Assembly: GCF_015265455.1 (NCBI RefSeq)
Contig: NZ_CP054492.1
Span: forward strand, 1,860,001 to 1,924,000
Length of the DNA stretch: 64,000 nt
Source of the DNA: Candidatus Sulfurimonas baltica
GTDB taxonomy: Bacteria > Campylobacterota > Campylobacteria > Campylobacterales > Sulfurimonadaceae
Reading direction: 5' to 3'
Below the pieces are notes generated by a model. It did not search any database. It worked only from the letters and a program-made list of their open reading frames with translations, and was not told where the DNA came from. A program made the position numbers and the translations under genes. This document shows, piece by piece, positions 1-64,000 of the stretch (within the stretch, counting starts at the first letter, position 1; every line of letters starts with the position of its first letter).

Positions 1-23
1 TCTTCTCCTTGATCCAAGTGAGT

Positions 24-39
24 TGGTATAGTAGTTGCT
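24..39 (+). promoter_or_regulatory. sigma-54 promoter for the FlgP-like gene
   Basis: The stretch TTGGTATAGTAGTTGCT has the -24 GG (25-26) and the -12 GC (37-38) separated by exactly 10 bases, the invariant spacing of RpoN promoters, and keeps the TGG and TTGC surroundings. It lies about 37 bases upstream of the start codon at 76. A FlgR-type RpoN activator is encoded just downstream (1029-2322), which fits flagellar class-2 regulation in Campylobacterota. The match is seen in the sequence; use in vivo is inferred. Confidence 0.7.
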
Positions 40-75
40 TTAGCTCCTATATTAAATCATGCTAAGGGACAAACC

Positions 76-636
76 ATGAAATATTCTATATTACTTGCAC
101 TGCTTTTAAGTGTTTCTTCACTATTTGGAACTGATAAAATTCAATCAGTTGACACTTCGGTTATGGAGCAGACAAATGCAGAGCTTGCTAAAGCAAGAGC
201 TGAAGCGAATCAAGCAAAAGCTGATCTTCTTCAAGTAAACCTTGAGAGAGAGCAAGAAGCTTTAAGTGCTGCTGAGGCTGATGAAGCAAGAGCAGCTATG
301 CAAAGAGAAGCTGTTTTAAGTGCTAATCAAACTATTCATATAAGCGTTACAGGTCAAGGCGTTGCCCCTATGAATACTGTTTCTCCTGCTCAAGCTTATG
401 CTTTAGCAAAAAGAGCAGCAATTGCAGATGCTTACAGAGCTATAGCTGAAAAAGTAAAAGGTGTTCGTATTGATGGTCAAGACTTAATCAAAAATATGAT
501 GGTTCAAAGATCAGTTATTCGTACTTCTGTTAATGCAATGATTAGAAATGCCAATGTTGTTGAAACAACTTTTAAAGAGGGACTATGCGAAGTAGAGATG
601 GAAATCGTAATTTCACACTCAGACTTTGCTCAATAA
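76..636 (+). CDS. flgP: FlgP-like / LPP20-family exported flagellar protein
   Basis: This 186-residue protein has an N-terminal signal peptide (hydrophobic residues about 5-17) but no cysteine lipobox, so it is probably a soluble or loosely bound envelope protein rather than a lipoprotein. Residues about 25-85 are an Ala/Glu/Arg-rich coiled coil. Residues about 100-182 carry the LPP20/FlgP signature (AYALAKRAAIADAYRAIAE, then KGVRIDG). FlgP in Campylobacter forms a disk of the sheathless motor needed for motility. The upstream sigma-54 promoter and the downstream FlgR-like activator support the flagellar assignment. The preceding AAGGGAC is a plausible ribosome-binding site. The family is fairly sure; orthology to FlgP is less so. 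Confidence 0.7.
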   Translation: MKYSILLALLLSVSSLFGTDKIQSVDTSVMEQTNAELAKARAEANQAKADLLQVNLEREQEALSAAEADEARAAMQREAVLSANQTIHISVTGQGVAPMNTVSPAQAYALAKRAAIADAYRAIAEKVKGVRIDGQDLIKNMMVQRSVIRTSVNAMIRNANVVETTFKEGLCEVEMEIVISHSDFAQ

Positions 637-995
637 TATTTTTTAATTCACTTGCACTAAATGCGAGTGAATTCCTTATCTCCTACCGATATGTCGTAAA
701 AGACTCTCTTCTTTACAATGAAACACTTAATATATCAGAAGCTATGACAAAATGCGATGGAAAACCATATGAATATTTTGTTTTAGAAAACAACAATAAT
801 AAAAATTTAAAAAAACTCATCTCTCAAAACTCTGAAGATTTTTTAAAGTACATACATAAACTTGGTCTACATGTAGAACATAAAGAAGAGACTATAAACT
901 TGCAAAACAGATCAACAACAATACTCACGCTTAAAACAACTTGTTTCAAAGTCGATTTTAATGATAATTTTGCTAGAATTTCACCATTAAAATAA
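585..995 (+). CDS. Small exported protein overlapping the FlgP-like gene
   Basis: This 136-residue ORF starts inside the FlgP-like gene (ATG at 585, 52-base overlap). No other ATG, GTG or TTG in this frame would leave a usable N-terminus. The start is chosen because residues 1-28 make a credible signal peptide: a basic n-region, hydrophobic LCSIIFFNSLAL, then NAS as cleavage site. So most of the signal peptide is encoded within or just after the overlap. The mature part is polar with two cysteines and contains a TACATGTA site (LHVE). In Campylobacter flgP is followed by flgQ, so a FlgQ-like role is possible by position, but I do not recognise the family. Confidence 0.55.
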   Translation: MRSRDGNRNFTLRLCSIIFFNSLALNASEFLISYRYVVKDSLLYNETLNISEAMTKCDGKPYEYFVLENNNNKNLKKLISQNSEDFLKYIHKLGLHVEHKEETINLQNRSTTILTLKTTCFKVDFNDNFARISPLK

Positions 996-1028
996 GGGTT
1001 TAAATCACCCAAAAACATAGGGCTATTA

Positions 1029-2322
1029 GTGAAAATTGCAATCGTTGAAGATGATATTAATATGAGAAAATCTCTTGAGATTGCTATGAGCGACTATGAA
1101 GAGTTTGAAATTAAAACATTTAAAAATGCAAAAGATGCCCTAAAAAACCTTGATGATAGTTTTGATTTAGTCATAACTGATATCAACATGCCAGGAATGG
1201 ATGGTATAGAGTTTATTAAAACTTTAAATGGTAAATTTGAAGTTATTATGATGACAGGAAACGCAACTCTCCAAAGGGCAATAGAGTCTATTCATCTCGG
1301 AGTGAAAGATTTTTTACTTAAACCTTTTGACGTAGATACTTTAATTACAGCAATAAGAAGAGAAGACAAAGTTCAAAAAGCCAAAAAAAAGCTCCCTATT
1401 GCTAATACCAAGAACACTACTAACGGCTTTTTAGGAACATCAAAAGCACTAAAGTCTGTTTTAAACATTGCCGATAAAGCGTGTAAAACTGATGCAAGTA
1501 TTTTACTTTTAGGTCAAAGTGGTGTTGGGAAGGAAGTATTTGCCTCTTACATCCATGAAAATTCTCCAAGAGCAAAAAAAACCTTTTGTTGCTATAAATA
1601 TGGCTGCGATACCTGAAAATTTGATTGAGAGTGAGCTTTTTGGATTTGAAAAAGGTGCTTTTACTGACGCGAGTGAAGCAAAAGCAGGACTATTTGAGCT
1701 TGCGCAAGGTGGAACACTGTTTTTAGATGAGATTGGGGAAATGCCTTATGGTGTCCAAGCTAAACTGCTTCGTGCCCTTCAAGAAAAAGAGGTAAGAAGA
1801 CTTGGCTCTTCTAAAAGCATAAAAATAGATATAAGAGTAGTTTCAGCAACAAATGCAAATCTTAACAACAAGATTAAAGATGGGACATTTAGAGAAGATC
1901 TTTATTACCGTTTAAACACTATTCCACTAAATATTCCACCGCTAAAAGATAGAGTGGAAGAGATTTTAGAGATTGCTTATAAAGTACTTGAGCAAAACTG
2001 CCAAAAGTACAATTTTAATCTTAAGAGTTTTTCGAGTGAAGCGGAGAAACAACTTTTATCTTATAGTTGGCCTGGAAACATAAGAGAGCTTATCTCTGTT
2101 GTAGAGAGAGCCGTTATTTTAAGTGAAACAGATGAGATTACACCCGAGGAGCTTTTTTTGGAATCTCGTGGATTAACGCAGGACAAAGACATTTCAAGCA
2201 TGGAAAAAGAGCTAATTAAAGAAGTACTTAGTTCTGAGGATGGCGATATAGAAAAAGCATCTGAGATTCTTGGAATGAGTATATCGATTTTAGTAAAAAA
2301 AATAAAAACTTATAAACTATAG
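1029..2322 (+). CDS. flgR: FlgR-like sigma-54 response regulator, frameshifted at an A8 tract
   Basis: An NtrC-type activator read in two frames. The GTG at 1029 opens a receiver domain (acidic pocket EDD, phospho-acceptor Asp in VITDINMPG) and the start of the AAA+ domain with Walker A GQSGVGKE. Reading then shifts at a run of eight A (1574-1581); seven A would restore [24 protein letters not shown]. The second frame has the GAFTDA sigma-54 contact loop, Walker [10 protein letters not shown], the arginine region and a very short C-terminal helix pair instead of a full Fis domain, as in FlgR of this class. In frame it would be about 430 residues. FlgR of Campylobacter jejuni phase-varies through homopolymer tracts; here a sequencing error, slippage or a dead allele are all possible. 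Confidence 0.8.
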
Positions 2323-2331
2323 GAGAGAAAA

Positions 2332-3363
2332 ATGAGAAAATACAATGTAGCAGTAGTTGGAGCAAATGGGGCGGTTGGTGAAGAGATATTAACAATATTA
2401 CAAGAGATTGACTTCCCTTTAAACAAACTGGTTCCATTGGCAAGTGCTAGAAGTATAGGCAAAACTGTAGAGTTTAATGGAAAAGACATAGCTATACAAG
2501 AGCTTACTACTGATGTTTTTGAAGAAGAAGAGATTGAAATTGCACTTTTTAGTGCTGGTGGAAATATTAGTGAAAAGTTCGCTCCATACGCTGTTAAAGC
2601 TGGTGCTGTTGTTATTGACAATACATCTCACTTTAGAATGGATAAAAATATTCCTCTTGTTGTCCCTGAAGTAAACCCTGAAGACATCGCAAAATGGGAA
2701 ACTAGCGGAATCATAGCAAATCCAAACTGCTCAACTATTCAGATGGTACAAGTTCTAAAACCTCTTGATGAAGCTTATGACTTGGTTAGAGTTGATGTTA
2801 GCACATATCAAGCAACATCAGGAGCTGGTAAAGAGGCGATGGAAGAGTTAGTGACGCAAATGCAAGACTTTTTTGCTTTTAAACTAAGCGACTCTGAGCA
2901 TAAAGTTTTCAACCAACAAATTGCTCTAAATGTAATCCCTCAAATTGATGTTTTCATGGAAAATGGATACACAAAAGAGGAGATGAAGATGATTAACGAA
3001 ACTACTAAAATCATGCATAAAGAGATTCCTCTTAGTGCTACATGTGTTCGTGTTCCAACTCTTCGTGGTCATGCAGAAGCCTTGTCTCTTACTTTTAACT
3101 CTGATGTTCAAGCAGACAAGGTTAGAGAGATTTTAAGCAAAGCACCAAACATTGTGATTTTAGACAAGCCAGAAGAAGCTCTCTACCCTATGCCTGCTAC
3201 ATGTGTGGATATGAATGAAACTTTTGTAGGACGTATAAGAAATGACAACTTCTCTAAAAAAATGATTCACCTGTTTATAGTTGCTGACAATCTTAGAGTT
3301 GGCGCAGCTACAAATGCTGTAAGAATTGCTCAAAAATGGGCTGAGATGCAAGAGGAGAAGTAG
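2332..3363 (+). CDS. asd: Aspartate-semialdehyde dehydrogenase
   Basis: A 343-residue enzyme that reduces aspartyl phosphate to aspartate semialdehyde with NADPH, the branch point to lysine/diaminopimelate, threonine and methionine. The N-terminal Rossmann motif is VVGANGAVGEEIL (residues about 6-18). The active-site cysteine sits in ANPNCSTIQM (about residue 130), and the catalytic histidine lies in the LRGHAEAL segment. Length and motifs match the bacterial family. The start has a strong Shine-Dalgarno (AGGAGAG) 10 bases after the FlgR-like gene, and the next gene follows after 2 bases, suggesting a run with yqhA and hemE. Confidence 0.96.
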   Translation: MRKYNVAVVGANGAVGEEILTILQEIDFPLNKLVPLASARSIGKTVEFNGKDIAIQELTTDVFEEEEIEIALFSAGGNISEKFAPYAVKAGAVVIDNTSHFRMDKNIPLVVPEVNPEDIAKWETSGIIANPNCSTIQMVQVLKPLDEAYDLVRVDVSTYQATSGAGKEAMEELVTQMQDFFAFKLSDSEHKVFNQQIALNVIPQIDVFMENGYTKEEMKMINETTKIMHKEIPLSATCVRVPTLRGHAEALSLTFNSDVQADKVREILSKAPNIVILDKPEEALYPMPATCVDMNETFVGRIRNDNFSKKMIHLFIVADNLRVGAATNAVRIAQKWAEMQEEK

Positions 3364-3365
3364 TT

Positions 3366-3884
3366 ATGATTGAAAGATTATTTGAAAACTCCCTGTGGGG
3401 CTCAAGATTTATAATAATTCTCGCTGTTGTTTTTGGTCTTATTGGAGCAGTTGTACTATTTATTGTAGCTAGTTTTGATATATATGACACTGCAAAATTT
3501 GTTATAAACACATACTTTAATAACGCCCATCCAGAGAATTTTCACGAAGATGTTGTAGCTGGAATCATAGGCGCTGTTGATTTATACCTAATAGGTGTTG
3601 TTATGCTTCTTTTTTCTTTTGGTCTATATGAACTGTTCATTTCTGACATAGATGCGGCGAGAGATGATACAGGAGGAGAAAACAAAATATTGTCTATACA
3701 CTCCCTTGATCAACTAAAAGATAAAATTTCAAAAGTTATTGTAATGGTACTTGTTGTTGGTTTTTTTCAAAAAGTAGGTCATACTCACTATGATGGTGCC
3801 TTAGATATGTTATACTTCGCGCTATCAATTACTGCCGTTGCAGTTGGTCTTTTCTTCTTGGGGAAAGTCGGAAAAAGTCATTAA
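3366..3884 (+). CDS. YqhA/UPF0114-family membrane protein
   Basis: A 172-residue integral membrane protein with about four hydrophobic segments (residues about 15-40, 65-88, 115-132 and 143-163). The N-terminal motif ERLFENSLWGSRFIIILAV and the GVDLYLIG-type motif (here GAVDLYLIGVVML) are typical of UPF0114. Function in the family is unknown. It is tightly packed behind asd (2-base gap, Shine-Dalgarno GGAGAAG at the end of asd) and 21 bases ahead of hemE, so it is probably cotranscribed with both. Confidence 0.85.
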   Translation: MIERLFENSLWGSRFIIILAVVFGLIGAVVLFIVASFDIYDTAKFVINTYFNNAHPENFHEDVVAGIIGAVDLYLIGVVMLLFSFGLYELFISDIDAARDDTGGENKILSIHSLDQLKDKISKVIVMVLVVGFFQKVGHTHYDGALDMLYFALSITAVAVGLFFLGKVGKSH

Positions 3885-3905
3885 ATTATAAGTAAAAGGA
3901 AAAAA

Positions 3906-4946
3906 ATGAGTAAAATATTTGTAGACGCATGCTTTGGAAAAGAGACTCCATACACACCAGTTTGGATGATGAGACAAGCAGGTCGTTATCTTCCAGAATA
4001 TATGAAAGTTCGTGCAGAAGCAGGAAACTTTTTAAACCTTTGTCATGACCCTAAAAGAGCAGCAGAGGTTACTATTCAACCACTTGATATTGTTGGTGTT
4101 GATGCGGCTATTTTATTTAGTGACATCCTTGTTATACCTGATGAAATGGGTATGGATTTAGAGTTTATCAAAGGTGAAGGTCCAAAGTTTAACGACCCTC
4201 TTTCAACTCAAGAAGACTTAGACAGACTTCTAGGTGGTGAAGAAGCAGCTTCAAAACTTACTTACGTTTATGAGACTATTGAACTACTAAGAGAGCAACT
4301 TGATGCCAGAGGTGATGAAAAAGCACTTATCGGTTTTACTGGTGCTCCTTGGACTCTTGCTACTTACATGATTGAAGGTCAAGGTACAAAAACTTACAAC
4401 ATTTGTAAAAAAATGATGTACTCAAACCCTGAACTTTTACACAATATACTTAGAAAAGTTACTGAAGTTGTTAAACTATATATGGAAAAACAAATTCAAG
4501 CCGGTATTGATGTTGTACAAATCTTTGACTCATGGGCAGCTGCTATTGAGCCGGGTAAGTATGATGAGTTCTCTTGGAGTTACATGGTAGAGATTGCTGA
4601 GTACTTAAAAGAGAAATACCCACATATTCCAGTAATCATGTTCCCTAAAGGTATCCCTGCATTTTTAGATAAAGTATACGGAAACTTTGATGTATTTGGT
4701 GTTGATTGGTCAACTCCAATGTCACTTGCAAAAGAAAAACTTGGTGACAAGTACGTTCTTCAAGGAAACATGGAGCCTTGTCGTCTTTACTCTAAAGAAG
4801 CAACTACTCACTGTGTAGAAGTTATACAAGAGACTATGGGAACTAAAAGACATATCTTCAACCTAGGTCACGGGATTTTACCTGATGTTCCAGTTGAAAA
4901 TGCTATACACTTTGTTAAAGAGTGTCAAAGAGTTAGTAAAAAATAG
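3906..4946 (+). CDS. hemE: Uroporphyrinogen decarboxylase
   Basis: A 346-residue cytosolic haem-pathway enzyme that decarboxylates the four acetate side chains of uroporphyrinogen III to give coproporphyrinogen III. The N-terminal family signature [15 protein letters not shown] is intact with the substrate-binding arginines. The second signature [16 protein letters not shown] is at about residue 140, and the catalytic aspartate lies in [11 protein letters not shown]. Full length for the family. Its stop overlaps the GTG of the radical SAM gene by one base. Confidence 0.97.
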
Positions 4947-5878
4947 TGAAAACGATTTTCGGTCCTATAAACTCAAGAAGATTTGGTTCTTCTTTGGGTA
5001 TAGACCTCTCCCCTGCCCTTAAACAGTGTAATTTTGACTGCCTTTACTGCGAGTTAGCACCAAGCGCAACTGTAGATACTCAATCAAATACAGTAGATAT
5101 CCCAACAATTATTAATGAGCTAAAAGAGCATTTAAACGACAAGATTGATGTTATAACACTTACTGCAAATGGCGAACCTACACTTTATCCACAACTAAGT
5201 GAACTTATAGATGAGATAGACAAAATAAAAAATAAAACTCAAACTCTCATACTTACAAACAGCGCTACTCTTGTTGATGAAAAGGTATTTAACTCACTTT
5301 TAAAACTTGACCAGGTAAAACTCTCACTTGATGCTGTAAGCGAAGATGTGTTTAAAAAAATAGATAGACCGCATAAAAGTATGCATGTAGAAAGTATTGT
5401 TGAAAAAGTAATAGAGTTTAGTAAAGTTTACAAAGGCAAACTTTTTATAGAGATACTTTTTGTGTATGGTTTAAATGATACAAAGCAAGAGATACAAAAA
5501 CTAAATAAAGTTTTACTGCAATTGAATGTTACAAGGGTAGACCTAGGGACGATAGACAGACCTCCAGCTTACCCAGTTAGCGGAATAAGCTACAAAGAGC
5601 TACACGAGGCATCTTTAGAGTTTGACAGCTCTTTACCCATACATATAGCATCAAGGGTTCATGCAGAACCAAACAACTCAAACTACACAAATGAAGAGAT
5701 ACTAAATACACTTGATAAAAGACCATTAACTATGGATGACATTAACTTACTCTTCGATGAAGAGAGTAAAAAACGACTTCAAACACTAATAAAAGAGTCA
5801 AAAATAGTAAAAAAAATAGTCGGAAATTTAGAGTTTTTGATTCTACATGTAAACGAAAAAAGAAAACTAAAAAAGTAG
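4946..5878 (+). CDS. Radical SAM protein
   Basis: A 310-residue protein with the radical SAM cluster motif CNFDCLYC at about residue 28, which binds a 4Fe-4S cluster and S-adenosylmethionine. The GEPT motif (TANGEPTLYP) at about residue 75 contributes to SAM binding, followed by a TIM-barrel region and a variable C-terminal third. The start GTG overlaps the hemE stop, which implies translational coupling. This wyosine-like short radical SAM group is common in Campylobacterota beside hemE, but its substrate is not known to me. A 10-bp stem terminator begins at the stop codon. Confidence 0.85.
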   Translation: MKTIFGPINSRRFGSSLGIDLSPALKQCNFDCLYCELAPSATVDTQSNTVDIPTIINELKEHLNDKIDVITLTANGEPTLYPQLSELIDEIDKIKNKTQTLILTNSATLVDEKVFNSLLKLDQVKLSLDAVSEDVFKKIDRPHKSMHVESIVEKVIEFSKVYKGKLFIEILFVYGLNDTKQEIQKLNKVLLQLNVTRVDLGTIDRPPAYPVSGISYKELHEASLEFDSSLPIHIASRVHAEPNNSNYTNEEILNTLDKRPLTMDDINLLFDEESKKRLQTLIKESKIVKKIVGNLEFLILHVNEKRKLKK

Positions 5879-5903
5879 CTTGAAAAGCCTTGACTTTTCA
5901 AGC
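5878..5903 (+). terminator. Hairpin terminator of the asd-hemE-radical SAM run
   Basis: GCTTGAAAAG (5878-5887) and CTTTTCAAGC (5894-5903) form a perfect 10-bp stem with a six-base loop, starting on the last base of the radical SAM stop codon. The right arm overlaps the -35 region of the tRNA promoter. There is no long T-run after it, so termination strength is uncertain. Confidence 0.55.
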
Positions 5904-5918
5904 ACCATAAAGTATAAT
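5890..5918 (+). promoter_or_regulatory. Housekeeping promoter of tRNA-Asn
   Basis: TTGACT (5890-5895) and TATAAT (5913-5918) are separated by 17 bases, a near-perfect vegetative sigma-factor promoter. The -10 box ends 17 bases before the first base of the tRNA, as expected for a stable-RNA gene. Confidence 0.8.
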
Positions 5919-5935
5919 TTCGACCTCTTAAACAT

Positions 5936-6010
5936 TCCGGATTAGCTCAGCGGTAGAGTAGGTGACTGTTAATCACTTGGTCACTGGTTCGAATCCAGTA
6001 TCCGGAGCCA
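5936..6010 (+). tRNA. tRNA-Asn (anticodon GTT)
   Basis: The acceptor stem pairs TCCGGAT (5936-5942) with ATCCGGA (6000-6006), followed by the discriminator G and an encoded CCA (6008-6010). The D arm carries GCTCAGCGGTAGAG. The anticodon arm is GGTGA-CTGTTAA-TCACT with anticodon GTT, and the T arm contains GGTTCGAATCC. All arms fold normally. Its 3' end is repeated imperfectly 173 bases downstream, so this tRNA has probably served as an integration site. Confidence 0.97.
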
Positions 6011-6445
6011 TTACTTTTTAAACTCCTAAATACCGTACTTTCCAACTGAATTATATACTTACTGTGCCCAAGTGTGCCCACTATATTTCACCTAAAAAAA
6101 TTTTGATAGAGTTACAAAGTCCTTGATTGTGGTCTTTTATAGTTTTTTGTATATTATTTAAGAATTTCCAGTATCTGGAGCTATTCAACTTATGTTAATT
6201 ATTCCTATTATGGGCTAAAAATATCTACGCTTTAGTATATGAAATCACTTAAATAGTTTACTAGAAGCTGTTATATAGGTGGTTGCTGTTACCTAGATTA
6301 GTTTAATTAATTTTGTATATTTAGTATTTTGAGTAAAATTTCGAAAGTCATTTGTTTTTTTATATTATTTTTTGTATTTAAGGTTTTTTATATATAATTG
6401 TTGACTTTATATTTGTTATTAAAAATATAAATATTGGAGTTTCCC
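6011..6445. other. AT-rich gene-free start of the tRNA-Asn island
   Basis: I see no gene here. The stretch holds a tandem pair of GTGCCCA words (6064-6070 and 6074-6080), long A/T runs and the degenerate copy of the tRNA 3' end at 6168. Together these look like the eroded edge of an integrated element rather than ordinary intergenic DNA. Confidence 0.5.
6168..6185 (+). repeat. Imperfect direct copy of the tRNA-Asn 3' end
   Basis: CCAGTATCTGGAGCTATT here matches CCAGTATCCGGAGCCATT at 5995-6012 in 16 of 18 positions, and both differences are C to T. Such a copy in direct orientation next to a tRNA is what an old attachment-site duplication looks like. No integrase remains between the two copies. 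Confidence 0.55.
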
Positions 6446-7651
6446 GTGGATATTATCAAAATTACATTATCTATTATAAGTATATTTATAGTGGCTTTTA
6501 TTCTGTATATTGCTACAACAATTTTCACTATATTTGATGATGCTAGTTCTCATGATACATCTCTTTATGAATATAGTACCTTCAAATGTAAGGATAAAGA
6601 TTTTACTCTTACTGCTCCTGCTATACTTTACCACTACAACTTTACTGGTAGTTCTTCAAGTGCAAACAAAACATATCGTTTTACATATCATCTAAATGAT
6701 GGGAAAGAGGATTATATGTCTGTTGTTAAAACTTACCCTATTGGAAGTAAATTTAAGTTTATAAACATATATGAAAGCTCTTCATTTTCATCAGGTAGAA
6801 TGATAGATTTCTTAATTGAAGATGAGCGAGGATTAAGAAGTTTAGTTAGTAATTTGGAAATAAGTATAAATCAGTGTAGTCTAGATAAGATTGATAAATC
6901 ACAAGAAAATTATTACCCATCAGGAATGAAAACAAAAGTTAAAAATAGAAACAATCTATTTACTATAGAAGCTGAATTGTATGATTTTTCAACAGATAGA
7001 GCATATCTTAGTAATATAGCTAAACAAGAAAATAATACTGATAGTAAATCTACACTTACAATAAAAATTCCAAATAAAGAGTACCTATATTTTACTAGAA
7101 ATATTGTAGAAGAACACATTACTAATATTAAAGATAATAATTTATCAATAAAAATTGAGTTTGATAGTAAAAATGTTTTTATCCCTACTTTTTTTCTTGA
7201 AGGAAAAAGTTTTTCACAATATAGTTGCCAAGACATAAATATATCAGATATATATTCATGTTATAAAAGCTTTCCTAAGTGGCTAAATAGACCTTATAAA
7301 AAAGATCTATATATAAAGATATCAACCTTAAAGGACTTAAAAGAACAACTCTCTTTATTAAAAAACAATGATTATATAATTATTGCCTATTTACCATTAG
7401 TCACTGAGGATGATGATAATTATTATCTAATGGTAGATGATTATCTAAAGGCTATATACAGTTATAATAAAATTAAAGTAATAAATAGTGATAAGAACAT
7501 ATCAAAAATAAATTTCCTACTTATGGGTACTAAAGGGAACTTTAATTTGGGAAGAGGTTTAAATATTTTAGATAATTCAGGAAAATTACAAAAAAATATT
7601 TTCTTTTTAGACCCTAAGCTTGATGTAAAGCTTAGTGCTTTTAAACTATAA
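6446..7651 (+). CDS. Hypothetical membrane-anchored protein
   Basis: I do not recognise this protein. The start is put at the GTG at 6446, which sits 6 bases after GGAG (6436-6439), rather than the in-frame TTG at 6434, giving about 401 residues. Residues about 3-30 are one strongly hydrophobic segment; the rest is polar, rich in Asn, Lys, Ser and Tyr, with a few scattered cysteines and no clear motif. A type II membrane topology with a large extracytoplasmic part is likely. Codon use is very A/T-rich, and the gene stands alone between tRNA-Asn and the insertion sequence, so it is probably acquired DNA. Confidence 0.6.
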   Translation: MDIIKITLSIISIFIVAFILYIATTIFTIFDDASSHDTSLYEYSTFKCKDKDFTLTAPAILYHYNFTGSSSSANKTYRFTYHLNDGKEDYMSVVKTYPIGSKFKFINIYESSSFSSGRMIDFLIEDERGLRSLVSNLEISINQCSLDKIDKSQENYYPSGMKTKVKNRNNLFTIEAELYDFSTDRAYLSNIAKQENNTDSKSTLTIKIPNKEYLYFTRNIVEEHITNIKDNNLSIKIEFDSKNVFIPTFFLEGKSFSQYSCQDINISDIYSCYKSFPKWLNRPYKKDLYIKISTLKDLKEQLSLLKNNDYIIIAYLPLVTEDDDNYYLMVDDYLKAIYSYNKIKVINSDKNISKINFLLMGTKGNFNLGRGLNILDNSGKLQKNIFFLDPKLDVKLSAFKL

Positions 7652-7945
7652 CGTAATGAAAAATGGGTGTAGGAAACCTAAGTAAAGATTATAAAAAGCT
7701 CTAAAATACGTCCAAAATAAATATTTTTTTGGATTTTTAAAAAGTAGAAAGCTGGAATCAACTAGCAAGTTACGATTTATCGTAAAATATTTCAGGCTAA
7801 ATCATTATTTTTTTCTTTTTATTGCAAAAAAATCGGCAAGGTATCCTAATTGAAAAATATATTTACTGTACCTGTCAAGAGCGGAGTTAAATTCGGCAGT
7901 TTTTCGTAAGAAATATTACGAATTGTAACCTTAAGCGACGATGGT

Positions 7946-8752
7946 TTAATTTATCCCTTTGATTGATTTTTTGGCTTTAAACTTATACAAGTCTGAATCT
8001 ACCATTCCCTCCTCTTTTTTTTCTTTCAATCGATATGAATCTCCAAGTATATTTATAATATGAGAGTGGTGTAAAAGTCTGTCTAAAATAGCTGTAGTAA
8101 CAACTTTATCATTTGCAAATATTCCACTCCATTGGCTAAACACAAGATTTGAAGTGACAATTGTTGCTCCTCTTTCATAGCGTTTGGATATTACTTGAAA
8201 AAAGTGATGGGCATCTTCTTTGCTCATTGGAAAGTAGCCTATTTCATCTATTACAAGCAGAGATGGTGTCATGATAGACTGACGGATAAAAGAGTCATAG
8301 CGTTTCTCTTTTTTGGCATTGCTCATCTGCATAATAAGGTCAGAGATTGTTATAAATCTGGCTTTGATGCGTTTTTGAACAGCTTGATAAGCAAGTGCTA
8401 TTGCTAAGTGAGTTTTACCAACTCCAGACTGGCCAAGTAATATAATGTTCTCTTTGCGTTTGATGAACTCAAGAGTGGAGAGTTCTTCTATCTGTCTACG
8501 ATTAACTCCGACAGTGAAATCAAAGTCAAACTGCTCAAGTGTTTTTATAGTTGGAAATCCTGCCATTTTTGTGAGCGTTGCACGCGAACGAGTAGCTCTG
8601 CTGTCTGCTTCGAGTTTTAGCACTTCATAAAGATATTCACTATATTTCCAACCTTCTTTTGCTGCACGGTTTCCAAGCTCATGATGAAACTCGTTAAACA
8701 TTGGCAGTTGCAACTCTTTACACAAATATTCTATCTTCTCATTTAGTTCCAT
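7946..8752 (-). CDS. istB: IS21 helper ATPase IstB
   Basis: A 268-residue AAA+ ATPase related to DnaC that assists the IstA transposase and influences target choice. It has Walker A GQSGVGKTHLA (residues about 107-117), a Walker B-like LLVIDEIGY, and the N-terminal IstB domain. Full length for the family. It overlaps the end of istA by 10 bases, the usual coupled arrangement. The frame is intact, so the element may still be active. Confidence 0.94.
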   Translation of the reverse strand: MELNEKIEYLCKELQLPMFNEFHHELGNRAAKEGWKYSEYLYEVLKLEADSRATRSRATLTKMAGFPTIKTLEQFDFDFTVGVNRRQIEELSTLEFIKRKENIILLGQSGVGKTHLAIALAYQAVQKRIKARFITISDLIMQMSNAKKEKRYDSFIRQSIMTPSLLVIDEIGYFPMSKEDAHHFFQVISKRYERGATIVTSNLVFSQWSGIFANDKVVTTAILDRLLHHSHIINILGDSYRLKEKKEEGMVDSDLYKFKAKKSIKGIN

Positions 8753-9849
8753 AAAGCACCTCCAACTGCATAAGCAGGAATAAGCATATAAGCCATAACA
8801 GGGATAAACTCATCATAGCTTTGTAAATCACGATTTGGAATATGAATGGTAATTCTATTGGATGTTTGGCTATTTTTTGATACACTTTGTGCTGTAGCTT
8901 TTATTGGGTGGATACCGTGATAAGGCTTCGGTAGAGGTAGCAAATGCAATTGCTCTTCTGCCAACATATCAAATGGCTTATGCATAGTTGTTTGATGTAT
9001 TCTAGAGTTAGCTGTGAAATCCAGCCAATCCATAACTTCCGCATTTGCATTCTCCAAGGTCATTTTATAACCCATCATAGAGAGTCTAGTTTTAAACATG
9101 TTGTGAAAACTGTATCTCAAATAGTGATTAAATCTCTCAACCTTGCCCTTAGTTTGAGCACGATATGGCTTACAAACTTTAAGTTGCATTCCGCAATGTT
9201 TCTCTGCGAAATCTCGAAACTGCTCATTAAATTTATGCTTACCAAATCCATAAGCATTTCTTTTAATAATTACTGTCTTCATGTTGTCATATAGACCTTC
9301 TTGTGGAACTCCACCGAAGTAACTAAATGCGTTCATATGACATTTTATTAGGGTTTCTACTTTTTCATCAGATACATATTCAACATATGACGCTCGAGAA
9401 TAGCCCATTGTTGCCACAAATGCAGACAAGCCTTCTTTTGGAAATTCTACCCAGTCAACTTGCATCTGTTTACCAGGGTCTGTCTCAAACCTAACTAGCG
9501 GTTCTTCATCTTTTACTTTTTGGCGGAGCTCATGACGAAGCACAACATCATTCATCCAGCGAAGTGAACCTCTATAGCCTAATTTCTGAATCTCTTGATA
9601 AATTGACGATGAAGGAATAGAAACACCTAGTTTATGTGCCTCTTCTAGCATTCTGGCAATATTTGGAAGGTATGGATCAACTGTTGTTTCAACTGCATCT
9701 CGTTTAATGACTGGAACATAGCCTTCAGGCATCTTTGCATATTTAGCAACTGTATCTCTGTTAATGCCTAGTTTACGAGCTATGGCACTTTTACTAAGTC
9801 CATCTTTGAGCATTTTATGAATCATTTTTACTTCACCTTTTTTAAGCAT
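8743..9849 (-). CDS. istA: IS21 transposase IstA
   Basis: A 368-residue DDE transposase. The N-terminal helix-turn-helix contains GLSKSAIARKLGINRDTV. The integrase core follows with DPGKQMQVDWVEF (first Asp), GLYDNMKT (second Asp) and the distal acidic region near KGKVERFNHYL. It starts with ATG behind AAGGAGATG, a strong Shine-Dalgarno. It is slightly shorter than some IstA proteins (about 390-500 residues) but no internal break is visible. Confidence 0.93.
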   Translation of the reverse strand: MLKKGEVKMIHKMLKDGLSKSAIARKLGINRDTVAKYAKMPEGYVPVIKRDAVETTVDPYLPNIARMLEEAHKLGVSIPSSSIYQEIQKLGYRGSLRWMNDVVLRHELRQKVKDEEPLVRFETDPGKQMQVDWVEFPKEGLSAFVATMGYSRASYVEYVSDEKVETLIKCHMNAFSYFGGVPQEGLYDNMKTVIIKRNAYGFGKHKFNEQFRDFAEKHCGMQLKVCKPYRAQTKGKVERFNHYLRYSFHNMFKTRLSMMGYKMTLENANAEVMDWLDFTANSRIHQTTMHKPFDMLAEEQLHLLPLPKPYHGIHPIKATAQSVSKNSQTSNRITIHIPNRDLQSYDEFIPVMAYMLIPAYAVGGALWN

Positions 9850-9973
9850 TCATCTCCTTCCAAATTTTTGAAAAAAGACTTTAACAAAATTAATTTGTTT
9901 CTTTAAGCTTTTGGTTGTAAAAACTACTTTTTAGCAGCTTTCCGTACTGCCTATTTTAACTCCGCCGATGACA

Positions 9974-10299
9974 ACAACTACTCTACAGCAAAAAATGTGA
10001 TTATAAAAGACCTTATAGAGATAGACTTTGATATTGAAAATGACTTTAAAGACATTGAAAACATAACCAGAGAAGTTTTTCAAAATGAAAATACAAATAA
10101 TGATTTTTCTGTACAATTGAACTCTTCTAAAACTGCTATTAGTGCTCAAATTTGGTATGAAACACATTACAAAGAGTCTCTAAAAAACAGAGGTGAATTT
10201 ACTATAAAATTATTAAACGAGTATAAAAAACACCCGACAATTGTGCTTAAAAGAGGTGCTAGTAAATCTTCAAAACAAAAACAAGATGACGAAGAGTAA
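9974..10299 (+). pseudogene. 5'-truncated gene cut by the IS21 element
   Basis: The open frame runs straight out of the insertion sequence: the codons before the GTG at 9997 read NNYSTAKN with no break. The surviving 100 or so residues are acidic then end in a basic/acidic tail (KRGASKSSKQKQDDEE). The 5' part is not visible on the left flank of the element, apart from a few possible codons (TTG AAA AAT ATA at about 7851). I do not recognise the family. It is convergent with the protease gene at 10307-10774. Confidence 0.6.
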
Positions 10300-10306
10300 T
10301 AAATAG

Positions 10307-10774
10307 TTATTGTTGTTTTGAATTGTAAGATAAATCTTTTTTATTAACATCAACGACAAAGCCCTGTTTTAAAAGTTCTCTTCCAATCAACAACGGGTAG
10401 CGCATTGTATCTCTATAAGCAAGAGAGACCTCTATATCGTAGGTTTTATTGTAGATTACTATTTTTGTTTTTATAAAATATCTTTTTTCAGTTTTTCCGT
10501 TTGAACTCTTTACATCCGATATTCTTGAAATTGGCTTTACAACATAACCGTCTGTCAATCTTTCATTTTTGTTATTGAGTACTATAAACTTTACTAAACT
10601 ATCTTCTATCTGCGTTATCTCTGTACAGTGTAAAGAGGAAGTTTTTGCACCCGTATCTATTTTTGCCTGAATGTTATAAATATTGAATTCAGGCAAATCA
10701 AATCTATCTACTTTTCCCAATATCTCTTGAGAGTAAAGAGTGCAGACTAAAAAGATTAATATTAAAAATCTCAT
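10307..10774 (-). CDS. Exported RimK-associated retropepsin-like zinc protease
   Basis: A 155-residue protein of the RimK-linked protease family (pepsin-like fold, listed as a putative ATP-dependent zinc protease). The aspartic-protease-like motif IDTGAKTSSLHC is at about residue 40, followed by the conserved VKSSNG and the C-terminal RYPLLIGRELL. Unlike its paralogue at 13825, it has an N-terminal signal sequence (MRFLILIFLVCTLYSQ), so it probably acts outside the cytoplasm. It is last in the operon and its start overlaps the M42-like peptidase stop by four bases. Confidence 0.85.
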   Translation of the reverse strand: MRFLILIFLVCTLYSQEILGKVDRFDLPEFNIYNIQAKIDTGAKTSSLHCTEITQIEDSLVKFIVLNNKNERLTDGYVVKPISRISDVKSSNGKTEKRYFIKTKIVIYNKTYDIEVSLAYRDTMRYPLLIGRELLKQGFVVDVNKKDLSYNSKQQ

Positions 10775-11808
10775 GTTTTCTCAATATACAATCTTCTAAG
10801 AATAGTTATCATACTCTCAACAGCTTTTATAGAAGCTGTTTCATTTACAGTGTGATAACCGATAGTTGGAATTTGAAGCGTTGCACCTTGGATAGTTCCT
10901 TTGGTAGCGTGAATTATTCTTCCAAGTTCTGTAGTTCCAAGTGAGCCTTTTATGCCACTTTGCAACATCTTATTTTTCAGATAAGCATCTTTAAAGTGAT
11001 ATTTTATGTTCTCTTCTATTGCTATGTTTTTTATTATATTTTTAAGCGGAGACCTAAAAACTGCGTTTTCATCTCTATGTCTTAAAATAACATTTAGGTT
11101 TTTTATATCTTCTAAATTTTCATATGGACTAGTATCTAGAACTAGCAACTCGTTAGTTGATATATCGAATCTTCTAAACCACTCCAACAAGAACCTCCAG
11201 CTTTTTCCAGCTTCTTCTGAGGAAGTGAAAAAAGCAGTTCCTTTATAGCCAGTCATGTACATGTAGATAATAATTGCAACAGAGAGTACATTGTCCAGCT
11301 GTGCAGATATCAAGTCATCTTTAAACTCCAATTTGTCCATAAAAGCTATCGGTGTCCCAGGAAACAAAAAGTCAAAGCCCTCAACATTGAAAATTATATT
11401 GTTTCTTCTTTCACATAAGTAAGCATCTCGAATAACACCTAGTCCGAGATAACTTCCTGACCATGGCTCATAAGCTTGAACTTTTTCATCAACAAATCTT
11501 GATGTGAACCTATGCAAAAGTTGCTCAGAGTTTGAAGTACCTGTTAAGTCTGCTCTATTTTTTGCAATAAAAGCAGCATACTGAAATTCATTATGTCCGG
11601 TACATATAAGACCGTGCCTATCTGCGTGAGCAGAGATATATCCGCTCGTAGGGTCCTTGCCTTTTGCTACCAACACACCATCATAATATTCAACTTTTAT
11701 ACCAATTTCTTCAAGCTCTCTTTTTATAAACATAAAAAAAGAGTGTTCTGCTCCAACTACACTCGGAATACGAATAAGTTGCTTTAAAATGTCATAAAAT
11801 CGTTCCAT
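10771..11808 (-). CDS. M42-like metallopeptidase/deacylase
   Basis: A 345-residue protein resembling M20/M42 zinc aminopeptidases. A metal-binding HADRHG lies at about residue 61, the QLDN motif (second metal aspartate) at about residue 166, FTSSEEAG (catalytic glutamates) near 195, LDTSPYE near 225 and the terminal GYHTVNETAS (metal histidine) near 320. It is likely a cytosolic peptidase that acts on glutamate- or aspartate-modified peptides, given that it sits between the deacylase and protease genes of the RimK operon; the substrate is inferred. Start ATG at 11808. Confidence 0.8.
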   Translation of the reverse strand: MERFYDILKQLIRIPSVVGAEHSFFMFIKRELEEIGIKVEYYDGVLVAKGKDPTSGYISAHADRHGLICTGHNEFQYAAFIAKNRADLTGTSNSEQLLHRFTSRFVDEKVQAYEPWSGSYLGLGVIRDAYLCERRNNIIFNVEGFDFLFPGTPIAFMDKLEFKDDLISAQLDNVLSVAIIIYMYMTGYKGTAFFTSSEEAGKSWRFLLEWFRRFDISTNELLVLDTSPYENLEDIKNLNVILRHRDENAVFRSPLKNIIKNIAIEENIKYHFKDAYLKNKMLQSGIKGSLGTTELGRIIHATKGTIQGATLQIPTIGYHTVNETASIKAVESMITILRRLYIEKT

Positions 11809-11836
11809 GTTTTATCCTACATATATTTCTAAAAAA

Positions 11837-12886
11837 TTATTCTATAATATCTTCACTATTTAATTCGTAAAATTCACTTTGTTCGATTATATTTTCATTA
11901 AAGTGTTCTATTTTGTCATCTGCCATTTCAAGATTGTTAAACTTTGCAATATGAAAAACTGCATCACCGGCTTGAACAAGCGGAATCTCTGATTTACCTA
12001 TTATAACACCATCAAAAGGTGATATTATCTCGAAATTTTCATCATCTAACGGCTCATCAATATATGCAATTATTTCACCTTTTTCGACGGTATCACCAAG
12101 TGCTTTTATAGTTCTCAGCATTCCACTTTCACTAGAACGTATCCACTTACTATCTCTTGTAACTATTGGTGTTTTTCTAGCTGTTTTTCTAAATACCATT
12201 GGTAACATATCGTTTTCTCTTAGCACGTTAACAATTCCCTGAACCCCTATTCTAATGCAAGTCTCATCAAAACGCAGAGCTTCTCCCGCTTCATAAAGCA
12301 AAATTGGAATTCCGGCTTCTTGCGCAACAGAACGTAGTGACCCATCTCTTAACTCAGAGTGCAAAATCACAGGAGCCTGAAAAGCTTTTGCTAGGTTGAA
12401 TGTATACTCATTATCTATATTTGTCCGAACTTGTGGCAGGTTAGACTTATGTATAGATGCCGTATGCAAATCTATCCCCAAATCACATTTTGTTACAATT
12501 TCATCAAAAAATATTTTAGCAACTCTACCTGCCAATGAACCTTTTGAACTTCCTGGAAAACTTCTATTTAGATCTCTTCTATCTGGCAGATATCTTGATA
12601 ATGTCATAATTCCATATACATTTACAATTGGAACCAATATAATAGTTCCTTTAAGTTTTTTTAAAATCTCTAGCTTTCTAAACCTTCTTATTATCTCTAT
12701 GCCATTTAATTCATCTCCATGAATTGCTGCACTTATAAAAACAGTTGGACCATCTTTTTTTCCTCTTATTACCCTTACAGGGAGATTTGTAGGGGTATTA
12801 TAAAGCTTTGGCATTTCGATATTAATCGTTGTGTTGACACCCTTTGGTATCTCTACACCGGCTAAAATTAATTTGGAACTTGACAT
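11837..12886 (-). CDS. Succinylglutamate desuccinylase/aspartoacylase-family protein
   Basis: A 349-residue zinc carboxypeptidase-fold deacylase. The zinc motif HGDELNG (residues about 58-64), the DLNRSFPG substrate loop (about 105) and the second metal histidine in DLHTAS (about 140) are all present. The C-terminal third looks like a barrel-sandwich/biotinyl-like domain (residues about 240-330). This family often sits beside RimK-type ligases, where it may reverse or process the amide-linked product. It is 2 bases downstream of rimK. Confidence 0.88.
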   Translation of the reverse strand: MSSSKLILAGVEIPKGVNTTINIEMPKLYNTPTNLPVRVIRGKKDGPTVFISAAIHGDELNGIEIIRRFRKLEILKKLKGTIILVPIVNVYGIMTLSRYLPDRRDLNRSFPGSSKGSLAGRVAKIFFDEIVTKCDLGIDLHTASIHKSNLPQVRTNIDNEYTFNLAKAFQAPVILHSELRDGSLRSVAQEAGIPILLYEAGEALRFDETCIRIGVQGIVNVLRENDMLPMVFRKTARKTPIVTRDSKWIRSSESGMLRTIKALGDTVEKGEIIAYIDEPLDDENFEIISPFDGVIIGKSEIPLVQAGDAVFHIAKFNNLEMADDKIEHFNENIIEQSEFYELNSEDIIE

Positions 12887-12888
12887 TT

Positions 12889-13821
12889 CTAAGCCCCGAT
12901 ACTATCTTTTTTTATTCTCTTTTGTTTTACTTTAGTATCACTTTTTGGAGTGACATTTTTTTCAATGTAATCCATAATTTTTTCAGCTATGTCAATATTT
13001 GTTGACTTCTCAATTCCCTCAAGACCTGGAGAGGAGTTTACTTCCATAACAAGAGGCCCTCTTGATGACTCTATCATATCAACTCCACAAACTCCAAGAC
13101 CCATAGCTTTTGCAGCAGATAATGCTGTTGATTTTTCTTTTCTTGTTAGTTTATGAGCTGTCGCTTTCCCACCTTGGTGCAAGTTCGACCTAAAATCACC
13201 CTCTGCACCCTGTCGTTTCATGGCTCCTACAATTTCTCCACCAACAACTAATACTCTTATATCTGCACCGCCTGCTTCTTCGATGTACTCTTGAACAAGT
13301 AGATTCACATCCATTCCGTAGAATGCATCAAGAACTGATTTGGCAGCCTTTTCGCTGTCAACCAAAACAACCCCGACACCTTGTGTCCCCTCAAGTATTT
13401 TCAATATCAAAGGTGCTCCGCCGCTAAGTTCAATAACGTCTTTCGCAGTAGATTTATTTGAGGCAAAAACAGTTTTTGGCATATCAACACCGTTTTTTGA
13501 CAAAATTTGCAAACTTCTCAACTTATCCCTGCTTCTAGAAACAGCCAAGCTCCCTGAAACACTAAAAACATCCATCATCTCAAAGTGTCTAACCATAGCC
13601 GTTCCATAAAACGTTCTACTTGCTCCGATTCTTGGAATAATTGCATCCGGAACAGGCAACTGTTCACCCAGATAATTAATGCCCAGTTTTCCTTTTGCTA
13701 TTTCAATACTGCATTTTAAGTAGTCTATAACCCTAACTTCCCACCCTTTTTGTTTGGCTGCTTCAACCAATCTTTTTGTAGAATAAAGATTTTTATTTCT
13801 AGATAATATATATACTCTCAT
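12889..13821 (-). CDS. rimK: RimK-family alpha-L-glutamate ligase
   Basis: A 310-residue ATP-grasp ligase. The N-terminal RimK domain is followed by the ATP-grasp fold, with [18 protein letters not shown] (ATP-binding lysine and glycine-rich loop), [18 protein letters not shown] and the metal-binding ending [14 protein letters not shown]. RimK enzymes add glutamate to the C-terminus of ribosomal protein S6 or make polyglutamate. Here the C-terminus has a basic tail, and the operon carries two proteases and two peptidase/deacylase genes, so the target may be a peptide rather than S6. The product is inferred. Confidence 0.92.
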
Positions 13822-13824
13822 TAT

Positions 13825-14259
13825 TTATTTTTCCTTTATAGTTTGTTTGCATAGATACTCTTGCGAGACATCAACTAAAAACTTATTTGCTAAAAACTTT
13901 CTTCCGATTAGCATTGGATACTTCATATCAGCACGATTTGTTAATGAGATGATTGTGTTGTACATCTTGCCAAAAAACTCTACAGTGACCTTAATCGAAG
14001 GTCTCTCTTGTATTGTTCCGTTAGAACTTTTTACATGCTTCATCTTATATAGCGGCATAATAATTTTTTTACCGTGATATGATTCATGAACTTCATCCAA
14101 TAATCTAAAATGGACTAAATTTTGATTATCAACAAATATATGATCACAATGTAAAGCATTTGAGTCAGCTCCGGTGTCAACTTTTGCATCTAGATTGTAG
14201 AGTTCTAAATCTACAATAGATATTAACTCTTTTTTTCCTACTACTATTTTTTCATGCAT
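13825..14259 (-). CDS. Cytosolic RimK-associated retropepsin-like zinc protease
   Basis: Second member of the family in the operon and its first gene. The start is placed at the ATG at 14259 (MHEKIVVGKKEL), preceded by AGGAAG at good spacing, rather than 33 bases upstream, giving 144 residues. It has the DTGADSNALHC motif, MKHVKSSNGT and the C-terminal MKYPMLIGRKFL. There is no signal peptide, in contrast to the exported paralogue at 10307. It is 3 bases upstream of rimK, so the two are almost certainly cotranslated. Confidence 0.86.
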   Translation of the reverse strand: MHEKIVVGKKELISIVDLELYNLDAKVDTGADSNALHCDHIFVDNQNLVHFRLLDEVHESYHGKKIIMPLYKMKHVKSSNGTIQERPSIKVTVEFFGKMYNTIISLTNRADMKYPMLIGRKFLANKFLVDVSQEYLCKQTIKEK

Positions 14260-14429
14260 TACACTTCCTATTTTATACTTATACAAAATCATTATCTTTG
14301 CATATTTAATTTATGATTATATCAAGTAAACCCATTTTTTTTATCCATGTTTCCTATCAACTATATCATTTTTACAAAATATCAGCTATATAATATTGTA
14401 TACTAATCAAATAAAAAAATAATTACTAG

Positions 14430-15806
14430 TTGGCAAAATTGAAAACAAATCAAGAAGAGTTAGAAACGCTCATTGAACTAATCGCACTACACACTGAATT
14501 ATATAAAGATAATATATCCAATATTCACCCTTATGATATAGCAATGTCGCTACTAAAGCTAAGAGAGCTTAACAGTGATGAATACGTAAAAGTTATAAAG
14601 AAAATACCACATGATTTATTTGCAGAAGTACTCTCAGAGCTTCCAGACTACGTCCAAGAAGAGACAGCAGATTTACTAAGTGTAAAAAAACTCGCCGACA
14701 TTGCCTCAAAAATGGATACAGATGATGCAGCAACTCTGATTCAAAATATTAGTGAAGAGAATGAGGAGATATCACAACATATTCTTAAAACTTTTAATGA
14801 TGAAGACAAAGAGTTAATAGAACAACTTATTGCCTATGAAGAGGATGAAGCAGGTTCCTACATGCAAGCCGAACTTTTTAGTGCAAACATCACTGAACAT
14901 ATCGGTACTGCAATTAAAAGATTGAAATATTTAAAAGAGAGCGGAGAAGTAGATAATATTTGGCATGTACATCTAGTAAATGACAAAAAAAAATACATCG
15001 GCTCCATAGGTCTTGAAGATTTAATAATTTTTGAACATGAGTTAAAATTTGAAGATATATCTTTGGATAAACACAGAACTTTTTTTGTAAATCACAAAAC
15101 GGATATTAAAGATGTTGTGGATATGGTAACAAACTACAACCTGACATCTGTTCCAGTTGTTGACAACTACGGCAGACTCATAGGAAGGATTACCTCAGAT
15201 GATATTTATGATATTATCCAAGAGACTGCTACGGAACAAATCTTTAATCTAGCAGGGGTTAATGATGAGGCTGAGCAAGAAGAGAATATGTTTGAGATTG
15301 GAAAAACAAGGGCAATATGGCTAGGGTTAAATCTTTTAACAGCGATTGCTGCGTCTATTGTAATAGGGTTGTTTGACACCACAATTCAGTCTTTAGTGGC
15401 ACTCGCAATTTTAATGCCGATAGTTGCTTCAATGGGAGGAAATGCCGGCACTCAAACACTGACAGTTACGGTACGTCAAATGGCTCTTGGAGATATTGAG
15501 GGTGCTGATGCAAAAAAAACAATAATTAAAGAGGTGTTGATATCTTTGGCTAACGGCTTTATTTTTGCCACACTAATCGGTATTGTTTCTTATTTTTGGT
15601 TCAATATACCGATGTTAGGTCTGGTTATAGCCATATCTATGATTATCAACCTAGTAAGTGCCGGCTTTTTTGGAAGTATTATACCTCTTGTTCTTCAAAA
15701 AGCAGGTGTTGATCCGGCAATAGGCAGCACCGTCTTACTAACCACAATAACTGATATTGTTGGATTTTTTAGTTTCTTGGGTTTAGCTACCCTTATTTTA
15801 TTATAG
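14430..15806 (+). CDS. mgtE: Magnesium transporter MgtE
   Basis: A 458-residue Mg2+ channel. A helical MgtE N-terminal domain (residues about 30-130) is followed by two CBS domains (about 135-255, the second containing SVPVVDNYGRLIGRIT). Five transmembrane helices follow (about 290-458), with the conserved MPIVASMGGNAGTQT pore segment. The start is a TTG at 14430; no strong Shine-Dalgarno is visible, so a different start cannot be excluded. It lies ahead of the cation antiporter, whose Shine-Dalgarno overlaps its stop. Confidence 0.93.
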   Translation: MAKLKTNQEELETLIELIALHTELYKDNISNIHPYDIAMSLLKLRELNSDEYVKVIKKIPHDLFAEVLSELPDYVQEETADLLSVKKLADIASKMDTDDAATLIQNISEENEEISQHILKTFNDEDKELIEQLIAYEEDEAGSYMQAELFSANITEHIGTAIKRLKYLKESGEVDNIWHVHLVNDKKKYIGSIGLEDLIIFEHELKFEDISLDKHRTFFVNHKTDIKDVVDMVTNYNLTSVPVVDNYGRLIGRITSDDIYDIIQETATEQIFNLAGVNDEAEQEENMFEIGKTRAIWLGLNLLTAIAASIVIGLFDTTIQSLVALAILMPIVASMGGNAGTQTLTVTVRQMALGDIEGADAKKTIIKEVLISLANGFIFATLIGIVSYFWFNIPMLGLVIAISMIINLVSAGFFGSIIPLVLQKAGVDPAIGSTVLLTTITDIVGFFSFLGLATLILL

Positions 15807-15816
15807 AGGAGATAGA

Positions 15817-16986
15817 TTGGAAGAAATAGCTTACAGCACAAATAATAAGTTAAAATATTTTATAAATGATTATTGGGATATTTTTTTAGGTATTGCAAGT
15901 ATTATAATAGCATTCTACTTTCATAAAGTAAGCAGCGGTGGAGCAGCAACACTTTTCGCAGCAATTGGCATCGGTGCACTCTCCCTAAGCGTATCAGAAA
16001 TTGCAGAGATACTTTCAGAGAGATTGCAAGAGCCTTATGGCAGTTTTGTATTAACACTAAGTGCTGTAATTGTTGAGATAATACTACTTTATATTATCCT
16101 TCTTCAGGCAGTTTCAGATCCGGAGGTAGTAAACACTGTTAAGGGTGGTATTATCTCAGCGGTTATTGTAGATATGAATGTTTTGCTTGGGCTAGCAGTA
16201 TTTTTAGGTGGACTTAAATTTACTGAACAAGAACACAACAAAGAGACTTCAAGTGCCTACACAACCATACTTTTTGTAACGGGGGCTGCTCTGCTCGTGC
16301 CTGGAGTACTTGGGCTAGGAAAACATTCTCAATCAGTTATTGAAAATGCCTCGATTGCTATTGCTGTTTTACTAATGCTGTTTTACATAATAATATTGAT
16401 TTTTCAAACAAAGACTCATACACACTTTTTTAAGCAAACTGCCAGAAGCAGAATTTTTAGGATTAAAAGAAAAATGGCTGAAAAAAGCCTAGAGGAAGTT
16501 CAAGAAGAGGATGACGGTTATATCTTTGAAAAATTCAATAAACTTGGACTTATTCTATCTATTTTCATCTTCATAGCTATTATTGCCTTAGGTGCTGAAG
16601 TGTTCGCAAGTGATGGAATTAAATTAGCAAAAGAGTATGGTATATCTGCAGGCATTTCAGGGCTTATAATCGCAATCGTCGCTGTTTCGCCTGAAATTAT
16701 TACTGCAATTAAAGCGGCCAAAAATGATGAGATACAAAGAGTTGTCAACATAGCGATGGGAGCATCAACTGTATCAATTTTACTAACTGTTCCTATTTTA
16801 ATGGCTCTTGCATATGCCAGCGGAATCAGATTTACTCTCAATTTTAACCCACTTGAAATTGGGGCACTGTTTCTTACAATAATCTTAGCATGGAAAACAA
16901 CGGACGAGGGTCACACAAACTATTTTGAGGGAATATCCCACTTAATGTTCTTTTTTGCCTTTGCGATAATTGCCGCATATTACTAA
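15817..16986 (+). CDS. CaCA-family Ca2+(Na+)/H+ antiporter, ChaA-like
   Basis: A 389-residue membrane protein with about eleven hydrophobic helices in two homologous halves. Each half carries an acidic CaCA repeat: SLSVSEIAEILSERL at about residue 65 and AIVAVSPEIITAIKAA at about residue 290. A charged cytoplasmic loop (residues about 205-240) separates them. The family exchanges Ca2+ or Na+ for protons. The start is a TTG 4 bases after GAGGAGA, so this Shine-Dalgarno decides the start and couples the gene to mgtE. Confidence 0.85.
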   Translation: MEEIAYSTNNKLKYFINDYWDIFLGIASIIIAFYFHKVSSGGAATLFAAIGIGALSLSVSEIAEILSERLQEPYGSFVLTLSAVIVEIILLYIILLQAVSDPEVVNTVKGGIISAVIVDMNVLLGLAVFLGGLKFTEQEHNKETSSAYTTILFVTGAALLVPGVLGLGKHSQSVIENASIAIAVLLMLFYIIILIFQTKTHTHFFKQTARSRIFRIKRKMAEKSLEEVQEEDDGYIFEKFNKLGLILSIFIFIAIIALGAEVFASDGIKLAKEYGISAGISGLIIAIVAVSPEIITAIKAAKNDEIQRVVNIAMGASTVSILLTVPILMALAYASGIRFTLNFNPLEIGALFLTIILAWKTTDEGHTNYFEGISHLMFFFAFAIIAAYY

Positions 16987-16991
16987 ATGTA

Positions 16992-17035
16992 AAAACAGGA
17001 ATTCATTAGAATACTCTCCTGTTTTGCATAAAGCT
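16992..17035 (+). terminator. Terminator after the antiporter gene
   Basis: AAAACAGGA (16992-17000) and TCCTGTTTT (17027-17035) form a 9-bp stem just after the stop codon, ending in a T-run. The loop is long (26 bases) and could hold a smaller inner hairpin. The rest of the gap to 17225 is AT-rich; a short minus-strand open stretch (about 17047-17125) could be the tail of a lost gene, but I cannot name it. Confidence 0.5.
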
Positions 17036-17225
17036 TTACTTTTAATTTACAACTTTACTTACAGTATAAACTTTCCCATCTAATTTCATATATTTTTTCA
17101 AAAATATAATCTTCTCACCCATTAGTGTGATGTAATATTTTTAATATTTTAATATTATTAGCTGTTGATAAAAAATATAAATGGTTATTTTATATTTTAT
17201 AAAATATTCTTGGAGGAATTTTATT

Positions 17226-17625
17226 ATGAAAACAAAAATCATAAATTCACTAGCAACTGTCATTGCAATAGTGGGTGTAAGCACATTTGTCGGTTGCAGT
17301 GATTCCAATACCGCTGATACGACGGCGGCAGCAGCGTTGGAGGGGACTTTTATTGACTCTCCGGTAAAAGGGCTTAACTATAAGGGTACGTTAACGGGGC
17401 AAACAGATGCAGGTGGTCATTACTCTTTTATAGCTGGAGATCAAGTTGAGTTTTTGATTGGAACAAGTATTTCACTTGGAACCATAACTGGATCAGTTGA
17501 CCCGGTATCCCCTCTTGATTTTTTTGGTGGAACAAAAACTGTTAACGATCAAGAAATAAAAAATATTCTTGTATTGTTGCAGTCTCTTGACACTGACGGT
17601 GATCCAACAAATGGGATTAAAACTC
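17226..17625 (+). pseudogene. 3'-truncated lipoprotein gene
   Basis: The start is the ATG at 17226, behind TTGGAGGAAT. The signal peptide ends in the lipobox VGC at about residue 24. The mature part has a carboxypeptidase-regulatory/beta-sandwich look (FIDSPVKGLNYKGTLTGQTDAGGHYSF) that usually heads a much longer surface lipoprotein. After NGIKTHD, at about 17625, the frame runs antisense through the neighbouring hydrolase gene and stops at 17696. The protein is therefore cut short and its true C-terminus is missing. A truncated lipoprotein might still be made. Confidence 0.7.
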
Positions 17626-18140
17626 ATGATATTTTCTTTAATTTTTTTTATCTTCAATGGCTCTTTTTTGATAAAATCTTCACTAAAAGCAACTGATAAA
17701 AAACCGTCTATAAAAGGTTCAAGCCCTTTAGCATCTATGTCTGAAATGCCGGCAGCCCGTTTTAGTTTTGCTTTATCATCATCACTGCTTGTTGTAGTGT
17801 TTGCAAGTATCAATGCCTTGTAATTTTCTCTTTCATTTGCCCTAAGTGCAATATAACCACCCATTGAAAATCCAAAAATAATGGGCTTATCCAACTTTAA
17901 ACCAAAGATAACACTTTCTAAGTCTTGGGTATAACTCTCCATTGTAAATTGAGCTGTGATAAGAGCAGACTTGCCAAAACCTCTAATATCATACGAGATG
18001 CAATAATACTCATCTTTAAACTCATCTATCACATCATCCCAAAGTGTTTGATCATATGGAAACCCATGTATAAAGACTATAGCTTGGTTGGTAACTTCAC
18101 CAAAAGTCTTAACATTTATACCATCAATTATTCTTTGCAT
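17610..18140 (-). pseudogene. 3'-truncated alpha/beta hydrolase gene
   Basis: The ATG at 18140 begins an alpha/beta hydrolase with the oxyanion HGFPYD (about residue 25), the nucleophile elbow GFSMGG (about residue 92) and normal cap sequence up to KENIMSFNP (about residue 175). Beyond this, at about 17610-17625, the frame enters antisense lipoprotein sequence and ends at 17493 with unrelated residues. The catalytic Asp/His region at the C-terminus is missing, so the protein should be inactive. Confidence 0.7.
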
Positions 18141-18448
18141 CTTAAATCCTTTTTTGTTAAAATCTTAAGTAGTGCTTCGTAGTATGGCGATTATACATGT
18201 AAAATCCTTATTCCTCTTTACAGTGTCACGATTTGAGGTGTATTGTGCATGATTTCTTTAAATACTTGCGTAGCTATTGATAATACAATTTTGTATTGTA
18301 CGATTAATTAATAAACACAAGTTTAGTGTAAGATTGTAACAATATTATCACAACATTTAAATTAATAGCTATAATATTATAAATAAATGTAATATAATGT
18401 TATCATATCAGTTATCACAAAATAATTATATTTTAATTTAGGCTGGAC
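18141..18448. other. AT-rich intergenic region between divergent genes
   Basis: No gene is visible. The stretch is highly A/T-rich and must hold the divergent promoters of the hydrolase remnant and the response regulator. A TACATGTA palindrome lies at 18194-18201. The response regulator start follows GGCTGGAC. Confidence 0.4.
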
Positions 18449-19198
18449 ATGAAAAAACACACTATTATCATTGTAGAAGATGATGAGATTACTGCTCTTA
18501 ATCTAGAACTCTCTCTACAAAAACATGGGTATGATATTATTGCTATATGTGACAATGCCTCTGAAGCTAAAAAAAAGATTGATGAATACAAACCTAATAT
18601 CATTATTATAGATATATCTCTTCAGGAGAGTAGTGATGGTATAGAGTTGGCAAAAACAATTAGAAAAAAATATTCTATACCGTTTATATATTTAACTTCT
18701 CACAGTGATGATGACATCATCGCTGAAGCAATAAAAACGGAACCTTATGGATACATAGTTAAACCATTTGATCCAGTTTCACTACACGCTACAATACAGA
18801 TGGCTATTTTTAAGTTCAGCGTTGAAAATGATAGAAATGAAGAAATAAATGCTTCTAAAATAGATAAACAACACTTAGATAAACTGCTATATGCAAAAAG
18901 AGACCCAGATAAGCCGTTCATCTCTTTCGGAGATGCTTATTATATGGATATCACCAAAAATGAGATATTTTACAATTATGAAAAAATCAAACTTACTAAA
19001 AAAGAGTATGCTATATTGCGGCTTCTTGTTGCCAAACTAGGTAGTGTTATAAGTTTTAAACAAGCTATAGATTATGTGTGGCAAGATAATGGGGCAACTG
19101 AAAACAGCATTAGAACACTAGTTTGGAGACTTAGAAACAAGCTTCCTACTGATATAATAAAAAATGCTTCAGGAATAGGCTATCTTATTGAAAAATAG
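18449..19198 (+). CDS. OmpR-type response regulator
   Basis: A 249-residue regulator. The receiver domain (residues 1-125) has the acidic pair EDD, the phosphorylatable Asp in IIIDISL (about residue 53), the Thr/Ser switch LTSHSDDD and the Lys in IVKPFDP. The C-terminal winged helix (about 155-249) includes KLTKKEYAILRLL and the recognition region ENSIRTLVWRLRNKL. It is convergent with the hybrid kinase gene that ends 10 bases away, so the two are candidate partners, though the kinase has its own receiver and HPt domain. Confidence 0.9.
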   Translation: MKKHTIIIVEDDEITALNLELSLQKHGYDIIAICDNASEAKKKIDEYKPNIIIIDISLQESSDGIELAKTIRKKYSIPFIYLTSHSDDDIIAEAIKTEPYGYIVKPFDPVSLHATIQMAIFKFSVENDRNEEINASKIDKQHLDKLLYAKRDPDKPFISFGDAYYMDITKNEIFYNYEKIKLTKKEYAILRLLVAKLGSVISFKQAIDYVWQDNGATENSIRTLVWRLRNKLPTDIIKNASGIGYLIEK

Positions 19199-19207
19199 TT
19201 CTAATCT

Positions 19208-21865
19208 CTAAGATATTTTTATTTTAGATAATATATTTTCAATTTTTTCAAAAATAGCTTCATAATCAAACTTACTATTTTCCTCTTTTGCCATTCTCTC
19301 CATTATGGAAGTATTCTCTTGCAAAAACTCCATTCTAAAATTACCGCTAGAGCCCTTTATACTATGAGAGATGAGTGAAATCTTTTTATAATCTTTACTC
19401 TCTATTGCATTTTTTAGTTCAGGCAGCTGTTTTGCCATCTTTTTTACAAACATATCTACAAGCATTATTATCTCATCTTCATTTAACATAAGTTCTTTGC
19501 TTAATATTTTAAAATCTAGGCCTTCTATAACATCTTTGTTATTACTACTGTTGATTGATTTTTCCACTTCACCATTTGCAACTTTTAAATAATTAAAAAA
19601 GATTCTCTCTAGCTCTTTAATTACAATAGGTTTTCCTAAAAATGAATCAAAACCGCTTGAAAGACCCCTCTCTTTTGCCCCCTTTATTACATTGGCTGTT
19701 AGTGCAGATATTGGCGTGTGTCTAAGACCTTTTTCTATCTCATATTTTAAAATATTTTTAACTGCCTCATTGCCATCCATTATCGGCATCTGTTCATCCA
19801 TTAAAATTAAATCATAGTTGTTCTTTTTATACAGTGTCAATGCTTCTAAACCATTTGATGCCAAGTCATAGCTCAAACCATACTTTAAAAGTAAAATTTT
19901 TATTAACTCTTGATTTGCTTCATTATCTTCCGCAATTAAAATATGCCCTTCAAACTTCATGCTTGCACTTTTCATATAAGGGGAATAAGAGTCAGGGTAT
20001 AACAACTCATCAAAAGATGTTTTTATTTTTGAGCAATATAGAGGAAAACATATACTTGTAATATGTGAATACTTCTCATAAATATCGTTTGGCTTGCTAG
20101 TAAGAGCAATATATTTTTTGTCTGATTTTAGAATCGTTTCTTTAAAACGTTGATTAGAATCCTCTTCTAAAAATATGGCTATATCATACTCCATATTAAG
20201 AGTATTCACCATATCAATACTAAGATTAAAAATATTAGAGTACTTTAAAAATGATTCCGATTTATAACTGCTTTGCATATTTTCAGAGTAAAAAACTATT
20301 TTTAGTGCTTTAATATCATCTAAATCACTGAAAATTTGGCATGCTTTATTATGTATTTCAACAGGTAATTCAAGCCAGAATATACTGCCTTCCCCAAAAG
20401 TTGATTCAGCTTTTACACTACCGTTCATATGCTCTGCCAATTGGTGACAAATTGACAATCCTAAGCCTGTCCCATCTAAGTTTTCACGTCCACCATGCTG
20501 AGCTTGCGTAAATGCAGAAAACACACTCACTATATCTTCTTTTGCTATTCCTATACCATTATCATGGACACTAACCCGCAAGACACTCTCTTGACATGTA
20601 GCTTCAACTCTTATGTGTCCGCCGACATTTGTAAATTTTATAGCATTACTTAAAAAGTTAGATAAAATCTGCTTTATTCTTAGTGAATCGGCATAGAGCT
20701 CTTTTGGTATTTTTGGGTCTATAAAAGATGTGATTGTTATATCTTTTGAGTTTGCAGAAGCAACAAAAAGCTCTAAAGTATGGCTAATCTCATCATGAAT
20801 AGAGAATATCTTAGGTTCTATTGTAAACTCACCACTTCTTAATTTTGAAAAGTCTAAAATATCATTAATTATACTCAATAAGTTTTCACCACTGTTTAGA
20901 ATAATCTCTAAATATTTTCTATGTTGCTTTGAAAGATCTTGTTCAATTAATAAATTTACAAATCCCAAAATAGCATTAAGAGGGGTTCTAATTTCATGAG
21001 ACATATTTGACAAAAAGTACTCTTTTGCCTGAGAAGCTTTTTGTGCTTCGAGTCTTGCATCTATAAGTGTTGTAACATCATTCGCAATTGACATGTATTC
21101 AATAGAGTCATCATATGGGTCCCTTATTTTTACAATAGTCACATCTATGTAAAAATAATCACCATTTTTTTTAAGATTTTTAATCGTTCCTCTAAATATT
21201 CCGGCATTCCTCAACTGAAACCATAAATCGTCAAAATAGTATTGTGGCATATCTTCGTGTTTTATGATACTGTGTTTTTCTCCTATAAGCTCCAAAGCGC
21301 TATATCCGCTTAATTGTACATATTTGTCATTAACGTATACAATCCTGCCTTCAGAGTCAGTTTTTGAGATAATCGCACTCTCATCAAGTGCCTTTTGGTA
21401 TTCACTAAGAAGTTCAACATGCCTGTCAATCTCTTGTTCCTTTTGAAAGATAGTATCTGTGTAATGTTGTAAAACACCTTGAAAATTTTTATCAAAAATA
21501 TATGATATTTCATCAAATGTCTCTTTTGAGTTAAGCTGAACATCATAAGTAAAATCTATCATTGAGCGTCTAAAGTGACTGCAAATTTCAAAAAGTTCAT
21601 CGGCTCTGATATCTCTATGTTTCAAATATACCAAAAGGCTATGCATTACCGGACAATCGCCTATCTCCAACTCACCTGCAATTACACCCATAAAGTAGTC
21701 AAAAACACCACTTGCATAATCAGTTAAAAATTTTTCATTGTTAATATTGTGAAGTTGTAGAATCTTTTGTGGAGTTTCATAAGATATCCACTGTGAGAGT
21801 ATATTGTCTTTTGACGCCATAAAGATGTCTTGTGTTCTTATTAGATTGGGAAGTGTCTTTTTCAT
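19208..21865 (-). CDS. Hybrid histidine kinase (N-terminal helical sensor, PAS, HisKA, HATPase, REC, HPt)
   Basis: An 885-residue phosphorelay kinase with no transmembrane segment. The domain order is as follows. An alpha-helical N-terminal domain (about 1-155) resembles RsbR-type sensors. A PAS domain (about 165-275) is next. HisKA follows with the phospho-His in NMSHEIRTPLNAI (about 293). The HATPase has DNGIGI and GTGLGLSI. A divergent receiver-like spacer is followed by a receiver with LMDEQMPIMDG (about 690). The HPt domain has HSIKGSSGNF (about 838). It is 3 bases downstream of the deformylase-like membrane gene and most likely shares its operon, suggesting that protein is the input partner. 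Confidence 0.9.
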   Translation of the reverse strand: MKKTLPNLIRTQDIFMASKDNILSQWISYETPQKILQLHNINNEKFLTDYASGVFDYFMGVIAGELEIGDCPVMHSLLVYLKHRDIRADELFEICSHFRRSMIDFTYDVQLNSKETFDEISYIFDKNFQGVLQHYTDTIFQKEQEIDRHVELLSEYQKALDESAIISKTDSEGRIVYVNDKYVQLSGYSALELIGEKHSIIKHEDMPQYYFDDLWFQLRNAGIFRGTIKNLKKNGDYFYIDVTIVKIRDPYDDSIEYMSIANDVTTLIDARLEAQKASQAKEYFLSNMSHEIRTPLNAILGFVNLLIEQDLSKQHRKYLEIILNSGENLLSIINDILDFSKLRSGEFTIEPKIFSIHDEISHTLELFVASANSKDITITSFIDPKIPKELYADSLRIKQILSNFLSNAIKFTNVGGHIRVEATCQESVLRVSVHDNGIGIAKEDIVSVFSAFTQAQHGGRENLDGTGLGLSICHQLAEHMNGSVKAESTFGEGSIFWLELPVEIHNKACQIFSDLDDIKALKIVFYSENMQSSYKSESFLKYSNIFNLSIDMVNTLNMEYDIAIFLEEDSNQRFKETILKSDKKYIALTSKPNDIYEKYSHITSICFPLYCSKIKTSFDELLYPDSYSPYMKSASMKFEGHILIAEDNEANQELIKILLLKYGLSYDLASNGLEALTLYKKNNYDLILMDEQMPIMDGNEAVKNILKYEIEKGLRHTPISALTANVIKGAKERGLSSGFDSFLGKPIVIKELERIFFNYLKVANGEVEKSINSSNNKDVIEGLDFKILSKELMLNEDEIIMLVDMFVKKMAKQLPELKNAIESKDYKKISLISHSIKGSSGNFRMEFLQENTSIMERMAKEENSKFDYEAIFEKIENILSKIKIS

Positions 21866-21868
21866 AGG

Positions 21869-22660
21869 CTACATTATAAAATAAGACAATGACATAAGCA
21901 GAGTAAGTTTGACCAAAGAGACTACAGCTGTTCCTATTATATTTCCAATCTGACAGCTTGTGCATGATGTAAACTTTTTACCTTCATATTGTGCGTAGAA
22001 AAAATAAACAATATTTAAACCTACTACGCCAAAAGATAGATTTAGTTGATAAGACCAAAGATTATCTATAAAAAAAGAGCCTATTAATAAAATAACCATT
22101 ACTATCATTGAAATATTAATAGCTTTAATTATATAGTCTCTTTTGAACGTTGTTGGACAACTCTCAGAAATTGCAACATCGCTTCCAAACTCTAATTTCT
22201 TTTGAAATATTTTCTTTTCATCTTTTGTCAATTTATTTAAAAAACTAGACCCGAATGTATAATCAATCTTTCTTTGAAGTAAAATACTAAGGGCACCATC
22301 AGCCTTTAAGGAGTGATTATCTCCTTCTCTATCTTGATAGACCAAACTAATCGACTCATATCTAGTAACATTGGCACTTAATCCAGGAAAATAAGCTGTT
22401 CTCTCTGTGGTTGTGACTTTACCATTTGTGCTTATTATTCTTGGATTAATAAGTTCTAAATATTTACCATCATACTCTTTAACAACAACAATATTATAAT
22501 AACTACCTATCTGAAAAGCAGCAAGACCATCTAAAGAATTTGCTTTTATTGTATCTTTCATATCTTCTATTAAAGAGTGTATCTCTTCATTGAAAAATCT
22601 TACATCCGTTGCATACTGGACACTTGGAGGGGTAGGATATTTGATTATATCTCTAATCAT
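21869..22660 (-). CDS. Catalytically degenerate peptide-deformylase-like protein with membrane domain
   Basis: 263 residues. Residues 1-160 follow the peptide deformylase fold, with the first motif recognisable as DGLAAFQIG. The metal-binding motif EGCLS is replaced by ERTAY (in ERTAYFPGL), losing the cysteine ligand. The HExDH motif is replaced by RKIDY (in LLQRKIDYTFG), losing both histidines and the catalytic glutamate. Residues about 170-263 hold two to four hydrophobic helices and a CTSC motif (FTSCTSCQIG). So this is a pseudoenzyme tethered to the membrane, not a working deformylase. It is the first gene of the operon with the hybrid kinase, and a sensing role is inferred. Confidence 0.75.
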   Translation of the reverse strand: MIRDIIKYPTPPSVQYATDVRFFNEEIHSLIEDMKDTIKANSLDGLAAFQIGSYYNIVVVKEYDGKYLELINPRIISTNGKVTTTERTAYFPGLSANVTRYESISLVYQDREGDNHSLKADGALSILLQRKIDYTFGSSFLNKLTKDEKKIFQKKLEFGSDVAISESCPTTFKRDYIIKAINISMIVMVILLIGSFFIDNLWSYQLNLSFGVVGLNIVYFFYAQYEGKKFTSCTSCQIGNIIGTAVVSLVKLTLLMSLSYFIM

Positions 22661-22762
22661 TATTGTACCTTGTTAAAAAATAGGATTTATACTCTTTGAA
22701 TAAGAGTAATGTGTTTTGTGTTATAGAGACTTTGATAATAAAGGTCTCTATAAACTGCAGAA

Positions 22763-22927
22763 TTAGTGGCTTTTATTTACCACTATAATCATTTTGATGT
22801 TTATAACAACAAATCTGATTAATTGCCAAATTTTACAAGTTCTCATTGCAATAGCTAATGGACCTGGTGTCATTGTAGTAAAGTTATTTCCATACGCTTT
22901 TATGTTTGATTCTACTTTCTTACTCAT
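22763..22927 (-). CDS. 54-residue small protein next to the SQR-like gene
   Basis: A short ORF with ATG at 22927 behind AAAAGGAAATACT. The protein starts MSKKVESNIKAYGNNF, contains one cysteine (MRTCKIW) and ends in a hydrophobic, basic segment (IRFVVINIKMIIVV), suggesting membrane attachment. It lies 86 bases downstream of the SQR-like gene on the same strand. The good Shine-Dalgarno and sensible composition suggest a real gene, but I do not recognise the family. The rest of 22661-23013 has no other gene. Confidence 0.55.
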   Translation of the reverse strand: MSKKVESNIKAYGNNFTTMTPGPLAIAMRTCKIWQLIRFVVINIKMIIVVNKSH

Positions 22928-23013
22928 AGTATTTCCTTTTTATTATTTATAATGCCAATTGAAACAAGCTCCAATTGACAGTGTTTTACAAACTTATATC
23001 AGAATATTTATTT

Positions 23014-24483
23014 CTATTCTGGAATTAATGTCCAACCAAACTTTAGTTTAGCTTTCCAAATAAACAAGTGATGAAGAATATGCTTAATCCAGTGACCCGC
23101 AAGACCAATTTCACCAAATGTATAATCTGTATCACGACCAGTACCAGGGTACTTGTCAAAATCAGGAACAACAGGATAGATTGTCATAGCAGCCGCAGTA
23201 CCGTCAAATAGACCTTTACCAGCAGAAGCAACACAAGCAGCACCCATATCAGCCATTGAAGCCTCATGTAATGGAGCATTCTCACCTTTTGTAATACGGT
23301 CACAGATACTGTGAGCTACCGCTTTTCCGATAATACCTGAAGGCATACCAGTTCTTGGAGGAGTTGGATTAATTGGAGTTCCGTTTGGAGAACTCATTGG
23401 CTTTGAAATTGGATGTGGTGGTGCAAATGCTATACCACAAGCAAAGATATTTCCATAAGTCGGGTTTTGGTAAGTTTTAGGCCAATCTGAAGCTTTCCAA
23501 TTCTCATAAGCACCTGCAGCATAGTTAGCATCAACTTTTAAGAAACCGTTTGGAGCAAAAAGAGTAGCAGTTATATCTGTGCCGTCTTTAGCAATTGCTT
23601 TAAGACCAACACCAGCGAATGGAGGGATAAGCATTGAAAAATCGAACTCCTCTTCACCCATTTCACCACTTAATAGTTCATAGTGAACTTTTCCTTTTTC
23701 AACTTTATTTACGTGAGCACCGATGATCCAGTCAACGTTTCTTTCTGTAAATAGAGACTCAGCAAAGATTTTTGAACTAACAGCAAATCCCATAGATTTC
23801 ATATGTAACCCACCAACTCCAAAGTCGCCTAGGAATGATTCATTTGAAATCCACTTGATATCAGCCATGTCACGAACACCAGCTTTATTTAACTCATGCT
23901 CAATATTGAAGATATATTCAAATGCAGCACCTTGACATGTACAAAGACCATGACCAGTACCGATTAAGAATTTTTGACGCTCACCGTTTTTCATTTTTAC
24001 GATAGTCTTCTCTAGCTCTTCATTTGCATGAACAGCGTGATCTGCTGTACAAACTGAAACAGTAAATTCACCAAGACCGTTAGCATCACCAAGACCAGGT
24101 GTTGCTGCAAAATTAAGTTTTGGACCTGTAGCGTTAATTAAATAATCATACTCTATATTCTCAATCTTGCCATCTTCACCATCAATAGTAGATTCAACAA
24201 CAACATAAGGTTTGTCACTTGTCTCATTACCTTCTGGATGAATACCAAGTGCTTTTGCTTGATGGTAAATAATACCAGCTTTAGCATACACAGGAGCTAA
24301 ATCAAAAGTAACATCCTCTTTACTCATTTGACCAACACCAACCCAAATATTCGATGGAATCCAATTCCATTTTGAATTTGGAGTAACAACAACTACTTCA
24401 TGCGCCGAACCTAACCATTTTGCCGCGAAAGTAGCTGCAGTATGACCTGAAACCCCTCCACCAAGAACAACTAATCTTGCCAT
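23014..24483 (-). CDS. sqr: Sulfide:quinone oxidoreductase-like flavoprotein
   Basis: A 489-residue pyridine-nucleotide-disulfide oxidoreductase-fold protein. The N-terminal FAD motif is VVLGGGVSGHTAA, the second nucleotide-binding region is YLINATGPKLNF, and the C-terminal part carries FACGIAFAPPHP. Cysteines near VSVCTADHA (about residue 160) and GHGLCTCQGAAFEY (about 190) occupy positions where SQR enzymes keep redox-active cysteines. SQR transfers electrons from sulfide to the quinone pool at the membrane. Several SQR types coexist in Sulfurimonas; I cannot fix the type, and some relatives are flavoproteins of unproven activity. Confidence 0.78.
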   Translation of the reverse strand: MARLVVLGGGVSGHTAATFAAKWLGSAHEVVVVTPNSKWNWIPSNIWVGVGQMSKEDVTFDLAPVYAKAGIIYHQAKALGIHPEGNETSDKPYVVVESTIDGEDGKIENIEYDYLINATGPKLNFAATPGLGDANGLGEFTVSVCTADHAVHANEELEKTIVKMKNGERQKFLIGTGHGLCTCQGAAFEYIFNIEHELNKAGVRDMADIKWISNESFLGDFGVGGLHMKSMGFAVSSKIFAESLFTERNVDWIIGAHVNKVEKGKVHYELLSGEMGEEEFDFSMLIPPFAGVGLKAIAKDGTDITATLFAPNGFLKVDANYAAGAYENWKASDWPKTYQNPTYGNIFACGIAFAPPHPISKPMSSPNGTPINPTPPRTGMPSGIIGKAVAHSICDRITKGENAPLHEASMADMGAACVASAGKGLFDGTAAAMTIYPVVPDFDKYPGTGRDTDYTFGEIGLAGHWIKHILHHLFIWKAKLKFGWTLIPE

Positions 24484-24636
24484 ATAAAAATCCTCTTTAT
24501 TTAAAGTATAAATAACTCTGAAAACATTGTACCAAAAATATTATACAAATAATTATAACTTTAAAAATAATAATTATATTAAAAATTTATACTATGCTTA
24601 AAACAGCCTATTTTAGGGATTCAACATAGAATAAAA

Positions 24637-27195
24637 TCAAATTTTTATAATCTTGCTCACTATTTCATAAACATTTTTTGAGATTGATTGTGTAGAAACT
24701 ACACGGTCAAGCTCAATTTTCATCGCTATCTTGTTCTTAGAATTAAGTTTTTCATATATTTTATAGGCTCCTGCGAGTCCGGATGCTATCTGCGGATTTA
24801 TTTTATCTATTTCAATTATTTTATCTACTACAAACTTATATCCATTCCCATCTTTTGCATGAAAATGTTTATAATTTCTTGCAAATACCCCGATTAGTGA
24901 ACGAACTAGATTTGGCACAAGTTCATTGTATACATCATCATCTTGAAGAAGTTTTACTCTATCAAGTGTTCCATCTCTGTGTGATGCTGCTAAGATTGAG
25001 AAGTACTTATTCATAACCAATGTGTCATCTTTGTATTTTTTGTAAAAATCAGCAAGTGCAGTCTTTGCAAAAGCCGATGAAGTGTTTTCTAAAATATCTA
25101 GTGCGACTGCTCTGTCTGTCATAGTTATAGAGTCGTTATATTGATTGTTGGCCAACTCTATCACCTCATCATTTTTGAGTGCAGAGAGAAGTTTTAAACA
25201 ACGGTTTTTAATACTTCTCTCTCCAATACTTTTCGCATTTATATCTTTACATGTAGGTTTATGATATTTTTTGTACATCTCCAAAAGTTCATCTTTGAAT
25301 GTTGTCGCCAAATGAAGCTCCAACTTCTCTTTGGCTTCATATATAAGCTCAAAATCTATTTCATCTTGCCTCTGCATAAGTGTGGAAACAGTTGGCAGTT
25401 CCAAAATCAGAGCCTTATATGAAAGATCCATATCTCCATTTAAAAGAGACTCGAATGATTTTATATACTCTTCATCTACAGCTTTACCCTCCATGATAGA
25501 CTCTATCGTTAGAACTCCAAAAGATTGAGCCGATTCATACTTGACAAAACTATTTTTATCAAACTTCATAAGGAATGGATAATTATTCTTTTTTTGTTCA
25601 ATTATAATAGGTGCAGAAAAGTCTCTGTTTATCGACAAGACAGGGTTTGACTCAATCTTGTATACAAACTCCTCTTTAGCTTTTGACACTATCAGAGTCT
25701 CTGCTAGTATCTCATCTCCACTATCAGCCAAAAGAGCTATTTTAAGAGGATAATAGTATGGCTTTTGCTCACTTCCATCAACAGCATTTGGAACCTCTTG
25801 AGTCAGCGTCAGTTTATACTCTCCATCTATAAAGCTCTCATCTACATGCAGCTTTGGTGTGCCTGATTGATGGTACCAGGTCTCAAAAGCTTTTAAGTCA
25901 ACTCCGCTTGCCTTGCTCATAGCCCATAAAAAGTCATCAGTTCTTACCGCCTGACCATCAAAGCTATCAAAATAAAGATCTGTTGCTTTACGGTAATTTT
26001 CTTCACCCAAAAGAGTATGAATCATGCGGATTATTTCAGCGCCCTTCTCATAAACAGTTGCCGTATAAAAATTATTTATAGCCATATAAGAGTCTGGCTG
26101 AATCGGGTGAGCCGTCGGTGAGGCATCTTCAACAAACTGTCTTTCTCTGAGAGCTTTTACATCCTCTATACGCTGAACCTCTTTGGAGTTTAAGTCGGCG
26201 GAAAAACACTGGTCTCTAAAAACAGTCAAACCCTCTTTTAGAGTCAGCTGAAACCAATCTCTACATGTAATCCTGTTTCCTGTCCAGTTATGAAAATACT
26301 CATGTGCGATAACGCTCTGAATACCCATAAAATTAGCATCGGTAGCTGTATCCTCATCTGCTAAAACATAGGCTGAGTTAAAAATGTTTAGTCCTTTGTT
26401 CTCCATAGCACCCATATTAAAACTATCTACGGCAACTATATTATAGAGAGTCAAATCATACTCACGGCCATATTTCTCCTCATCCCAAAGCATAGCCTCT
26501 TTAAGCGACTTCATAGCGTGTTTACATTTAGACTCATTTCCTTTGTCTGTGTATATGTTAAGTCTAACTATTTTTGAGCTTGCTGTCTTAAAAGTATCTT
26601 TAACAACACCTAAGTCTCCAGCAACAAGAGCAAAAAGGTATGATGGTTTTGGGTGTGGATCATCCCATGTAATTCCATGTCTTCCATCGTCTAGCTTAAA
26701 GTTTGATGCAGTGTTTCCATTGCTTAGTAAAATTGGATATTTTTCTCTGTTAGCAACAAGCGTTGTTTTAAAAACCGCCATTACATCCGGACGGTCTAAA
26801 TAAGGAGTTATTCTTCTAAAACCTTCCGGCTCATTTTGAGTACAAAAGATATCCCCTGATTTATAAAGACCGTCTAGTTCACTGTTTAGGTGAGGGTAGA
26901 TTTTGTTAATTACTATAAGCTTAAAATTATCCGGAACGTCTAATACAGTAAGTGTCTCTTTATCGATAACATATCTGCTCTCCTTTAGTTTTAAGTCATT
27001 AATATAGAGTTCTATTAACTCCAAATCTACGCTGTTTAAGACTATGTTTTTAGACCCCTTGTCTACTTTTGTTATACTCATCATATTTGTAACTTGGGTA
27101 TACTCTTCAAATAACTCAAAAACTAAATCACAATTTTTTATTTCAAATTCCGGCGCTTTATAATCTTTTAGATATGTAGTTTGAACTTTACTCAT
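24637..27195 (-). CDS. pepN: Aminopeptidase N (M1 family)
   Basis: An 852-residue zinc aminopeptidase. The exopeptidase motif GAMENKG (about residue 262) is followed by the zinc motif HEYFHNW with the distal glutamate in LKEGLTVFRDQ (about residues 295-322). The C-terminal helical ARM-like domain is complete. It is the gammaproteobacterial-type PepN used for general peptide turnover in the cytoplasm. It stands alone, divergent from the biotin carboxylase gene. Confidence 0.95.
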   Translation of the reverse strand: MSKVQTTYLKDYKAPEFEIKNCDLVFELFEEYTQVTNMMSITKVDKGSKNIVLNSVDLELIELYINDLKLKESRYVIDKETLTVLDVPDNFKLIVINKIYPHLNSELDGLYKSGDIFCTQNEPEGFRRITPYLDRPDVMAVFKTTLVANREKYPILLSNGNTASNFKLDDGRHGITWDDPHPKPSYLFALVAGDLGVVKDTFKTASSKIVRLNIYTDKGNESKCKHAMKSLKEAMLWDEEKYGREYDLTLYNIVAVDSFNMGAMENKGLNIFNSAYVLADEDTATDANFMGIQSVIAHEYFHNWTGNRITCRDWFQLTLKEGLTVFRDQCFSADLNSKEVQRIEDVKALRERQFVEDASPTAHPIQPDSYMAINNFYTATVYEKGAEIIRMIHTLLGEENYRKATDLYFDSFDGQAVRTDDFLWAMSKASGVDLKAFETWYHQSGTPKLHVDESFIDGEYKLTLTQEVPNAVDGSEQKPYYYPLKIALLADSGDEILAETLIVSKAKEEFVYKIESNPVLSINRDFSAPIIIEQKKNNYPFLMKFDKNSFVKYESAQSFGVLTIESIMEGKAVDEEYIKSFESLLNGDMDLSYKALILELPTVSTLMQRQDEIDFELIYEAKEKLELHLATTFKDELLEMYKKYHKPTCKDINAKSIGERSIKNRCLKLLSALKNDEVIELANNQYNDSITMTDRAVALDILENTSSAFAKTALADFYKKYKDDTLVMNKYFSILAASHRDGTLDRVKLLQDDDVYNELVPNLVRSLIGVFARNYKHFHAKDGNGYKFVVDKIIEIDKINPQIASGLAGAYKIYEKLNSKNKIAMKIELDRVVSTQSISKNVYEIVSKIIKI

Positions 27196-27331
27196 AATTT
27201 CTCTTTAATAATTTTTTATAATGATAGCATATTCAAGAAACTAAACTTAAATAGGAATGAAAAATAAGATTGAGAGGTGTTTAGAAAAAAATATTGTACA
27301 ATTATAAAAAACAATAAAAGATTGGATTATC

Positions 27332-28774
27332 ATGAAAAAAATATTAAAAGTTTTAATAGCGAACAGAGGCGAGATAGCACTTAGGATTATTAGAGCATGT
27401 AAAGAGCTCGAGATTAAAAGTGTTGCTATATTCTCTGAAGTTGATATTGAGGGAATTTGGGTTAGAAAAGCCGATGAGTGCTACCCGATGATGGGAGACC
27501 CTCTTGCTGCTTATCTTGATTATGAGAAAATTATATCTTTGGCAATTAAAGCGGATTGTGATGCAATCCATCCAGGATATGGATTCTTATCAGAAAATGC
27601 TGAATTTGCACAAGCGTGTGAAGACAAAGGTATAATTTTTATCGGTCCAAAACCTGAACACATCGCGCTATTTGGAGACAAAATGGCTTCTAAAGCCGCT
27701 ATGAAAGCGATTGGTGTCCCTGTTTTAGAAGGGACAGACGAACCGGTTATAGATAAAAAAGAGGGTGTAAAAATTGCTGAGCAGATAGGTTTTCCTATTA
27801 TCATCAAAGCTGCGTTTGGCGGAGGTGGCAGAGGGATGAGAATTGTAAACAGTGCAGAAGAGTTTGATGAAATGTATGACTCCGCTACAAATGAGTCAAT
27901 AAAATATTTTGGTAAAAAAGATGTTTTCATTGAAAAATATATACAAGGTCCTAGACATATTGAGGTACAAATTATCGCCGACAAGTATGGAAATGTACTC
28001 CATTTAGGTGATAGAGATTGCTCAATTCAAAGACGCCATCAAAAGGTAGTCGAGATTGCACCTTCACCAGGATTAAATAATTCTGTGCGAAGAGAACTTT
28101 ACAGAATTTCTAAAAAAGCAATGTTTAAACTCGGGTATGAGAGTGTTGGAACTGTAGAGTTTTTACTAGACGACAAAGATAATATGTATTTTATGGAGAT
28201 GAACACAAGAGTTCAGGTTGAGCACCCAGTAACTGAGATAATATCGGGGATAGATATAATACAGAAAATGATAAAAATTGCCGATGGAGAGAAGCTGAGA
28301 TTTTCACAAGAAGAGATAAACTTCAGAGGATATGCGATAGAGTTTAGAATAAATGCCGAAAATCCTGAGCTAAATTTTATGCCATCTGCCGGAACTATCA
28401 CAAACTATATAGTCCCAGGTGGTCCAGGTGTTAGAATTGACTCCAGCGCATACACAGGGTATACAATTCCATCAAATTACGACTCAATGGTAGGTAAACT
28501 TATTGTTTGGTCACTTGACTGGGAAGGTGCGGTCAGAAAAGCCAAGAGAGCTTTGGATGAATTTCATGTAGAGGGTATCCCCACAAATATACCTCTTCAC
28601 AGAGAAATAGTGAGGGATGAAGATTTTATAGCTGGAAATCTTACTACCAGCTATCTTGAGGATAAACTGGAACTTTTTCATATGAAGGCTGTCAATTCAA
28701 TAGCTCAAGAGAATGAAAAAATTGCGTCTATAACTTCTCTGATAGAGAAGATAAAAGGGATGAAAACAAGATAA
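27332..28774 (+). CDS. Biotin carboxylase subunit (PycA / 2-oxoacid carboxylase type)
   Basis: A 480-residue ATP-grasp biotin carboxylase. It starts KVLIANRGEIALRIIRACKEL and has the glycine-rich loop FGGGGRGMR (about residue 165), the HIEVQI strand, the EMNTRVQVEHPVTE catalytic segment (about 290) and a 30-residue C-terminal extension. Fatty-acid-synthesis AccC is usually about 445-450 residues. The longer form matches the separate pyruvate carboxylase (PycA) or 2-oxoglutarate carboxylase subunits found in this phylum. No partner subunit lies nearby, so the acceptor acid is not settled. Confidence 0.88.
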   Translation: MKKILKVLIANRGEIALRIIRACKELEIKSVAIFSEVDIEGIWVRKADECYPMMGDPLAAYLDYEKIISLAIKADCDAIHPGYGFLSENAEFAQACEDKGIIFIGPKPEHIALFGDKMASKAAMKAIGVPVLEGTDEPVIDKKEGVKIAEQIGFPIIIKAAFGGGGRGMRIVNSAEEFDEMYDSATNESIKYFGKKDVFIEKYIQGPRHIEVQIIADKYGNVLHLGDRDCSIQRRHQKVVEIAPSPGLNNSVRRELYRISKKAMFKLGYESVGTVEFLLDDKDNMYFMEMNTRVQVEHPVTEIISGIDIIQKMIKIADGEKLRFSQEEINFRGYAIEFRINAENPELNFMPSAGTITNYIVPGGPGVRIDSSAYTGYTIPSNYDSMVGKLIVWSLDWEGAVRKAKRALDEFHVEGIPTNIPLHREIVRDEDFIAGNLTTSYLEDKLELFHMKAVNSIAQENEKIASITSLIEKIKGMKTR

Positions 28775-28844
28775 AACTCTCTTATATGATATATCATAGG
28801 TGGTTTGTTGTAAAATAACGAAACAAATATATAAGGTATAACAT

Positions 28845-30203
28845 ATGAGCATCTACAGAGAATATGACATCAGAGGCATCTACGAAAAAGAGTTAAATGA
28901 GCAGAGTGTTACCCGTATCGGTTACGCACTGGCTTCAAAAATCGATGGTGATTATGTCGCAGTCGGCTATGATGCCAGAAGCCACTCCCCTATTTTATTT
29001 GAGTATCTTGTTGCCGGTCTTAACGCCGGAGGCAAAAAAGTTTTAGGGATGGGTCTTGTACCTACTCCTGTAAACTATTTTACAAACTATCAAGAGTGGA
29101 GTGGCATCACTCCATCAGCTTCTGTTATGATTACAGGCTCTCACAATCCAAGTGAATATAACGGTTTTAAAATCACTATAGACAAAGCACCGTTTTTCGG
29201 CGAAGAGATATATGCACTTGGTCGTGAATGCGATGCAATGGAGTTCCCACATGTAGCCCCAAGAGATGTTACTGATATAGATGCAGTGAGTAGATATGTT
29301 GACTTTTTGGTAAACGAATTTGCTCACCTAAAAGGGATGGATACAAAAATTGTTTATGACTGTGGAAATGGTGTTGCAGGAGTTGTAACTGAAGATATTT
29401 TCTCTAGGTTAGAGCTTAAAACAAAGGGATTATATATTGAGCCTGATGGAACTTTTCCAAATCACCATCCTGACCCGTCCGATGAGCATAATCTTGAAGA
29501 TGTTAAAAAACTACTTGCTGCTGAAGGGGATATCGCTTTTGCCTATGACGGCGATGCCGATAGAATTGCGGTTTTGACACACAAGAACAATATAAAGGGC
29601 GATATGATGGCTCTTTTATACTCTATGAAAATGGACAAACCTACAGTAATTGGCGAAGTGAAATGCTCTCAAGTTATGTATGATGAGCTAGAGCGCCGCG
29701 GTGCTACTGCTATCATGTACAAAACAGGTCACTCAAACCTAAAAGTAAAGATGAGAGAGACTAACGCAGATTTGGCATGTGAAGTTAGCGGTCATATTTT
29801 TTTCAAAAACCGTTACTTTGGCTACGATGATGCAATTTACGCAACTCTAAGAATGTTAGAACTTATTTATGATGGTATAGACTTGGACAAGGAACTTGCA
29901 AAGCTTCCACAGGTTTTCTCAACCGAGGAGATAAAAGTACAGACAACTGAAAAAGAGAAATTTAAAATTATAGATAGAGTAAAAGAGTTACTGAAAAACC
30001 CAGCGAAAGATTTTCCAACAATAAGAAATATTATCGACATAGACGGTGTTCGCATAAACTTTGAAAACGGATGGGGATTGGTTAGAGCTAGTAACACGAC
30101 ACCTGTTTTGGTAACACGTTTTGAATCAACTTCCAAAGAAGAGGCGAAACTTTATGAAAAAGCTATAAACAATCTTATCTTAGAGGCTAAAGAGAGTATA
30201 TAG
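28845..30203 (+). CDS. Phosphomannomutase/phosphoglucomutase
   Basis: A 452-residue alpha-D-phosphohexomutase. The active-site serine loop is VMITGSHNPSEYNG (about residue 98), the metal-binding loop AYDGDADR is at about residue 230, the sugar-specificity region EVSGHIFF at about 310, and the C-terminal phosphate-binding loop LVRASNTTP at about 420. It interconverts hexose 1- and 6-phosphates for polysaccharide and nucleotide-sugar synthesis. It begins with ATG 70 bases after the biotin carboxylase gene. Confidence 0.93.
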   Translation: MSIYREYDIRGIYEKELNEQSVTRIGYALASKIDGDYVAVGYDARSHSPILFEYLVAGLNAGGKKVLGMGLVPTPVNYFTNYQEWSGITPSASVMITGSHNPSEYNGFKITIDKAPFFGEEIYALGRECDAMEFPHVAPRDVTDIDAVSRYVDFLVNEFAHLKGMDTKIVYDCGNGVAGVVTEDIFSRLELKTKGLYIEPDGTFPNHHPDPSDEHNLEDVKKLLAAEGDIAFAYDGDADRIAVLTHKNNIKGDMMALLYSMKMDKPTVIGEVKCSQVMYDELERRGATAIMYKTGHSNLKVKMRETNADLACEVSGHIFFKNRYFGYDDAIYATLRMLELIYDGIDLDKELAKLPQVFSTEEIKVQTTEKEKFKIIDRVKELLKNPAKDFPTIRNIIDIDGVRINFENGWGLVRASNTTPVLVTRFESTSKEEAKLYEKAINNLILEAKESI

Positions 30204-30227
30204 AAGTTATTGTTTATAATAAGCTAG

Positions 30228-30303
30228 ACCCTGAATCCAGTTCAGGGTGACGTAGGTGTTGTCATTCCAAACTTGATGTCGTCATTCCAAACTTGATTTG
30301 GAA
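30228..30303. repeat. Intergenic palindromic repeat cluster
   Basis: The stretch contains ACCCTGAA-TCCAG-TTCAGGGT (30228-30248), then two direct copies of GTCATTCCAAACTTGAT (30261-30277 and 30281-30297). The second continues into TTTGGAA to form the hairpin TTCCAAA-CTTGA-TTTGGAA. Repeats of this ATTCC...GGAAT kind are dispersed in many marine and sulfur-oxidising bacteria. It lies between the mutase and pyrC and may also terminate the mutase transcript. Confidence 0.7.
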
Positions 30304-30407
30304 TCTCTCATACTCTTTTAATCAGAGTTTTCAATCTTAAAATAGCTTTTTAATCTTATTTTGATATAATAAAATCATAAAAAATCAACTCTTTTTAAGG
30401 ACAAATT

Positions 30408-31415
30408 ATGAAAACTCATACTCTTTTAATGCCACTTGATATGCACCTTCATCTTCGTGATGGGGTGATGCTCGAAAATGTTGCCCCACTTACCGCATAT
30501 AGTTTCAGCGGTGGTATTATTATGCCAAATCTAGTTCCGCCTGTTAATACCCTAGAGGATGTAAAAGCTTATAGAGCCCGTATTATGGCGGCAGTTCCTA
30601 ATGATTTTTTTGAACCATATATGACACTTTTTTACAGAAACTACGACAAAGCATTTCTTCAAAGTGTTGCTGATGACATCACTGCTATAAAGCTTTACCC
30701 TGCCGGAATTACTACCAACTCTGAGGGTGGTGTCTCATCTTTTGACATTGAGGAGATGCGTGAGACCCTAGAGGTTATGAGTGAGTTAGAGATTCCGCTT
30801 TGCGTTCACGGTGAGACTGATGGTTTTGTTATGGACAGAGAGGCTGAGTTTATGAGTATTTATGAGCTTTTAGCTAAAAACTTTCCAAAATTGAAAATCA
30901 TTATGGAGCATATAACAACAAAAGCCGCTGTTGAGATGTTGGACAAATACGAGAACCTTTATGCGACTATAACTGTTCACCACCTCCTTTTAACTCTTGA
31001 TGATGTAGTTGGCGGGATGATGAAACCTCATCTTTTTTGCAAACCTATAGCAAAAAGACCGGAGGATTTAGATGCTCTTTTAGGTGTTGCGCTTAATGCC
31101 CACCCTAAAGTTATGTTTGGCTCAGATTCGGCACCTCATCCTCAACATAAAAAAGAGTCTTGTGGATGTGCAGCAGGTGTTTTTACAGCACCAATAGCAC
31201 TACAGCTTCTATGTGAAATATTTGAACAGTATAACAAACTTGAGAACCTTCAAGATTTTATCAGTGATAATGCACAACGAATATATGGAATCTGTCCAGA
31301 GTTTAAAGAGATTACTTTAGAAAAACGACCATTTGTTGTCCCTGAACATTACGGCTCCGTAGTGCCGATGTATGCAGGAGAAGTTATAAACTGGGCAATT
31401 GCGAGTGTCGATTAA
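30408..31415 (+). CDS. pyrC: Dihydroorotase
   Basis: A 335-residue type II dihydroorotase of pyrimidine synthesis. The metal motif DMHLHLRDG is at residues 12-20. The carboxylated-lysine position lies in AIKLYPAG, and metal histidines lie in CVHGET and in MEHITT. The catalytic Asp is in FGSDSAPHP (about 238). Full length. The Shine-Dalgarno AAGGAC precedes the ATG. Its end overlaps the start of the response regulator gene. Confidence 0.95.
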
Positions 31416-32061
31416 AGTTTTACTCCTAGAGGATAATCTTCTTTTTGCAGAGACTATTGTGGATCTGCTAGAAGATAGTGGCTTACATGTAACTCACGCT
31501 CCAAACGGACAGAGTGCTTTAGACTTAACGTTTTCACAAAAGTTTGATCTATATCTGCTTGATATCAATGTGCCTCTTATTGATGGGATAACTCTGTTAA
31601 AAGAGCTCAGAGAGGCAAATGACAATACTCCAACCATCTTTTTAACATCACACAAAGACAAAGAAGTTCTTAAAAAAAGTTTCTTAAGTGGAGCAGATGA
31701 CTTTATAACTAAGCCTTTTGACACGGATGAGCTGTTTTTTAGGATTAATGCACTTTTAAAAAGAGTGAAACCTAACAAAACAGAGTGCATAGGTTTACTA
31801 TGTCATGACGAGATTCACAAACGCATTTTATATGACAAGAGAGAGTTAGAGTTATCAAAAAAAGAGTACGAACTTCTTCTCTTACTTATGCTACATGTAA
31901 ATAACAATGTCCCAAAAGAGCTGATTCTAGCTGAACTTTGGAGTAGTTCAGAGGGTGGAAGCGAGGGTGCTGTAAGGGTATATATAACCCGTTTAAAGCA
32001 GTTAATCCCTGAAATAACGATAGAGAATATTCGCGGTATTGGATACAAACTTGTTTCGTAA
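31405..32061 (+). CDS. OmpR-type response regulator
   Basis: About 218 residues: a receiver domain with LEDN, phospho-Asp in [10 protein letters not shown] (about 51) and ITKPFDTDE, then a winged helix ending in [14 protein letters not shown]. The start could be the TTG at 31399 or the GTG at 31405, both inside the end of pyrC; I prefer the GTG. It overlaps the kinase gene, which makes a translationally coupled regulator-kinase pair. The pair is followed by exbB and exbD, so a metal- or TonB-related signal is possible, but no target is shown. Confidence 0.88.
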
Positions 32062-32881
32062 TCTTAAAATTCATATTTTTATATACTACTTCGTTACAAC
32101 CGCTACTTTTTTGGGCATTTTGTACTACTTTTTAAATGTTGTACATGTAGAAAATAATCTGTTTATTGTTGCAATCCTGTTAGTTCTTCTTACTTTTAGC
32201 GGTCTAATTATCGCTAAGCTCTCTGTTGACCCATTATCTCAACATGTGACCAACCTTCAAAACCTTTCTAAAGAGACTCTTCATGAGCTAAACCTTCCTA
32301 TCAGCACTATAAAAACCAACCTCCACATGTTAAAAAAAAGTTTAAATAGTGAGAAGGATTTAAAAAGAGCACTAAGAATTGAGAGTGCCTGCGATATGTT
32401 GCAGCAGAGGTATAACGAGCTCGACTATATGATTAAACTGCAGAGTTCAAATATTGTAAAAGAGAGTTTCAGCCTTGATGAGTTGCTAAGACAAAGGGTT
32501 GAGTTCTTAAAGCCTATATATCCACATGTAGAGTTTAAACTAAATCTTCAACCAACACAAATACATAGTGATAAAATAGGTTTATCTAAAGTAATAGACA
32601 ATCTTATAGACAATGGTGTGAAATATTCACAGAACATTCATAAAATTGATGTAGAATTACAGGATTATACTTTACATGTAAAAGACTACGGTTGCGGAAT
32701 GGATGAAGTAGAACTTGTTCAAATATTTGACAACTACTATCAAAGCAATGAGAATATGCAGGGTTTTGGGATAGGTCTTAGCATGGTAAAAAGATTTTGT
32801 GATTCAAATAAAGTTTTATTAAATTTAAAATCAGAGCCAAACAACGGCACAACAGTTATATTAAAATTCAAGGAAGATTAG
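32051..32881 (+). CDS. Membrane sensor histidine kinase
   Basis: About 276 residues. Two transmembrane helices near the N-terminus (about 8-30 and 38-58) enclose almost no periplasmic loop, so sensing is probably within the membrane. HisKA has its His in ETLHELNLPIS (about 84). The HATPase has the N box DNLIDNGVKYS, DYGCGM and GFGIGLSM. The in-frame TTG at 32051, 7 bases after GGA, is preferred over the TTG at 32039. Its stop overlaps the exbB GTG. Pairs with the regulator at 31405. Confidence 0.85.
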   Translation: MFRNLKIHIFIYYFVTTATFLGILYYFLNVVHVENNLFIVAILLVLLTFSGLIIAKLSVDPLSQHVTNLQNLSKETLHELNLPISTIKTNLHMLKKSLNSEKDLKRALRIESACDMLQQRYNELDYMIKLQSSNIVKESFSLDELLRQRVEFLKPIYPHVEFKLNLQPTQIHSDKIGLSKVIDNLIDNGVKYSQNIHKIDVELQDYTLHVKDYGCGMDEVELVQIFDNYYQSNENMQGFGIGLSMVKRFCDSNKVLLNLKSEPNNGTTVILKFKED

Positions 32882-33330
32882 TGGAAAACAATTTTTTAGC
32901 TTATGCAGAGAGTGCTATAGATTATGGAGTTATGGGAGTATTGCTACTTATGAGTATAGTTACTTTTTGGTTATTTATAGAGAGAATGATGTTTTACTCA
33001 AGTGTACGAACAGATGATTATGACCATAGAGACACACTTGAGATGGATTTAACTGACAACATCAGCGTAATCAGTGCCATTGGTTCAAATGCCCCGTATG
33101 TCGGTCTTCTTGGGACTGTTTTGGGGATTATGTTTACATTTTATACTATGGGCGATGCAGGAGCTGTAGATGCCAAAAAAATCATGGTAGGTCTAGCTCT
33201 GGCACTTAAAGCTACTGCGATGGGTCTTATAGTTGCGATGCCTGCAATAGTTGCATATACAATAGTTTTGCGTAAAGTTGAGAAGATATTGACTGTTTTT
33301 GATGTAGCTCAAGACAAAAAAATAAAGTAA
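32881..33330 (+). CDS. exbB: ExbB/TolQ-family proton channel protein
   Basis: A 149-residue MotA/TolQ/ExbB protein with three hydrophobic helices and the conserved APYVGLLGTVLGIM (about residue 75) and ALKATAMGLIVAMPAIVAY pore helix. It forms the proton channel that powers TonB-dependent uptake. The GTG start overlaps the kinase stop by one base. The short length is typical of Campylobacterota ExbB. Confidence 0.92.
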   Translation: MENNFLAYAESAIDYGVMGVLLLMSIVTFWLFIERMMFYSSVRTDDYDHRDTLEMDLTDNISVISAIGSNAPYVGLLGTVLGIMFTFYTMGDAGAVDAKKIMVGLALALKATAMGLIVAMPAIVAYTIVLRKVEKILTVFDVAQDKKIK

Positions 33331-33336
33331 TTCTAT

Positions 33337-33729
33337 ATGCCTAAGTATAAAAAACAGAGAAAAAGATTTGACGAGATAAATGTTATACCGTTTATTGACA
33401 TAATGCTTGTACTACTGGTTATGGTTTTAACTACCGCTACTTTTATAAAACAAGGTGTTATCCCTGTTGACCTGCCAAGTGCTAAAACAAGCACAAAAGA
33501 GGAACTTAAAAAAGAGATTGCCATCTATGTGAATGCTAAAGGTGAGCTTTTTATTGACAAAGAAAAAGTAGACTTACAAGCCCTTGAGAAAAAATTATCT
33601 GAAATCTCAAAAGAGCAGACAGTAGTTCTTAGAAGTGATAAAGATTCAAAGTTTCAAGACTTTGTCAGCGTTATGGATATTTTAAAACGACTAAAACACG
33701 AACAACTTTATATTGTTACTAAAGAATAG
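33337..33729 (+). CDS. exbD: ExbD/TolR-family protein
   Basis: A 130-residue protein with one transmembrane helix preceded by INVIPFIDIMLVLLVM, containing the proton-carrying aspartate of the family, and a periplasmic domain ending in RLKHEQLYIVTKE. It works with ExbB, 6 bases upstream. No tonB gene follows; instead a strong palindrome and the accessory island begin, so tonB may have been separated or may lie elsewhere. Confidence 0.92.
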   Translation: MPKYKKQRKRFDEINVIPFIDIMLVLLVMVLTTATFIKQGVIPVDLPSAKTSTKEELKKEIAIYVNAKGELFIDKEKVDLQALEKKLSEISKEQTVVLRSDKDSKFQDFVSVMDILKRLKHEQLYIVTKE

Positions 33730-33769
33730 CAACTATGTCCCATAAACGAGTACTTTAAGAAGAGATCAT

Positions 33770-33809
33770 ATCCCTACTAATGTATTAATAAAAATACATT
33801 AGTAGGGAT
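33770..33809. repeat. 40-bp inverted repeat downstream of exbD
   Basis: ATCCCTACTAATGTATT (33770-33786), six loop bases, then AATACATTAGTAGGGAT (33793-33809) form a perfect 17-bp stem followed by TTTTTCATTT. It can act as the exbBD terminator. A second 40-bp site with the same ends (ATCCCTACT...TTAGTAGGGAT) lies at 49234-49273 on the far side of the island, so it may also be a recombinase-related site. Confidence 0.75.
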
Positions 33810-33889
33810 TTTTCATTTACACTATTAATACCTATAGCATTACTTTTAATCTTTACTGTAAATAGTATCTATATCTTTTTTAAACTATT

Positions 33890-33914
33890 GATTGTGGCTA
33901 AAGGCAGTAATCAT
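33890..33914 (-). repeat. Left 25-bp inverted repeat (putative integrase core site)
   Basis: On the minus strand this reads ATGATTACTGCCTTTAG followed by CCACAATC, covering the last codons and stop of the helicase fragment. The identical 25 bp occur on the plus strand at 49212-49236. The bases on both sides of the match differ, so the repeat is exactly 25 bp. A core at the 3' end of a gene is typical of tyrosine-integrase attachment sites. Confidence 0.85.
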
Positions 33915-34180
33915 CAAAAACCTCTAAAAATCTAGATTTTGTTCTGCCTTTAAGAGCACCCCAAGGCATTGTTTTTTGCATAGGATAAGTTACATATAAA
34001 AATCTCTTCGCTCTAGTAAATGCAACATAAAGATTATTTTTCTCTTGTTTCAAATCAACTCCATTTTTTTGAACAGCTCTATAGTCTGGGAAAGTTCCAT
34101 CATCCATACCAATTAAAAAAACAATATCAAATTCTTGTCCTTTCATCGTATGCACAGTACTGAGAGTAATACCCTTCGTA
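33898..34180 (-). pseudogene. C-terminal fragment of a UvrD/Rep-type helicase
   Basis: About 90 codons remain. They hold superfamily 1 motif V (LSTVHTMKGQEFDIVFLIG) and motif VI (NNLYVAFTRAKRFLYVTYP) and the natural C-terminus. The open frame extends upstream of the first ATG (34155) to about 34180, where similarity ends and a stop follows. The N-terminal ATPase domain is absent both here and beyond the right edge of the island. The stop codon lies inside the 25-bp repeat, so this gene end is the probable integration target. Confidence 0.8.
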
Positions 34181-34380
34181 AATGTATTACATATATAGTA
34201 TTATAGGGGTTTAGTAGAGGTTTAAAATACAAAAGTATACTTTTATTATACTTATTTCTAATACTAGCGTATTTTTGTATCTTTTTAGTAGAATTTATTT
34301 ATTATAGCTTACTACAACAAATAAGATGATGATTCATTCTTTGTATGCTACAACCTACTAATAATACTATACTGATACTA

Positions 34381-35025
34381 TCATTCGAAACATTTAATCT
34401 CTTGAATATAATTTACCATAGGACTATCTCCATCAATTTCATAAAGATCTTTCGTATTAAGGATCTTGATATCTTGAAAAACTTGATTTATTTTACTGCT
34501 TTCAGCTAGTACATTTTCATGTAGTGTTGCTATTAATTCTTGTTTCTCTTTGTAATTTGGAATATTTTTAAATATTTCTGTTAGTAAATCTTTTATAGTG
34601 TCTCTACTCTCTATTATTTTCTTAAGCTCTAAATATGTATTCTCAAGCTTTTTTAACACTTTGAATAGTTGGCTATCTTTATTAGTATTCTCCAATCTTT
34701 CTTCCATGCTCTTATCTGTTTTATTCAAATGAGAAAAAATAACTACTATTCCACTTCCTTTATCTTCACTATTAAAGATGCTAGATAGATCATCCCAGTC
34801 TTTAAAATGAATAGGATTAGACATATCATTTGAATGTTCTAAACACTCTTTATAATATAACTCCAATTCTGTACTTAAATCTTTATGTACATCTATATGG
34901 TACTGCCCCATAATAACAGTTCCAGTATATAAACGGTTATAGGATTCAATGATTTTGATCTCATCACGAGTTAAACCTAGTGCAACATCAAAACCATCTT
35001 GTTTTATATCAGAGGTGTTTTCCAT
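34381..35025 (-). CDS. Hypothetical protein in the island
   Basis: A protein of about 214 residues, with the start at the second ATG (35025), which lies 6 bases after GGAG; the upstream ATG at 35037 has no Shine-Dalgarno. It is acidic and largely helical, with a coiled-coil-like stretch (residues about 95-175), no signal peptide and no motif I recognise. It lies between the helicase fragment and the nuclease remnant. Confidence 0.5.
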   Translation of the reverse strand: MENTSDIKQDGFDVALGLTRDEIKIIESYNRLYTGTVIMGQYHIDVHKDLSTELELYYKECLEHSNDMSNPIHFKDWDDLSSIFNSEDKGSGIVVIFSHLNKTDKSMEERLENTNKDSQLFKVLKKLENTYLELKKIIESRDTIKDLLTEIFKNIPNYKEKQELIATLHENVLAESSKINQVFQDIKILNTKDLYEIDGDSPMVNYIQEIKCFE

Positions 35026-35069
35026 TTTTTTCTCCATTTATTATTATTTATAAGATTTTATCTAATTTA

Positions 35070-35504
35070 TTATAATTTATTACAATCAACAAGATGATGT
35101 TTTAACTTATCCCCTTTAACTGTAGCTGATAAATCATTCTCGTAGTAAAAACATTTTTTGTATTTTTTATCATCGTTATAAATCATTTTCCAAAACGCAT
35201 CTGGAATTGCTATTTTATTTTTACCAATTCTTTTTGGATTACTAGAATATATAACACCATTAATTACACTTACCTCACCTAGTTTTGAAGCTACGCTTCT
35301 TTCAAGCTTTTCAGCTTTAATCCAAGTCTTTCTATTAACTTGTGGAGCCTGTGGTATTATATTAGCCATAGAGTATGTTTTACGCACAACTTTCTCATCA
35401 TAGTCAAATGAAGCGTCATTCGCTAAATGCCCCCGATCATACCCTGTATGGGTATAGTCTTTTGTATGGCTTCTGTATTTTTTCTTTAGATTTTTCTCTG
35501 TATC
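35070..35504 (-). pseudogene. 5'-truncated DNA/RNA non-specific endonuclease
   Basis: The first ATG (35387) is misleading: the same frame is open upstream and encodes the catalytic motif of this nuclease family, YDRGHLANDAS, followed by SMANIIPQAPQVNRKTW. The C-terminal part has GEVSVINGVIYSS, IAIPDAFWKMIYND and the usual ending. Upstream of DTEKNLKKKYRSH is a stop (35505-35507), and no start codon lies between that stop and DRGH. The N-terminal 80 or so residues are lost. NucA-type enzymes are normally about 230-280 residues and often secreted. Confidence 0.75.
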
Positions 35505-35507
35505 TTA

Positions 35508-35875
35508 AAAATTATGATGTTGATATTGCATTAGCAAATAGCGCATTACAGACACCAGAGAAGGATGTAATAATCAATGCGACCAAAGACACTCTTAAAG
35601 ACTTTTTTAATGCTATAAGAGACATGAACATAGCATTCTTTGATATCCTGCAAGACACTCATCCAGAACTATTTGCAAATATAGTAATGGATTTTAATTG
35701 CTATAAAATCAATCGTGCTAATATCAAAAAGGCATACAATGCATTATATCAAGCTAATATAAGCTCAACAAGCATTTTGAGTAAGCTTAGAGCATTTAAA
35801 CCTTATCATTTGTTTACTGATGACAATAAGTCACATATCGGCTCTACTCACTATTATAACCTTAGCAAATTCTAA
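35508..35875 (+). pseudogene. C-terminal part of an unknown plus-strand gene
   Basis: From about 35508 to the TAA at 35875 the plus strand encodes some 120 residues with protein-like composition (DVDIALANSALQTPEKDV ... KLRAFKPYHLF). Upstream of it the frame is only antisense to the nuclease remnant, and no start codon fits near the junction. It therefore seems to have lost its 5' end at the same junction where the nuclease lost its own. Family unknown; a terminator follows. Confidence 0.45.
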
Positions 35876-35895
35876 TATATTTTATAAAAAAGCAT

Positions 35896-35922
35896 AAAGC
35901 CCTAGTTCAAGTGGGCTTTATG
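35896..35922 (+). terminator. Hairpin terminator
   Basis: ATAAAGCCC and GGGCTTTAT pair across the loop TAGTTCAAGT, 20 bases after the stop at 35875. It probably ends the plus-strand fragment transcript and can fold in either direction. Confidence 0.6.
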
Positions 35923-36503
35923 TAGGTCTTCTCTATATATACCTCTTATTTCAAGCATATTCAAGCTAGATTAGCTCACTTACTTATATTTAGTTATATA
36001 ACTTTTTAAAAGTTCCTATTAAGTGAGTATTATTATTATTAAGGTGCTTCGCACCTAAGTTTTGTTTCTTCTACTAACTTACATTACCATTTGTACATAT
36101 ACTAGTCTCTCCGCTCCGCGCATCGTCCTCTTCTCTCCTGCCTTCTCCCTCCCCTAATGAAAATGTCATTAGTCATGGTTGGTATAAGTATAGTCGATTA
36201 AGTAAGTATGTACAAAAGTATAAAGCAAGCTATAACAAAGTGTTACGTAGTGAACCCATTATGAGTAATCAAAAATAATAACTATAAGATAAAATATATA
36301 GCTATCATATAATAGCGACTAGTAGAAGATAACTCTAAATTTTGCAAAAATCAATCAAACTACCAATGCAGTCTAGTAACCACACCCTCCGAATTAACTT
36401 TAAAATATTTATAACCATATATAATAAATATAGCATAGAGCTGTCTCCAAATGGAGACGGTTCTATAGTTGAAAAACTGACCACTTTAATCTAAAGGAGC
36501 ATC
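35923..36503. other. Long leader/intergenic region with several hairpins
   Basis: No gene of useful length is seen in about 580 bases. It contains the hairpin AGGTGC-TTC-GCACCT (36042-36056) followed by a T-rich run, a C/T-rich tract (about 36105-36155), a CATTAGTC-type short repeat and GTCTCC-AAAT-GGAGAC (36443-36458) just before the operon. It probably holds the promoter and leader of the DUF932-Rad52 operon, and possibly a replication or packaging-related signal; nothing specific is recognised. Confidence 0.4.
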
Positions 36504-36605
36504 ATGCTATCCATCACTAAATGTATAACCCTAGTTATCGCAGTCGTTACTATCGTAGTAAATAATCTTGATTCAAAAAAGAATCCATTTGACTTAGACT
36601 CTTAG
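36504..36605 (+). CDS. 33-residue small membrane protein
   Basis: ATG at 36504 follows the strong Shine-Dalgarno AAAGGAGC. The peptide has one hydrophobic segment (ITLVIAVVTIVV) and a polar tail (NNLDSKKNPFDLDS). It is the first frame of the operon, 28 bases before the DUF932 gene. Its size resembles small phage or plasmid membrane peptides; function unknown. Confidence 0.45.
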   Translation: MLSITKCITLVIAVVTIVVNNLDSKKNPFDLDS

Positions 36606-36633
36606 TCTATTACAAAAACATAAAAGGTTTACA

Positions 36634-37440
36634 ATGAAATTTCCACTAACTCACGCAGAATTAATGTCACAAGCCCCAGCACTCTTCACAGAGGAACCAC
36701 ACTTCGATGTAAGCGATAAATATCACTTTATCCCAACAATCGATGTTATTAATGAAATCAAGGCTAATAACTGGTATCCAGTGTCAGTCTCAGAAGCTAA
36801 AGTCCGTCAGGAAGACAAAGAAGGATATCAGCAGCATCTCGTACGCTTCAGACACTTCGATGACCTCTTAGCACCCCAAGATAACGCAGTTGAGCTACTT
36901 TTATTCAATAGCCATGATAGAAGTAAGAGCTTCAGTATCTCAGCAGGTATATACAGATTTGTTTGTGCTAATGGGCTCGTTATAGCCGATAGCGTATTTG
37001 AGAGTTATAAGATAAAACACCTCGGTGATAGGGAAAACGATGTAGCACGTGCCGTTGCAAACATAACGAATATTAAACCAAAACTAATGGAGAAGATAGA
37101 AAGACTTGAAACCATAAAGCTAAGCCAACTTGAAAAAGAATCATTCGCTCGAAGTGCAATTCCTCTACGATTTGATAAACACCTAAAAGTAGATTATCAA
37201 GATTTACTAGTTCCACATAGAGATGAAGACACTAACGATGATTTATACACAGTGCTAAATGTAATCCAAGAGAATCTACTTCGTGGAAACATATCTGGTA
37301 CCAATGTAGAGACAGGTAGACGTTTTACTAGCAGAGAAATCACCTCTATCTCGAAAGACGTTGACGTTAATCAAGGTCTATGGGACATAGTAGAGCGCAT
37401 AGCTTCAATTAAAGAGCCTGAGATGGCATTAGCAGCATAA
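36634..37440 (+). CDS. DUF932 (phage/plasmid-like) protein
   Basis: A 268-residue protein of the DUF932/TIGR03299 group seen on phages, plasmids and integrative elements. The conserved core includes LLFNSHDRSKSFSISAGIYRFVC and ANGLVIADSVFE (residues about 95-130), and the C-terminal WDIVERIASIKEPEMALAA. Function is unproven, but it regularly accompanies recombination genes, as here with a Gp157-like and a Rad52-like gene immediately downstream. Confidence 0.8.
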   Translation: MKFPLTHAELMSQAPALFTEEPHFDVSDKYHFIPTIDVINEIKANNWYPVSVSEAKVRQEDKEGYQQHLVRFRHFDDLLAPQDNAVELLLFNSHDRSKSFSISAGIYRFVCANGLVIADSVFESYKIKHLGDRENDVARAVANITNIKPKLMEKIERLETIKLSQLEKESFARSAIPLRFDKHLKVDYQDLLVPHRDEDTNDDLYTVLNVIQENLLRGNISGTNVETGRRFTSREITSISKDVDVNQGLWDIVERIASIKEPEMALAA

Positions 37441-37452
37441 AAGAGAGATACA

Positions 37453-38040
37453 ATGAAAATGACAAACTACAGACTCCAAACAGAGATGGAGAATATCAAA
37501 CCGGATAAACAAGAGTGGTTCAAAGATTATGTAAGACAAGTTCTAGAATCTAATAAACCATACCATGCAAAAGCTGACTACCTAGGATTAAGCATCCAAG
37601 AAATTCAGAATAAAATTGACTACCTCACAGCAGATATACAAGAAATGTCAGTATTAAAAAAATCTCTTACCAGCGCAAAAACTTTAGCCCTCATTGCTAC
37701 TGCTGAAGTTCTTGAAGAATATGGTGTAGATAGACTTGATGGCACTTCAATATCTTCAATAACCATTACTCCTAAAAAAACAAAACTGACTGAAACTTTT
37801 GAAATCATAAACGCAGAGGCGCTTATTAAATTAGGATACTTTTCAGTGGTAGTGGATGAGCAGAGTGTAAAAGACGCAATGCTAACGGTTGAAGGTATGG
37901 ACGAGATAGACACATTCGTAAAAGTTGGCATTACTACAGAAGAAACACCAGCTCGTATCAAAGTTAATGCTAGACGCTCTAGCACAAACAATCAAGCTAC
38001 GGAACTACTAAACCTAGTAGATTCGCAAGTAGCAGCATAA
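37453..38040 (+). CDS. Gp157-like phage protein (tentative)
   Basis: A 195-residue protein. Residues about 30-75 are a helical region and residues about 95-150 form a strand-rich part (LDGTSISSITITPKKTKL) resembling the siphovirus Gp157 layout, in which a coiled coil precedes a small beta domain; the similarity is weak. ATG at 37453 (an alternative ATG lies two codons later) behind AGAGAGA. It sits between DUF932 and the Rad52-like gene with 12-base gaps on both sides, so the three are one operon. Confidence 0.5.
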   Translation: MKMTNYRLQTEMENIKPDKQEWFKDYVRQVLESNKPYHAKADYLGLSIQEIQNKIDYLTADIQEMSVLKKSLTSAKTLALIATAEVLEEYGVDRLDGTSISSITITPKKTKLTETFEIINAEALIKLGYFSVVVDEQSVKDAMLTVEGMDEIDTFVKVGITTEETPARIKVNARRSSTNNQATELLNLVDSQVAA

Positions 38041-38052
38041 AGGAGATAGATT

Positions 38053-38751
38053 ATGTTTTCAGAAAATCAATTAAAAGCTCTCGGGTATACACTGGATGAA
38101 AGTCGCATAAAGACCATAGATAAGGCAGGTATAAGCTTTAAGTACATTGAGACTTATGATGTCATAAATGTTGCAAACACAATCTTTAGCTACATGTGGG
38201 ACTACACAATTACTCGACTTGAAGAAGTTGCTAGAGAGACTAACCAAAACGGCAATCATGTCATAACTTTTAGCGCTATAGTAAAAGTCAAGATATACGA
38301 CAACCAAAGAAACTTCATAGAAAGAGAAGATACTGGGGTTGGAACTGGAACAGCTCGTACTATCGGAGAAGCAATTGACAATGCCTCAAAAAGTGCAGTC
38401 AGCGATTCTCTTAAGAGATCACTCCGTTCATTAGGTGGACAATTTGGTAATGACCTATATAGCAAGTCACCGAATATAAATCAGAACTACCAACAGCAAC
38501 CTGCTCAGCAACTACAACAGCCACAGCAATACTCTCAAGCAAATCAACAACAAGCACCATCATCTCATAATCCAAATGATTATTCTTCACTTTACAATAT
38601 CGGATTAACCATTATGGAACAAGGTCAAAATCTCGTAGTTATAGGCGATGATATTTTCAGTAAAAGAGACAGTATCAAAGCTTGCGGTTTCAGGTGGGAA
38701 GGCTCTAGCAAGATGTGGTACAAGCCAATTCAACAGCAACAAGCTGCATAA
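38053..38751 (+). CDS. Rad52-family annealing protein with Gln-rich linker and C-terminal W domain
   Basis: 232 residues. Residues 1-140 match the Rad52/Rad22 single-strand annealing fold: SFKYIETYDVINVANTIF, the strand region with REDTGVGTG, and AIDNASKSAVSDSLKRSLR ending in GGQFGNDLY. Residues about 143-180 are a Gln/Ala/Ser linker. The last 50 residues form a small separate unit (VVIGDDIFSKRDSIKACGF, then RWEGSSKMWYKPI), similar to short tryptophan-rich modules in DNA-handling phage proteins. Phage Rad52-like proteins promote annealing in recombination. Confidence 0.82.
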   Translation: MFSENQLKALGYTLDESRIKTIDKAGISFKYIETYDVINVANTIFSYMWDYTITRLEEVARETNQNGNHVITFSAIVKVKIYDNQRNFIEREDTGVGTGTARTIGEAIDNASKSAVSDSLKRSLRSLGGQFGNDLYSKSPNINQNYQQQPAQQLQQPQQYSQANQQQAPSSHNPNDYSSLYNIGLTIMEQGQNLVVIGDDIFSKRDSIKACGFRWEGSSKMWYKPIQQQQAA

Positions 38752-38762
38752 AGGTGGTCAAA

Positions 38763-38864
38763 ATGTATAACAAACCTTTAGCGAGTAACTTTTTAGTTGT
38801 CTGTTTGATTATTGGCTTTTCAATAGGAGTGTTAACATGTAAAGAGGGTGTCAGATATGAGTAA
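38763..38864 (+). CDS. 33-residue small membrane protein
   Basis: ATG at 38763 follows AAAGGTGG. The peptide has one transmembrane helix (FLVVCLIIGFSIGVL) and a short tail with a cysteine. Its end overlaps the start of the DUF2958-like gene, so it may couple translation. Too short for any assignment. Confidence 0.4.
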   Translation: MYNKPLASNFLVVCLIIGFSIGVLTCKEGVRYE

Positions 38865-39159
38865 ACTTATTCCACATGCGCTGCTATCAGATATTCCAGA
38901 TTTGTATGAAACCGAAAATAGTTTAGATCCAATTTGCCATATCAAACTTTTTATTGCAAATTGGACTTGGTACATCATAGAGTTTTCAAAAGAAGATGCC
39001 TCAACTTGCTTTGGATATGTACAAGGTATGGAAAGTGAGCTGGGTTACTTCTCTCTTGAAGAACTTGAATCTACACATGGACCGTTAGGACTGGCTATTG
39101 AGAGAGATTTTCATTTCACACCAACACCATTCTCAGAAGTAAAGAAGCTCCACTCATGA
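38857..39159 (+). CDS. DUF2958-family protein
   Basis: About 100 residues, starting at the ATG at 38857 behind AAAGAGG (the GTG at 38848 is too close to that site). It shows the family pattern: IPDLYETE, CHIKLFIANWTWYIIEF, CFGYVQGMESELGYFSLEEL and GLAIERDFHF. DUF2958 proteins are small accessory proteins common on conjugative and integrative elements; the role is unknown. Its stop overlaps the next ATG (ATGA). Confidence 0.8.
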   Translation: MSKLIPHALLSDIPDLYETENSLDPICHIKLFIANWTWYIIEFSKEDASTCFGYVQGMESELGYFSLEELESTHGPLGLAIERDFHFTPTPFSEVKKLHS

Positions 39160-39419
39160 GTGGCTCTATAATGAAATATCTTGTCATTGTTCTCAGTCAC
39201 AATGACATCCAAGTCCTAAAACCTGTTAACACTCTTATTGACGCTCAGGCTACTGCTATAGATTTGGCAAATGAGTTTTTTTCTAATGATGGCGTCGCTA
39301 AGTTTTTTAATGGCTCTAAGATAGAAACTATTACCCATATCAACGAATATTACACCTCTAGTACCTATCATGACTTTGAAGATAGTGTAAATGTCGTTAT
39401 TGAAGAGGTGCCATTATGA
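39156..39419 (+). CDS. Small hypothetical protein, coupled to neighbours
   Basis: An 87-residue protein starting in an ATGA overlap with the DUF2958 gene and ending in another ATGA overlap with the next gene. It is mixed alpha/beta in composition and acidic, with no motif I know. The tight coupling supports it being a real gene. Confidence 0.6.
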   Translation: MSGSIMKYLVIVLSHNDIQVLKPVNTLIDAQATAIDLANEFFSNDGVAKFFNGSKIETITHINEYYTSSTYHDFEDSVNVVIEEVPL

Positions 39420-39652
39420 GTGCATCAGAAGCATACTACAGACAAGAAGAAGGTATAAAATTCAAAGACTGGGCAAAGGGTGGTTTAGAATTTCTACTAA
39501 TGAATTACACTGATGTTTTAACAACCTCACAAATTGCTTTAATAGAAAAGAAACTAGCTAAATTATACTTGAAGGAGAAAAGAGAGATGCCATTTAAAAC
39601 TACATATTCTTTTCACTTACCACAAACCCACAACAAGGACACAAAACAATGA
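39416..39652 (+). CDS. Small hypothetical protein, coupled to neighbours
   Basis: A 78-residue protein, helical in its first two thirds (DWAKGGLEFLLMNYTDVL, then TTSQIALIEKKLAKLYLKEK) with a loose histidine-containing C-terminus. Its start and stop both lie in ATGA overlaps. No family recognised. Confidence 0.55.
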   Translation: MSASEAYYRQEEGIKFKDWAKGGLEFLLMNYTDVLTTSQIALIEKKLAKLYLKEKREMPFKTTYSFHLPQTHNKDTKQ

Positions 39653-39897
39653 ATAACGAAGTACTTGTAGCCAAGCTACTCAAATACCAAGAGGTTAAAT
39701 TTAAACATAATAATCACTTCATCTACATTCAAGAACGCTCTGATGGAGATTATGAGGGCGACATCTACTACTCTCAAAAAGAATACAAGCAAGATGAGAG
39801 TTCTATTGATGGTGGCACTTGTACAACATTCATCCCAGATATTGCAATTGACTATTTTATCGAGATAGCTGATGATTTAACAAAGAGAGGTTTATAG
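39649..39897 (+). CDS. Small hypothetical protein, last of the coupled chain
   Basis: An 82-residue acidic protein with a short beta pattern (EVKFKHNNHFIYIQE) and a C-terminal helix. It starts in an ATGA overlap with the gene before. A 13-bp stem hairpin follows 45 bases after the stop. Family unknown. Confidence 0.55.
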   Translation: MNNEVLVAKLLKYQEVKFKHNNHFIYIQERSDGDYEGDIYYSQKEYKQDESSIDGGTCTTFIPDIAIDYFIEIADDLTKRGL

Positions 39898-39941
39898 TGG
39901 ACTAGATTAGTGATAGTTTAAATTTTACAAAATGTTTATCC

Positions 39942-39974
39942 AAACGACATAAACTACATTGGTTTATGTCGTTT
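39942..39974 (+). terminator. Hairpin after the small-gene operon
   Basis: AAACGACATAAAC (39942-39954) and GTTTATGTCGTTT (39962-39974) form a perfect 13-bp stem with a 7-base loop. It closes the operon that begins near 36504. It lacks a clean T-run but ends in TTT. Confidence 0.6.
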
Positions 39975-40069
39975 ATCGTAATTAAGGGCTATCCAAGGGT
40001 TAGATAGAAAAGTAAAATTATAAAACATCTTTTTTTACCCTAATAAAAGCATATAAAGAGAGGTTTACG

Positions 40070-40669
40070 ATGAAAAAGACAAAAACGATTAAGAGGATCA
40101 AAGAATCCATAACACAAGATGAGTACAAGAATTTGATGAATAGTGTCAGAGGAGATGATACTCTTAGAGAAACCACTCAACAGAATTTACTTCGTACATT
40201 TACAATTCTCTATTTTACAGGACTACGACTGAATGAACTTCAACAAATGAGGCTATCCCATATAAAAGAATTAATAGAACAAGGTAGTAGTAAGTTAATC
40301 TTACCAAAAACAAAAAGTGAGAGAAAACTCTTTGCAGGAGATGAGTTCAAGAAACAGATAGTTAAACTTTTTACTATAGATAATACAACAGACCTTGATG
40401 CAAGAGTAATCACAAAAGGTTCAGTGAAATTTGGAAGAACAGGTATCAATCATGATGTGTTTATTAAGCAGGTAAATTCAAAGATGAAATCAATACTGGG
40501 GAATGGCTATACCTCACACTCATTTAGACAAGGTCTTATAACAGAGATGGGAAGTAAACAAATTAATACTAAAATCATCAGTAAGTTCATCGGACATAGT
40601 GATGTTAAGACAACTATGAGATATATCAATCCTACAGATGAAGACTTGAAGAATGCTATGGTTAGATAG
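40070..40669 (+). CDS. Short tyrosine recombinase (catalytic domain only)
   Basis: A 199-residue XerC/D-like recombinase consisting of little more than the catalytic domain. The active-site residues are present: Arg in YFTGLRLNELQQ (about 50), HxxR in SHSFRQG, His in FIGHSDVKTTMR and the nucleophile Tyr in MRYINP (about 185). It lacks the arm- and core-binding N-terminal domains of integrases. Such small recombinases occur alone on plasmids and islands and may act with another recombinase or on element resolution. Good Shine-Dalgarno (GAGAGG). Confidence 0.85.
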   Translation: MKKTKTIKRIKESITQDEYKNLMNSVRGDDTLRETTQQNLLRTFTILYFTGLRLNELQQMRLSHIKELIEQGSSKLILPKTKSERKLFAGDEFKKQIVKLFTIDNTTDLDARVITKGSVKFGRTGINHDVFIKQVNSKMKSILGNGYTSHSFRQGLITEMGSKQINTKIISKFIGHSDVKTTMRYINPTDEDLKNAMVR

Positions 40670-40761
40670 CATCTTTACATAGCTCACTTGATATATTGGG
40701 GTGGCATCAACTTTCTTTTTGTGTCAGTAGCTGATATTATAGTTCAATAACTTAGAGAATG

Positions 40762-40785
40762 CTCCACAACCTACTAATTGTGGAG
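40762..40785 (+). terminator. Hairpin terminator between convergent genes
   Basis: CTCCACAA (40762-40769) and TTGTGGAG (40778-40785) flank the loop CCTACTAA and are followed by ACCTTCTTTTTG. It lies between the recombinase gene and the convergent metallo-hydrolase gene. The loop repeats the CCTACTAA word found in the flanking 40-bp sites. Confidence 0.65.
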
Positions 40786-40816
40786 ACCTTCTTTTTGCCT
40801 TCAAATACAGTATTTA

Positions 40817-41614
40817 TCATAAAGCTATTTCTAAAATTTCACCATCCGGAGGAATATAAACTTTATCCAATAAATCATTTTTGATAAGCTCACTTTTCAG
40901 TTGTTCTCTAGTAATAGGACAATGATTTAACGCTTCTAAATGATTTGCAATTACTTTGTTTGGAGATAATTTTATAAATTCCAATATTTCACTTAGTGGC
41001 ATTAAAATATCTCCTCCAAAATCAAGACTAGCATTCCCCGCAGCTACAACTGTAATATCAGGGTTAAATTCTTGAAGTGCTTTTTTTACATTATCTGTTA
41101 AGACTGTATCCCCACTTATATAAATAGAAGGCTCATCTGGTAGTTCTAAATAAAGTCCAGCTCCATTAGCCATAAAATTATGCATCCAACTATGTCCATG
41201 TTTAGCAGGAACGGCAATTATTTTAGCATTAGCAAAACTATTTTCTTCCCAAAACTTTAATTTAGTCACAACATTAATATCTCGTTTTTCAAGATAAGAA
41301 GAGTCCCTTTCTAGTGTAGCAACAGGAATATTGTTTTTTTGTAAGTAATTTACACCTGCTTTATCTAAGTGGTCAGTATGACTTAGAAGTTCTATCCCCC
41401 ATTTTTGAGAATGAGTAATCAGGCAGTGTGTTATCTTTGACAATACATCTTTAGAATTAGCAGGTAAATCTACTAATGGATTTTTTTGTAACTTGTGTTT
41501 GAAGTAAGCAAAAGGTGGTAGCTGACCTTTTGCACTAAGCATTGGATCTATTAAAATAAATTTATCTTTTGATTCTATAACAAATGTAGCACTTCTTAAA
41601 TGATGAATTTTCAT
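40817..41614 (-). CDS. MBL-fold (UlaG-like) metal-dependent hydrolase
   Basis: A 265-residue metallo-beta-lactamase-fold protein. The metal motif is unusual: LITHSQKWGIELLSHTDHLDKAG places the THxH start and the DH pair about ten residues further apart than the usual HxHxDH. AVPAKHGHSW, YISGDTVLT and VIANHLEALNH supply the other ligands. This divergent gene next to an HxlR regulator is a common pair, the regulator controlling the hydrolase. The substrate is unknown. Backbone-like in type, it may be cargo of the island. Confidence 0.82.
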   Translation of the reverse strand: MKIHHLRSATFVIESKDKFILIDPMLSAKGQLPPFAYFKHKLQKNPLVDLPANSKDVLSKITHCLITHSQKWGIELLSHTDHLDKAGVNYLQKNNIPVATLERDSSYLEKRDINVVTKLKFWEENSFANAKIIAVPAKHGHSWMHNFMANGAGLYLELPDEPSIYISGDTVLTDNVKKALQEFNPDITVVAAGNASLDFGGDILMPLSEILEFIKLSPNKVIANHLEALNHCPITREQLKSELIKNDLLDKVYIPPDGEILEIAL

Positions 41615-41719
41615 ATTATTTCCTTTCTTGTCTTGTATCTTATATCTTGTAATGGTATACTACACATACAATAATGTCAATACAGACTAAAAAGTAATAT
41701 ACATACCTAAAGGATACTA
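41615..41719. promoter_or_regulatory. Divergent promoter region of the hydrolase/HxlR pair
   Basis: The 105 bases between the two start codons contain TTGTAT (41633-41638) and its mirror ATACAA (41667-41672) around GGTATACTAC, which holds the palindrome GTATAC. This is a plausible HxlR operator overlapping both promoters. Seen as symmetry only; binding is inferred. Confidence 0.4.
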
Positions 41720-42076
41720 ATGGAAATATTTTATCAAGATAAAACTTATAATTGTTCTTTTGAATTAGCCGTTGATATGTTTGGTGGAAAATGGAAAGGT
41801 CTAGTATTATGGAACTTAAACAATGGCGTAATGAGAAATGGCGAACTAAAAAGGGCTATTCCAAAGATAACACAAAAAATGCTAACTCAAACTTTACGAG
41901 ACTTAGAAACTCATAAACTAATTACTAGAAAAGTTTATCAAGTGGTACCACCCAAAGTAGAATACACTATTACAGATGAAGCTAAAAAGCTTATTCCGAT
42001 ATTACAGTCAATTCAAGATTGGGGTGATTATATGGTTAGTAATTTAACTCATAATGCTAGTGCTTTTGAACAATAA
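41720..42076 (+). CDS. HxlR-family transcriptional regulator
   Basis: A 118-residue winged-helix regulator with the family signature: an N-terminal cysteine (YNCSFELAVDMFGGKWKGLVLWNL) and ITQKMLTQTLRDLETHKLITRKVYQVVPPKVEYTIT. HxlR proteins respond to thiol-reactive or aldehyde stress through that cysteine. The divergent hydrolase at 40817-41614 is its likely target. Start behind AAAGGA. Confidence 0.92.
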   Translation: MEIFYQDKTYNCSFELAVDMFGGKWKGLVLWNLNNGVMRNGELKRAIPKITQKMLTQTLRDLETHKLITRKVYQVVPPKVEYTITDEAKKLIPILQSIQDWGDYMVSNLTHNASAFEQ

Positions 42077-42100
42077 TAGAAAATATTTCAAGTACTCTTA

Positions 42101-42181
42101 TTTGTGGAACACGAAGCACTCAAATTAGTTTTCTGTGTTCCACAAAGTGTTCAAAAAGTAAAAACTGCAAAGTTCCACAAA
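42101..42181. repeat. Three copies of TTTGTGGAAC in a short palindromic region
   Basis: TTTGTGGAACAC (42101-42112) is mirrored by GTGTTCCACAAA (42135-42146) and again by GTTCCACAAA (starting 42172). The first two can form a 12-bp stem, which would also terminate the HxlR transcript. The third copy is unexplained and could mark an iteron-like or recombination-related site. Confidence 0.5.
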
Positions 42182-42229
42182 CCTTAGGGGATTATGGAAC
42201 AAAAAAAGTGAGCTTTTAAAGGCAGAATA

Positions 42230-42346
42230 ATGAAAATAACTTTTTTACTAATATTAATAACTCAAATAGTTTTAGGTGCAAATGATTTTAATACAATATT
42301 TTTAAACCCAATTTTGCCCGAGTTATTGCAACATAAACTAGTCTAA
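42230..42346 (+). pseudogene. Signal-peptide-bearing 5' gene fragment
   Basis: ATG at 42230 behind AAAGGCAG opens a textbook signal peptide (MKITFLLILITQIVLGAND), but the frame ends after 38 codons, antisense to the end of the helicase gene. It looks like the first part of an exported-protein gene that was cut when the helicase side of the island was joined here. A genuine 38-residue secreted peptide cannot be ruled out. Confidence 0.4.
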
Positions 42347-43670
42347 ATTTCATATCATCTAAAATATGCTTATTATGGAGCAGTGAAGCTAAATCTATAT
42401 ATGCAAAATTATATGAACTTCCCTGTAATTTATGTATTGTTGCAGCATACACGTACTGGACATTTGCGAATGCATTCTTCAACTGATGATAATCCTTCCA
42501 AAACCCCATTTTATATGGATACTTAGTAGTTTTCGCAAGATTAGCTAAACCCTCAAGTTTTTCATTGTAAAGTAACTCACTGTCCGGATCAATGATTCTT
42601 ATAAAATCTGTGTATTTTCTTCCTACTACGGTACACTTCCAAAATCGCAACCCATCCTTTCCTGTATCAACAAGTTCGGCATGATTAAGCATAACTTCTT
42701 GGTTGTTACTATAAATTGTTCGATTATTATCTTTGAAAAAACCATTTTCTATAAGAGCCTTCTTGAATCTAATCATATCTGAGGCTAAAAAGTGAGCAGG
42801 ATTATTTATACCTCTTTCTTCCCAAAATCGCACTCTCACATCTTTGTTAAAATTGTCAACTTGATTGTTTGTAAAAGATGAGATAATCTTATCTTCTTTA
42901 TACCATTGATCGTTTTCATAAAAACTTTCTAGAAACTCCTCTCTACTCTCAAATAGCTCTATGTCATCCGATTTACTCTCTTTAATAAGCTTATTTAAAT
43001 CCCCAAATTTTTGGGTTTCTATCATATTACGAACTTTTGTTGCAAGTTTTATAATTGGACTGTTTTCAGCCTGTCTAACGATTTGGGTCAGTTCAAATTG
43101 TTTTTTTATCTTAAATACTTCATTTTCATCGCTGTTATCAACTGGTAAAAGTTGAAAGGGATCTCCTATAAAAAGTATAGTATTGACTTTTCCAGTAGTT
43201 ATGGTCTCAAGAATGAGTTTATATAACTCTTCTGATATCATTGAAGATTCGTCGATTACAAGTAAAGATGCTGCTGCTGGAGTATGTTTTCCTCTTGCTA
43301 CAGCAAATTTCTCTTCCCCAGTATTGTAATCGTATATTGGTTCTATATTTAAGAAAGAGTAAATTGTCTTACATTCAGCCTTAATATCATCTGCAAGAAG
43401 CATATTTCGTAATACACTAGTTGCTTTGTGGGTAGGAGCAGTTACGACAATACTATCGTTACTGTAGCAGTTATTTGCATTTAGCTTATCTATGATGTAT
43501 TTTGTAATTTTTGTCGTCAGGACCGACTTTCCTGTGCCAGCTTGCCCTGTTAAAGACAACAGCCTGTCATTTATGTCTTTACGTTTATCAAATGTAAATA
43601 AGTTCCCCTCTATAGTATTTACAATTTCTTCAAATACCTCTTGTTGATGTGTTGTTAATTTTCTCTCCAT
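42288..43670 (-). CDS. Dda-like superfamily 1B DNA helicase
   Basis: A 460-residue helicase. Walker A is LTGQAGTGKSVLT (about residue 43), motif II is LLVIDESSMIS (about 138), motif III is ILFIGDPFQLLPV, motif IV is near QIVRQAENSP, and the C-terminal UvrD-like part is YVYAATIHKLQGSSYNFAYID with VAITRAK. This matches the T4 Dda/RecD2-like group of phage and element replication helicases that move 5' to 3'. It ends naturally at ITRAKLGLKILY. It probably serves replication of the element together with the Rep-like gene. Confidence 0.88.
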   Translation of the reverse strand: MERKLTTHQQEVFEEIVNTIEGNLFTFDKRKDINDRLLSLTGQAGTGKSVLTTKITKYIIDKLNANNCYSNDSIVVTAPTHKATSVLRNMLLADDIKAECKTIYSFLNIEPIYDYNTGEEKFAVARGKHTPAAASLLVIDESSMISEELYKLILETITTGKVNTILFIGDPFQLLPVDNSDENEVFKIKKQFELTQIVRQAENSPIIKLATKVRNMIETQKFGDLNKLIKESKSDDIELFESREEFLESFYENDQWYKEDKIISSFTNNQVDNFNKDVRVRFWEERGINNPAHFLASDMIRFKKALIENGFFKDNNRTIYSNNQEVMLNHAELVDTGKDGLRFWKCTVVGRKYTDFIRIIDPDSELLYNEKLEGLANLAKTTKYPYKMGFWKDYHQLKNAFANVQYVYAATIHKLQGSSYNFAYIDLASLLHNKHILDDMKFRLVYVAITRAKLGLKILY

Positions 43671-43842
43671 GATTATGCCTTTGTTTTAGTGTGATATAAG
43701 TAGTTAAATCCTTTTCGTTCACAAAGATTTGACTATCTCATTAGAAATTAGCTATTTAAAAAAATAATGCAAGAATTTGAAAAAATACAACCTAGAGTGA
43801 GATCGAAAGTATAAGTAGAATCAAGGTTTTTAAAATACCCTA

Positions 43843-43876
43843 ACCATAAGCATAGTATTAATACTATGCTTATGGT
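43843..43876. repeat. Perfect 34-bp palindrome
   Basis: ACCATAAGCATAGTATT (43843-43859) is followed with no loop by its exact complement AATACTATGCTTATGGT (43860-43876), then ACTTTTT. It lies in the 359-base gap between the helicase start and the excisionase-like gene, which otherwise shows no ORF. It could be a bidirectional terminator or a protein-binding or nicking site. Confidence 0.85.
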
Positions 43877-44029
43877 ACTTTTTCAGTTGAGCTGTGGCTA
43901 CTTTTGTAAGAAAATGTGTAAGGTTATTTTTGTTTATATGGAAAGTATTAAATCGTTCAGAATGTGTCTTGTATCAGCAGCTTTATTGTGAATGTCTTTA
44001 TATTTGTTAATTTATTGTTATGTTTTTAA

Positions 44030-44236
44030 TTATTCAGCAGGTATCGTATTAGCCTCTAAATAAGCGACGAGGGCTGTTCTCGATATAAAATTTTTAGAAT
44101 TTAGCTTTGTAACTTCTATTTTTTGGCTATAAATGAGCTTTTTAAGTAGATCAGATTTTATCAACGACATATCGTTTATGGTCTTAATAGAAAATAATAT
44201 ACCTGCTGGTAAAAGTTCATCGAAATTAGTTTTCAT
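44030..44236 (-). CDS. Excisionase-like small DNA-binding protein
   Basis: A 68-residue protein whose second half (SDLLKKLIYSQKIEVTKLNS, then KNFISRTALVAYLEAN) has the winged-helix pattern of excisionases and MerR-like element regulators. Such proteins direct the integrase towards excision or act as repressors. It lies 217 bases downstream of the Rep-like gene on the same strand. The family call rests on pattern only. Confidence 0.5.
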   Translation of the reverse strand: MKTNFDELLPAGILFSIKTINDMSLIKSDLLKKLIYSQKIEVTKLNSKNFISRTALVAYLEANTIPAE

Positions 44237-44453
44237 ATTTTATCCTCGTACTTTTTATTTTAGAAATTCTTAGTTTCTCATTTTAGTAGTTGGTTTAAAA
44301 TTTTTATCTAAATATGCTTAGGTAAGGTTACCAAAGATGTCATTGTTATCAATACTTGTAAGCTGGTATATGAAGTTATTGTTATAAACCATGTATGGTA
44401 AGTCTATGCCTTTCAAAGCTCATCCTACCTATCTCTCGCTTTCTGACAGCACC

Positions 44454-45344
44454 TTAAATATCATACCTATCTACAGTTAATAATGCCTCATCAAGATTGA
44501 ATAAAACATTTAAAAAATGTTCAATGTAATTTATATCAGCATAGACTCTATAGTCTTCAAGTTTCAGTGTATCAATTTTCTTTTGTCTATCTAACTCAGA
44601 CCTCGTATACTCTTCAATCGTAGTTTTTTTAACAGCTAAATCTTTGAAATACATTACATGATAGCGATTAAGTGCATTCTCTATAGCATCCATTTTTACA
44701 CCATGAGTTTTCAAGAATTTTGAGTTTAGTTTCAATTCATATCTGCTTAGCGGGTAATCAAGCTTATCCTTTCGTGTTTTATAATAGAAGTACGACCTTA
44801 ACGCTGCTCTCTTTAGCTTAGCTTTAGACATTCTTTCAATGTTATTGGTAGTTATGTATGTTTGCTTCTCGGTTAATTCATAGTACTGAGACCTAGACAC
44901 ATGCTTAGTACAAATTACAGCCATATGTTCAAACCTGCACTCTAAATCTATACATATATCGATAGCTGTTAAAGTATACTCAATACTCTCATGAGAGTTC
45001 ATATAAGCTGCTATAGAGAACAAAAGATTATTAGATAAGCTATCCAGCCTTTTTATGTATTTAGACAAGCCTGCAAATTTAATAGCGATGTAGTGTTTCA
45101 CTATTTTTTTACCATTCATGTCTTTACCAGCACAATACACACCTGTCCCTATTTTCGCTATGGTATTTCTTTTGTTACGTATTTTTATATCCCGCTCTTT
45201 CTTAGCATACTGGGGACGTATTACTTTCAAGAAATCTCTCTCTTCTACAAAAGCTATCAATCCTTCTAACTTCTCTCTTTGCTCTTCTTTATCATCACAT
45301 GTAATTTGTAAAGTTATGTTATCTATATTTGTTACTGCTCTCAC
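44454..45344 (-). CDS. Rep/RstA-like replication initiator (tentative)
   Basis: 296 residues. The central AIDICIDLECRFEHMAV and the C-terminal LDYPLSRYELKLNSKFLKT resemble the conserved strands of plasmid and filamentous-phage replication initiators, and the protein is basic overall. The start is a GTG at 45344 behind AAAGGG. I see no unambiguous catalytic HUH or tyrosine motif, so the assignment is by overall look and by the helicase and excisionase genes downstream. The AT-rich 275-base gap upstream, with CCTAG-AATA-CTAGG (about 45479), could hold an origin. Confidence 0.5.
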   Translation of the reverse strand: MRAVTNIDNITLQITCDDKEEQREKLEGLIAFVEERDFLKVIRPQYAKKERDIKIRNKRNTIAKIGTGVYCAGKDMNGKKIVKHYIAIKFAGLSKYIKRLDSLSNNLLFSIAAYMNSHESIEYTLTAIDICIDLECRFEHMAVICTKHVSRSQYYELTEKQTYITTNNIERMSKAKLKRAALRSYFYYKTRKDKLDYPLSRYELKLNSKFLKTHGVKMDAIENALNRYHVMYFKDLAVKKTTIEEYTRSELDRQKKIDTLKLEDYRVYADINYIEHFLNVLFNLDEALLTVDRYDI

Positions 45345-45619
45345 TTGACACCCTTTATCTTTAAATAATAGGAATAAAGTTAGTTGTACTCATGGATCTA
45401 TATGGTATGTATCTCACATAGATATTACTCTTGATTTATATAATTATAAGTACCTTATTATGAAGTGTTTCATTTACCCTAGAATACTAGGTGTATTGAG
45501 CTTTTTCATTTTTTCTAAATTTATTCCTATTCATTATATAAATATGAATCAAAAAATATTCTAGAAAAGTGTGTATTTGCTTAAAGAGCTATGAAGGGTT
45601 CAGGTGAAACTATTAAACT

Positions 45620-46588
45620 TCAATTTTTTAATAGTTTTTCAACTTCATCGATAGGTAATTTTGTAGCATCAGCAATTTTCTTACTATTTAAGACTACTAG
45701 GTTAAGGGATAAAAGGTTTTTAGCTATTTCTACTCTAATCGCTTTTTCAGATTCATTCTTGGTTAAATCATAAGCTTTAAAATTATTGCTACCCAATTCC
45801 TTATCTACTACTCCACTATCTAAGTTATACCGTTTATGAAGAAGCTTATAATTGTATGTTTTACTTTTACTACCAATTTTTTTATGAAAATATCTTCCAA
45901 CTTCTGTTGTAGTTGATTCTGGGCTTAACATTGCTACTCTATAAATTATTATAGCAAGCCGAGATGTTAAAACTTGAGTACTATTTAACATCTCTAAATC
46001 ACTCTGTATACTATTAAAAAGGCTTCCTATTTTGAAATTGCTTTTGTCAATAAGTACCGAATAGCTTTCTGTTAAAAACCAAGGTATCAATCCTTCATCA
46101 ATAACAAATTTCAGATAAGCAATTATCTCAGTTTTTGTACGGTTTTTTATCAAATGTAAGGGATCTATTTTTTCTATATAATATAAATATCTTTCTTTTT
46201 CTAATATTTCAATTTGACTAGAATTTTGCATCATACTTAAGTCTACATAATCTTCAATTTTTGCATAAAATTCATTTTGATTTGGAATAAACAATAAGCT
46301 TCTATTCAGTAGATTCATATTGTCTATAAATAAGCTATTTTTGTTCATTGGTAAAATCAAAATTATGTTTAGATCTTTGTCTTTATGAAAGGTACTAATA
46401 TATTCTAATGCATTAGCAATTTTGTATTTATTCCTAGGGCAGTTATACTTCTTTAGCAAAAAAGTTAACATTTCTGAAACATTTTCAGTAACATTTTTTA
46501 AAAGCAATATCTCATTATTTATATTACCCTCTAGTAGGTTTTTGAACCACTCTTTAACAAGGGAACTTCTTTTAGATTCAATTTCCAT
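45620..46588 (-). CDS. Hypothetical protein with Rpn-like C-terminal tail
   Basis: A 322-residue largely helical protein that I do not recognise. The last 45 residues (EIAKNLLSLNLVVLNSKKIA, then DATKLPIDEVEKLLKN) resemble the small helix-turn-helix at the end of Rpn/PD-(D/E)XK-transposase-like proteins, but the nuclease motif itself is not visible. ATG at 46588 behind TTGGAG. It is divergent from the resolvase-like gene, and the shared 160-base gap may hold regulatory sites. Confidence 0.5.
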   Translation of the reverse strand: MEIESKRSSLVKEWFKNLLEGNINNEILLLKNVTENVSEMLTFLLKKYNCPRNKYKIANALEYISTFHKDKDLNIILILPMNKNSLFIDNMNLLNRSLLFIPNQNEFYAKIEDYVDLSMMQNSSQIEILEKERYLYYIEKIDPLHLIKNRTKTEIIAYLKFVIDEGLIPWFLTESYSVLIDKSNFKIGSLFNSIQSDLEMLNSTQVLTSRLAIIIYRVAMLSPESTTTEVGRYFHKKIGSKSKTYNYKLLHKRYNLDSGVVDKELGSNNFKAYDLTKNESEKAIRVEIAKNLLSLNLVVLNSKKIADATKLPIDEVEKLLKN

Positions 46589-46749
46589 AACTACTCCAAT
46601 TCTTTCATTTATTATAGCATATTCTCTTACTATTAAAATATAACAAAGAAGATATAACCAGTTATCACTACTTTATGCTAAATTATAATATAGCTATTTT
46701 AATTTATAACTAAGGGATAATAATATAGAATAATTATATGGGAAAAAAT

Positions 46750-47628
46750 ATGAAATTTTACACTTATATAAAAGTATCAACAGATGAAGAATTTGTTAAG
46801 GCGCAAGAAAACCTAATAAATAACTACATTCGCGATAACAACATAATCATAAATAAAACTTATCTGTACAAAGAAAATACTAATAAAAATAAAGTAGAAA
46901 ACAATATTGATGAAGTTCTTGAAAATTTATCGTATGGAGATAGTCTTGTTGTAGTTGGACTAGATATATTGGGCAGTTCAACATACAGTATATTAAATAG
47001 AATTGTTACGATAAAAACTATGGGTATTACACTCCATTTAATCAATGAAAACTTAGTACTATATTTCAAAGATGAGAGACTATTTAAGGTACTATTTTCT
47101 TTGCTATCTTTAGAGCAATCAAAAAGAGATAAGAAGGTTTTAGATGCAAAGCGAACTCGCCAAAATAATGGGACAAGTCTTGGTAGGAAAAGTGGTAAAA
47201 AAACAAAATCTATGTTTGATAAATATAGGAAGAAAATTATGGATTATTACCACAATCAAGTATCAAAAACAGAGATTCTTCAAGAGATTAAAAAGAAGGA
47301 TTTTAGAAAAAATGGTAATGCTTCTAAAATTAAAAATAGCTCTCTACAAGCTTTGAGTCAATACATAAAAAAGACAGAGCTGGAACAAAAGAAAAAAGAT
47401 AATAATAAAAGAGGGAAAACATATATAGAGAATACTGCTACAAAAATAAAACCATCTGACACAGAAATCACTATTATGAACTTTGATGGAACATTTTCAG
47501 TTATTGCCGATACAGTTGAAATTGATACTAAAACAGAAAAAGATAATCAAAAATCTCCACTAATTGAAGAGAAAAAGATAATAAAACCAAGAGGTGGACT
47601 GAAAGTAATTAAAAAAAAGAACACTTAG
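46750..47628 (+). CDS. Serine-recombinase-like protein lacking catalytic arginines
   Basis: About 292 residues, starting at the ATG at 46750, 6 bases after GGGA, rather than at 46738. The resolvase fold is clear: YIKVSTDEEF with the nucleophile serine, LSYGDSLVVVGLDILGSST, GITLHLINENL, the LEQSKRDKK helix, GRKSGKKTK and a C-terminal helix-turn-helix. Active resolvases have YxRVST and LDRLGRS; here the three catalytic arginines are Lys, Ile and Ser. It is probably a DNA-binding or synaptic protein without strand-exchange activity. A charged 70-residue tail is extra. Confidence 0.7.
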   Translation: MKFYTYIKVSTDEEFVKAQENLINNYIRDNNIIINKTYLYKENTNKNKVENNIDEVLENLSYGDSLVVVGLDILGSSTYSILNRIVTIKTMGITLHLINENLVLYFKDERLFKVLFSLLSLEQSKRDKKVLDAKRTRQNNGTSLGRKSGKKTKSMFDKYRKKIMDYYHNQVSKTEILQEIKKKDFRKNGNASKIKNSSLQALSQYIKKTELEQKKKDNNKRGKTYIENTATKIKPSDTEITIMNFDGTFSVIADTVEIDTKTEKDNQKSPLIEEKKIIKPRGGLKVIKKKNT

Positions 47629-47647
47629 GTCATTATATGCTGTAACG

Positions 47648-47945
47648 TTACAGAACTTCCAATAAAGCCAAAAGTTGCTCCTCTATTTTTTCTGGTAATA
47701 ATATTCTCAGTTTTTCCAACTTTTTATTAGTCTCACCATCATTTTTAGGATTAACAAGTGTATCTAAGGCTTGTACTGCTCTAGTTGCTTGCTTTTTTAA
47801 GTCGTTGACTATGCCCTTCCTGTAATCTGCACAGACTGATGTCCAAGCATGACAGATATGTCTGCTAGTAGAGTGCCATTATGGAATTAAGTAGAAACAA
47901 TCATATGCCGTATATCGTGTATTCTAATTCTTTGGTAATATAGAA
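47648..47945 (-). pseudogene. Tyrosine integrase C-terminal remnant
   Basis: Read on the minus strand across frame breaks and an in-frame stop, the region still shows integrase boxes: RIHDIRHMIVST (box II HxxR), LADISVMLGHQSVQIT (second His), then a shifted YSQRLKKATRAV-like tail ending LLPEKIEEQLLALLEVL. The N-terminal part is gone. It lies directly behind the intact integrase gene, so this edge of the island has been used by more than one integrase. The palindrome TGTAACGTTACA (47641-47652) covers its end. Confidence 0.7.
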
Positions 47946-47947
47946 TT

Positions 47948-49213
47948 TTATTTCATCATCTCAATAATTTTATATATTTTTTCATCTGAAGCATTTGGAT
48001 AAAGATTTCTAAGAACTGTAAATTTATCTTCTTCAATCTCTACATCTATTACGTCATCCGGAGCTGCTAAAAGTGCAGTAAACGTATCTTGTGCTTCAGC
48101 TGCCATCTCACTACCACTACCAAGATAACTACCCTCAGTAGTAGATAGATTTTTGTGAGACAACATCTTACTTACACTGTAAATATTTGCACCATTTCGT
48201 AATGCTGTTACTGCAACCATAGAACGAAGATCATGCATAACCATATTATGTACACCAATAGATCCCATTGCTTTTTTAAAGTGATACATAATGCTTTCAT
48301 GTTTAAACCCAAATATTAATCCCTTAGTCGTTTTTTGAGATTTAATCGCATTTATAAGGAGTGGTGTTAATTGATATTTAACTTCCGTATGTGCTTTAGT
48401 ATTTTCTGCAGGGAGTGTAAACAATCTCTTTGTATAGTCAATATGCTTGTGCTCCATTAGTAGAGTTTCCCCAATTCTTCTTCCACTTAATAAAAATGAA
48501 AATACACCTCTTGCTACAGGGTGTTTATACTCCAGTAATGTTTTAGCAATTAGTTTTGCTTCATCATCCGTACCACTGAATTTTTCTTTTGCTACAATCT
48601 TAGGCAGTACAATCTTCTTCCAGTTCAGCTGAACATCATTTATATCTAATACATTTTTAATAACTATCTTTAATAAGCTTATCGTTTTTGGTTTTATCCC
48701 ACGATTGATAAGCTCGTGTATTAGGTTTTGTATATCATCTACTGTAAAATCATCAACTGATTTCTTATCAAGCTTAGAGCCCTCTATAAACGATGTATAT
48801 GAACCATTATATGCTTTAACAGTATTCTCAGCAGTGGTTATCTTTTTATTATTTATCCAAGCATTGTAAAGTGATTTGAATTTTCTATCTTTAGTATCTA
48901 TCTTTTCAAATACTACTTTTTCAACTTTTAATGTACCTTTTAATCTAAGGGTCTCTTTCATCTTCTCTTTCTTCCCAAGTAAAGATGAAACAGCTTTAGA
49001 GATTGATGTACCCACAACAATAGAAAAAGTACTCTTGCCTCTACATCTTTTATTGCTATGCATAGCTTCAACTGCTACCTCTATCTTGTAAGCTCTGTTT
49101 GGTGGTCTGGTTTCGTTATCCTTTGTATATCTTATCTCATCTTTGGTAAGTAAGATGTACATCCCTCTTGCTGTACCGTTGTTAAGATTGATTTTTACTG
49201 GTTTAAGTACCAT
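47948..49213 (-). CDS. Tyrosine integrase of the island
   Basis: About 421 residues, starting at the ATG at 49213 (MVLKPVKINLNN); the TTG seven codons upstream is less likely. There is an N-terminal arm-binding domain, a helical core-binding domain (about 110-200) and the catalytic domain with Arg in LLSGRRIGETLL, HxxR in MHDLRSM, His in LSHKNLSTTE and Tyr in GSYLGSG. The tail of 50 residues is extra. The start codon lies at the edge of the right 25-bp repeat, and AAAGG within the repeat would be its Shine-Dalgarno, so its expression depends on the DNA flanking the core site. Confidence 0.92.
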   Translation of the reverse strand: MVLKPVKINLNNGTARGMYILLTKDEIRYTKDNETRPPNRAYKIEVAVEAMHSNKRCRGKSTFSIVVGTSISKAVSSLLGKKEKMKETLRLKGTLKVEKVVFEKIDTKDRKFKSLYNAWINNKKITTAENTVKAYNGSYTSFIEGSKLDKKSVDDFTVDDIQNLIHELINRGIKPKTISLLKIVIKNVLDINDVQLNWKKIVLPKIVAKEKFSGTDDEAKLIAKTLLEYKHPVARGVFSFLLSGRRIGETLLMEHKHIDYTKRLFTLPAENTKAHTEVKYQLTPLLINAIKSQKTTKGLIFGFKHESIMYHFKKAMGSIGVHNMVMHDLRSMVAVTALRNGANIYSVSKMLSHKNLSTTEGSYLGSGSEMAAEAQDTFTALLAAPDDVIDVEIEEDKFTVLRNLYPNASDEKIYKIIEMMK

Positions 49214-49236
49214 GATTACTGCCTTTAGCCACAATC
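49212..49236 (+). repeat. Right 25-bp inverted repeat (putative integrase core site)
   Basis: Plus-strand ATGATTACTGCCTTTAG followed by CCACAATC is identical to the minus strand at 33890-33914. It spans the start codon and ribosome-binding site of the integrase gene and overlaps the next 40-bp inverted repeat by 3 bases. Confidence 0.85.
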
Positions 49237-49273
49237 CCTACTTTAGAAAAAAATGACTCTATTTAGTAGGGAT
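49234..49273. repeat. 40-bp inverted repeat beside the integrase
   Basis: ATCCCTACT (49234-49242) and TTAGTAGGGAT (49263-49273) are the same ends, with the same 40-bp total length, as the site at 33770-33809; the centres differ. A related word ATTAGTAGGT follows at about 49285. It may be a recombinase-binding site or an integrase promoter operator. The rest of the gap to 49415 shows no gene and several TATAGTAG-type repeats. Confidence 0.6.
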
Positions 49274-49415
49274 AACTGTATTAATTAGTAGGTAATTATA
49301 TCAACTTGTAGTTAAGTGATTTCTTATAGTAGCGCTAGAATAAGGGGTTTATAGATATTTATAGTAGTTTGTAGTTATATATTAGACATAACTTTATATA
49401 GTTACTAAAGAGTAA

Positions 49416-52400
49416 CTATATCTTTTTAACCTCATAAAACTTTCTCAACCACCTATCAAGGGGACTAATCAACCTGTAAATTACCGGTACTATTAAAAGA
49501 GTTAAAACCATAGAACTAATTAGCCCGCCAATAATAGATATTGCCATTGGTGCTTTTGTTTCACTCCCTAATCCATCTCCTATTGCTAGTGGTAACATTG
49601 CAAAGACCATAGCAATTGTAGTCATTAAAATTGGTCTAAGTCTCTTTTCTCCGGCTTCTATTAACGCTTCGTCTGCACTTTTCCCTCTACTTACTGCACC
49701 GTTGGCAAAATCTACAAGAAGTACTGCATTTTTACCGACCATTCCCATAAGCAGCATAAATCCAATCATTACAAAAAGACTAAACTGCAGTCCAGATATG
49801 TAAAGAGCCAACATCACACCGATAATACTCAGAGGAAGTGCAACCATAATAATAATTGGCTGTATAAGTGACTCATACAAAATTGCCAAAATTATAAACA
49901 TTATAATAACAGACATTCCGATTGCCGCACCAAAGGCTTTACCTGTTTTTTCCATCTCTTCTGCAAATCCCGTAAATCTATATGTAACTCCCTCAGGCAA
50001 AAGCTTGTCAATACTTGCTTTTGTATATGCAACTGCTCCGCCAAGGTCAAGTCCAAAAAGGTCGGAATATACTGTAACTTGCCGCTGTCTATCATAATGG
50101 TTAATAGACGCCAAGGCTTTACTTTGTGAAAATGTAACCAATCCATCAAGATAAACCATTTCACCATTTTTAGCTCTTAGTTGAATCTTTTTAATATCAT
50201 CTATACTTACTCTTTGTTCATCATCAAACCTTAAAGTTATGTTGTACTGCTTACCGTTTTCTTCAAAGTACGAAATCTCCAAGTCGCTTGAAAAAGCTGT
50301 GGAGACTGCCTGAGCTATGCTAGTAGCTGATATACCAAGCCTATTTGCACTATGTCTTAATATATTTATATCTATTTGTGGTCTGGGATCATCTAAATTT
50401 GTATCAATATCCACAAACCCCTCTTTTTTGGCCATATGCTCTGTTAAGTTTTTCTTTGCAATTTCCAAGGCTTCAAAAGAGTCAGATTTTAAAACTATTT
50501 GGTAAGGTACACTTGCCCCTGCTCCCTTTATATTTGGTATAGCTGCTGCAGTTATAAACATATCTTTTTGCAAAGTGTTGTTCTGCTGAGATAGTTTAAA
50601 CAGTTTTCTAAAGTTTTGTGTAACCTCTTCTTGATTTAACTCTCTTTTGTCTTTTTCTACAAGCTTTACATAAATTATTGCTTTATGTTTCTCTTGGGCG
50701 GTTGTATATCCTATGCTTAGAGTAGTGTAGACAACATTTGAATCATTTTGTACCAACTTCTCTACTTCTTTGGATTGTCTAATCATCTCCTCTAGTGAAA
50801 TTCCTGAGTCTGCTTTTATTTTTATTTCAAATTCAGACTTATCCTCTTTTGGTATAAAGTCCATTCCAATCTTAGGAAAAAGACTCAGAGATGCAAAAAA
50901 TATAGCAAAAACAACAATTAATGTTATCACTTTAAATCTCAAAACTATTTTTAAAGTTTTCTCATATGCTTTTTCTAAAAGTACAAACAGTGGTTCAGTT
51001 AGGTTATAAAATTTATTTTCGCCTTTGTGTAAAACTCTAGCACTTAAACTTGGGATAAAACTTAGAGCAATCGTGTATGAAATAATAATTGCAAAACCAA
51101 CAGTCATCGCAAAACTCTCAAAAAACTTCCCAACTATACCGCTCATCATAGATACCGGAATAAAAACAGCCAAAAGCATCGCAGAGATTGCCAAGATAGT
51201 AAATGCCATCTCTTTTGTCCCTTCAACAGCTGCCTGAAGCTTGCTCATACCCTCTTCCATCTTTTTATAAATGTTCTCGATGACAACAATAGCATCATCA
51301 ATAATAATCCCTATGGCTAAAGTAAGTCCGATAAGTGTCATCTTATTCAAATCAAAACCCATATAATCCATAAGTGCAAAAGTACCCATAATAGATGCTG
51401 GAATTGATAAAGCAGAAACTAAAGTAATAGTTATATTTCTCAAAAACACAAAAACAATAATTGATGCCAATATTGCACCGTAAATTAAATCAAACTCAAC
51501 ATCTTTTAGAGAGTGGATAATAAATGGCGAGGTATCATTAAGAACTTTTACTTCATATTTAGTTCCGGCTAAAGCCTCCAACTGAGGAATGCTCGCTTTC
51601 ACGCCGTTGACTATATCGATAGTGTTTGTACCTGAAATCTTTTGAACTTCTAGCATAACACCTTCAACTCCATTAAATGAAGCATAGCTTTTTGCATCGC
51701 TTAAAGTGTCTTCTACTCTTGCTATATCTTTTAGTTTTATATCATCTTTGATTTTAATATTTTTCAAATCTTGCACACTTAGAGCATCAGCTTTTGTTTT
51801 AAGAATAAACTCTTGTGTTTTAGTTATTAGCTTGCCGCCGCCAATTTTTACATTCTCTGCGGTTACAATCGAATTCAACTCTGCAATTGTAATATTGAAT
51901 TTATTTAATAATTTCGGGTCAGGATATATTTTTATCTCTCTATCTTTATATCCTATAATATTTACTGCTCCGACTCCATTTATCTTTTGCAGTTTTGGTT
52001 TTACTTTTTCATCTGCAAACAACATAAGGTTTTGAATTGTTTCATCTTTAGCTGTAAGAAAAATATTTATAATCGATGCTCCGCCAATATCTAGCTTACT
52101 TACCAGTGGTGTTTTAGCATCTTTTGGAAGCTCTACTGCTGAGACTTTATCTCTAACATCATTTGTTGCTTCATTTATATCACGTTCAAGAAAAAACTTA
52201 ACAATTACAATACTTACACCTTCACTGCTTGTAGAAGTTATGCTGTCAACTCCCCCTATTCGTGAAACTGCTTCTTCGATTTTATCTGTAACCTGAGACT
52301 CTATTGTGCTAGCCTCAGCTCCCGGGTAAACTGTTTTTATAGTTACAAGTGGAAAATCAACATTAGGAAAAAGCGCTGATGGCATAGACTTATAACTCAT

Positions 52401-52472
52401 CAACCCAAATATAACCAATGTAATAACATACATCAGCGTTGTTATTGGTCTGTTTATTGCATACTTATACAT
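49416..52472 (-). CDS. RND efflux transporter permease (AcrB family)
   Basis: A 1018-residue inner-membrane pump with the usual twelve helices and two large periplasmic loops. The first helix motif is NRPITTLMYVI, the transmembrane-4 proton relay is GIIIDDAIVVIENIYKKMEEG (two aspartates at about 400), and the second-half motif is GMVGKNAVLLVDFAN. It is the hydrophobe/amphiphile type driven by protons. It is the last gene of an operon led by a TetR regulator. Substrate unknown. Confidence 0.94.
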   Translation of the reverse strand: MYKYAINRPITTLMYVITLVIFGLMSYKSMPSALFPNVDFPLVTIKTVYPGAEASTIESQVTDKIEEAVSRIGGVDSITSTSSEGVSIVIVKFFLERDINEATNDVRDKVSAVELPKDAKTPLVSKLDIGGASIINIFLTAKDETIQNLMLFADEKVKPKLQKINGVGAVNIIGYKDREIKIYPDPKLLNKFNITIAELNSIVTAENVKIGGGKLITKTQEFILKTKADALSVQDLKNIKIKDDIKLKDIARVEDTLSDAKSYASFNGVEGVMLEVQKISGTNTIDIVNGVKASIPQLEALAGTKYEVKVLNDTSPFIIHSLKDVEFDLIYGAILASIIVFVFLRNITITLVSALSIPASIMGTFALMDYMGFDLNKMTLIGLTLAIGIIIDDAIVVIENIYKKMEEGMSKLQAAVEGTKEMAFTILAISAMLLAVFIPVSMMSGIVGKFFESFAMTVGFAIIISYTIALSFIPSLSARVLHKGENKFYNLTEPLFVLLEKAYEKTLKIVLRFKVITLIVVFAIFFASLSLFPKIGMDFIPKEDKSEFEIKIKADSGISLEEMIRQSKEVEKLVQNDSNVVYTTLSIGYTTAQEKHKAIIYVKLVEKDKRELNQEEVTQNFRKLFKLSQQNNTLQKDMFITAAAIPNIKGAGASVPYQIVLKSDSFEALEIAKKNLTEHMAKKEGFVDIDTNLDDPRPQIDINILRHSANRLGISATSIAQAVSTAFSSDLEISYFEENGKQYNITLRFDDEQRVSIDDIKKIQLRAKNGEMVYLDGLVTFSQSKALASINHYDRQRQVTVYSDLFGLDLGGAVAYTKASIDKLLPEGVTYRFTGFAEEMEKTGKAFGAAIGMSVIIMFIILAILYESLIQPIIIMVALPLSIIGVMLALYISGLQFSLFVMIGFMLLMGMVGKNAVLLVDFANGAVSRGKSADEALIEAGEKRLRPILMTTIAMVFAMLPLAIGDGLGSETKAPMAISIIGGLISSMVLTLLIVPVIYRLISPLDRWLRKFYEVKKI

Positions 52473-52478
52473 ATAAAA

Positions 52479-53231
52479 CTACTTTGTCTCAGGTATAACT
52501 ATATACCCCTCGCCAAATAGACCAACTACGAAACCACTCACTTTAACTTCCGCTTTCATCTTTCTGTTGTCGCTGTTTGCATGTGGATATATTTTAGATA
52601 TTTTACCTGTGTAACTCTTCTCATCACCGTTAACTGTGTACTTTACGCTATCTCCAGCTTTAACTGATTTCCAATACTTTTGGTCAAACTCTAAAATTAG
52701 TTTTCTCTCATCTTTACTTTGAATTTTCAAAATTGTTCTAAGCATCATTCCGCTTACCACGTCACCAACTTCTACGCTTTTTTCAAAGATTACTCCATCA
52801 AACGGAGCGTAAAGTGTTGTTTTATCCAAAAGAGATTTTTGAAAAGCCAAGTTTGCCTGAGCCTGTTTAGCTGCTACTTTTGCTTTTTCATATACAAGAG
52901 CATACTGGTCAAACTTTGCTTCATCAATAAGGTCTTTTATAAGAAGTTGTCTATCGTAATCTTTTTTAGCAAACTCTAAAGAGACCTCGGCATTATCCAA
53001 CGAAGCTTCAGCAATTTGCAAAGCCGCTTTTAGGTCATCATTTTGAAGTTCTACCAATATGTCGCCCTTTTTTACAACAGAGGAGATATCTACATGTACC
53101 TTTTCTATAATACCACCCGAAAATAGTGCCAAATTTGCACTCTTATCTGCTTCGATGTTAAACGTCGCATATATCTCTGAAGCACCCAGACTTATTATCA
53201 GGGCGAAAACCCCTATGATTATTTTTTTCAT
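52479..53231 (-). CDS. RND membrane-fusion (adaptor) protein
   Basis: A 250-residue periplasmic adaptor with a signal peptide (residues 1-18), a lipoyl half-motif (IEKVHVDISSVVKKGDILVELQN), a short coiled-coil hairpin (about 70-130), the second lipoyl half (LYAPFDGVIFEKSVEVGDVV) and a beta-barrel. Shorter than AcrA (about 380), as in minimal HlyD-like adaptors. It links the RND pump to the TolC-like channel; its start overlaps the tolC stop by four bases. Confidence 0.9.
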   Translation of the reverse strand: MKKIIIGVFALIISLGASEIYATFNIEADKSANLALFSGGIIEKVHVDISSVVKKGDILVELQNDDLKAALQIAEASLDNAEVSLEFAKKDYDRQLLIKDLIDEAKFDQYALVYEKAKVAAKQAQANLAFQKSLLDKTTLYAPFDGVIFEKSVEVGDVVSGMMLRTILKIQSKDERKLILEFDQKYWKSVKAGDSVKYTVNGDEKSYTGKISKIYPHANSDNRKMKAEVKVSGFVVGLFGEGYIVIPETK

Positions 53232-54454
53232 TGTAAAAACTCCTCTATATTTTTTCCGGCGTAGTAGTAATAAACAGCGTATGCTATCTCCAAATCATTC
53301 AGTGATGTCTCATAAAGTGCTTTTGCATTTGTTTGAGTGTTCAAAGCATCAAGATAAACTATATTGTCGACAATTCCAGCATCATACTTCTTGCTAATTA
53401 GTTCAAAAGCACTATTTGCCGAAACCAAAGCACTTTTAGCACTTATAATTTTTACTTTACTTGTATTTATACGAGAGAGTGCCACTTCATATTGAAGCTT
53501 TTGTTCATGTTTTTTATACTCTATTTCACTGCCTAAAGCTTGTGCATTTATAACAACTGCCTCTTTTTCTTTTTTTATAGAAGCGTTATCAAACACTCTT
53601 AAATTTAGTGTCAATAAAAGTTTATTTTGATTATCCGCACCTTCAGGATGCAAGGCGTCTGTTTTGTCATAACCATATAAACTATAAGTATCTTCAACTC
53701 TCACCTGAGGATAATATGAACTGCTTATAGCCTCAGCAGTTTTTAGAATTGAGTTTTGTGTAGCTATTAAAGACTTTATGCTCTCTGATAATTCATACTC
53801 ACTTTGAACCAACTCTTTAAACTTTGAGTCATCTAATGTACCTATCTCTTTTGTGACCTTTAACTCCAGTGACTTTTTAACGCTGAAAATCTGAAGTTTT
53901 ATAGACTCTATCTCATATATGTTTGTATCATACGCTGATTGGAGTCTATCTACATCGTCTTTAGTCGCTACTTTTGCACTGTAAAACCTTTGCATGCGCT
54001 CTAGCTGTGCCATTAAAGATTTTTTTGCATCATCTCTTGAGAGCAAAGAAGCCTCTAAACTCTTTAGCGTATAAAAGTCTTGCACAATCTGCAGAGTTAT
54101 GCTGTTTTTCATAGCTTCTACATCGAAGTTACTAGCTTTATGTTCACTTATTTTTTGCTCCGTCATAGACGACTTTCTTCCGCCGTCATATATGTCAAAA
54201 CCAACTTTTGCATACCCGCTATAAACTACTCCGGGAGTAAAAGGAGACCTCTCATTTAAACTTTGTAATGAACTTCCTACATCGATGGTTGGGTAGAATG
54301 AACTCTCACGAGAATCCACCTCTTTGGCTTTTGCATCTTGCGTTAATTTTTTTGATATAACTAAATTATTGTTTTTGTTTGCATACTCAAGGAGTGATTT
54401 TAAGTTCTCTGCATATATAAATACAGGAACAAGTAAAAGCAGTAGCTTAATCAT
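53228..54454 (-). CDS. TolC-family outer-membrane efflux protein
   Basis: A 408-residue protein with a signal peptide (MIKLLLLLVPVFIYA) and two long helical hairpin repeats typical of outer-membrane factors (heptad-rich regions at about 110-220 and 290-390, each followed by short strands). It has the family pattern FDIYDGGRKSSM in the first repeat and LRVFDNASIKKEKEAV in the second. Both ends overlap neighbouring genes by four bases, so the operon is translationally coupled. Confidence 0.9.
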   Translation of the reverse strand: MIKLLLLLVPVFIYAENLKSLLEYANKNNNLVISKKLTQDAKAKEVDSRESSFYPTIDVGSSLQSLNERSPFTPGVVYSGYAKVGFDIYDGGRKSSMTEQKISEHKASNFDVEAMKNSITLQIVQDFYTLKSLEASLLSRDDAKKSLMAQLERMQRFYSAKVATKDDVDRLQSAYDTNIYEIESIKLQIFSVKKSLELKVTKEIGTLDDSKFKELVQSEYELSESIKSLIATQNSILKTAEAISSSYYPQVRVEDTYSLYGYDKTDALHPEGADNQNKLLLTLNLRVFDNASIKKEKEAVVINAQALGSEIEYKKHEQKLQYEVALSRINTSKVKIISAKSALVSANSAFELISKKYDAGIVDNIVYLDALNTQTNAKALYETSLNDLEIAYAVYYYYAGKNIEEFLQ

Positions 54455-55047
54455 TTTTTCACCTCTATTAAATCAAATAGTGAATCTATAAAATTATCTA
54501 TCTCATTTTTAAGACTCCCGATTGAGTTGGTGGCTTGACTGGAGATAAACATCCCCTCTGCAAAAACAAACAAACCTCTTGCTAATTTTTTTGACTCCTC
54601 AATTATTTCATTATTATCTACAGCATCTTGAATAATTTTTTCAAACCATGAATAATAGGCATTATGACACTCTGTTTGAAATTCAATCATATCTTTATCT
54701 GGGGAACTTAAAGCGATTGATATAAACTCTTTGTAAAGACCCCTAAGTTCCATATCTTCATCGCAATAAAAAAAGCTGGAAAACAGTTTGATTTTATCTT
54801 TTGTTACAGCTATCTCAGAAATTCTACTCTCTAGAATTACATTTCTCTCTTGTATAGAAATATTTACAATCTCAAAAACAATATCTTCTTTGTTTTTAAA
54901 ATACTCATAAATAGTACCTTTTCCAACACCTGCTGTTTTTGCCAAACTAGAGATTGTTAAACTTTTTATACCATTTTCAAATACTATGTTTTTGCAGGAG
55001 AGTGCTATATCTTTTCTCTTTTGTACTTTGTCGACTATAATTGCCAT
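54451..55047 (-). CDS. TetR-family repressor of the efflux operon
   Basis: About 198 residues, starting at the ATG at 55047 (MAIIVDKVQKRKD) behind AAAGAGGT; a longer start at 55083 would run across the operator. The N-terminal helix-turn-helix is SLAKTAGVGKGTIYEYFKNKEDI. The C-terminal ligand domain is divergent, as usual. It is the first gene of the tetR-tolC-adaptor-RND operon and faces a palindromic operator at 55064-55084, so autoregulation and ligand-induced efflux are likely. Confidence 0.9.
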   Translation of the reverse strand: MAIIVDKVQKRKDIALSCKNIVFENGIKSLTISSLAKTAGVGKGTIYEYFKNKEDIVFEIVNISIQERNVILESRISEIAVTKDKIKLFSSFFYCDEDMELRGLYKEFISIALSSPDKDMIEFQTECHNAYYSWFEKIIQDAVDNNEIIEESKKLARGLFVFAEGMFISSQATNSIGSLKNEIDNFIDSLFDLIEVKK

Positions 55048-55063
55048 AATTACCTCTTTAATA

Positions 55064-55084
55064 AATGACTGACCATCGGTCATT
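55064..55084. promoter_or_regulatory. TetR operator
   Basis: AATGAC (55064-55069) and GTCATT (55079-55084) flank TGACCATCG, and the inner TGACC-ATC-GGTCA is itself a perfect palindrome. Such nested symmetry is typical of TetR-family operators. It ends 17 bases before the regulator start, where it would cover its promoter. Confidence 0.8.
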
Positions 55085-55145
55085 TAAAGGAATTGTACAT
55101 ATTAAGTGCTTTAAATTAGATAAACATTATCTTTTATCCGAGTTG

Positions 55146-55382
55146 TTAGTAGGCTTTGTCCAGAAGTTTAAATTTTGTTTGTTCACTTTTTTCTTCTGCT
55201 ACATCTTTTTTATTCTCTACATGTAGAGTTTCACTTACCTCGCTGTTGAATACTTTTTTATCCATTGTTTTAACATCATTAAAAAGAGTAGAAGCTATAA
55301 AAAAAAGTATCATGGTGGCTACGACACTTGCGTAAAGAAGTATATAATTTTTGATATGACCTGATTCAAAAGGATTTTGCAT
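55146..55382 (-). CDS. Small single-helix membrane protein
   Basis: A 78-residue protein with one transmembrane helix (YILLYASVVATMILFFIAS, residues about 13-31) and a charged soluble tail containing LHVE, encoded by a TACATGTA site. No family recognised. It lies alone between the efflux regulator and the dynamin-like genes, divergent from the latter. Confidence 0.5.
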   Translation of the reverse strand: MQNPFESGHIKNYILLYASVVATMILFFIASTLFNDVKTMDKKVFNSEVSETLHVENKKDVAEEKSEQTKFKLLDKAY

Positions 55383-55533
55383 TTAAACTCTCTATTTTTT
55401 TAAAAGATTATATATAAAAGATACTAATAAAGTTCCAATCGGGGCGGATACCTGATATAATCCTGCAATTAATCTTTAAGTAAAAAGGATTCTCATCAGT
55501 TTAGTCAATAACTATTTTTTACTTTATCATGCA

Positions 55534-57789
55534 ATGCACTCCTCTATTGAAAACAGTATGGCTATAGATGAAAAAATCGATGACGACACTTTTTTTGAGG
55601 TCTCTGCACTTATCTTATCACTCAATCGTAAAAGTTTTGAAAAGATGTCTAGTTTAAAGAGTTTTCACCAGCTCTGTTTACAATTCACTGCGCAAAAAAT
55701 TGAGAATTTAGATGCACTCTACCATCTTCAGTACACTATTATTAAACATTTTTTAGAGCATAGGACAAATAGCAATATTAAACATCTGCATAATGCATTT
55801 TCATATTTAGAAAAAGAGTCTCTTGTTGATCAGCCCTCTTTGGAAAAACTAATCTCACTTTTTGATCCATCAAAATACAATGAAAATGATGATGTAGCAG
55901 CAGGGGTAAAAAACATAAATAAAAGCTTTAGAGCTGATAAGCAAGCACTTCTTGTTGATATATTTGAGTTAAAAAAAGTTGTTAACTCTAGTGATGAGTT
56001 GCAGACAATTTCAGACTATCTTCATGGGCAAATTTTTTCCATTGGTATTACAGGAGTTATGAACTCAGGCAAGTCAACTATGCTTAATGCTCTTATGGGG
56101 AAAGAGGTTTTAGGGACAAGCGTTGTTCCTGAGACTGCCAATCTGACTGTTGTAAAATACAGCAGAACGCCTTTGGCAAAAGTCATCTATTGGAACAAAT
56201 CTCAGTGGCAACATATAAAAAACAGTGCCAAAAGCATTGCGTCGATTGCCAAATTTGTTGAGCAGACTCAAAACCATTTCAAAGATGATTTAGATAGCTA
56301 TATATTGGATAAATCGCGTGAAGATGAGATAGACATTGATAAGCTGAGTGACTACACCTCTGCTAGCACTAGTGATAAAAAATGCAACCTTGTACAACAT
56401 GTGGAGCTATATACTCCCTTGCATTATTTACAAGATTCAATTGAGATAGTGGATACTCCCGGACTTGATGATATCGTTGTGCAGCGTGAAGAGATAACTA
56501 AAGAGTATATCTCCAAATGTGATGTACTTTTGCATCTGATGAATGTGAGTCAAAGTGCTACTCAAAAAGATATAGAGTTTATTATTGATGCCGTCTTATT
56601 TCAAAACATAACAAAAGTTCTTATTGTTATAACTCGCATAGATATGGTAAGCAGTAAAGATGTTCAAGAGGTTATAGCATATACGAGAGAGAGTATTGAG
56701 CGTAAGCTCCATGAGCAAAACAGCGGTTCAAAACTTGACTTCGTTCTTAAAACACTTCACTTTATAGCACTCTCAGGGAAAATGGCGCTACTACATAAAA
56801 CTGGGCATTCCAAAGAGGCAGAAGATGCCGGATTTACACTGCAACAAAGTGGTATTGTCGAAGTTGAAGAGTATCTCCAAGAGACCCTTTTTGGAAAAAC
56901 AAATGCACGAAGCTCTCTTATTATCCGCTCAGCTAGAAACCGTTTGCAAAAAGTCATACATGCACAGATTGAGGAGTTAAAGTTTGAGAATTCACTTCTT
57001 TTTAAAACAGAAGATGAAATCAACTCAGAACTCACACTCTTAAAAATTGAAAAAAGCAAACAAGAAGAGGCTTCCAAGCGTCTAAAAGATCAGATAGCAG
57101 GTTATGAGGCAGAGGCGTCAAACTATCTTCAAACACTTCAGAACCAACTACAAAATGAGCTAAGAGAGCTGCAAAATATTATGAAGCAGCGTCTTATGGA
57201 TGAGACACTATATACTCTCGAAAAAGATAAAAAAGCACCTTTGGTATCTTCTATAAGCAGAATTATACAAACTGCACTAAAACATGGGTTGGTTGATATT
57301 ATTCGTGAATACCGTTACAAATTTATTAAAAAAACATCTAAGATTTTCGAGATTATAACTCTGCAATATGATGAGATTGATAAAGCACAGGAGCCACACT
57401 TTGACGATGCTTTTAAAAAAGGGTTTTTGACAATAAGCAACGAAACACTTATACGCAGAATCTCGAAAGTGCTAGGGAGCGCTTCACTCACAAAACTGAC
57501 AAAAATAGATGAAGAGATAAGCACTATTATAAAAGATGAGTTTATATATATTCAAGAGCAGGTGCAGCAAAAGGCTCTCAATCTAAGCAAAACACTCCTC
57601 AAAGAGTTTTTTGCGAGCCTAAGCGAACCGCTGGATACTATAAACGACAAGGTTGTAAAAAACGAAGAGCTTCTTCAAAATTATATACTTACAATTAAAG
57701 AAGATGAAAATACCAAACATGAAAAATCAAAACAACTATACCAACGGATAAAAAACATAGAACTCATTGCAAAAAGGTCTGCACTATGA
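55534..57789 (+). CDS. Dynamin-like GTPase 1
   Basis: A 751-residue large GTPase. An N-terminal helical region (1-165) precedes the GTPase domain: P-loop GVMNSGKSTMLNAL (about 174), the switch threonine in PETANLTVV, G3 DTPGLDD (about 306) and G4 VITRIDM (about 366). The C-terminal helical stalk (about 470-750) is rich in coiled coil. Paired dynamin-like proteins of this type in Campylobacter jejuni bind and tether membranes as a hetero-oligomer. The ATG at 55534 has no clear Shine-Dalgarno; the frame is open for several codons upstream. It overlaps the second gene by four bases. Confidence 0.88.
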   Translation: MHSSIENSMAIDEKIDDDTFFEVSALILSLNRKSFEKMSSLKSFHQLCLQFTAQKIENLDALYHLQYTIIKHFLEHRTNSNIKHLHNAFSYLEKESLVDQPSLEKLISLFDPSKYNENDDVAAGVKNINKSFRADKQALLVDIFELKKVVNSSDELQTISDYLHGQIFSIGITGVMNSGKSTMLNALMGKEVLGTSVVPETANLTVVKYSRTPLAKVIYWNKSQWQHIKNSAKSIASIAKFVEQTQNHFKDDLDSYILDKSREDEIDIDKLSDYTSASTSDKKCNLVQHVELYTPLHYLQDSIEIVDTPGLDDIVVQREEITKEYISKCDVLLHLMNVSQSATQKDIEFIIDAVLFQNITKVLIVITRIDMVSSKDVQEVIAYTRESIERKLHEQNSGSKLDFVLKTLHFIALSGKMALLHKTGHSKEAEDAGFTLQQSGIVEVEEYLQETLFGKTNARSSLIIRSARNRLQKVIHAQIEELKFENSLLFKTEDEINSELTLLKIEKSKQEEASKRLKDQIAGYEAEASNYLQTLQNQLQNELRELQNIMKQRLMDETLYTLEKDKKAPLVSSISRIIQTALKHGLVDIIREYRYKFIKKTSKIFEIITLQYDEIDKAQEPHFDDAFKKGFLTISNETLIRRISKVLGSASLTKLTKIDEEISTIIKDEFIYIQEQVQQKALNLSKTLLKEFFASLSEPLDTINDKVVKNEELLQNYILTIKEDENTKHEKSKQLYQRIKNIELIAKRSAL

Positions 57790-59798
57790 AACACTTAGAG
57801 GCCATTGTAAAAGAGTATAAAGAGCAGTTTCTTCAAGAGGAGCTGTTTGATGAGAGTATAAGCGGTGAGATAAAGCGTATTCAAAAAGCACTTCTAAATG
57901 AAAAATTCCTGCCATCTGTTCAGCTAAAAAATCTTTTTAACAAGCTTTTACGCCGTAGCAAGTATCCGATGGAAGTAGCTATTGCAGGGCAATTTTCTTC
58001 TGGAAAATCAACATTTTTAAACGCCCTGCTCTCAAAGGACATCCTCCCAACAGGAATTACCCCTGTTACCTCCAAGGTAAACTTTATAAACTACGGGGAA
58101 GAGTATAAACTAAAAGTGAGCTACAACAATGGGGCAAATGAGTACCACGCCCTAGAGACGATAGCTCAGTTTACCGACCAAAGAAAAGCCGTTGAAGATA
58201 TAAAATATCTAACCCTTTATGTCCCTATGGATATATTAAAAGATATAACTTTTGTAGACACTCCGGGTCTAAACTCCCAGTCGCTTAGTGATACCCAAGT
58301 CACCAAAAAAATTTTACGTGATGTAGACGGGATTATCTGGCTGACACTTCTCGACAATGCCGGAAAAGAGAGCGAAGCGGAGGTTCTTCAGGAGTATTTA
58401 GAGAATTTCAAAGACAAATCTCTTTGTGTTTTAAACCAAAAAGATAAATTTAGCCCTGAGCAGGTTGAGACAACTCTCTCCTACATAAAAGAGAATTTCA
58501 GCACTTTCTTTTCAGAAGTAATACCCATCTCAGCTAAACAGGCTCTTGATTCCAGGGTCAATCAAAAGGATGTGTTAATCAACACTGCTCTTTACTCTTT
58601 ACAAAAGGCATTTAAAGAGTCAAGCAACATCAATATAGATGCGAAAGAGCTTACATTTTTTCATGATGATTTTGCAAAGTTCTCAAAAGAGGTAGAGAGT
58701 ATCAAAAAACAGGATAACTCCAACAACAAGAAGCTGATGGAGAGTTCAAATATTACTGAGGTTCTTAATTTTATACAAAACACGATAAGACCTCAGGCAA
58801 AAGCCGCAAAAGCTTATGCAATAAAAAAAGATTTAAGCTCTATCTGCGATATATTAATAAAAGAGTATGAGACTATACTTGGTGTCTATGAGAGCTTAGT
58901 AGAGATACTTGTAAAAAAAGAGAGTGAGATTTTAGAAGCTTTTGACTCGGTTTATGCGAAACACTCCAAGAGTTTAATCTTAACATTTGAGCAAATAGAG
59001 TCTATTATGCAAACCATAGCAGACACCATCTATGAAAACATTAAAACAAAAGATGCAAGCTACTACACGCAAGAGAAGAACCTTTTTCGCCAAAATGTTA
59101 TTAAAACCCATACATACGAGACGCTACATGTAGAGAGTGAAGCAATTATGCAAAAACTCTTTTATGAGAATCAGTCACTCGACAAACAGGTAAAAGCTGC
59201 AATCTTGCACTTGAAAAACATACAACTTCAAAGCAGTGAAGATTTCAGAGATGTTTTTCGTATCTTAAAACATGCAGTACAGTCGTGGCAAGAGCCTTAT
59301 GAGCTGATTAAAAAAAACAGAGAGATTGCATCCGACTTGGAGTTTGCAAACACACGTCAGTTTGTTGCCAAAGTGTACGAGAACATTATACTCTCCTACC
59401 ACAGAGCAATTTTAGGAAATATAAGAGCGCTTCATAAAAAATTCGCTTTTTTTAACGGTGCTCTTAGCTACTCCTACCATCAAATAGCCGAAGATAGCAT
59501 CTTTTGCGTAAAAGAGATGATTGATAAGCAGATTGAAATATTTGAAAAAAATCCGACCAAACATACACTAAATATTCCAAATCCTGATGATATATTGGAA
59601 ATTGTCAAAAAGAACTTCGGCTTTGAGAAGATAGAACTCTTTTTAACATCTAGACGCAACTATCTTTTTAAAACAGTTCAAACATCAAAAACACAGTTCT
59701 CACAAATCAACAATGAACAGATAAATTATGTTATTTCTAAAAAGAGAGTTTTTATGGATAAGATAGAGGATATAAGAGAGATTCAAAAAAGTTTTTGA
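57786..59798 (+). CDS. Dynamin-like GTPase 2
   Basis: A 670-residue partner of the gene before, with the GTPase domain near the N-terminus: P-loop GQFSSGKSTFLNALL (about 67), switch motif PTGITPVTSK, G3 VDTPGLNSQS (about 157) and G4 LNQKDKF (about 216). A long helical stalk follows (about 320-665) with hydrophobic patches in its middle that may insert in membranes. Start in an ATGA overlap with the first gene, so equal synthesis is likely, as expected for a heteromeric complex. Confidence 0.88.
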   Translation: MKHLEAIVKEYKEQFLQEELFDESISGEIKRIQKALLNEKFLPSVQLKNLFNKLLRRSKYPMEVAIAGQFSSGKSTFLNALLSKDILPTGITPVTSKVNFINYGEEYKLKVSYNNGANEYHALETIAQFTDQRKAVEDIKYLTLYVPMDILKDITFVDTPGLNSQSLSDTQVTKKILRDVDGIIWLTLLDNAGKESEAEVLQEYLENFKDKSLCVLNQKDKFSPEQVETTLSYIKENFSTFFSEVIPISAKQALDSRVNQKDVLINTALYSLQKAFKESSNINIDAKELTFFHDDFAKFSKEVESIKKQDNSNNKKLMESSNITEVLNFIQNTIRPQAKAAKAYAIKKDLSSICDILIKEYETILGVYESLVEILVKKESEILEAFDSVYAKHSKSLILTFEQIESIMQTIADTIYENIKTKDASYYTQEKNLFRQNVIKTHTYETLHVESEAIMQKLFYENQSLDKQVKAAILHLKNIQLQSSEDFRDVFRILKHAVQSWQEPYELIKKNREIASDLEFANTRQFVAKVYENIILSYHRAILGNIRALHKKFAFFNGALSYSYHQIAEDSIFCVKEMIDKQIEIFEKNPTKHTLNIPNPDDILEIVKKNFGFEKIELFLTSRRNYLFKTVQTSKTQFSQINNEQINYVISKKRVFMDKIEDIREIQKSF

Positions 59799-59862
59799 CA
59801 CCGAATAAGATAAATTACATTTACTTTATGATAATATTAATAAAAATAATTAAGGAAACTTT

Positions 59863-60372
59863 ATGGCAACAACAAAATACTTAGGCGCAACTGTAAACTT
59901 AACCGGAACAACTATCAATGTAGGTGACAAAGCACCATCCGCTGTTGCAATCGGTACCGATTTAAGCGATGTTGAGATTGGCGGAGCAAAAGATAAGATA
60001 CAGCTTATCATCACACTTCCCTCTCTTGATACCGATACCTGCGCTGCTGAGACAAGAAGGTTTAATGAGGATGTGAATAATTTGGATATTTGCGAAACAA
60101 CGGTCGTCTCTATGGATTTACCTTTTGCCTCTGAGCGTTTTTGTACTACTCAGGGTATTGAAAATCTAACAGTAGCATCTGACTACATAGACAAGGCTCT
60201 AAGCAAAGCTTATGGCGTGCTGATGCAAGACGGGAAGTTAAAAGGTCTTAGTGCAAGAGCTGTTTTTGTTATTGACAGAAGTGGCATTGTCGTATACAAA
60301 GAGATTGTTGAAGAAGTTACTGCCGAGCCAAATTACGAAGCTGCGCTTGACGCAATCAAAGAAGCCAGATAA
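59863..60372 (+). CDS. tpx: Thiol peroxidase (Tpx)
   Basis: A 169-residue atypical two-cysteine peroxiredoxin that reduces peroxides with thioredoxin. The peroxidatic cysteine lies in LDTDTCAAETRRFNE (about 61) and the resolving cysteine in SERFCTTQGIEN (about 95). The conserved arginine and the C-terminal SARAVFVID strand are present. ATG behind AAGGAAAC. Monocistronic. Confidence 0.95.
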   Translation: MATTKYLGATVNLTGTTINVGDKAPSAVAIGTDLSDVEIGGAKDKIQLIITLPSLDTDTCAAETRRFNEDVNNLDICETTVVSMDLPFASERFCTTQGIENLTVASDYIDKALSKAYGVLMQDGKLKGLSARAVFVIDRSGIVVYKEIVEEVTAEPNYEAALDAIKEAR

Positions 60373-60436
60373 CCTACCTTTAAAGAAATAAAAAGGCTCT
60401 ACTTTTTTGAGAGCCTTAGCCATATATAGGGTGCAA

Positions 60437-63400
60437 ATGTTTAAAAAAATCACACTAAAAACAAAAATAGTATCCATTACGATACTCGGCCTGATTGTAC
60501 TAGCAGTCATTGGGGGCACACTCTCAGTTCTAGATTCAAAACAAACGATGATGGAACATGAATACCACAGTTTAACCTCGATAAATAAAACTAAAAATGC
60601 TCAAATTAAAAAATTTTTAGATGAGAAAATCGCTCATATAAACGTGTTGGCAAAAGCTTCCAATACGCGAGATCTTGTAACAGACTTAATATATGTCCAT
60701 AACCAGCTAAAAGCAAAAGGCGATGAGCCGTATCCTGCCACTCACACTCTTGCTATACAAAAGATTCAACCCCATGAGGAATTTTTTCAAAATTTCACTA
60801 AAGAGTATGACTATAGCGACCTTCTTATAGTATGTGCAAAACATGGACATGTGATGTATTCAAAAGAAAAAGAGTCAGATTTAGGAGCAAATCTAGTTAC
60901 CGGGGAGTTGAAAAACTCTGCATTGGCAGAAGTGTGGAAAAAAGTTATTGCTTCAAAAAGAGCTGTATTTGTAGATATGAAACCATATGCACCGAGCAAT
61001 AATGCCAATATTATGTTTTTGGGCTCCCCCATTTACACGAATGGCGAGCTCACTTCTGTTTTAGTATTTAAAATATCAGATAAAAGCATAAGTAAGATTA
61101 TGCAATTTAAGTATGGTTACGGAGAGACCCAAGAAGACTACCTCATAGGACAAGATAAACTTATTAGAAGCAGCAGTTCTTTGTCTATGTTGGCAAAAAC
61201 TTTTGATACACAATCTGCCAAAGAGGCGCTCAGAGGAGCAGAAGATACAAAACTGGTTACAAACTATAATGGAAAATCAGTGCTCTCAGCCTATAGCCCT
61301 CTTAAAATCGGTCAAGATTTAGATTGGGCAATACTATCAGAGATAGATGAAGAGGAAATTTTAAGCAGCTCAAACAAGTTAAAAAACGATTTAATTATTG
61401 TCTCCTCGGCACTACTAATCATAATTGCAATTGTTGAATACTTTGTTCTGCTCAAGGGCGTTTTCTTGCCTCTAAATAAAGTTCACGAGCAACAAGATGA
61501 GCTCAAAGAAGCTAACATCAATATGAAACTCCAGCATCAGGAACTAGAGGAGCTAGCCCAATCATTGGAGAGCAGAGTCAAAGAAGAGGTGGCGCAAAAC
61601 AGGGAAAAAGACCAAAGATTAAACGATGAGCTAAACAGAACCATCAAAGCAAACGAAAAGCAGGCATGGGTCAAAGACGGGCTAACTGCCCTGAATGAGC
61701 AACTGACAGGTGATATCAGTGTGGAGGATGTGGCACAGATAGCAATCACACACCTTGGTAATTATCTGCATGCAGGGGTTGGAGTTTTATACAGTTACAG
61801 CCATGACAATAAACTATTGACACTTGAGGGGACGTATGCTTACATTCAAACAGACAACTCACGAGATACTCTTGAACTCGGAGAGGGAATTATTGGACAA
61901 GTGGCACTCCAAAGGTCGCCAATACTGCTAAAGGGCATAGATGAAAACAACCTAAAAGTCGAAGCTGGAACCATAACTCAAACACCGCTAAACATATATA
62001 CTTTCCCTCTTATATATCTGGATAAGCTCTACGGCGTTGTAGAGCTTGGTTCAAACGAGCAGTTTAATGAAAAAGAGATAGAGTTTTTCAACGCTTCAAA
62101 CAGGGTTATAACAACTGCACTCTCAACTGCTATTCAAAACCAAAAAGTAAAAGATTTGCTAAAAGAGACTCAGTTAATAAATACTCAGATGCAAGAGCAA
62201 CAGCAAAAGCTTGAAGAGGCTAATGCCAATATGGAAGAGCAGCAGCAACAGCTAGAAGAGGCTAATGCCCAGATGGAAGAGCAACACCAACAGCTCGAAG
62301 CTCAAAACGACTCCCTCCTTAAATCACAAAACGAGCTGGAGAAAAAAGCAAGAGATTTAACTGCATCTACTAAATATAAATCTGAGTTCTTGGCAAATAT
62401 GTCTCATGAGCTTAGAACTCCATTAAACTCAATTATTCTACTCTCTGACATGCTTCAAGAAAATAACGCAAATCACCTTGATGAGAACGAAGTTAAAAAA
62501 GCACATGTCATAAACAGCAGTGGGAATGACTTACTAAAACTTATAGGTGATGTGCTTGATCTCTCTAAAATCGAAGCGGGTATGATGGAGTTGATTATAG
62601 ATGAGTTTAATTCAACCGAATTGTGTGACGGATTTCAAGTACAGTTTGAAGAGATAGCAAAACAAAAAAATCTTACCTTTAAAGCCATAGATGATTACAA
62701 AGGTCTCATCAAAAATGACAGAGACAGACTGGGACAGGTTCTAAGAAATCTAATCTCAAACTCTCTTAAGTTCACAAAAAAGGGAACGATAACGCTACAT
62801 GTAGAGAGTGCAGCAGATGAGAAAATAAAGATATCGGTAAGCGATACGGGGATAGGAATACCCAAAGATAAACAGGAGTCTATATTTGAAGCATTCCAAC
62901 AAGCCGATGGCGGAACAAGTAGAGAGTATGGCGGAACTGGACTTGGACTCTCGATAAGTTTGGAACTTATAAAGATGATGCACGGGGAGATAGTTCTTGA
63001 TTCCAAAGAGAATGAGGGGAGCACTTTTAGCATTATCATTCCAAATCTTGATAAAAAAGAGAGCGAAAAACCTAAAGAGAAGATAGAGGCAACAGCTTTA
63101 CATGTAGAGGTAAAAGACGACAGGTCTGCATTGCAAGCAAAAGACAGAGCTTTTCTGATAATAGAGGATGATGAAAACTTTGCTGATATACTAAAAGAGA
63201 AGGTAAATTCTCAAGGTGAGTATGCACTCATCGCCCATACGGGAACTAGCGGATTAACTTTGGCAAGGTCATACAATATAAAAGGCATATTGCTGGATTT
63301 AGGGCTTCCGGATATAGACGGGATAGACCTTTTAAAAGAGTTTAAAACAGATCCATCTTTAAGAAAAATACCAGTGTTTGTAATCTCGGGTGATCATAGA

Positions 63401-63943
63401 GTTAAACTCACAAAAGAGTATGGGGCGGAGGGTTATATTCAAAAGCCTATAACCGAGAGTGAAATCACTAGTGTAATACAAGAGATAAAAAACAGTGATG
63501 ATGAGATTCATGAGTTTATGAGCAGAGTAAATGTTAAGAGTACAACAAACATCAAAGAGAGTATAGACTTAAGTGGCAAAAAAGTGTTGGTAGTTGATGA
63601 TGACATACGAAACATTTATGTGCTTCTTGAGGCTCTCAGCTCTAAGGGCGCAGATGTTATTACTGCCAATGACGGACAAGAAGCTATAAATACACTCTCA
63701 AATAATCTTGATGTTGATATAATTTTGATGGATGTAATGATGCCTGTTATGGATGGGTATGAAGCTGCCAAAGTTATAAAAGAGAATACAAAAACAAAAC
63801 ATATACCTGTGATAGCCGTAACTGCAAAAGCGCTAAGCGAAGATAGACAAAATGCACTTGATGCAGGGTATGACGACTATATAACCAAACCTCTTCAGAT
63901 GAAAATGTTGATGGAAATTATCAGTGCTTGGGTTGAGAAATAA
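60437..63943 (+). CDS. Hybrid sensor histidine kinase (Cache-like, GAF, coiled coil, HisKA, HATPase, two receivers)
   Basis: About 1168 residues, starting at the ATG at 60437 behind TAGGG. A transmembrane helix (about 10-30), a periplasmic Cache-like sensor (about 35-300) and a second helix (about 310-330) come first. A GAF domain follows (about 420-560), then a coiled coil with repeated EEANANMEEQQQQL units (about 585-630). HisKA has its His in NMSHELRTPLNSI (about 655), and the HATPase ends in GTGLGLSIS. Two receivers close the protein, with phospho-Asp in LLDLGLPD (about 951) and LMDVMMPVMDG (about 1097). The next gene starts on its stop codon, so an output partner is probably encoded there. 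Confidence 0.88.
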   Translation: MFKKITLKTKIVSITILGLIVLAVIGGTLSVLDSKQTMMEHEYHSLTSINKTKNAQIKKFLDEKIAHINVLAKASNTRDLVTDLIYVHNQLKAKGDEPYPATHTLAIQKIQPHEEFFQNFTKEYDYSDLLIVCAKHGHVMYSKEKESDLGANLVTGELKNSALAEVWKKVIASKRAVFVDMKPYAPSNNANIMFLGSPIYTNGELTSVLVFKISDKSISKIMQFKYGYGETQEDYLIGQDKLIRSSSSLSMLAKTFDTQSAKEALRGAEDTKLVTNYNGKSVLSAYSPLKIGQDLDWAILSEIDEEEILSSSNKLKNDLIIVSSALLIIIAIVEYFVLLKGVFLPLNKVHEQQDELKEANINMKLQHQELEELAQSLESRVKEEVAQNREKDQRLNDELNRTIKANEKQAWVKDGLTALNEQLTGDISVEDVAQIAITHLGNYLHAGVGVLYSYSHDNKLLTLEGTYAYIQTDNSRDTLELGEGIIGQVALQRSPILLKGIDENNLKVEAGTITQTPLNIYTFPLIYLDKLYGVVELGSNEQFNEKEIEFFNASNRVITTALSTAIQNQKVKDLLKETQLINTQMQEQQQKLEEANANMEEQQQQLEEANAQMEEQHQQLEAQNDSLLKSQNELEKKARDLTASTKYKSEFLANMSHELRTPLNSIILLSDMLQENNANHLDENEVKKAHVINSSGNDLLKLIGDVLDLSKIEAGMMELIIDEFNSTELCDGFQVQFEEIAKQKNLTFKAIDDYKGLIKNDRDRLGQVLRNLISNSLKFTKKGTITLHVESAADEKIKISVSDTGIGIPKDKQESIFEAFQQADGGTSREYGGTGLGLSISLELIKMMHGEIVLDSKENEGSTFSIIIPNLDKKESEKPKEKIEATALHVEVKDDRSALQAKDRAFLIIEDDENFADILKEKVNSQGEYALIAHTGTSGLTLARSYNIKGILLDLGLPDIDGIDLLKEFKTDPSLRKIPVFVISGDHRVKLTKEYGAEGYIQKPITESEITSVIQEIKNSDDEIHEFMSRVNVKSTTNIKESIDLSGKKVLVVDDDIRNIYVLLEALSSKGADVITANDGQEAINTLSNNLDVDIILMDVMMPVMDGYEAAKVIKENTKTKHIPVIAVTAKALSEDRQNALDAGYDDYITKPLQMKMLMEIISAWVEK

Positions 63944-64000
63944 TGATTCATATTTCGCACAGTCAAAATATAAAAAAAATACTTATAGAAAACAGCATAA
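63943..64000 (+). CDS. Partial gene coupled to the hybrid kinase
   Basis: The ATG at 63943-63945 overlaps the kinase stop by one base, and the frame (MIHISHSQNIKKILIENSI) stays open to the window edge. Only 19 codons are visible, so the family cannot be judged. Such placement suggests a signalling partner, perhaps a regulator. Confidence 0.5.
   Translation, partial: MIHISHSQNIKKILIENSI

Follow-up and report, generated by a model that had tools for sequence, protein, structure and literature searches.

The window analyzed here is a stretch of 64,000 nucleotides from Candidatus Sulfurimonas baltica (contig NZ_CP054492.1, positions 1,860,001 to 1,924,000). The gene of interest within it is predicted to encode a membrane-tethered relative of the peptide deformylases (PDFs), referred to here as the pseudo-deformylase or pseudo-PDF. 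It lies among the following features:

18449..19198, plus strand: OmpR-type response regulator, convergent with the kinase
19208..21865, minus strand: soluble hybrid histidine kinase with an N-terminal helical domain followed by PAS, HisKA, HATPase, receiver and Hpt domains
21371-21865, minus strand: N-terminal domain of the kinase, for which no Pfam family was found; predicted RsbR/globin-like fold
21869..22660, minus strand: pseudo-PDF, 263 aa; a PDF domain (approximately residues 1-158) without metal ligands, followed by three predicted transmembrane helices
22763..22927, minus strand: predicted, unannotated ORF of 54 aa (RTCxIWQxxRFxxxNxKMxxVVxKSH) between the SQR and the pseudo-PDF
23014..24483, minus strand: sulfide:quinone oxidoreductase (SQR)-like flavoprotein, 489 aa; C145, C183 and C417 align with the cysteines of Aquifex SQR

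The kinase ORF (19208-21865) starts 3 bases past the pseudo-PDF ORF (21869-22660), both on the minus strand. This spacing had been recorded in the first-pass annotation, together with the PAS and Hpt domains of the soluble hybrid kinase, and both the gap and the domains (Pfam) are confirmed. That annotation had missed three features: the 54-aa ORF (22763-22927), the SQR (23014-24483) and the Pfam-less N-terminal domain of the kinase.

A deformylase fold that has lost its metal site

Residues 2-149 of the pseudo-PDF match the Pfam family Pep_deformylase (PF01327) with an E-value of 9.4e-33, and the same family is matched by 22/22 pseudo-PDF members. Among solved structures, the closest by sequence is the PDF of H. 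pylori (2ew5; E 1.4e-17); in the alignment of the two, EGCLS stands against ERTAY and QHEIDH against QRKIDY in the window's protein. An AlphaFold2 model built from 44 window and locus sequences (mean pLDDT 81.5, with residues 1-17 and 161-165 below 50) is consistent with this assignment. A Foldseek search with the model places solved deformylases at the top (E 4.2e-12), and PDFs also rank first in VIA-align, where the E. coli enzyme (1bsj) aligns over 157 residues with a Z of 19.6 and an rmsd of 2.9. The deformylase fold markers and the replacements of EGCLS by ERTAY and of HExDH by RKIDY, which had been read from the sequence at first pass, are thus borne out by alignment and structure prediction.

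The membrane region with a CTSC motif, likewise noted at first pass, corresponds to three predicted helices C-terminal to the PDF domain (residues 174-194, 202-229 and 238-262 of the AlphaFold2 model), and no Pfam match was found for this membrane domain. The CTSC motif (C233-T-S-C236, residues 233-236) is located between helices 2 and 3, and the only other cysteine of the window's protein, C168, precedes helix 1. Both the PDF domain and the three cysteines probably face the cytoplasm at the membrane, because there is little sequence ahead of the PDF domain and because Lys and Arg are richer before helix 1 (mean 2.6) and between helices 2 and 3 (1.6) than between helices 1 and 2 (0.7). Net charge argues in part against this topology, since it is close to zero before helix 1 (-0.16, compared with +0.48 between helices 2 and 3 and -1.43 between helices 1 and 2).

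The loss of the metal site extends across the family. Residues were counted in 131 distinct ORFs of at least 200 aa that match both the PDF and the membrane-domain models, a set of distinct translations in which one gene may be represented more than once through truncated copies. In all 131, the metal-binding Cys is replaced by Thr, Ser or Asp, the catalytic Glu is replaced by Lys, Gln or Met, and the second His of the metal site is gone; the first His is gone in 129/131. None of the 131 carries the Cys, His and His ligands together with the catalytic Glu that characterize the enzyme. Two ORFs (L180:3974-4798 and L188:4397-5203) have a His at the first HExxH position only, without the other ligands. 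The NCBIfam equivalog model TIGR00079 scores the window's pseudo-PDF at 78.7 bits, below its cut-off of 103.95. Other positions are strongly conserved: E86, R100, Q129 and D133 are retained in 131/131 sequences and Q50 in 127/131, while C233 and C236 are found in 131/131 and C168 in 127/131.

Over 12 close pairs, dN/dS ranges from 0 to 0.13 in the PDF domain and from 0.03 to 0.20 in the membrane domain, with dS above 1 for two PDF-domain and three membrane-domain estimates. In a tree of the PDF domain, 37 pseudo copies are separated from 21 canonical deformylases of the same order (picked by their metal-ligand and catalytic motifs) by a split supported at 100/100, although the program warned of one long canonical branch. 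The genome of the window carries a canonical def elsewhere (L112, EGCLS/QHEYDH), in addition to a second pseudo-PDF copy with 51% identity to the first. By these sequence comparisons, the pseudo-PDF is under purifying selection, has lost the metal site and belongs to a clade apart from the true deformylases. Since the same losses occur in 131 relatives, dN/dS is low and a canonical def is present elsewhere in the genome, the replacements are conserved and do not reflect decay, a concern that the first-pass annotation had raised about this copy. The best explanation is that the pseudo-PDF is a catalytically dead PDF fused to a three-helix membrane domain. Annotation by PF01327 alone would count such dead copies as deformylases.

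Co-inheritance with an SQR and a small ORF

The flavoprotein upstream of the pseudo-PDF matches Aquifex SQR (PDB 3hyv) with an E-value of 2.6e-39, and both this match and the aligned cysteines identify the ORF at 23014-24483 as an SQR. Among 35 relatives, C145 is retained in 35/35, and C183 and C417 in 34/35 each. The protein probably belongs to SQR type IV or VI, and the window's genome contains just one further match to it, which is weak.

The distribution of the two genes was surveyed in 397 genomes of the phylum, in which SQR was accepted at E-values up to 1e-60 and the pseudo-PDF was tracked by its C-terminal domain, which is missing from canonical deformylases. SQR is present in 111/397 genomes and the C-terminal domain in 80/397, and all 80 genomes with the domain also carry SQR (a count uncorrected for kinship). 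The domain starts 217-1064 bases downstream of SQR, on the same strand, in 72 of the 80; in the remaining 8 it is elsewhere or on a different contig. Counted by place, 19 of 91 occurrences are away from SQR; these are second or scattered copies, or fragments at contig ends. The C-terminal domain is missing from 31 of the 111 SQR genomes, so SQR can do without the pseudo-PDF. Across the 52 genomes that make up the window's family, pseudo-PDF and SQR presence are associated (45/0/3/4, p 1.3e-4; shared ancestry uncorrected). SQR is missing from 4 of 32 genomes of the same genus, and these four (4/4) also lack the 54-aa ORF and the pseudo-PDF.

Adjacency was also tallied in a scan of close relatives, which took one genome per GTDB species and returned 104 matches, the best 80 of which carry names of Campylobacterota or just 'bacterium' (L058). 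Among these best 80 of 104, the pseudo-PDF follows SQR in 50 of 73 assessable copies; 7/80 loci, with less than 700 nt upstream and SQR not seen, were set aside. The stretch between SQR and the pseudo-PDF gave no convincing terminator or promoter signals, only consensus matches. In one genome (G290, L176:5051-5347), a 98-aa ORF that follows SQR and the small ORF resembles the membrane domain alone and keeps the motif as CTGC (a weak match, E 7.2e-7).

The 54-aa ORF has 13 residues that are invariant across 19 loci, including C31, W34-Q35, R38-F39, N43 and K45-M46. It is present in 111/397 genomes of the phylum, which is exactly the SQR set, and it therefore also occurs in genomes without the pseudo-PDF. 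The window copy matches no Pfam or NCBIfam family. An initial assignment to DUF4492 was dropped, since Pfam gave nothing for this copy and, across 19 members, just two weak and unrelated matches (E 0.015 and 0.091). One copy, in G370:C95, precedes a pseudo-PDF located away from SQR. The small ORF, with the same genome distribution as SQR, may be the more general discovery.

Pseudo-PDF copies remote from SQR often have neighbors with a sulfur theme. Among the best 80 of 104 relatives, 13/23 such copies have an AhpD- or DsrE-like gene no more than 2.1 kb away, while the other 10/23 lack an AhpD or DsrE neighbor, and those inspected adjoin varied genes; the theme is supportive, not universal. The second pseudo-PDF of the window's genome (L111:4803-7818) is found in the order two Sulf_transp genes, a CMD/AhpD-like gene, a DsrE-like gene and the pseudo-PDF. 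The co-occurrence and usual adjacency of the pseudo-PDF with SQR, and the 54-aa ORF shared between them, can be read directly from the sequences, as can the loss of the metal site. SQR and the 54-aa ORF are the faithful partners of the pseudo-PDF, and the conserved cassette of SQR, small protein and pseudo-PDF is a stronger finding than the link to the kinase.

The neighboring hybrid kinase

The first-pass annotation had proposed a signaling arrangement in which the kinase is the defining partner of the deformylase-like protein. In such an arrangement, the pseudo-PDF would act as sensor or co-receptor: by binding a peptide, formylated or otherwise, or a reactive sulfur species, it would control the soluble hybrid kinase. 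The window's 3-base gap agrees with this proposal, as does the fact that the kinase is next downstream in 40/48 SQR-linked pseudo-PDF copies with enough sequence (among the best 80 of 104 relatives). Also, the N-terminus of the kinase is a conserved helical domain in which C71-P72 and C95 are invariant. However, the kinase is found beside the pseudo-PDF in most Sulfurimonas-like loci only. Within the 52 genomes of the window's family, the two genes show no association (42/3/6/1, p 0.45; kinase matches of at least 175 bits, shared ancestry uncorrected), and the kinase N-terminal domain has no match, not even a weaker one, in the 35 pseudo-PDF genomes outside this family (0/35).

Individual loci point in the same direction. 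In L195-L198, the four same-genus genomes without SQR, 54-aa ORF and pseudo-PDF (4/4), aminopeptidase N is followed directly by the kinase, a layout that would fit either loss of the cassette or its never having been inserted. Two loci (L161 and L162) contain SQR and the 54-aa ORF and then the kinase, with the pseudo-PDF missing, and two others (L200 and L201) contain SQR and the pseudo-PDF without the kinase, as do the 35 genomes outside the window's family. The kinase, moreover, owns an input-like domain at its N-terminus, and this domain also heads other ORFs across the phylum. With no match outside the family, no association inside it and the kinase kept where the cassette is missing, its standing as an obligate partner is weakened, and we regard control of the kinase by the pseudo-PDF as unlikely. 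Of the arrangement proposed at first pass, the conserved, membrane-tethered PDF pseudoenzyme is supported, and the kinase as its defining partner is not.

Aminopeptidase N (24637-27195) was also considered as a partner of the pseudo-PDF, an idea suggested by the theme of N-terminal processing. It is upstream in many Sulfurimonas-like loci, also in ones without the cassette, whereas the distant SQR-PDF loci (L113-L116 and L118-L122) did not show it; it is therefore taken as a positional neighbor.

Possible roles and known systems

SQR produces sulfane sulfur, and the pseudo-PDF is probably an accessory linked to this enzyme. The fuller reading, in which a dead PDF carrying a three-helix membrane domain serves as an accessory of one particular SQR type, is favored tentatively, at slightly less than an even chance. 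Against an accessory role are the 31/111 SQR genomes that lack the pseudo-PDF, the 10/23 SQR-remote copies among varied genes, and the fact that the co-occurrence test ignores shared ancestry. As an accessory, the pseudo-PDF may bind SQR and/or the 54-aa protein, and the surviving PDF cleft (Q50, E86, R100, Q129 and D133) could dock a protein segment or a thiol compound without deformylating it. C168, C233 and C236 could then accept or sense the sulfane sulfur made by SQR, although we consider such sulfur handling by the cysteines possible rather than likely. In Sulfurimonas relatives, the hybrid kinase and the regulator beside the cassette may read the status of sulfide oxidation, but the pseudo-PDF does not depend on them. 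In its most specific and somewhat more doubtful form, the proposal is a three-part system: SQR, a membrane peptide of 54 aa that is obligate, and a pseudo-PDF whose cleft and three cysteines take up sulfane sulfur and pass it to a cytoplasmic acceptor. If true, an enzyme of housekeeping translation would have become a subunit in sulfur energy metabolism.

Other explanations fare less well than an SQR accessory. PDFs act at the ribosome, and the pseudo-PDF might be a membrane biogenesis factor that contacts the ribosome, or the N-terminus of SQR or of the small protein as it emerges, and aids membrane placement without deformylating. The peptide-side residues E86, R100, Q129 and D133 kept on a PDF fold, the predicted membrane anchor and the strict linkage both to SQR and to a small, hydrophobic protein would all suit such a factor, but 31/111 SQR genomes manage without it and the cysteines are left unexplained, so that we judge this role even less likely than control of the kinase. 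More improbable is a new metalloprotein, in which C168, C233, C236 and an acidic or other residue would coordinate a different metal, or an Fe-S cluster, serving in electron transfer or as a redox sensor; the retention of the three cysteines agrees with it, but four sequences are without C168 and a fourth ligand was not found. A decaying duplicate of def, to which the lost catalytic residues might point, is ruled out for practical purposes by the identical replacements across the family, the low dN/dS of the PDF domain and the separate clade.

With a dead but conserved deformylase and a 54-aa protein that lacks annotation, both tied to one SQR, there are concrete genes for experiments. In PMC4584964 and PMC7952632, types IV and VI are described as widely conserved in sequenced Sulfurimonas, types I and IV as grouping together, and the roles of the types as unsettled; the former, a 2015 review, calls the distinct roles of the SQR types in these bacteria enigmatic. 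The word 'deformylase' does not occur in the latter. Among the matches listed in searches of the open-access literature, none concerns an inactive or pseudoenzyme deformylase of this kind, judged by title and beginning of abstract. Open-access searches also returned no deformylase in connection with Sulfurimonas and no SQR with a small membrane protein subunit; peptide deformylase combined with sulfide quinone gave only Fe-S cluster work.

Among known systems, the kinase N-terminus is likened to the N-terminal domain of RsbR (2bnl) and to globin-coupled sensors by its predicted helical fold, although the VIA-align Z of 12.7 (rmsd 2.6 over 126 residues) is only suggestive, because such a Z can arise by chance in helical folds. 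It shares 10% identity with RsbR, its best Foldseek E-value is just 0.24, and, unlike RsbR, it has the invariant C71-P72 and C95. The window's SQR resembles Aquifex SQR (3hyv) in sequence and in its aligned cysteines; unlike it, it is approximately 490 rather than 430 aa long and is accompanied by the 54-aa ORF and often by the pseudo-PDF. Structures of the E. coli deformylase with hydrosulfide bound to its metal are available (PDB 4az4 and 4al2). The pseudo-PDF itself shares the fold of PDFs (PF01327; 2ew5 and 1bsj) over residues 1-163, with Q50, E86, R100, Q129 and D133 mostly kept. Unlike these enzymes, it lacks the metal Cys, the second His and the catalytic Glu, and adds a predicted three-helix membrane domain with conserved cysteines.
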